Virus record (IMG/VR): IMGVR_UViG_3300021964_000719
Span: 1 to 20,411 of that record
Length of the DNA stretch: 20,411 nt
DNA from: a virus
Strand: one strand, 5' to 3'
A program made the position numbers and the translations under genes. Each line of letters opens with the position of its first letter. Within the stretch, counting starts at the first letter, position 1. Shown piece by piece: positions 1 to 20,411 of the stretch. Below the pieces are notes generated by a model. The model had not been told where the DNA came from. It saw nothing but the letters and a program-made list of their open reading frames with translations, and did no database searches.

Positions 1-2
1 AT

Positions 3-257
3 GACGGCTCAAATGAGATAAATGTTTATCGCCGAGTTTATGATGATCATTATCCGCAGGGTATTTTAGAAGCAGAGATAAGCCTAAATGAATTGCTGGG
101 GCAGTCAGGACCAGATAGGTACTTCAAAGATGGAAGGCTCATCCCTTGCTCAATAGTCGGTAAGATACTTGAGAGACTTGTGTCTGAAGGCTGGATAGAG
201 CTGCCCGCAGGTTACAAGCTAAACACTGAAGTAGTATCAATTTGCCAGCCCGCTTAG
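3..257 (+). CDS. Partial hypothetical protein, 5' end outside window
   Basis: An open frame runs from the window edge to a TAG at 255-257 and gives the last 84 residues of a protein. The other two forward frames hit stops within the first 22 bases, so this frame is the only long one here. The visible part has mixed charge. It contains a segment ending RYFKDGRLIPCSIVGKILERL and then SEGWIELPAGYKL, which looks like a compact helix-turn-strand fold, possibly winged-helix-like, but I do not recognise the family. The stop codon lies inside the loop of the hairpin at 248-265. The gene is collinear with the small-gene array that follows. Confidence 0.6.
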   Translation, partial: DGSNEINVYRRVYDDHYPQGILEAEISLNELLGQSGPDRYFKDGRLIPCSIVGKILERLVSEGWIELPAGYKLNTEVVSICQPA

Positions 258-265
258 TTGCGGGC
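248..265 (+). other. Intercistronic hairpin before the 91-residue gene
   Basis: Arms GCCCGC (248-253) and GCGGGC (260-265) enclose a six-base loop that contains the upstream stop codon. No T tract follows, so it is a weak terminator candidate. It runs directly into CTTCCATACAGGAGAA, the ribosome-site leader of the next gene. The same hairpin-plus-leader design recurs at 573-602. Confidence 0.5.
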
Positions 266-285
266 CTTCCATACAGGAGAAAGAT

Positions 286-561
286 ATGTGGGGATTACCA
301 ATTCAACAGCGAGAAGAGCTGGAGTACACCTACACTACAGCCGCTGAGTGGGATAGAGAGGAAGCTTCCGAGCTTGGTTATACTAATCCTGATCAAGCAT
401 GGGTTGTTACTGGCCGAGACGCCGTTTACGCTAATCCATATTATCGAGGTTGGGAACGACCTCATCCAGAAGCCGATCTTTATGATTATCCAGACGGCTT
501 TGAATCTTGGGATGATTTTTGGTCTTTTGAAGAATTTTGCGCTGAGATCGCTAATCGTTAA
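286..561 (+). CDS. Hypothetical acidic small phage protein (91 aa)
   Basis: The start is fixed by AGGAG at 275-279, seven bases before the ATG. The product is strongly acidic and rich in aromatic residues (many W, Y, F with D/E), particularly in the C-terminal half, where D/E-W/F pairs alternate. There is no signal peptide or membrane segment. The acidic, aromatic composition could suit a protein that mimics DNA or binds a basic partner, but that is only inference. I do not recognise the family. A second frame over the same bases (242-568) lacks a ribosome site and is rejected. Confidence 0.65.
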   Translation: MWGLPIQQREELEYTYTTAAEWDREEASELGYTNPDQAWVVTGRDAVYANPYYRGWERPHPEADLYDYPDGFESWDDFWSFEEFCAEIANR

Positions 562-572
562 CCACTGACCAC

Positions 573-588
573 GGCCCCTCCGGGGGCC
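573..588 (+). other. Second intercistronic hairpin
   Basis: Arms GGCCCC (573-578) and GGGGCC (583-588) close a four-base loop. The hairpin is followed by CTTCCATACAGGAGAA, identical to the leader after the hairpin at 248-265. The stems differ in sequence while the 3' side and the leader are conserved. This suggests a recurring RNA processing, stabilising or attenuating element rather than chance. Confidence 0.5.
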
Positions 589-608
589 TTCCATACAGGA
601 GAAAACAA

Positions 609-863
609 ATGAGTACAGGTGTTAATTGTCACTGCGTAACCGATGTAAATATCAAACTGGACAAGTTTTGGGCTGAGATTGAGGTCTCTGACGCAGATGG
701 CGAGAAGCTCGATTTAACTTTGTTCTTCGGCTCTAATACCCAAGGTAAGTACGGCTCATTTCAGAGCGATGAAGATAGACAGGAAGAGTTGTATCTTGCG
801 CTGCTTCAGTTTCATGATCGTCTTGGCGATAGACTGAAGGAGCTGAAGCATGCAAAAGCCTAA
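609..863 (+). CDS. Hypothetical small phage protein (84 aa)
   Basis: The start is supported by AGGAG at 597-601. The N-terminal half reads like beta strands (VNIKLDKFWAEIEVSDADG, then LDLTLFFG). The C-terminal third is a charged helix (LYLALLQFHDRLGDRLKELKHAKA). It may be a small alpha/beta protein; the family is not recognised. Its last 14 bases overlap the start of the next small gene at 850, so the two are probably translationally coupled. No membrane segment or catalytic motif is visible. Confidence 0.65.
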   Translation: MSTGVNCHCVTDVNIKLDKFWAEIEVSDADGEKLDLTLFFGSNTQGKYGSFQSDEDRQEELYLALLQFHDRLGDRLKELKHAKA

Positions 864-966
864 GTACAACAAGGAGGCCGTGGACAAGGCGATCAAACGT
901 GATCCACGGATCAAGGGCCAAGAGGCCAAGCTAATTCACCGTCTATTGAAAGGGAGAAGCAAATGA
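850..966 (+). CDS. Very small basic phage protein (38 aa)
   Basis: This short gene fills the gap between its neighbours exactly. Its ATG lies inside the end of the upstream gene (14-base overlap) and its TGA overlaps the next ATG as ATGA at 963-966. The peptide is basic and helical, with the segment AVDKAIKRDPRIKGQEAKLI followed by HRLLKGRSK. Short proteins of this KRDPRIKGxEAKxIHxLLKGR type occur in many phage genomes as small conserved proteins of unknown role; that comparison is from memory. The double overlap is the main evidence for translation. Confidence 0.6.
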   Translation: MQKPKYNKEAVDKAIKRDPRIKGQEAKLIHRLLKGRSK

Positions 967-1259
967 ACGTAATGCGACGCGGTAACCTGATCAACAAGAT
1001 CAACCGGCTGGTGCCTGAGGCCCGAGCCGTGCCCAGTGAGGAGTACAACGGAGGAGACGGAGGCGTCTGGATACGTGGGTCCGAGGATTACCACAACGAC
1101 GGGACGCGCATCTTCAATTATTGGGAGTGGGCTGACGAGCCACACAAGTCGCCTGACGGCGTGCCGTACAAGGTCCATCCCCAGCTGCGGGACATCATCG
1201 CCGAGGCGGGATGGTTCTCCGAGCCACAGAATGCGGGCTGTCTGATGCTCTGGAAATAA
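963..1259 (+). CDS. Hypothetical small phage protein (98 aa)
   Basis: It is coupled to the preceding 38-residue gene by an ATGA overlap, with AAAGGGAG at 949-956 as ribosome site. The protein starts with a basic helix (MRRGNLINKINRLVPEA). A glycine-, aspartate- and tryptophan-rich middle follows (GGDGGVWIRG, then FNYWEWADEP), and the C-terminal part contains HPQLRDIIAEAGWFSEP. It looks like a small soluble globular protein of unrecognised family. The stop codon ends at 1259, immediately before the first GTATA element of the promoter at 1260. Confidence 0.65.
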   Translation: MNVMRRGNLINKINRLVPEARAVPSEEYNGGDGGVWIRGSEDYHNDGTRIFNYWEWADEPHKSPDGVPYKVHPQLRDIIAEAGWFSEPQNAGCLMLWK

Positions 1260-1302
1260 GTATAAAAAAGGTATTGCTAAAGTATAAAGTATGCCTTATA
1301 CT
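1260..1302 (+). promoter_or_regulatory. Phased GTATA promoter, plus-strand copy 1
   Basis: Three 5-bp elements, GTATA (1260), GTATT (1271) and GTATA (1282), are spaced exactly 11 bp apart. The sigma70-like promoter is TTGCTA at 1274-1279, a 17-bp spacer, and TATACT at 1297-1302. The third GTATA and the start of the -10 box form the inverted repeat GTATA-N10-TATAC (1282-1301). The leader downstream (TTTTTGAGAGAACACTAGAA, then AGGAGAA) is nearly the same as at the minus-strand copies at 7675 and 8520. It drives the 51-residue gene at 1342. Confidence 0.75.
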
Positions 1303-1341
1303 GGCCTTGATTTTTGAGAGAACACTAGAAAGGAGAATGAC

Positions 1342-1497
1342 ATGATCAGGATAGTTCACAACGCTTTGCCCAAGCAGCCGCCGATTGTCATCAGGCTGCC
1401 GAGGTTCAAGTTTAAGCAGGTTTACAACGGGAAGCTCCAGAGGTATTACAGGCAGGCGATCGTCGGTTACAGGTCCTCTGAGTTCCTAGAAAGCTAA
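1342..1497 (+). CDS. Hypothetical small basic protein (51 aa)
   Basis: A strong ribosome site (AGAAAGGAGAA, 1328-1338) precedes the ATG, and the phased promoter at 1260-1302 precedes that. Such dedicated signals argue that the short frame is a real gene. The peptide is strongly basic with many prolines and aromatic residues (IRLPRFKFKQVYNGKLQRYY). It could bind nucleic acid or an acidic partner, which is inference from charge alone. There is no membrane segment, and no family is recognised. The next gene follows after 24 bases with its own ribosome site. Confidence 0.6.
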   Translation: MIRIVHNALPKQPPIVIRLPRFKFKQVYNGKLQRYYRQAIVGYRSSEFLES

Positions 1498-1521
1498 TCA
1501 ATTCCAATACAGGAGAATGAC

Positions 1522-1857
1522 ATGAAAGAAGTTAAAAATTATCACGGTGAACCCATCATGGCCTATCAAGACGCCGATCTTGATGAGCTGGCCACGGTCA
1601 TTGCCCACGCGGCTATGCTTTGGCACGCTGAGTGGAAGAAGCAGGGCGGTGAGGACAAGGGGACTTGCTGCGGCGGTAAGGGCATCAAGGTGCCTTATAT
1701 CGGCCCACGAAAGCGCAATTACGAATACAAGAACATCATCGATTGTTCTTGGGTGCAGGGTAACTTATCTGCTCAGGGGAGTGTGGCTCCGGCCCTTGAG
1801 TTCCTCAAGGAGCATGGCATCGAGGCCGCCACGTACAACGACGGCTGGATGGACTAA
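1522..1857 (+). CDS. Hypothetical phage protein with CC and HxxxxWHxEW motifs (111 aa)
   Basis: The leader CCAATACAGGAGAATGACATG resembles the leaders at 267-288 and 1328-1344 and fixes the start. The protein has a helix with AHAAMLWHAEWKKQ near residues 29-42. A paired cysteine follows (TCCGGKGIKVPY), then IDCSWVQG around residue 73 and a C-terminal ALEFLKEHGIEA segment. The histidines and cysteines could bind a metal, but the spacing matches no family I know. There are no membrane segments. A hairpin with a weak T tract lies 23 bases after the stop. Confidence 0.65.
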   Translation: MKEVKNYHGEPIMAYQDADLDELATVIAHAAMLWHAEWKKQGGEDKGTCCGGKGIKVPYIGPRKRNYEYKNIIDCSWVQGNLSAQGSVAPALEFLKEHGIEAATYNDGWMD

Positions 1858-1880
1858 CATTCACAGTAGTCTCACCGATT

Positions 1881-1900
1881 GGCCCACGTCACGGGCCTTT
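1881..1900 (+). terminator. Probable weak terminator after the 111-aa gene
   Basis: Arms GGCCC (1881-1885) and GGGCC (1893-1897) enclose a seven-base loop, followed by TTTCCCTTCC. The stem is only 5 bp and the T tract is short. Its 3' side (GGGCCTTTCC) resembles that of the two hairpins upstream. A new phased promoter starts 16 bases downstream, which fits a module boundary. Confidence 0.4.
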
Positions 1901-1915
1901 CCCTTCCTCAGATAA

Positions 1916-1968
1916 ATATAAAAATAATATAGCGAAAGTATTGTTTTTATCTGCCAATGTAGTATTAT
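1916..1968 (+). promoter_or_regulatory. Phased GTATA-like promoter, plus-strand copy 2
   Basis: Elements ATATA (1916), ATATA (1927) and GTATT (1938) keep the 11-bp phasing of the family. The promoter core is TTGTTT at 1941-1946 and TATTAT at 1963-1968 with a 16-bp spacer. This copy is the most divergent: the inverted-repeat partner at the -10 box is lost. It precedes the 83-residue gene at 2006. Confidence 0.55.
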
Positions 1969-2005
1969 GTCCCTGTCGAAAAACAAACCAGAAAGGAGAC
2001 AGACA

Positions 2006-2257
2006 ATGAAAAAATATTATGTGATTGGAGAAAAATACATAAATAGCAACACCCCTGAGCATGGCTTCGGTGATTTTCCAGAAAGAAAGCCTTACATCCA
2101 GTTAAGGGTTGAAGCCGACACAAAAAGAAAAGCCCAGAATAAGGCTAAAAAAATTGATAGCCGGATTATGTTTGGTGGAATGTTCGGCAATCGAATATTG
2201 GAAGAGCATGAAGTTAAAGAACAACCGTGGATAGACAGGAACGGATTGGATATTTAA
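2006..2257 (+). CDS. Hypothetical small basic phage protein (83 aa)
   Basis: AGAAAGGAGAC (1990-2000) precedes the ATG at 2006. An upstream in-frame ATG at 1967 lies in the promoter's -10 region, so it is not used. The protein starts MKKYYVIGEKYINSN and has a strand LRVEADTKRKAQNKAKKIDS near the middle. That pattern of a strand followed by a positively charged helix is seen in small phage modulator proteins. The family is not recognised. It is followed after 22 bases by the next gene, which has its own AAAGGAGAA. Confidence 0.65.
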   Translation: MKKYYVIGEKYINSNTPEHGFGDFPERKPYIQLRVEADTKRKAQNKAKKIDSRIMFGGMFGNRILEEHEVKEQPWIDRNGLDI

Positions 2258-2279
2258 ACCAGAAAGGAAAGGAGAAAAA

Positions 2280-2534
2280 ATGAAGAACGTAACTAAAGTG
2301 TTTGAACGAGAAGACGGCTTCGCCGAGTACGCATTCGCTTGTCGGGGAAAGAGTTATCACATTGAAGAGTGGTCGGGCACATTTACGACATTTGAGGATG
2401 ACGGAGAGCAGCACATTTATTGCGAGGAATCTGTCAGTTTGGAGGAAGCAATAGCTAAGATTAATTATGCGAATAAGCCGAAAGGTCCATTTGTCGGCTT
2501 CGCTCCTCAAATTCCATCAAAGAAAGAAGAATGA
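2280..2534 (+). CDS. Hypothetical acidic small phage protein (84 aa)
   Basis: The start is fixed by the double ribosome site GAAAGGAAAGGAG (2262-2274). The protein is acidic and beta-rich (FAEYAFACRGKSYHIEEW, then GTFTTFEDDGEQHIYCEE) with a short helix SLEEAIAKINYANK and a basic tail. The two cysteines are well separated. No membrane segment or known domain is visible. Its TGA at 2532-2534 lies one base before the ATG of the next gene, so translation of the pair is probably coupled. Confidence 0.65.
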   Translation: MKNVTKVFEREDGFAEYAFACRGKSYHIEEWSGTFTTFEDDGEQHIYCEESVSLEEAIAKINYANKPKGPFVGFAPQIPSKKEE

Positions 2535-2535
2535 T

Positions 2536-2721
2536 ATGAACCCTTACCTTTTAACCGCCGCAGCGGCGGCCCTTGTGGCCGCCCTCGGGCTGGCTGGCAA
2601 GGCCGACGTGCAGGAGGCCGAGGGCCACGGGTCTGAGTACTGCGACATGGTCGAGCTTTACGAATCAAGCAACGGGGAGCTGGGCTGGCCGCCCTACGAC
2701 CCTGAGATAAAATGTATCTAA
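2536..2721 (+). CDS. Small membrane-anchored or exported protein (61 aa)
   Basis: The ATG at 2536 follows the previous stop by one base. An upstream in-frame ATG at 2467 is rejected because it lies deep in the neighbour's coding region. Residues 4-21 (YLLTAAAAALVAALGLAG) form a hydrophobic segment that fits an N-terminal membrane anchor or signal peptide. The acidic remainder contains SEYCDMVELYESSNGELGWPPY and a C-terminal cysteine, so one disulfide in the periplasm is possible. Small phage envelope proteins of this look are common; the role is unknown. There is no lipobox. Confidence 0.65.
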   Translation: MNPYLLTAAAAALVAALGLAGKADVQEAEGHGSEYCDMVELYESSNGELGWPPYDPEIKCI

Positions 2722-2743
2722 GGTATAGCTTAACTGATATACT
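2714..2743 (+). promoter_or_regulatory. GTATA-N10-TATAC promoter, plus-strand copy 3
   Basis: GTATA at 2723-2727 and TATAC at 2738-2742 are exactly ten bases apart, as in the copies at 1260 and 8520. The TATACT -10 box is at 2738-2743. The -35 region (TATCTA, 2715-2720) is weak, so this promoter may need an activator. The upstream 11-bp phased elements are missing; only GTATC at 2714 remains. The start of the element overlaps the end of the preceding gene. Confidence 0.5.
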
Positions 2744-2772
2744 TACCCCATAAACACAGAAAGGAGAATGGA

Positions 2773-3204
2773 ATGAAGAAACGAGTATACGTCGATATGG
2801 ACGGTGTGCTGGTGGACTACGAAAGCGGCTTCGACGGGACACCCGACGAGTTGCACGGATACGACAACACGCCCAACGTCTTCAGTAAAATGCTGCCGCT
2901 GCCTGATGCCCTCGAGGCTTTCCGCACGCTGGCAGAGAAGTTTGACGTTTACGTCTTGTCTACCGCGCCGTGGAGCAACCCCAGCGCGTGGACCGACAAG
3001 GCCAACTGGATCAAGAAGTATCTTGATGATGTCGCCCACAAACGACTGATCCTGACGCACAACAAGGCACTGTGCATCGGTGACTACCTGATAGACGACC
3101 GAACCGCCAACGGCGCCGGTGAGTTTACAGGTGAACACATCCACTTCGGCACGGACCGATTCCCTGACTGGGACGCGGTGCTGGCCTATTTACAGGAGGA
3201 ATAG
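2773..3204 (+). CDS. 5'(3')-deoxyribonucleotidase, HAD superfamily
   Basis: The product is predicted to remove phosphate from deoxyribonucleoside monophosphates, shaping the nucleotide pool in the infected cell. All HAD motifs are visible in order: DMDGVLVD at residues 8-15 (nucleophile D8, general acid D10), LSTAPW at 62-67 with S63/T64, K98 in THNKAL, and IDDR at 107-110 with D108/D109. The 143-residue length and small cap fit the NT5C-type family (PF06941). AGAAAGGAGAATGG before the ATG is the shared early leader. It heads a tightly packed group that also contains a nuclease at 4106. Confidence 0.85.
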   Translation: MKKRVYVDMDGVLVDYESGFDGTPDELHGYDNTPNVFSKMLPLPDALEAFRTLAEKFDVYVLSTAPWSNPSAWTDKANWIKKYLDDVAHKRLILTHNKALCIGDYLIDDRTANGAGEFTGEHIHFGTDRFPDWDAVLAYLQEE

Positions 3205-3206
3205 CT

Positions 3207-3419
3207 GTGGAAGTAGAGCAAAATGTTCCGATCCCCGAGAAAGTCCGCGCTGCAAAATATCCATTCAATCGAATGGATGTCGGTCAGAGCGTGTTCTTTC
3301 CCAACGAGACAACCGACAGCAAGCCCTACAGGGCGGCTAAAGCTTTTGAGTCGCGCAGAGGGTGGAAATTTGTAATCCGTTGCACAGACGGCGGTCTAAG
3401 AATCTGGAGGGTAGAATGA
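3207..3419 (+). CDS. Small phage protein, DUF7303-like (70 aa, GTG start)
   Basis: Translation is assigned from a GTG at 3207, two bases after the nucleotidase stop, with AGGAGGA (3194-3200) just upstream. Features are KYPFNRMDVGQSVFFP near residues 17-32 and a C-terminal GWKFVIRCTDGGLRIWRVE. This arrangement resembles a very common small phage family in which a YPF-x-MxVGxSFFVP segment is followed by a terminal RVWR-type strand. That assignment is from memory and moderate. The role is unknown. The stop overlaps the next start as ATGA (3416-3419). Confidence 0.65.
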   Translation: MEVEQNVPIPEKVRAAKYPFNRMDVGQSVFFPNETTDSKPYRAAKAFESRRGWKFVIRCTDGGLRIWRVE

Positions 3420-3670
3420 GTGAAGTAGTAGAGATTATTCATAAGCATCAACAGGACAAGCGGCGCATGGTGCTGGAGCATCTGGACGATATCGCCAAGT
3501 TCGACGAGCTACGAGTGGCGAATCTGCTCAAAGGCGTGCTTGACGATCCCGGTGGCGTTATGTGCCAGCTGATTGATTACGTCAAGCACGCACGGCAGGA
3601 TACGGTAGACTTGTGCCTGCCTGAAGAAGCATGCGCCCCGGACCCCGAGGAAATCTCCGATGCTGATTAA
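3416..3670 (+). CDS. Hypothetical helical phage protein (84 aa)
   Basis: The start at 3416 is set by the ATGA overlap with the preceding gene, with GGAGG at 3406-3410 as ribosome site. A longer in-frame start at 3362 would overlap the neighbour extensively and lacks a ribosome site. The protein looks all-helical, with a basic N-terminal helix (HKHQQDKRRMVLEHLDDIAK) and an acidic tail (DLCLPEEACAPDPEEISDAD) with two cysteines. I see no recognisable domain. Its end overlaps the next gene by 11 bases, so it is probably part of one coupled transcript. Confidence 0.6.
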   Translation: MSEVVEIIHKHQQDKRRMVLEHLDDIAKFDELRVANLLKGVLDDPGGVMCQLIDYVKHARQDTVDLCLPEEACAPDPEEISDAD

Positions 3671-4109
3671 ATGCGACCTCGATTTTCTAAAAATAATCGA
3701 GCAGGACCCAGTGAGGCCCGTGGATCTCTTAGGAGGCCCACAGGGGCGTTTTGAAGAACCCTTTGAGGTCTACGCCATGGTTCAAAAACAGGGCTTCGGC
3801 GTCTCCACAGACGCCGTGGCGTGCGTTGCCTATGCCCAGTATGTGCCAGAGGAAGAGTCAGACCTCGAGGACATCGCGCACATGGAACCCGGCGAGATCG
3901 TCGTGCCCTACTCGCTTTGGTCCCATCAGAAGGGAGCCGGGCGCCGCCTGATCAACGCCTTGTTATACAAACTGAAGGACGAGTTCCCAGTGATCACACT
4001 GTCGCCGAAAACTGACATGGCGCGGCGGTTCCACGAGTCCAACGGCGCCGTCTTGTTTCAAGAGAACGAGACTTCCTACAACTTCCGATATCCGAGGAGC
4101 AGAGAATGA
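3660..4109 (+). CDS. GNAT-like N-acetyltransferase (149 aa)
   Basis: The protein matches the general plan of phage GNAT-fold proteins. An acidic strand region (HMEPGEIVVPYSLWSH) is followed by QKGAGRRLINALLYKL at residues 90-105. There QKGAGR fits the acetyl-CoA pyrophosphate-binding motif (Q/R-x-x-G-x-G/A). Next come ITLSPKTDMARRFHESNGA, the typical last strand and helix, and ETSYNFRY. Such enzymes transfer an acetyl group to a protein, small molecule or nucleobase; the substrate cannot be told. Members in phages often lack proven activity. It overlaps both neighbours (11 and 4 bases). Confidence 0.7.
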   Translation: MLIKCDLDFLKIIEQDPVRPVDLLGGPQGRFEEPFEVYAMVQKQGFGVSTDAVACVAYAQYVPEEESDLEDIAHMEPGEIVVPYSLWSHQKGAGRRLINALLYKLKDEFPVITLSPKTDMARRFHESNGAVLFQENETSYNFRYPRSRE

Positions 4110-4522
4110 CTTATCACTACAACGCGGAGATCATCCGCTGCGTCGATGGCGACACCGTGGATGTCTGGGTGGACGTGGGTTTCGACATGCGAATCAAGCA
4201 ACGCCTTAGGCTGCATGGCATCGATACGCCCGAAACACGGACCCGTGATTCGGTAGAAAAGAAGGTCGGGCTGATGGCCAAGGCCCGCGTTCAGGAGCTG
4301 CTCGAGGTCGGCAAGTCCTATCCGATCTGGACCGTGGAGAAAGGCAAATTCGGCAGATATCTTGCCCGGATTTACCTCGACGACAACCGAGATCAGTGTG
4401 TTAATGACATGCTGGTCGAGGAAAATCTTGCTTTAATTTATTTCGGCGGCTCCAAGGCCGATGTCAAAACTGCCCTGAAGCACATGTACAATAGGCTCAG
4501 GAAAAAAGGAGTAGAACTGTGA
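4106..4522 (+). CDS. Thermonuclease (staphylococcal nuclease homologue)
   Basis: A Ca2+-dependent-type nuclease of the SNase fold, predicted to cut DNA or RNA. The active-site set is complete: DGDTVDV at residues 14-20, R35 in RLRLHGIDTPETR (33-45) with D40, T41 and E43, and R84 in KFGRYLARI. Length (138 residues) fits a single domain. There is no signal peptide, so it should act inside the host cell, perhaps in host DNA breakdown or phage DNA processing, with the upstream nucleotidase handling released nucleotides (inference). It is coupled to its neighbours by ATGA at 4106 and GTGA at 4519. Confidence 0.88.
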   Translation: MTYHYNAEIIRCVDGDTVDVWVDVGFDMRIKQRLRLHGIDTPETRTRDSVEKKVGLMAKARVQELLEVGKSYPIWTVEKGKFGRYLARIYLDDNRDQCVNDMLVEENLALIYFGGSKADVKTALKHMYNRLRKKGVEL

Positions 4523-4689
4523 GCGACGACAAAAAAGCCCTAATGACTCTTTTGAGCGGCATGGCCATGCATGCACTGCTCACGCGCCACGGGTCTAAAC
4601 TCGAGCCAGATGTCGTGGCCATCGAGTCAGTAGACTACGCCGGGGAACTGCTGCAGCACGTCGAGGAATATTTAAGCGATGACGATTAG
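4519..4689 (+). CDS. Hypothetical acidic small protein (56 aa, GTG start)
   Basis: The GTG start is supported by GGAG at 4508-4511 and by the GTGA overlap with the nuclease stop. The frame ends at 4689 and overlaps the next gene's ATG by 11 bases, so it fills the gap between two genes exactly. The peptide is acidic and helical (ALMTLLSGMAMHALLTRHG, then a C-terminal EYLSDDD). It contains one moderately hydrophobic helix that is interrupted by polar residues, so a membrane segment is doubtful. No family is recognised. Confidence 0.55.
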   Translation: MSDDKKALMTLLSGMAMHALLTRHGSKLEPDVVAIESVDYAGELLQHVEEYLSDDD

Positions 4690-4909
4690 CGAAAAAAAGG
4701 CAGAGCTTCGAGCGAAGCTGGACGACGACGTGGCAGCTTTCTTGAGTCGTGGCGGGAAGATCAAGGTGATAGGTCCGGGGATCACGGGCCAAGGGACTGC
4801 CGAGTACAAGATCAAGGGCGGCCGACCACGGTCCAAGAGTGGGGAAAATGTCTGGCGGGACTTTGACGCTTTCGGCAACCCGACGGGTAACAAAATCATC
4901 AAAAAGTAA
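4679..4909 (+). CDS. Small phage protein with FLSRGGKIKVI motif (76 aa)
   Basis: The last gene of the left rightward array. It starts with an ATG inside the previous gene, and no strong AGGAG precedes it, so coupling is likely. The N-terminal helix (SEKKAELRAKLDDDVAAFLS) is followed by RGGKIKVIGPGITGQG, and then a basic RPRSKSGEN tail. An FLxRGGKI-type turn after a helix is frequent in small phage proteins and in some small DNA-binding regulators. A regulatory role is possible but unproven. The AT-rich region 4910-5171 follows its stop. Confidence 0.6.
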   Translation: MTISEKKAELRAKLDDDVAAFLSRGGKIKVIGPGITGQGTAEYKIKGGRPRSKSGENVWRDFDAFGNPTGNKIIKK

Positions 4910-4940
4910 TAAATCGCTTTATATAGGTAATTTCTCAGAA

Positions 4941-4961
4941 AATAAAAAAAGTTTTTTTATT
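4941..4961. repeat. AT-only 21-base palindrome
   Basis: AATAAAAAAA (4941-4950) and its exact complement TTTTTTTATT (4952-4961) are separated by a single G. Because the arms are only A/T, the hairpin is a poor transcription terminator. The site would melt easily and could serve as an unwinding element next to the inverted repeats at 4973-5075. Weak terminators of an A-run/T-run type are the alternative. Confidence 0.45.
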
Positions 4962-4972
4962 TTTTAAGGCTT

Positions 4973-5075
4973 TTTGGTGTAACCAACGTAACCGTCTTGT
5001 ATCTTACTGTTTTATATAGAGAATACTGGTTACACCAAAGTTACATCTGTTTTTACTAAGATGTAACCTGTAACC
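4973..5075. promoter_or_regulatory. Inverted-repeat cluster with six GTAAC-type motifs
   Basis: The 13-base arm TTTGGTGTAACCA (4973-4985) is repeated inverted and perfectly at 5027-5039. A second perfect pair, GTTACATCT (5040-5048) and AGATGTAAC (5059-5067), follows at once. GTAACC occurs at 4979, 4988, 5063 and 5070, GGTTAC at 5028, and GTTAC at 5040. The same pentamer lies in both inverted repeats and stands alone in between. That is the look of a multi-site protein-binding region: an operator for the terminase transcript, a replication origin, or a terminase recognition site. No coding frame of note covers it. Confidence 0.6.
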
Positions 5076-5171
5076 TTTTTTACAAAACGATACGAAACGT
5101 ACCCGCTATTCTATTTTATTGAAATATAAAACAAAAATCCCTGAAAAGACTATATAGAACCGGAGAATTGA

Positions 5172-6248
5172 ATGACCAGCGGATCAAAACGAATGGCTGA
5201 ATTGTTTAACAATAGTCCCGTCGAACCGGACAAAAAGAAGCGGAAACTGGAGGAACGCCTGCAGGCCGACGTGGGAACTCTGGACGACCAGAAGAAAGCT
5301 GTCACGCCGCAGCAATGGAAGTTCATCACAGAGTTGGTGGACGGCGAGGGTAAGCAAACCCTGAAGCAGGCGGCCATCAATGCAGGCTACAACACCAAGA
5401 CAGCACATAAGGACGCGCATGCCCTGACAGACCCACGCCAGAACCCGCAAGTGGTGGCAGCTATCCAGCAATATCGAAAGGATGTGGCCGAGAAATACGG
5501 CACGAATATCGAGCGGCATCTACGCGACCTGCAGGATATCCGCGACGCCGCATTACAGGCAGGCAACTATGGCGCGGCTGTCACTGCAGAGTATCGCCGG
5601 GGACAGGCACTGGGCACGATCTACGTGGACAGAAAAGAGATCAGGCACGGCACGATCGATAGTATGAGCGTTGATGAGGTGCGCCGTAAGCTCGAAGAGA
5701 TCAAGGCGATGTATGGTGGGCCGCCGCCTAAGCAAATCATTGACGTGACGCCTGAGGATCTTGAGGATCTTGAGGATCTTGAGGAGGCACCCGAGGACCC
5801 TATGCCTGAAGTTGAGGATGACGTACCATTGCCTTTATCGATTATTGAGCAGATAAGAGATGCCGAAAAATCTCGTACAGAAAAATCTCGTACAGATGAA
5901 AACTCTCGTACAGATGAAAAATCTCGTACAGATGAAAACTCTCGTACAGATGAAAACCTGAGTAATGGCGAAAACCCCGGAATCGAACCTGTATCAAAAG
6001 GTAAAGCAGGGCCTGCCGACGGCGGTGATAACCCGGCTGGAGAATCGGGTGGGGCTGGGTCTACCGGATTGCCTGATAGCGATCCCGAACGAGGGTTTCG
6101 TGTTGGTGGAGCTGAAAGTGGTGGACCGTGGGAAGAAGGTACGGCTGAGTCCGCATCAGGTGGCGTTCAATCTGAAGCACGGGATGATGGGGTTGCCGAC
6201 TTGGATATTGATCCAGTATCACCCAAAGGGCACCAGAAGCCGCACTGA
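5172..6248 (+). CDS. terS: Terminase small subunit, with long acidic disordered tail (358 aa)
   Basis: Predicted to recognise phage DNA and load it on TerL. Residues about 45-90 (TPQQWKFITELVDGEGKQ, then TLKQAAINAGYNTKTA) form the helix-turn-helix of the Terminase_2 type. They are followed by long helices (AAIQQYRKDVAEKYGTNIER, then LQDIRDAALQAGNYGAAVTA) as in oligomerising small terminases. GGAG at 5161-5164 fixes the start. After about residue 190 the chain is low complexity: PEDLEDLEDLEE, SRTDEN-type repeats at 232-262, then G/E/S/P-rich sequence. That last part is read in another frame as the nuclease gene at 5965, so its composition is probably a by-product. TerL is 3.7 kb away. Confidence 0.75.
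   Translation: MTSGSKRMAELFNNSPVEPDKKKRKLEERLQADVGTLDDQKKAVTPQQWKFITELVDGEGKQTLKQAAINAGYNTKTAHKDAHALTDPRQNPQVVAAIQQYRKDVAEKYGTNIERHLRDLQDIRDAALQAGNYGAAVTAEYRRGQALGTIYVDRKEIRHGTIDSMSVDEVRRKLEEIKAMYGGPPPKQIIDVTPEDLEDLEDLEEAPEDPMPEVEDDVPLPLSIIEQIRDAEKSRTEKSRTDENSRTDEKSRTDENSRTDENLSNGENPGIEPVSKGKAGPADGGDNPAGESGGAGSTGLPDSDPERGFRVGGAESGGPWEEGTAESASGGVQSEARDDGVADLDIDPVSPKGHQKPH
5754..5780 (+). repeat. Three 9-bp tandem repeats (GAGGATCTT)
   Basis: GAGGATCTT occurs three times head to tail and encodes EDL-EDL-EDL in the acidic linker of the terminase small subunit. The copies are identical at DNA level, so they expanded recently, probably by slippage. Confidence 0.8.
5865..5957 (+). repeat. 15/18-bp tandem repeats in the terminase tail
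   Basis: One 15-bp unit (5865-5879) is followed by four 18-bp units (5880-5951) of form GAAAAMTCTCGTACAGAT and a partial GAAAAC. In the terminase frame they encode SRTDEN/SRTDEK units at residues 232-262. In the nuclease frame each 18-bp boundary gives an ATG, and the frame from 5896 runs for 21 codons to a TGA at 5959-5961, three bases before the nuclease start. Confidence 0.75.
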
Positions 6249-6393
6249 GATCGAGCTGAGGCTTTACCACGGCAAGCAAGTGGTGGAGCTGATGGAACGA
6301 GGTATAGATACGAAACCAGCGGCACGGTGGCCGCTGGTGGGAATGGACTGGGACGGCCTGCTAGGCCGTCTGATCACCAAGTCCCGAACATAG
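5965..6393 (+). CDS. VRR-NUC-type PD-(D/E)xK nuclease (142 aa)
   Basis: A small stand-alone nuclease of the virus-type replication-repair kind, which would cut branched or flap DNA. GLPDCLIAIP at residues 32-41 holds P34/D35, LVELKV at 48-53 gives E49 and K51, and SPHQ at 62-65 supplies the conserved Q65. A glutamate at residue 6 may complete the site. Length is normal for phage members. An in-frame stop at 5959-5961 prevents a longer start, so ATG 5965 is the first available. It has no clear Shine-Dalgarno, suggesting reinitiation. The first 284 bases overlap the terminase small-subunit frame. Confidence 0.8.
   Translation: MAKTPESNLYQKVKQGLPTAVITRLENRVGLGLPDCLIAIPNEGFVLVELKVVDRGKKVRLSPHQVAFNLKHGMMGLPTWILIQYHPKGTRSRTEIELRLYHGKQVVELMERGIDTKPAARWPLVGMDWDGLLGRLITKSRT
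6315..6370 (+). other. Two successive hairpins at the end of the nuclease gene
   Basis: First hairpin: ACCAGCGGC (6315-6323) pairs with GCCGCTGGT (6330-6338). Second: GACGGCC (6352-6358) pairs with GGCCGTC (6364-6370) with a TGCTA loop. Both are perfect and GC-rich, and both lie in the coding end of the nuclease, next to the convergent small gene. Neither has a T tract, so they may act with Rho or protect RNA ends. Confidence 0.5.
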
Positions 6394-6571
6394 ATCGACC
6401 GACCGCTTCCGTGAGGTCCTCGTCAGTGTGGCCCATTGCCGCGTTCACTTCAGCGGCATAGTCCGCGTTGTAACGCTTGCTGTCGTCGAGCTGGTAGAAA
6501 CCAGTCTCGCCTTCTTTAACAGCTACAAACTGCTCGGTTGCGGGATCTTTAACGATGTAAATCTTTTTCAT
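6374..6571 (-). CDS. Hypothetical small acidic phage protein (65 aa)
   Basis: Last gene of the leftward array. The shared ribosome site AGAAAGGAGAAACAA precedes the ATG at 6571; an upstream in-frame ATG (6607) lies before that ribosome site and is not used. The sequence begins MKKIYIVKDPATEQFVAVKE, a strand-rich opening, followed by FYQLDDSKRYNADYAAEVNA and an acidic C-terminal helix. Unrecognised. Its 3' end overlaps the convergent nuclease gene by 20 bases (6374-6393), so the two transcripts would run into each other. Confidence 0.6.
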   Translation of the reverse strand: MKKIYIVKDPATEQFVAVKEGETGFYQLDDSKRYNADYAAEVNAAMGHTDEDLTEAVGRSMFGTW

Positions 6572-6632
6572 TTGTTTCTCCTTTCTGTTTAAATTTACTG
6601 CTTTCACTAATTACAACGATTGAGTCTAGGAT

Positions 6633-6848
6633 TTATTCCCAAGGAATCTCAACAAATTGACGCACCAATCGAACCTGCTCTTCAGTCATGTCCGTGAGGA
6701 AGCAGGGCCCTTCGGCCCGTGCAAATCCCACTAGGGCTGCAGCTCTAGCCTTGCAGGGGCGTGCGAAGAAATGATCGAGAGCAGCTGCTCGCTCGCGTTC
6801 ATAATCAAGAACATACTGCGGAAGTGGGGGAAGGTCTTTAATCATCAT
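6633..6848 (-). CDS. Hypothetical small phage protein (71 aa)
   Basis: The ribosome site ACAGGAGAAA sits directly before the ATG at 6848. The longer in-frame start at 6872 has no such site. The protein has an N-terminal proline stretch (IKDLPPLPQYVLDYERERAA), an alanine- and arginine-rich helix (ARPCKARAAALVGFARAEG) and an acidic end (MTEEQVRLVRQFVEIPWE). The fold looks helical; the family is unrecognised. The stop codon lies inside a 27-base sequence that recurs, with 20 of 27 identities, just upstream of this gene at 6870-6896. Confidence 0.6.
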   Translation of the reverse strand: MMIKDLPPLPQYVLDYERERAAALDHFFARPCKARAAALVGFARAEGPCFLTDMTEEQVRLVRQFVEIPWE

Positions 6849-6873
6849 TTTCTCCTGTCTCACTTTAACCAAC

Positions 6874-6904
6874 GATCGAGCGAGAGGTTTATTCCCGCTC
6901 GATC
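6874..6904 (-). other. Intercistronic hairpin in the leftward array
   Basis: GATCGAGCG (6874-6882) and CGCTCGATC (6896-6904) form perfect 9-bp arms around a 13-base loop, between the stop of the LPD29-like gene and the ribosome site of the next. No T tract follows in the leftward direction. A related ATCGAGCG palindrome occurs at 9587-9610 in the divergent region. Confidence 0.45.
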
Positions 6905-6913
6905 AAAACTTTT

Positions 6914-7339
6914 TTATATCTCTGCCTTACTCAACTCTCGATAGACCACTTCGTTCGACCAACGGCTGAAACAGGCCCACCACTGATTCTCGTCTGTCGC
7001 ATCCTCGATACCGAACTCTTTAGCGATCTTGGCCTTTGTGGCCTCATACACCTCATCGCTAATCGTGCGCTGTGCGTGAACGAACTTGGCCTGCGGTAGC
7101 CCTTCGATGTTGTTGCTGTACTCGTACAGATCGATCATCCCGTCGAAATGTCCGTATTGATATTTTCCAGTGATCTCTGTGACCTTATCCCGCACTGGAC
7201 CGTTGGTCCAGCTAACGTCTACACCGTCGCCGCCCGCAAAATTTCTTGACCGTACAGAGAACTTGACGTTCGGAAAGGCCTTCTTCAGTTCCGCTCTGAT
7301 TAACTTGGCCGCTTGGGCCGCTTCAGTAAGTTTTTTCAT
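6914..7339 (-). CDS. LPD29-domain-like phage protein (141 aa)
   Basis: The first 60 residues, with AKLIRAELKKAFPNVKFSVR followed by SRNFAGGDGVDVSWTNGP, look like the LPD29 domain (large polyvalent protein-associated domain 29). That domain occurs alone or inside large phage and mobile-element polyproteins and has no proven activity. The middle (YQYGHFDGMIDLYEYSNN) and the end (DENQWWACFSRWSNEVVYRE) also fit the conserved pattern of stand-alone phage members. Its ribosome site AAGGAAGGAG is encoded in the end of the upstream gene; that gene's TGA lies one base before this ATG, so coupling is likely. Confidence 0.7.
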   Translation of the reverse strand: MKKLTEAAQAAKLIRAELKKAFPNVKFSVRSRNFAGGDGVDVSWTNGPVRDKVTEITGKYQYGHFDGMIDLYEYSNNIEGLPQAKFVHAQRTISDEVYEATKAKIAKEFGIEDATDENQWWACFSRWSNEVVYRELSKAEI

Positions 7340-7340
7340 G

Positions 7341-7634
7341 TCATTCTCCTTCCTTGTTGTACCATGAAGCCAGCTCTGCTTCCGCGATCTCTCTCAGCAT
7401 TGAAGCCAGCTCTGCTTCAGCGATCTCCCTCAATTGCTTGCGTTCCCAAGCATCCGCTGCCGCACCCCTCACTATTCCTGCTTGAATTTCTCGCGGGTAG
7501 TTAAGAATCTCACCGTCACAGCTTGAGATTTGGTAGTTGTCAAAAAGAATTGTGAGAGTTTGCCCTCGTCCGTTGCTGTCAAACTCGACATCAACTGTCT
7601 TGCCCAGTGCTTGGAAGTTGAATTGTGTTGCCAT
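7341..7634 (-). CDS. Hypothetical protein with duplicated LREIAEAELAS segment (97 aa)
   Basis: The start at 7634 follows AGAAAGGAGAAAGACC and lies downstream of the phased promoter at 7675-7717. A longer frame to 7727 would run back through that promoter and is rejected. The N-terminal half is beta-rich (ATQFNFQALGKTVDVEFDSN, then TLTILFDNYQISS). The C-terminal half is a helix with LREIAEAELAS repeated twice in tandem, arising from a 36-bp duplication. The number of units may vary between relatives. The family is not recognised. Confidence 0.65.
   Translation of the reverse strand: MATQFNFQALGKTVDVEFDSNGRGQTLTILFDNYQISSCDGEILNYPREIQAGIVRGAAADAWERKQLREIAEAELASMLREIAEAELASWYNKEGE
7365..7434 (-). 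repeat. 36-bp tandem duplication in the 97-aa gene
   Basis: The units at 7365-7400 and 7401-7434 differ at only a few positions and each encodes LREIAEAELAS plus one residue. The near identity points to a recent in-frame duplication. Confidence 0.8.
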
Positions 7635-7674
7635 GGTCTTTCTCCTTTCTAGTGTTCTCTCAAAAACCAAAACC

Positions 7675-7717
7675 AGTATAAGGGAAGGTTTACACTTTTG
7701 CAATACTTTTTTTATAC
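7675..7717 (-). promoter_or_regulatory. Phased GTATA promoter, minus-strand copy
   Basis: Read leftward, GTATA (7717-7713), GTATT (7706-7702) and GTGTA (7695-7691) are spaced 11 bp. The core is TTGCAA (7703-7698), a 17-bp spacer and TATACT (7680-7675). The leader TTTTTGAGAGAACACTAGAA, then AGGAGAAAGACC, is almost the same as at 1303-1341 on the other strand. The upstream elements form the last codons and stop (KYKKSIAKV) of the preceding gene. Confidence 0.75.
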
Positions 7718-8007
7718 TTTTCTTCAATTTGTTTATCGAACCAGTAATCAGTAAAAGTCCCGTGTTTCACGGTCACTGCTACGTCATCGTTTTCTTCTAG
7801 CACCACCAGTCCGGTATAGGTCTTTCCATTTTTTGCGTATCGCTCTGCGCTATAGCATCCTGTGGTCCGGTGAAGCTCTCTATTCATCTTTTCGATTGCA
7901 GCCCCGTAACCGTGATAGGGCTTGTACGCATAAACTGCCACATTAGCCTCAGAGCCATCAGGCATGGTTTTTCTCTTCGCTGTTACCTTGTACATATATG
8001 CACTCAT
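7690..8007 (-). CDS. Hypothetical phage protein (105 aa)
   Basis: AGAAAGGAGAGTGGA places the start at 8007; a longer start at 8064 overlaps the upstream gene and lacks a ribosome site. The protein opens MSAYMYKVTAKRKTMPDGSE and contains VAVYAYKPYHGYGAAIEKMN, a C-rich point (TTGCYSAE), a strand TYTGLVVLEENDDVAVTV and a basic C-terminus. It appears to be a small alpha/beta fold of unknown family. Oddly, its last nine codons and stop are built from the promoter repeat of the next gene, so sequence there may be fixed by the promoter rather than by protein function. Confidence 0.62.
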   Translation of the reverse strand: MSAYMYKVTAKRKTMPDGSEANVAVYAYKPYHGYGAAIEKMNRELHRTTGCYSAERYAKNGKTYTGLVVLEENDDVAVTVKHGTFTDYWFDKQIEEKYKKSIAKV

Positions 8008-8026
8008 TCCACTCTCCTTTCTGGGT

Positions 8027-8242
8027 TTAAATAATTTGAGCAGTGCCAGCGGGATGGCGTTCAAACAAGCCAGAGTAATCGCCTTTTTTGTTTATTGGGA
8101 TAATCTGATCAAACTCGCCTACTGTTTTGACCCACGCTGGAACAGTGTAGAAAGCGGAGCCCGCGTACTCCGCTACTTTGTAGGTGTACTCTGCAAGAGA
8201 GTAACCTTCGGGCCCTGCTAATACTGAAAAATATGTTGCCAT
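8027..8242 (-). CDS. Hypothetical small phage protein (71 aa)
   Basis: AGAAAGGAGGCAGAG lies just before the ATG at 8242. The protein is rich in aromatic residues and alanine (MATYFSVLAGPEGYSLAEYT, then YKVAEYAGSAFYTVPAWVKT) and ends with a charged region (PINKKGDYSGLFERHPAGTA). There is no obvious membrane segment and no catalytic motif; the family is unrecognised. It lies 13 bases downstream of the 74-residue gene and 19 bases upstream of the 105-residue gene, each with its own AGAAAGGAG, so the three are probably one transcript started at the promoter at 8520-8562. Confidence 0.6.
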   Translation of the reverse strand: MATYFSVLAGPEGYSLAEYTYKVAEYAGSAFYTVPAWVKTVGEFDQIIPINKKGDYSGLFERHPAGTAQII

Positions 8243-8255
8243 CTCTGCCTCCTTT

Positions 8256-8480
8256 CTAATTACCAGCCTTGATTACTTTCCTGACTACGTTCACGAACTC
8301 AGCGCAAAGCTCGCCTTTGGGATTCTTTAGGATTGTTTCTTTAACCCGTGGGGCAAGATCCTTGTTACCTGCTATTTCTGCTATACGCTCGATAACTGCG
8401 CTACCTAGAACAGTTTCAGTCAACTCTTTCAAAGTTTCGACATTATTGAGATTTTTCAAAGCTTGCTCGTATGTGGTCAT
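8256..8480 (-). CDS. Hypothetical helical phage protein (74 aa)
   Basis: First gene behind the phased promoter at 8520-8562, with AGAAAGGAGAAAGAC before the ATG. It looks fully helical: YEQALKNLNNVETLKELTET, VLGSAVIERIAEIAGNKDLA and GELCAEFVNVVRKVIKAGN, separated by short loops. It has no membrane segment, and one cysteine near the end. Small all-helical phage proteins of this size are often regulators or inhibitors of host proteins, but nothing in the sequence shows which. Not recognised. Confidence 0.6.
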   Translation of the reverse strand: MTTYEQALKNLNNVETLKELTETVLGSAVIERIAEIAGNKDLAPRVKETILKNPKGELCAEFVNVVRKVIKAGN

Positions 8481-8519
8481 GTCTTTCTCCTTTCTAGTGT
8501 TTTCTCAAAAACCAAGGCT

Positions 8520-8562
8520 AGTATAAGGGAAGGCCTATACTTTTACAACACTTTTTTTATAC
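8520..8562 (-). promoter_or_regulatory. Phased GTATA promoter, second minus-strand copy
   Basis: Read leftward, GTATA (8562-8558), GTGTT (8551-8547) and GTATA (8540-8536) are again 11 bp apart. The core is TTGTAA (8548-8543), a 17-bp spacer and TATACT (8525-8520). The last GTATA and the -10 form GTATA-N10-TATAC. The copy begins nine bases downstream of the terminator at 8571-8598, so transcription stops and restarts here. Confidence 0.75.
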
Positions 8563-8570
8563 TTTTATTT

Positions 8571-8598
8571 AAAAAAAGGAAGCGCCCCGAAGGGCGCT
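8571..8598 (-). terminator. Rho-independent terminator of the 186-aa gene
   Basis: Read leftward: AGCGCCC, a TTCG tetraloop, GGGCGCT, then TCC and seven T. It is a perfect 7-bp GC-rich stem with the extra-stable UUCG loop and a T tract, four bases after the stop codon of the gene at 8603. This is the clearest terminator in the window. Confidence 0.9.
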
Positions 8599-8602
8599 CT
8601 GG

Positions 8603-9163
8603 TTAGAAGTTGAAATCGTAAAAGGCGTAAGGCTCTTCGCTCAGGCCAAATTTGCAGTCCTTGTATCCCCACCCGCCGTTTTTCTTCTTTCGAATTCGGA
8701 TTACTTCGTTGTCAGGGTTGGTTTCGTAAGTGACCTTTTGATTGTGTTGATCCGCAACATGTCCGGCGAACCCTCCCGCATACTGCTTGAGATGAGCGAT
8801 GTTGTGTTTGGTGTCAATCTTTCGGACTTCGAGGGTCTTATCAGAAACTACCTTGACGATCTCGTAAGCATGCACGTCGCTATAAAGGTATTCACAGACA
8901 TACTTGTAATCGACAACTTTCTCAGTGATTCGCCAATCGATTTCAGCCTCCATCTTGGCAAGATGCTCAGCAGCCTTCTTATCTTCAGAAATCTTTTTAT
9001 TGGCCAAGCACTTTTCCATTGACGCTTTTTCCTTGGCAAGTTCGGTTTCGGCCTCAGCAAGCGTGGTATACTTATCATTCACGCCGCAAGTCCATTCTCC
9101 CTTCTTGTTGTACCATGTCTTGGGAGTGTATCGCTCAACCCAGTAGTAAGTGACCTTCAACAT
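8603..9163 (-). CDS. Conserved phage protein of unknown function (186 aa)
   Basis: The start at 9163 is set by AGAAAGGAGAAAGAA; a start at 9187 precedes that site and is rejected. The N-terminal part is a strand (MLKVTYYWVERYTPKTWYN) followed by a coiled-coil-like helix (AEAETELAKEKASMEKCLAN). The C-terminal half, YLYSDVHAYEIVKVVSDKTL then EVRKIDT, GGFAGHVADQHNQKVTYETN and VIRIRKKKNGGWG, matches a domain I have seen repeatedly in phage genomes without known function. It is the first leftward gene from the divergent region and ends at a strong terminator, so it forms a one-gene unit. Confidence 0.7.
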   Translation of the reverse strand: MLKVTYYWVERYTPKTWYNKKGEWTCGVNDKYTTLAEAETELAKEKASMEKCLANKKISEDKKAAEHLAKMEAEIDWRITEKVVDYKYVCEYLYSDVHAYEIVKVVSDKTLEVRKIDTKHNIAHLKQYAGGFAGHVADQHNQKVTYETNPDNEVIRIRKKKNGGWGYKDCKFGLSEEPYAFYDFNF

Positions 9164-9203
9164 TTCTTTCTCCTTTCTAGTGATCATTTATCCAACGCTT
9201 GAG

Positions 9204-9254
9204 ATTCTCGCCTATCTAGAAACGAATGTCAACGAAACTATACTCTTTTTATAC
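9204..9254 (-). promoter_or_regulatory. Variant phased GTATA promoter for the 186-aa gene
   Basis: Two GTATA elements (9254-9250 and 9243-9239) keep the 11-bp phasing, but the third element is absent. The core is a consensus TTGACA (9232-9227), a 17-bp spacer and GAGAAT (9209-9204). The better -35 box and the lack of GTATA-N10-TATAC suggest that this outermost promoter is controlled differently from the others. Confidence 0.6.
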
Positions 9255-9431
9255 TTTTATTTGACGTCTAAATGGTCATGGCTAGATAGCCATAAGAGTG
9301 GCCAGATTGCCTTATTGTATAACAGGCATCAAAGCCAAGCTTTGGGGCAATGTTTCACAGGAGCGAGGTTGAAAGATGCCCTGAGAATAAACTGGGAAAG
9401 AGGGGGCGGGCGGTCCCAGCCCTCAATTTTC

Positions 9432-9454
9432 TCGGGCCGTGGCGCCCGATTTTT
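9432..9454 (+). terminator. Possible rightward terminator in the divergent region
   Basis: TCGGGC (9432-9437) pairs with GCCCGA (9444-9449) around a six-base loop, followed by five T (9450-9454). The stem is short but GC-rich. No rightward gene ends nearby, so it would act on a non-coding transcript or on antisense read-through from the left. Confidence 0.4.
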
Positions 9455-9468
9455 GGGCAAATCGCTAT

Positions 9469-9492
9469 TTCCGGTAATAGTAATTACCGGAA
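9469..9492. repeat. Perfect 10-bp inverted repeat (TTCCGGTAAT)
   Basis: TTCCGGTAAT (9469-9478) and ATTACCGGAA (9483-9492) flank a four-base AGTA spacer. No T tract follows. At 24 bp the dyad fits a binding site for a dimeric protein at least as well as an RNA hairpin. Confidence 0.6.
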
Positions 9493-9535
9493 GTAAAGAC
9501 CTAAGTCATTGATTTTATTACAATCACCATGGTCC

Positions 9536-9560
9536 ATGTTCCACGGTTTATGTTCCACGG
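9536..9560 (+). repeat. Two direct ATGTTCCACGG repeats (parS half-site-like)
   Basis: ATGTTCCACGG occurs at 9536-9546 and 9550-9560, 14 bp apart. TGTTCCACG is the left half plus the first centre base of the parS palindrome. A third, weaker half-site, TGTTTCACA, is at 9351-9359. They surround the full site at 9697. Confidence 0.65.
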
Positions 9561-9586
9561 GTCCCTTTTGGCCAATTTGATCCGTG

Positions 9587-9610
9587 AATCGAGCGAACGC
9601 TCGCTCGATT
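9587..9610. repeat. Perfect 10-bp inverted repeat (AATCGAGCGA)
   Basis: AATCGAGCGA (9587-9596) and TCGCTCGATT (9601-9610) flank ACGC. No T tract follows directly. The ATCGAGCG core recurs in the hairpin at 6874-6904, which suggests a shared binding or processing signal. Confidence 0.6.
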
Positions 9611-9696
9611 GCTCAAATTTTGACCAGCTGCTGGCAGCTGGGGCTATAGCCAGATTTCACACAAATAATTCTGGCCAAAACGAAAATGACCTTTAA

Positions 9697-9712
9697 TGTT
9701 TCACGTGGAACA
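9697..9712. promoter_or_regulatory. parS: parS-consensus partition site
   Basis: TGTTTCACGTGGAACA fits the universal parS palindrome TGTTNCACGTGNAACA at all fourteen fixed positions. In bacteria this site loads the CTP-dependent clamp ParB near the chromosome origin. No parA or parB gene is in this window, so the ligand would be host ParB or a phage protein encoded elsewhere. The site ends two bases before the -35 box of a candidate late promoter, so a role as operator is also possible. Confidence 0.8.
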
Positions 9713-9714
9713 CC

Positions 9715-9743
9715 TTGAAACCCACCCCCTTTATCTGGAAAAT
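9715..9743 (+). promoter_or_regulatory. Candidate promoter of the packaging/head genes
   Basis: TTGAAA (9715-9720), a 17-bp spacer and GAAAAT (9738-9743), with the A-tract palindrome at 9751-9765 and AAAGGAG at 9779-9785 following. The -10 box matches the sigma70 consensus at four of six positions, so an activator may be needed. It is the only plausible rightward promoter close to the 47-residue gene. Confidence 0.4.
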
Positions 9744-9796
9744 CAAACCCGCAAAAATTTTTTGCAAAATTCAAACGAAAAGGAGTTAGAACCCTT

Positions 9797-9940
9797 ATGA
9801 AAAATGAAATTGAAAATGCCATAAAAGAAATGGCTACAAAAACAGAGAAGGCTTCCAACCAAGACGAGGCAATGAAGTACGCACAAGCAGCTTTAAATCT
9901 AGCTAATGTCTTAGCCACCTTAGAAAACATAGGTCGATAA
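9797..9940 (+). CDS. Small helical phage protein before terL (47 aa)
   Basis: AAAAGGAG (9778-9785) precedes the ATG by 11 bases. The peptide is one or two amphipathic helices: MKNEIENAIKEMATKTEKAS, then NQDEAMKYAQAALNLANVLA and TLENIGR. Proteins of this plan (helix, short loop with N-x-DEAMKYAQAALNLA, helix) are frequent small neighbours of terminase and head genes in phages; the role is unknown. Seven bases separate its stop from the ATG of terL, which itself lacks a good ribosome site, so translation of terL probably depends on this gene. Confidence 0.65.
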   Translation: MKNEIENAIKEMATKTEKASNQDEAMKYAQAALNLANVLATLENIGR

Positions 9941-9947
9941 GCATCTT

Positions 9948-11429
9948 ATGCAAGCAGCTCAAATACCTCCTGAGATAGAAGCGGAGCAACTCAAGCTAGA
10001 ACTCAGGCTGGCCCTGCTAGAAGCACAGGGACACGGGCGTGATTCCTTTCTAGGTTTCTCCCGCTACGTCTGGCCAGAGGCAATCCTGTCCAGTCACCAC
10101 GAGAAAATGGCTGCGGCCTTTGATCGTATAGCCGACGGCACTCTAAAGCGCCTGATAATCAACATGCCGCCCAGACACACGAAGTCTGAGTTTGCATCTT
10201 ACCTGCTTCCGGCATACATCATGGGCCGTCGTCCGACGACCAAGATCATTCAAGCAACTCACACAGGAGAACTTGCTGTCCGTTTTGGCCGGAAAGTCCG
10301 TAACCTGATGGAGCTGGACACCTATCAGCAGTTATTTGACGCGGTGCAGCTCAAAGCGGACAGCAAGGCTGCTGGAAGATGGGACACGAACCACGGCGGG
10401 GAGTACTTTGCTGTTGGTGTAGGCGGTGCGATGACAGGTCGTGGCGCGGACCTCTTGATCATTGATGATCCCCACTCTGAACAGGACGCCCAGTCCCAGC
10501 TGGCGCTAGAAAATGCGTGGGAATGGTATACCTCTGGACCCCGGTCTCGACTGCAGCCCGGTGGCGCGGTAGTCATTGTGATGACCCGTTGGGGCACGAA
10601 GGACCTGACTGCACGCCTGATCAAGGCCCAGACCTCACATAACGCGGACCAGTGGGAGGTTATTGAGTTTCCTGCTGTGTTTGACGAGGACAAGGAAAAC
10701 GAGCGCCCGCTATGGCCATCCTTCTGGAAACTGGAGGAACTCAAGGCTGTCCGGGCGTCGTTATCGGTCCAGAAATGGAACGCCATGTACCAGCAGCGCC
10801 CCACTGCGGACGAAGGCGCGATACTCAAGCGAGAGTGGTGGAATATTTGGGAGCATGACTATATGCCCCGTCTGGACTACATCATCCAGTCTTATGACAC
10901 TGCCTACTCGAAAAAAGAGACGGCTGACTTTTCTGTCATCACCACGTGGGGCGTGTTCTATCCTAGTGAGGATTCGGGGCCACATATCCTGCTGGTAGAT
11001 GTAAGAAAGGGACGCTATGACTTTCCTGAGCTTAAACGGCTGGCCAAGGAGCAGTATGACTACTGGCAGCCCGATAATGTCCTGATCGAGGCCAAAGCGA
11101 CAGGGACCACGCTTCAGCAGGAACTGCGTCGTGTCGGTATTCCTGTCACGATGTACTCTCCCGGTGGTCGGCGAGCGGGGCAGGATAAGATATCGAGAGC
11201 CAACTCTGTCGCACCGATCATTGAGTCCGGCATGGTCTGGGCGCCTGAAACTCAGTGGGCTGAAGAGCTGATCGAGGAATGCGCGGCCTTTCCGAATGGC
11301 GATAACGACGACATGGTGGACAGCACGACGCAGGCCCTGATGCGGTTCCGAGCAGGCAATTTCATCTCGCTGTATTCGGACGAACCCGAGGAACACTCTA
11401 CCGGAGACCTTGTGCCCGAGTATTATTAG
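9948..11429 (+). CDS. terL: Terminase large subunit (493 aa)
   Basis: The DNA-packaging motor with ATPase and nuclease activities. The Walker A-like segment is PPRHTKS at residues 74-80 and Walker B is LLIIDDPH at 169-176 (D173/D174). The coupling strand AVVIVMTRWG is at 207-216. The RNase H-like nuclease has SYDTAYSKKETADFS at 315-329 (D317), VLIEAKATG at 378-386 (E381) and NDDMVDS at 453-459 (D455). Full length for the Terminase_6 / Terminase_6C arrangement. It works with the small subunit at 5172 and docks on the portal at 15054. No frameshift or inserted element is present. Confidence 0.93.
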   Translation: MQAAQIPPEIEAEQLKLELRLALLEAQGHGRDSFLGFSRYVWPEAILSSHHEKMAAAFDRIADGTLKRLIINMPPRHTKSEFASYLLPAYIMGRRPTTKIIQATHTGELAVRFGRKVRNLMELDTYQQLFDAVQLKADSKAAGRWDTNHGGEYFAVGVGGAMTGRGADLLIIDDPHSEQDAQSQLALENAWEWYTSGPRSRLQPGGAVVIVMTRWGTKDLTARLIKAQTSHNADQWEVIEFPAVFDEDKENERPLWPSFWKLEELKAVRASLSVQKWNAMYQQRPTADEGAILKREWWNIWEHDYMPRLDYIIQSYDTAYSKKETADFSVITTWGVFYPSEDSGPHILLVDVRKGRYDFPELKRLAKEQYDYWQPDNVLIEAKATGTTLQQELRRVGIPVTMYSPGGRRAGQDKISRANSVAPIIESGMVWAPETQWAEELIEECAAFPNGDNDDMVDSTTQALMRFRAGNFISLYSDEPEEHSTGDLVPEYY

Positions 11430-11471
11430 GTTAGAATGGCCGGACTATTAATAAATTAAGGGGACGCCCTT

Positions 11472-14400
11472 ATGCCCGGTCCTTCTGCTCGAGAGATGCT
11501 CTCGAAGCTGCCTTTGCGTATGGCAAACGGCGGTTCTATAAATCTTGCCCAAGAATCTGCTTTAGATCAGTCTGCTGCCTATAAACGCGCTCTTGAGAGC
11601 GGCGGCCTAGAGGGCGTGCAGGCTTATTACGCCAACCTGAGAGGGCTTGCTGACAAGTACATGGCTGGAGAAGACCAGTTTGCTGGCAATCAGCCTGTAG
11701 GCGCTGAAGCTTACAATATCATGCTTGAGGCAGGGATCAGCAACACGGACCTCATCAACGCCGGTGTTGGGCAGAATGTCTTGAATAAGATATTCACTAC
11801 TCCTGCCACTGGGCCAAGACTTGACCTGCCAACCACTGTGGAGTCCGCGTATACGGCTAATCCTGTCCTAGCGGCAGAGGTTGCTGCGCGTTCAGCAACG
11901 GGCGTGGACGGGGTAGCGTCATTGCAAAAACAGGGCCGTGAGTTTGTAGCGAACATCCAGCAAGACGGCATAACCCCTGAGGAGCAAAAGCTTTTAAGAG
12001 AGCTTGCTTTGGAAGGCGGTTATACGCTGGCAGACATTCAAGCGGCGGGCGTGGACCCCAGCATCTTGTTTAATGTCCCTGAGGCCGAAAAGCCCCCTGT
12101 AGTGCCCCCTGTAATAAACCAATTTCCCCAGACCCAAGACACTTATACTGCCCCCACTGTCTACCAGCCAATTGACTTTGACCCCGGCATTTATGCGGCA
12201 GGCGAAGAAGCGTTGGACCGTGCGTTCAGGGAGAGCGACCCACGGACCGAGGTCACAGAAGATATCTTCGGTGAGGACCAGTTAGTAGGCTTTGACTACG
12301 TGCCCGCCGCAAAATTGCTCTCGGCCACCGGATCAGGATTCAGCTTCACGCCACCCTCTGTCACGAGCAGGCCAAGGAGTTTGATGTCCACGGATCAGCT
12401 TGGTCGATACACCAGAGGCCGCGCAGCTCAGGACCTGCGCCAGCTCACTGGAGGTAGGGAAGAGGATTACATGCGCTACAAGCCCCTTCTTGATAGGACG
12501 GGCAGCTACGGCGGCGGCCTGTCTAGGTCCCAGCTCTATGCTCTGATGAGGCAGGAGCAGGCAAGAGAGGCCCGTGCTGCGGCAGACGCGGGGGCCGGAG
12601 CGTTTACGCCGGGCCAAGCCCCACGAACCGGGACCATACAGGACTACATTGCCCTTAATCCTGATGTAGTAGAGGACTTTAATACTCAGATAGATGAGGG
12701 CCGTATGTCTTCTGACATGACCCTTGAGCAGTTCGCCGCGAACCACTACAACACTTTCGGGCTGAAGGAGATGGAAGCGGGCACGAGAAACCCGTTTAGC
12801 CTGACCAGCGGATACGCAGGTGCCACAGGAGGAGTAAACGCTCCTTTACAGGCCAGAGACCTTAGGGACCCGACAATGGGAACTAGGTTCTTTGCCGAAG
12901 GTGGTGCTGTAAAAAAGCCTGAAGCCGTGCCCGTGGACCAAGAACCACGCGACACGGCTCAGACCGAAAGTGCTTCTATGCTTCAGAACATCATGTCTGG
13001 CGTAAGTCAGATTCCCGGCACTGTTTATGATTATGGTAAAGACATTGTGCAGAGTGAGTCCCCACTTACTGAGCTGGGCGAGGATGTAGATTTTTTAGGT
13101 AAAGCTATGTATACGGGCCTAAAAGAGGACCCTTTAGGCTTTACCTTGGACATGTTGCCCGTGGTCGGTGAGATACGATCCGGCATGGACGCGGACAAGT
13201 ACTCTGACCTTGCCAATCAAGCAGAGGCTGCAGGCAATAAGGACTTGGCCGACACCTACAGACAGATTGTTGCTATGGCAGCGGCTGGTGTTGCTCCGAT
13301 GGCGGGCATGGGCGCGAGGGCCGGGAAGCGTGCTGCGATCAGCGCGGCAGAGGAAGCGGCCACTACGTCGGCTAGGGGAATGCTGGACGATATAGCTGGA
13401 GCTTCAGCCAGAGCGAGAGTAGAGACTCAATTGATGTCCGAATATCCCGCTGAACAAGTTGCCAGTATTTCTTATGTGGCCAGTGATCCTCTAACTTTAA
13501 AATTCAACAATGAGATAGCTGCGGACCCAGAGGCAGCTATACGGCGATACGAAAACATAGGGGAAACTAACGGAGGCAAGATTCTTAATCCTGATCTAGT
13601 TAGAGAACTGAGTGAAGAGTACAGAGCGGATAGGTCTTTGTCTGGGCGAGTCCATGAGCCTTCAAGCGCCTTAACACGACTAATGTATGACAGAAAAGTA
13701 GCGGAGACGATGGGCCAAGAGGGTAACTGGATATTTACTGGGGGAGGCCCTGCTTCAGGTAAAACTGCGGGACTCTCAAAAGAGGCAGAGAATGCTGCGG
13801 ATTTAGTTATGGACGGCACCATGGCTAAATTCAATAAAGTAGATGACCAACTTGAAAAAGCGCTAGTTTCTGGCAAAACGATCAATATAGTTTATATAGA
13901 CCGTGATCCGATAAAAGCCCTTCCTCTAGCTTTGGATAGAGCCATGGAAACAGGGCGTCCGGTAAGGCTTGAAGATTTTATGCGAATGCACCGTGATGCA
14001 AGGCAGTCCATCAAAAAACTTTACGACAAGTACAAAGATAATGACGATGTGACAATAGATATAATAAGTAATCAAAAGGGCATCGGAGAGCAAGAACCCA
14101 TAAACATTGATCAAATTAGCACCATGGACTATGATAAATCGTTGGAAGAAGGTTTTGAGCTTCTCCAGCAATTTAGAAAGGATGATAAAATTAATGAAAA
14201 AATCTACACCGCCACTAAAGCCGACTACGAACCCGTCGCCAAAGACAGCACGGCAGAAGTCAGAGGAGATCAGCCGACTGTTGATGCAAGGAATCAAGCA
14301 GATGGGCAAAACCTCCAGAGCAGACAAGATAGCGTAGAGCCACTAGGCGTAGGTATTGACGAGTCTTTAGCTGCAGGCCAAAGACTTAGGAACTACAGTA

Positions 14401-15044
14401 TTGAGCAACTAGACAACTTAGACAGTCTGGCAACCAATGCCACTGCAGGGACAAGAGCAGCAGATGCCCTTATCAACGCACCTGTTGAAGCGGGTACTAA
14501 AGTGGGTATCCGTCTTAACCTTAACTCAAGAATCCCCGATGCCCCCCGAGGCTTAGACAAGCTTCAGACTTTGCATAAGAATAATTTCAACGGGAAAGCT
14601 TTATCCTATATCCCCTATGCCACTGTAGAAAACGGCACCTTTAACGTAAGCCAGACTGGCCGCAGAAACATAGTGGCTAAGATTTCAGGGATGGATGTGC
14701 CTGAAGCTAAGTCTAAATTCCCTGCCATGTCGGTTGACGGTAATTACGCACCTGACAGAAACGTGCTTAGAGAAGGCGGCGACATTGTTGAAATTGGGTT
14801 CAACCCAGCTGCTCACCACTTGTTTATAGACATGAACACAGGCCAAGCGGTTAAATCGTTTGACGTGGCCACTGTCGTGGGCGACAGGGTGTATGCCAAG
14901 GGTATCACCTACCACAAGAAATCCGAGGCGCCTGAGCCAGTAGCCGCGTCTGACGGCACAGAACTCCCGAGCAATGTGCGCTATCGAGAGATGAACCGTG
15001 GCGGTATGGTTAGCCGCAAAGACGACAACAGAACATATATCTAG
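11472..15044 (+). CDS. Large multidomain protein with zeta-toxin-like kinase domain (1190 aa)
   Basis: AAGGGGA (11458-11464) precedes the ATG. I see four parts. The N-terminal third is helical and low complexity. Residues 392-430 contain YIALNPDV...HYNTFG, a short motif pair seen in surface and secreted proteins. Residues 570-640 are alanine- and glycine-rich and weakly hydrophobic (MLPVVGEI, AMAAAGVAPMAGMGARAG). Residues about 720-870 hold FTGGGPASGKT (755-765, Walker A), VMDGTM, and IVYIDRDP...LDRAMETGRPVRLEDFMRMH, the order found in zeta toxins. The last 180 residues (HHLFIDMNTGQAVKSFD, VVGDRVYAKGITYH) resemble C-termini of large polyvalent phage proteins. It is probably a virion or ejected protein (inference from place and size). 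Confidence 0.65.
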   Translation: MPGPSAREMLSKLPLRMANGGSINLAQESALDQSAAYKRALESGGLEGVQAYYANLRGLADKYMAGEDQFAGNQPVGAEAYNIMLEAGISNTDLINAGVGQNVLNKIFTTPATGPRLDLPTTVESAYTANPVLAAEVAARSATGVDGVASLQKQGREFVANIQQDGITPEEQKLLRELALEGGYTLADIQAAGVDPSILFNVPEAEKPPVVPPVINQFPQTQDTYTAPTVYQPIDFDPGIYAAGEEALDRAFRESDPRTEVTEDIFGEDQLVGFDYVPAAKLLSATGSGFSFTPPSVTSRPRSLMSTDQLGRYTRGRAAQDLRQLTGGREEDYMRYKPLLDRTGSYGGGLSRSQLYALMRQEQAREARAAADAGAGAFTPGQAPRTGTIQDYIALNPDVVEDFNTQIDEGRMSSDMTLEQFAANHYNTFGLKEMEAGTRNPFSLTSGYAGATGGVNAPLQARDLRDPTMGTRFFAEGGAVKKPEAVPVDQEPRDTAQTESASMLQNIMSGVSQIPGTVYDYGKDIVQSESPLTELGEDVDFLGKAMYTGLKEDPLGFTLDMLPVVGEIRSGMDADKYSDLANQAEAAGNKDLADTYRQIVAMAAAGVAPMAGMGARAGKRAAISAAEEAATTSARGMLDDIAGASARARVETQLMSEYPAEQVASISYVASDPLTLKFNNEIAADPEAAIRRYENIGETNGGKILNPDLVRELSEEYRADRSLSGRVHEPSSALTRLMYDRKVAETMGQEGNWIFTGGGPASGKTAGLSKEAENAADLVMDGTMAKFNKVDDQLEKALVSGKTINIVYIDRDPIKALPLALDRAMETGRPVRLEDFMRMHRDARQSIKKLYDKYKDNDDVTIDIISNQKGIGEQEPINIDQISTMDYDKSLEEGFELLQQFRKDDKINEKIYTATKADYEPVAKDSTAEVRGDQPTVDARNQADGQNLQSRQDSVEPLGVGIDESLAAGQRLRNYSIEQLDNLDSLATNATAGTRAADALINAPVEAGTKVGIRLNLNSRIPDAPRGLDKLQTLHKNNFNGKALSYIPYATVENGTFNVSQTGRRNIVAKISGMDVPEAKSKFPAMSVDGNYAPDRNVLREGGDIVEIGFNPAAHHLFIDMNTGQAVKSFDVATVVGDRVYAKGITYHKKSEAPEPVAASDGTELPSNVRYREMNRGGMVSRKDDNRTYI

Positions 15045-15053
15045 GACAAGACC

Positions 15054-17408
15054 ATGCCAGTAGATAAAGTAGTGAACCTTGCTCCAAACACCGAGATCAC
15101 TGTGGTTGAGGAGATGGAGGATATGCCTGAAATCGAGGTGGTCCTTGACGGCGAAGAGCTTGAAATAGACATGTCCCCAGAAAAAGACCCGGACTTCTAT
15201 GACAATCTTGCTGAAGACATGGACGACGGCGATCTGGCGCGAATCTCATTAGATTTACTGGCGTTTTTTGATGCCGACAAGAGTTCTCGAGGTGACTGGG
15301 AAAACATGTACGCCAAGGGCCTTGATCTATTGGGCTTGAAGATGGAAGAGCGCACCCGCCCATTCCGTGGTGCAACAGGTGCTGTTCATCCAATGCTTAC
15401 CGAATCTATTGTCCAGTTCCAAGCGCAGGCGTTTAAAGAGCTGATGCCAGCCGGTGGGCCTGTTAGAACTCAGACAATGGGCAAGGAGACACTGGATAAA
15501 GTCCAGCAGGCGTCTCGTGTGCAGGATTTTATGAATTACCAGATCGGCACGGTGATGAAAGAGTACACACCGGAGTTTGATCAGCTGTTGTTTTATGTAG
15601 GCTATGGCGGTTCTGCCTTCAAAAAAGTCTATTACGACTACCCACTAGGCCGAATGGTCAGCCGTGTAGTGCTTCCTGACGACCTGTATATCCCCTATAA
15701 CGGCTCTAGCGTAATGTCAGAGTGCCGTCGCATCACCCATCGTCTGACGATGGACTCAAATGAGTTTAAAAAGCGGGTGCTGGCAGGCGAATACCGTGAC
15801 ATTGAGGTCGATCCTGACGGCGCAGGTGCAAATGTAGACCAGATTGGTGCTGCAGTAGATCGGTTAGTGGGCATAGAAGCCTCTGGAGAGCCTGAAGAGC
15901 TATTTTTACTAGAGTTTCAGGTCGATTTAGACATCCCCGGTTACGAAGACGAGGACGAAAAAGGCAATCCAACCGGAATTAGACTGCCTTATGTCGTGAC
16001 AGTGGACGAAAACAGCGGACAAGTGCTAAAAATCTGCAGAAACTGGAACGAGGACGACGAATACAAGTGTCGCAAAGAGTATTTTGTGCATTATGTGCTG
16101 GTAGAAGGCCCCGGAGCCTACGGTTTGGGCTTTGTGCACCTAATTGGTGGCCTTTCTAAGACCGCTACAGCCGCCCTCAGGCAGCTTTTGGACGCAGGCA
16201 CGCTATCTAACCTTCCTGCTGGCTTTAAAGCCAAGGGAGCGCGTATAGCGGATGATAATAACCCCATTCAACCGGGTGAGTGGCGCGATATTGACGCTGG
16301 CGGGGCAGAACTGAGCAGCTCTTTGTTACCAATGCCCTACAAAGAGCCAAGTCAGACCCTTTTCTCGCTGCTAGGCTTCACTGTGGACGCCGGTAAGCGT
16401 CTTGCAAGCACTGCGGACATGCAGGTAGGGGATGGTAATCAACAAGCCGCTGTGGGCACCACAGTAGCTCTGCTTGAGCGTGGCTCTATGGTCATGTCGG
16501 CCATCCATAAGCGCCTGTACTACGCCCAGACCCAAGAGTTCGAGATGCTGTTTAAGGGATTCGGCGAGTATCTGCCGGATGAGTACCCGTATGACGTGCC
16601 CGGAGCTTGTCGTTCAGTCAAGCGTTGCGACTTTGACAACATGGTCGCTGTGCTGCCCGTAGCGGACCCTAACATCTTCTCTGCTGCCCAACGTATTACC
16701 TTGGCGCAAACGCAGCTCCAGCTAGCTCAGAGCGCCCCACAGATGCACAACATGTACGAAGCGTACTATCGCGTGTATCAGGCAATGAACGTGCGGGATA
16801 TCGACGGCATCTTGAAGGTACAGACCAACCAGATGCCGAAAGACCCAGCCAGCGAGAACATTGATGTAGTAGACGGCAAACAGCTGCAGGCTTTTGCTGG
16901 CCAGCAGCATGACTCTCATATTGCATCCCACTTGATTATGGGCATGTCGCCGTTACTGCAGGCGAACCCTATGGCAGCTACTGAGCTGCAGAAGCATATT
17001 CTGGACCATATCAAGCTCAAGGCTGAAGAGGATGCCGAAGCTGAATTGTTTGAGCAGTACGGCAGTGATCCAGACAAGATGATCTCTGACATGCAACGTG
17101 AAGCGACAGTGGCGTTGAAGGTCTCAGAATACATGATGGACATGAAAGCAATGCAGTCTCAGTTGATGGGCGGCGAAGAAGGTGGTCAGGACCCTGTAGT
17201 GGCACTGAAGGCTCAGGAGCTGCAGCAGCGTGCCACTAAGGATCAGGCTGAAATTGCATTGAAGCAGCAGGGACTACAGAACGAGCAAATGCGTATCCAA
17301 GAGAACGCTCAGGCCAATGATGAGCGCATTGCGTCTCAGGAAAAGATTGCAGCTGAAAGGACAGCGGTGGCCAGAGAGCGTATTTACGCGCCAAAGGGAG
17401 GCAGGTAG
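15054..17408 (+). CDS. Portal protein, P22-like (784 aa)
   Basis: Forms the dodecameric ring at one head vertex through which DNA enters and leaves. The N-terminal region (SRGDWENMYAKGLDLLGLKM, then RTRPFRGATGAVHPMLTESI and VQFQAQAFKELMPAGGPV) and the FDQLLFYVGYGGSAFKKVYY segment are typical of the long P22-type portal family. The C-terminal 150 residues are helical and glutamine-rich (AEIALKQQGLQNEQMRIQEN), fitting the barrel or helical crown of that family. Length is in the usual 700-800 range. An acidic 60-residue N-terminal extension is also seen. The stop overlaps the next start by one base. Confidence 0.88.
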   Translation: MPVDKVVNLAPNTEITVVEEMEDMPEIEVVLDGEELEIDMSPEKDPDFYDNLAEDMDDGDLARISLDLLAFFDADKSSRGDWENMYAKGLDLLGLKMEERTRPFRGATGAVHPMLTESIVQFQAQAFKELMPAGGPVRTQTMGKETLDKVQQASRVQDFMNYQIGTVMKEYTPEFDQLLFYVGYGGSAFKKVYYDYPLGRMVSRVVLPDDLYIPYNGSSVMSECRRITHRLTMDSNEFKKRVLAGEYRDIEVDPDGAGANVDQIGAAVDRLVGIEASGEPEELFLLEFQVDLDIPGYEDEDEKGNPTGIRLPYVVTVDENSGQVLKICRNWNEDDEYKCRKEYFVHYVLVEGPGAYGLGFVHLIGGLSKTATAALRQLLDAGTLSNLPAGFKAKGARIADDNNPIQPGEWRDIDAGGAELSSSLLPMPYKEPSQTLFSLLGFTVDAGKRLASTADMQVGDGNQQAAVGTTVALLERGSMVMSAIHKRLYYAQTQEFEMLFKGFGEYLPDEYPYDVPGACRSVKRCDFDNMVAVLPVADPNIFSAAQRITLAQTQLQLAQSAPQMHNMYEAYYRVYQAMNVRDIDGILKVQTNQMPKDPASENIDVVDGKQLQAFAGQQHDSHIASHLIMGMSPLLQANPMAATELQKHILDHIKLKAEEDAEAELFEQYGSDPDKMISDMQREATVALKVSEYMMDMKAMQSQLMGGEEGGQDPVVALKAQELQQRATKDQAEIALKQQGLQNEQMRIQENAQANDERIASQEKIAAERTAVARERIYAPKGGR

Positions 17409-17665
17409 TGCCTCTAAAAGGTGGGAAAAGTAATAAAACAATAGGTAAAAATGTAAAAGAACTGGTTAAAACCTATGAGAAAAAAGATAAGATAGGCGCC
17501 AGTAAACCTGCCAGTAAGAAAGCCGCGCAAAAACAGGCCGTGGCTATTGCGTTAAGCAAGGCAGGAAAGTCGCGCAAAATGGCTAAGGGTGGCCCGGTCA
17601 AGGCCAAGCCAAAGCCTCGAGTTGTCAGGAAACGCGACGGCAACAAGAAAGTAAAGATTTACTAA
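17408..17665 (+). CDS. Small lysine-rich protein, DUF6496-like (85 aa, GTG start)
   Basis: The GTG start overlaps the portal stop by one base (TAGTG) and has GGGAGG just upstream (17396-17401). The protein is very basic. SKKAAQKQAVAIALSKAGKS in the middle matches the KQAVAIALSxAGKS pattern that I associate with DUF6496 and related phage proteins. KMAKGGPVKAK follows, sharing the A-x-GG-x-V motif with the 1190-residue protein. The charge suggests contact with DNA or packaging inside the head. The role is unknown; the position beside the portal is common for this family. Confidence 0.65.
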   Translation: MPLKGGKSNKTIGKNVKELVKTYEKKDKIGASKPASKKAAQKQAVAIALSKAGKSRKMAKGGPVKAKPKPRVVRKRDGNKKVKIY

Positions 17666-17714
17666 GCCTTCCAGATGGTGGCATTAAACCGTCTGCTTAC
17701 ATGGGAAAACGACC

Positions 17715-17900
17715 ATGCTGGAGTTCGCCGAGCGCGTTCTAAGAGAAATTAGAAAGCTAGAAACGGACACAGAAGCACTTGTCTTAAACGGAAACATCTC
17801 CAACATGGAGCGGTATCGTTTTCTGATGGGTCGTCTGGAGGGTATTCACCTCATTGATGAGGTTATTCGTAATGAAGTTAAAAAATACTCAGACGACTAA
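17715..17900 (+). CDS. Hypothetical small helical protein (61 aa)
   Basis: The frame opens with ATG at 17715 and continues as amphipathic helices (MLEFAERVLREIRKLETDTE, then SNMERYRFLMGRLEGIHLID and EVIRNEVKKYSDD). No strong AGGAG precedes the ATG. Charge pattern and length resemble small head-assembly accessory proteins found next to portal genes, but I cannot name a family. A clear AAAGGAG for the next gene starts at its stop codon, consistent with one transcript running from the portal to the scaffold gene. Confidence 0.6.
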   Translation: MLEFAERVLREIRKLETDTEALVLNGNISNMERYRFLMGRLEGIHLIDEVIRNEVKKYSDD

Positions 17901-17911
17901 AAGGAGACTAC

Positions 17912-18376
17912 ATGCAATCTGAGCCTACACTAACCGCATTAGAAGAGAAGTGGCAAAAAGAGGAAAAAATCTCTAGGCCAAGTCTTAATGATGCGTATTC
18001 TGAGGATGGAAAGGTAAGAGAAGAGGGTATTGCAGAAAGTGTTAGAGACCTGATTCCCCAGCCGACAGGCTGGCGTCTTGCCTTGCTTCCATACCGAGGC
18101 GCTGCAACCACCAAGGGCGGCATTATGCTGGCCAAGGAAACGCAGGAAAAGACACAACTAGCCACTAATGTGGGATACGTGTTAAAGGCAGGGCCTTTGG
18201 CATACGCGGATGCGTCTAAATTTCCAGACGGTCCGTGGTGTCAAGAGGGCGATTGGGTGATTTTTGGCAGATATGCCGGGTCACGCATTCAGATTGACGG
18301 AGGCGAAATCCGACTCCTCAATGATGACGAAATTTTAGGGATAGTGACTGATCCCGAAAACATTTTGCACATGTAA
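17912..18376 (+). CDS. GroES-like co-chaperonin (154 aa)
   Basis: Predicted to replace host GroES on GroEL so that large phage head proteins can fold. Residues about 50-148 cover the Cpn10 fold: QPTGWRLALLPYRGAATTKG starts it, and KGGIMLAKET (68-77) is the mobile loop with the hydrophobic GGIML tip that binds GroEL. GYVLKAGPLAYAD, QEGDWVIFGRYAGSRIQIDG and EIRLLNDDEILGIV give the remaining strands, the last matching the usual C-terminus (x-x-x-DDILAIV). A charged 48-residue N-terminal extension precedes the fold. AAAAGGAGACTAC (17899-17911) sets the start. It stands between portal and scaffold genes. Confidence 0.85.
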   Translation: MQSEPTLTALEEKWQKEEKISRPSLNDAYSEDGKVREEGIAESVRDLIPQPTGWRLALLPYRGAATTKGGIMLAKETQEKTQLATNVGYVLKAGPLAYADASKFPDGPWCQEGDWVIFGRYAGSRIQIDGGEIRLLNDDEILGIVTDPENILHM

Positions 18377-18386
18377 GGAGAGATTG

Positions 18387-19319
18387 ATGGCAGAGCCAAA
18401 GAACGAAGAACTCCAGTTTGACGTTGGTGAGAACGAAGAGGAAACGACGGTCGAGATGAATAATGATGGCACTGAGGCCAAAGTCGCTGAAAAGGAAGAA
18501 CCCGTCGTTGAGCAAGAAGCCGCTCCTGAGAAGGATCAGGCTGCACCTGATTCAGACCAGTTGGATGAGTATTCCGACAAGGTAAAGAAACGAATAGATA
18601 AGCTTACGGCTCGTCTACGTGAGACGGAACGCCGTGAAGCATCTGCTCTGGAATACGCTAAAAGCGTGCAGTCGCAGCATGAAGACTTGCGTAAAAAATA
18701 CGAGCAGACTGCTACAGAGCGAGTAGGCGAAGCCAAGGGCCGCGTTGAAACACAGATCACCGCACTCAAGACTGTGGTAAAGAGAGCCAGAGAAGAAGGC
18801 GATATCGACACAGAAACTGAGGCACAACAAAGACTTACGCAGGCCATCTGGGAGCAGCAACAGCTCAATAGTCAAAAAGCTGAACCCGCGCCAGAGGCGC
18901 AGCAGGCTGTATCGCCTCCTCCACAGCCACAAAAAGCAGCTGACCCTAAGGCTGAGGACTGGGCAGAAAAGAACCCTTGGTTTGGTCAAAACATCGTGAT
19001 GACCAACACCGTGCGGGGTATTCACGTAGAACTTGTTAAGAACGAGGGGTTTGACCCCACTTCAAACGAGTACTATGATGAGATAGATCGCAGAATGCGT
19101 AATTTATTTCCGCAACAGTTTGGGGAAGCAACACCGCCCCAAGAAGCTGCGCCAGATAACAGGGCCAACCGACCCGTGCAAACGGTGGCGCCTGCAACCC
19201 GATCGTCGGGAGTCAACAATTCAGCACGCCGTACTATAAAGTTGAAACCCAGCGAAGTTGCAATCGCTAAAAAGCTAGGGGTTCCGCTTGAAGAATACGC
19301 TAAACATGTGAAGAGGTAG
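18387..19319 (+). CDS. Scaffold-like head assembly protein (310 aa)
   Basis: Predicted internal scaffold that guides head assembly. The N-terminal 60 residues are very acidic, residues about 60-165 form a long charged coiled coil (KVKKRIDKLTARLRETERRE, HEDLRKKYEQTATERVGEAK), and a Q/P/A-rich linker follows. NPWFG and the C-terminal LKPSEVAIAKKLGVPLEEYA, followed by KHVKR, match the conserved tail of many phage scaffold-like proteins, the part that binds coat protein. AAGGAGAG (18375-18382) fits ATG 18387 better than the TTG at 18384. No protease motif is seen. It sits just before the structural genes, as expected. Confidence 0.75.
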   Translation: MAEPKNEELQFDVGENEEETTVEMNNDGTEAKVAEKEEPVVEQEAAPEKDQAAPDSDQLDEYSDKVKKRIDKLTARLRETERREASALEYAKSVQSQHEDLRKKYEQTATERVGEAKGRVETQITALKTVVKRAREEGDIDTETEAQQRLTQAIWEQQQLNSQKAEPAPEAQQAVSPPPQPQKAADPKAEDWAEKNPWFGQNIVMTNTVRGIHVELVKNEGFDPTSNEYYDEIDRRMRNLFPQQFGEATPPQEAAPDNRANRPVQTVAPATRSSGVNNSARRTIKLKPSEVAIAKKLGVPLEEYAKHVKR

Positions 19320-19321
19320 TC

Positions 19322-19804
19322 ATGAACGACAAAACTGTACCAAAACTTTCTCGCAGTAAACGTGAATCTGAGACTCGCGAAAATACTGCGCGTCGTAAAA
19401 ATTGGGCACCTCCTTCTCGGTTAGACGCTCCCCCTGCTCCTCCCGGCTATAAGCATCGTTGGATAAGGGCTGAGTCTGCAGGTCAAGAGGATCGAATCAA
19501 TGTAACAGGCAAACTCCGTGAGGGGTATGAACTGGTTAGAGCTGATGAGTATCCTGAGTTTGACAGCATGATCCAAGAAGATGGAAAGCACGCAGGTGTT
19601 ATCTCTGTCGGTGGATTGTTGCTGGCAAGAATTCCTGAAGAAACAGCAGAAGAGCGTCGAGAGTATTATCAAAGTAGAACCCACGATCAGATGCGGGCTG
19701 CGGACAATGACCTGATGAAGACGAACGCACATTCGTCGATGAAGATCAATGCTCCTGATAGGCAGTCCCGTGTAAGCCTCGGAGGTCCTCGGACCTCCGA
19801 ATAA
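19322..19804 (+). CDS. Conserved head-region protein (160 aa), function unknown
   Basis: It starts two bases after the scaffold stop; the ribosome site (AAGAGG) is inside the scaffold end. The N-terminal 35 residues are basic and serine/arginine-rich. APPAPPGYKHRWIRAESAGQ (residues 38-57) is a recognisable motif of proteins next to scaffold and capsid genes in marine phages, followed by YELVRADEYPEFD and ISVGGLLLARIPEETAEERR. The C-terminal part is charged and helical. I expect a minor head or assembly protein; the role is unproven. Its last codons form the hairpin at 19779-19800. Confidence 0.65.
   Translation: MNDKTVPKLSRSKRESETRENTARRKNWAPPSRLDAPPAPPGYKHRWIRAESAGQEDRINVTGKLREGYELVRADEYPEFDSMIQEDGKHAGVISVGGLLLARIPEETAEERREYYQSRTHDQMRAADNDLMKTNAHSSMKINAPDRQSRVSLGGPRTSE
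19779..19800 (+). other. Strong hairpin just before the structural-protein gene
   Basis: TCGGAGGTC (19779-19787) and GACCTCCGA (19792-19800) pair perfectly over 9 bp around CTCG, two bases before the TAA of the upstream gene. It is followed by ATAACCCTGTTATTT and the AAGGA ribosome site of the next gene. It may protect or separate the transcript of the abundant structural protein, or partly terminate transcription. Confidence 0.55.
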
Positions 19805-19828
19805 CCCTGTTATTTAAGGACATATATC

Positions 19829-20404
19829 ATGGCTAATGTAGATAAAGCTTTCGGTTTGCGTCCGCTCGGTAACCTGTCTGCCTCTGGTTCACAGAAGCAG
19901 TACGGCTACGAGATTGCGGATAACCAAGCCGGTGCTATCTATCAAGGTGACCTTGTTACTTTGAAAGATGGTTACATTCTGCAGTTCGACCCCAGCTCAC
20001 ACACAGCTGCGGTAGGCGTGTTCAATGGTTGTAATTACATCGATCCAACCACTGGTAAGCCCACTTGGTCTAACTACTACCCCGGTTCTGTCAACATCAC
20101 TCAAGGCAAGATTGTTGCTGAGGTGTTGGACGATCCAAATCAATTGTTCATCATTCAGAATGACGGCACTTCAACTGCTGCTGATTATGGCAAGAACGCT
20201 GATATCGTTATTGGCACAGGTAGCACCACTACTGGTGTTTCTGCTAATGAGCTTGATACCAGTTCTATTGCTACAACTGCTGCATTGAACCTGAAGGTCA
20301 TAGGTCTTTGGGATGTCCCAGCTAATGCTGTGGGCGCTAACGCTGTCGTTGTGGTTAAAATCAACGAGCATCTGTACGGAAGTGCAGGCGTAGCTGGCCA
20401 ATAA
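19829..20404 (+). CDS. Structural protein, probably capsid or head decoration (191 aa)
   Basis: It starts MANVDKAFGLRPLGNLSASG and is a beta-rich, small-residue-rich chain with many T, S, G, N and A (GAIYQGDLVTLKDGYILQFD, VGVFNGCNYIDPTTGKP, VVVVKINEHLY). The opening MANxDKAFGLRPxxxL is one I associate with structural proteins next to capsid genes in phages of aquatic bacteria. It may be a decoration protein, or the smooth component of the shell. Major capsid protein is less likely at 191 residues; that gene probably follows (GGAG after the stop). AAGGA lies ten bases before the ATG. No codon or composition break with neighbours. Confidence 0.65.
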   Translation: MANVDKAFGLRPLGNLSASGSQKQYGYEIADNQAGAIYQGDLVTLKDGYILQFDPSSHTAAVGVFNGCNYIDPTTGKPTWSNYYPGSVNITQGKIVAEVLDDPNQLFIIQNDGTSTAADYGKNADIVIGTGSTTTGVSANELDTSSIATTAALNLKVIGLWDVPANAVGANAVVVVKINEHLYGSAGVAGQ

Positions 20405-20411
20405 GGAGTAA

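Follow-up and report, generated by a model that had tools for sequence, protein, structure and literature searches.

A predicted zeta-type kinase of rewired topology in an exchangeable cassette of a phage protein encoded between terminase and portal

Introduction

Which function does a zeta-type kinase domain serve within a large protein that is encoded between the terminase and portal genes of a phage? The question is raised by the stretch of DNA analysed here (the window), 20,411 nucleotides of the IMG/VR virus record IMGVR_UViG_3300021964_000719 from a water-dwelling phage. One uninterrupted reading frame on its plus strand encodes a polyvalent-type protein of 1190 amino acids, hereafter denoted the slot protein, with 42 bases between the end of TerL and its start and 9 bases between its end and the start of the portal gene. 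A sequence-only reading of the window had described a large protein with a zeta-toxin-like P-loop domain in this place; both the gene position and the assignment of the domain hold, the latter by a match to the Pfam family Zeta_toxin above its cut-off. Coordinates of all features are listed in the table.

Features of the slot locus in the window. Equivalent residues of ng_zeta1 are given in brackets.
Feature	Position	Strand	Basis or remark
Terminase large subunit TerL, left neighbour	9948..11429	+	phrog_38, E 2.7e-110; PF17289
Slot protein, 1190 aa, polyvalent-type	11472..15044	+	Conserved place between TerL and portal
Slot protein residues 1-484, N-terminal part	11472..12923	+	Common to differently armed relatives
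FAEGGAVKKPE, residues 474-484, motif at left cassette boundary	12891..12923	+	Homology to four relatives ends at 12924
Swapped cassette, residues about 485-1180	12925..15013	+	Inside without DNA similarity to L006, L009, L011, L016
Zeta-type kinase domain, residues about 665-925	13464..14246	+	PF06414; profile versus 6eph; AlphaFold2 model
NPDLVREL, residues 706-713, putative catalytic Asp D708 (D56) and R711 (K59), ahead of P-loop	13587..13610	+	Alignment
P-loop GGGPASGKT, residues 757-765, K764 (K115)	13740..13766	+	Motif position, alignment
VMDGTM, residues 779-784, D781 (E133)	13806..13823	+	Motif position, alignment
RAMETGRPVRLEDFMRMH, residues 823-840, R823 (R175), R829 (R181), H840	13938..13991	+	Motif position, alignment
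C-terminal domain, residues about 956-1173, phrog_586/PF25735-like	14337..14990	+	Recurs in large phage proteins
C-terminal peptide GGMVSRKDDNRTYI, last 14 residues	15000..15041	+	Peptide conserved in relatives of different content
Portal protein, right neighbour	15054..17408	+	phrog_1216, E 1.3e-39; annotated portal of DSL-LC04 70% identical

The slot between TerL and portal

The close relatives are all metagenomic contigs, many of them incomplete; in the IMG/VR relatives the genes follow one another as in the window, from TerL to the slot protein, portal, GroES and onward. Wherever TerL and portal are both visible the slot is occupied (26 of 26 close relatives), by proteins of 364–2048 amino acids, four of which contain a zeta domain; in every zeta relative of the group with visible flanking genes the position of the slot is constant. 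Other contents are ART-PolyVal, GNAT and, in phage DSL-LC04, PcfJ. The slot of pelagiphage HTVC023P holds a 201-residue protein only, nothing lies between TerL and portal in Roseobacter phage CRP-901, and Caulobacter phage RW has merely a tRNA gene there. As the contents vary among relatives or are missing altogether, the slot is accessory.

In the slot protein Zeta_toxin is the sole Pfam family above cut-off. Neither Pfam, PHROGs nor NCBIfam gave a match to a MuF domain, the NCBIfam search returned no match at all, and no LPD domain was detected in the slot protein itself. The N-terminal part shares 76–94% amino acid identity with four relatives (loci L006, L009, L011 and L016), all of which are devoid of zeta. 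Residues of about 389-443 within this part (12636-12800, IQDYIALNPDV...HYNTFGLKEMEAGTRNPF) presumably resemble repeats of bacterial surface proteins.

Related kinase domains co-occur with ddrB-ParB and ART-PolyVal (L061) or with LPD22 (L059), and bacterial genomes yielded one weak relative only. In L034 (4546-8188) the zeta part and the C-terminal domain are distributed over two overlapping frames (942 and 279 amino acids), a split or frameshifted gene. The "thymidylate kinase" at 7078-9714 of L216 (MW202577.1) holds a related zeta domain with 26% identity, and its annotation looks wrong. A ParB-like insert in L005, proposed by eye, received no support from Pfam.

Elsewhere in the window a solo LPD29 (large polyvalent protein associated domain 29) is encoded outside the slot protein on the minus strand (6914-7339, E 8.7e-22), an NT5C-type deoxynucleotidase and a staphylococcal-nuclease-like protein on the plus strand (2773-3204 and 4106-4522). 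A TerS-like protein (5172-6248, +) displays a tandem SRTDEN/SRTDEK repeat near residues 235-265, and a GroES-like co-chaperonin (PF00166; 17912-18376, +) is found downstream of the portal throughout the group. About 240 bases ahead of TerL, the segment TGTTTCACGTGGAACA (9697-9712) deviates by one mismatch from the consensus of the bacterial parS site. Sites of this kind with at most two mismatches occur 25 times in 2.35 Mb of loci, some of which overlap, versus once in 2.62 Mb of shuffled sequence; in 9 of 17 distinct loci such a site lies 22–528 bases ahead of TerL, and L189 has five. Use of the host ParB is possible, judging from these sites; no paper on it was found.

The zeta-type kinase domain

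The slot protein matches PF06414 with 31.4 bits (curated cut-off 22.3, E 1.6e-7), and its relative in L007 with 54.9 bits. The match covers profile positions 92-184 of 199 only, since in the slot protein the fold is permuted in its first half. By sequence, the best solved relative of the domain is ng_zeta1 (phmmer E 3e-4, 19% identity), which is also the best match of a profile built from ten relatives (6eph, E 5.5e-18). ng_zeta1 is the UDP-sugar kinase of the gonococcal epsilon1/zeta1 system, in which two sequence blocks are swapped, placing the catalytic Asp56 and Lys59 ahead of the P-loop Lys115, and in which Asn75 contacts UDP-MurNAc (6EPG/6EPH/6EPI, PMC5923241). The kinase domain of the slot protein is permuted in the same manner, with the catalytic-Asp block (NPD, D708) located N-terminal to the P-loop (K764). 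The motifs FTGGGPASGKT, VMDGTM and RAMETGRPVRLEDFMRMH of the sequence-only reading were thus found in place, including K764 as the P-loop lysine; the domain is larger than the residues 720-870 assigned to it there, and the claimed zeta-like order is half right only, since it applies to these motifs and fails for the catalytic block, which precedes the P-loop.

An AlphaFold2 model of residues 665-945, built from an alignment of only 10 sequences, has a pLDDT of 85 and a pTM of 0.80. Its top structural match is again ng_zeta1 (Z 26.6, rmsd 3.4 for 263 aligned residues; Foldseek E 2.2e-13), followed by classical zeta (Z 11.6) and AvrRxo1 (4Z8V, Z 11.3); classical epsilon/zeta and PezAT toxins (1GVN, 2P5T) have Z values of 11.6 and 10.4. 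Adenylate and UMP/CMP kinases reach Z values of 6–8 only, so that a simple kinase or nucleotide kinase, the outcome that structure prediction might have revealed according to the sequence-only reading, was rejected. Model and alignment together make the assignment as a rewired ng_zeta1-type zeta kinase with the whole putative catalytic set well supported.

Apart from gaps, D708, R711, K764, D781, R829 and H840 are the same in all of 49 distinct related domains, the first three each in 48 of 48 ungapped relatives, while R823 is an arginine in 41 of 49. With a dN of about 0.01 and a dS of 0.05–0.09 towards the nearest relatives, the dN/dS ratio is roughly 0.1–0.2, which indicates purifying selection on the kinase domain. 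Given the invariant active site, the predicted fold and the low dN, it is very probable that the domain works as a kinase of the rewired type. In the profile alignment Ser724 occupies the position of ng_zeta1 Asn75, and the substrate may therefore differ from that of ng_zeta1.

Cassette exchange and the C-terminal end

Outside of positions 12925-15013 the DNA of the window is 91–97% identical to L016 and 95–96% to L006, whereas inside it is unrelated. Both breakpoints recur in L009 and L011, whose flanks are 83–91% identical; for all four loci the identity of the flanks near the breakpoints is 83–98%. The left break directly follows FAEGGAVKKPE and the right one falls inside the C-terminal peptide. 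The GC content is 0.486 in the cassette and 0.438 in its zeta part, compared to 0.52–0.56 in the N-terminal part, TerL and portal; the lower value fits an acquisition of the cassette. The portal protein of L016 is 99% identical to that of the window, and hence two near-identical phages bear different cargo.

The C-terminal domain is 64–67% identical to domains that are combined with other partners in phage proteins of L018-L024. Its match to PF25735 is weak (E 0.019) and its model is of low confidence (pLDDT 49); a structure search with this model picked large phage proteins, including those with zeta and ART-PolyVal, and no related solved structure was found. The pattern GGxVERVxNDxRKYI forms the C-terminal end of many slot proteins with different content. 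Constraint at the DNA level was excluded for this peptide, as synonymous codons are free to vary in the relatives; selection consequently acts at the peptide level, and the peptide may serve to address the slot protein. The shorter GGx[VI] was rejected as a slot-specific motif: it occurs 131 times in slot proteins versus 39 in shuffles, yet TerL and portal proteins are enriched as well (122 versus 45).

Proposed role and alternative explanations

Our best explanation, to which we assign a probability of about 0.6, treats the slot as an accessory place for cargo and the slot protein as a phage protein of the polyvalent type, which would be packaged, ejected and act as a kinase on a UDP-amino-sugar or a similar compound. 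The slot protein would be made together with the late packaging genes and enter the capsid near the portal, possibly helped by its C-terminal peptide. It would then leave with the DNA into the newly infected cell and there phosphorylate a UDP-amino-sugar or similar nucleotide-linked metabolite at the expense of ATP, by which peptidoglycan precursors might be drained or a host response disarmed early in infection. Gene position, cassette swapping and shared architecture render such a virion-borne effector plausible. An antitoxin would be superfluous, as the producing cell is about to lyse. We regard it as hardly credible that the zeta domain is the toxin of a classical epsilon/zeta addiction module, although the fold speaks for it: the domain is embedded in a 1190-residue protein next to packaging genes, the gaps of 42 and 9 bases leave no adjoining small gene, epsilon-like or other, and no antitoxin family was found among the ten other open reading frames of the window. 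On the missing epsilon-type antitoxin the sequence-only reading was therefore correct.

The enzyme might also be the same and its target a different one, namely NAD or another nucleotide-like molecule; the attack would then be on a host defence based on NAD or nucleotides and not on the cell wall. AvrRxo1, which has a related fold, phosphorylates NAD, and it is structurally close to the model as well (Z 11.3); in addition, the Asn75 contact of ng_zeta1 is lost in S724 and its K59 is replaced by R711. However, no other structure comes nearly as close as the UDP-sugar kinase ng_zeta1 (Z 26.6), and D708, K764, R823 and R829 match its catalytic Asp, its P-loop Lys and its two substrate-phosphate-facing Arg residues, which leaves a target of the NAD kind possible yet doubtful. 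We consider it unlikely that the late-made protein stays unpackaged and acts inside the producing cell, for instance by halting wall synthesis to aid lysis. TerL itself is not a stable part of the virion, and the slot gene abuts TerL and carries no proven packaging signal; on the other hand, delivery agrees better with the cassette variation, with the partner domains ART and ParB in relatives and with the context in which polyvalent proteins have been described (PMC5512222). A literature search on the virion content of this phage group returned nothing. A main role of the slot protein in the assembly of head or portal, with the kinase part as a passive remnant, would agree with an N-terminal part conserved across differently armed relatives, but is very unlikely in view of the invariant active-site residues and the low dN/dS; moreover, the more distant CRP-901 and RW lack a protein gene between TerL and portal, so the slot protein is dispensable for assembly there.

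Beyond the single phage, the delivery reading can be extended, tentatively, to a widespread group of aquatic phages, in which a dedicated, recombining TerL-portal cargo slot might use the conserved C-terminal peptide to direct exchangeable enzymes, among them a rewired zeta kinase, an ADP-ribosyltransferase and an acetyltransferase, into virions that would deliver them to the next host. Natural phage pairs that differ mainly in the cassette, and the short C-terminal peptide, offer handles on the loading of enzymes into capsids.

Comparison with known systems

The kinase domain shares with ng_zeta1 the rewired topology and the same order of D, K/R, P-loop K, acidic residue and two Arg. It differs by its location within a 1190-residue phage protein, the absence of an epsilon partner and the exchange of N75 for Ser; the C-terminal domain of the slot protein, with its low-confidence model, may or may not resemble the OB domain of ng_zeta1. 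The finding takes the ng_zeta1-type kinase from toxin-antitoxin modules to putative phage cargo, with the active site kept and the antitoxin absent. Classical epsilon/zeta and PezAT have the core nucleotide-kinase fold in common with the slot protein, but their catalytic block follows the P-loop instead of preceding it and an antitoxin is present. AvrRxo1 likewise displays the kinase fold, with a similarity far lower than that of ng_zeta1.

Like the MuF polymorphic toxins of temperate phages (Jamet et al. 2017, PMC5576092), the slot protein combines a common N-terminal part with a toxin-like part that varies, and its gene has portal and terminase as neighbours. Unlike these, it has neither a MuF domain nor a downstream immunity open reading frame, and its C-terminal end is conserved too, which makes the variable part internal.

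In 2017 Iyer et al. predicted zeta-like kinases both in polyvalent proteins of plasmids and in MuF fusions of phages, and proposed that these kinases travel with the DNA and have the wall as their target (PMC5512222). Given that prediction and the relatives with ddrB-ParB, ART-PolyVal and LPD22, the present finding lies within a known theme. A limited literature search found no description of the rewired ng_zeta1 subtype in phages, of a fixed slot between TerL and portal in which cassettes are exchanged internally, or of the C-terminal peptide. Like the proteins of that study, the slot protein is large and multidomain, bears a zeta-type kinase and belongs to a packaging and portal gene context; it differs by the lack of MuF, by the permuted ng_zeta1 subtype, by the C-terminal peptide and by the fixed slot with its exchange of cassettes. 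This system makes the 2017 prediction of injected kinases that target the cell wall directly testable.
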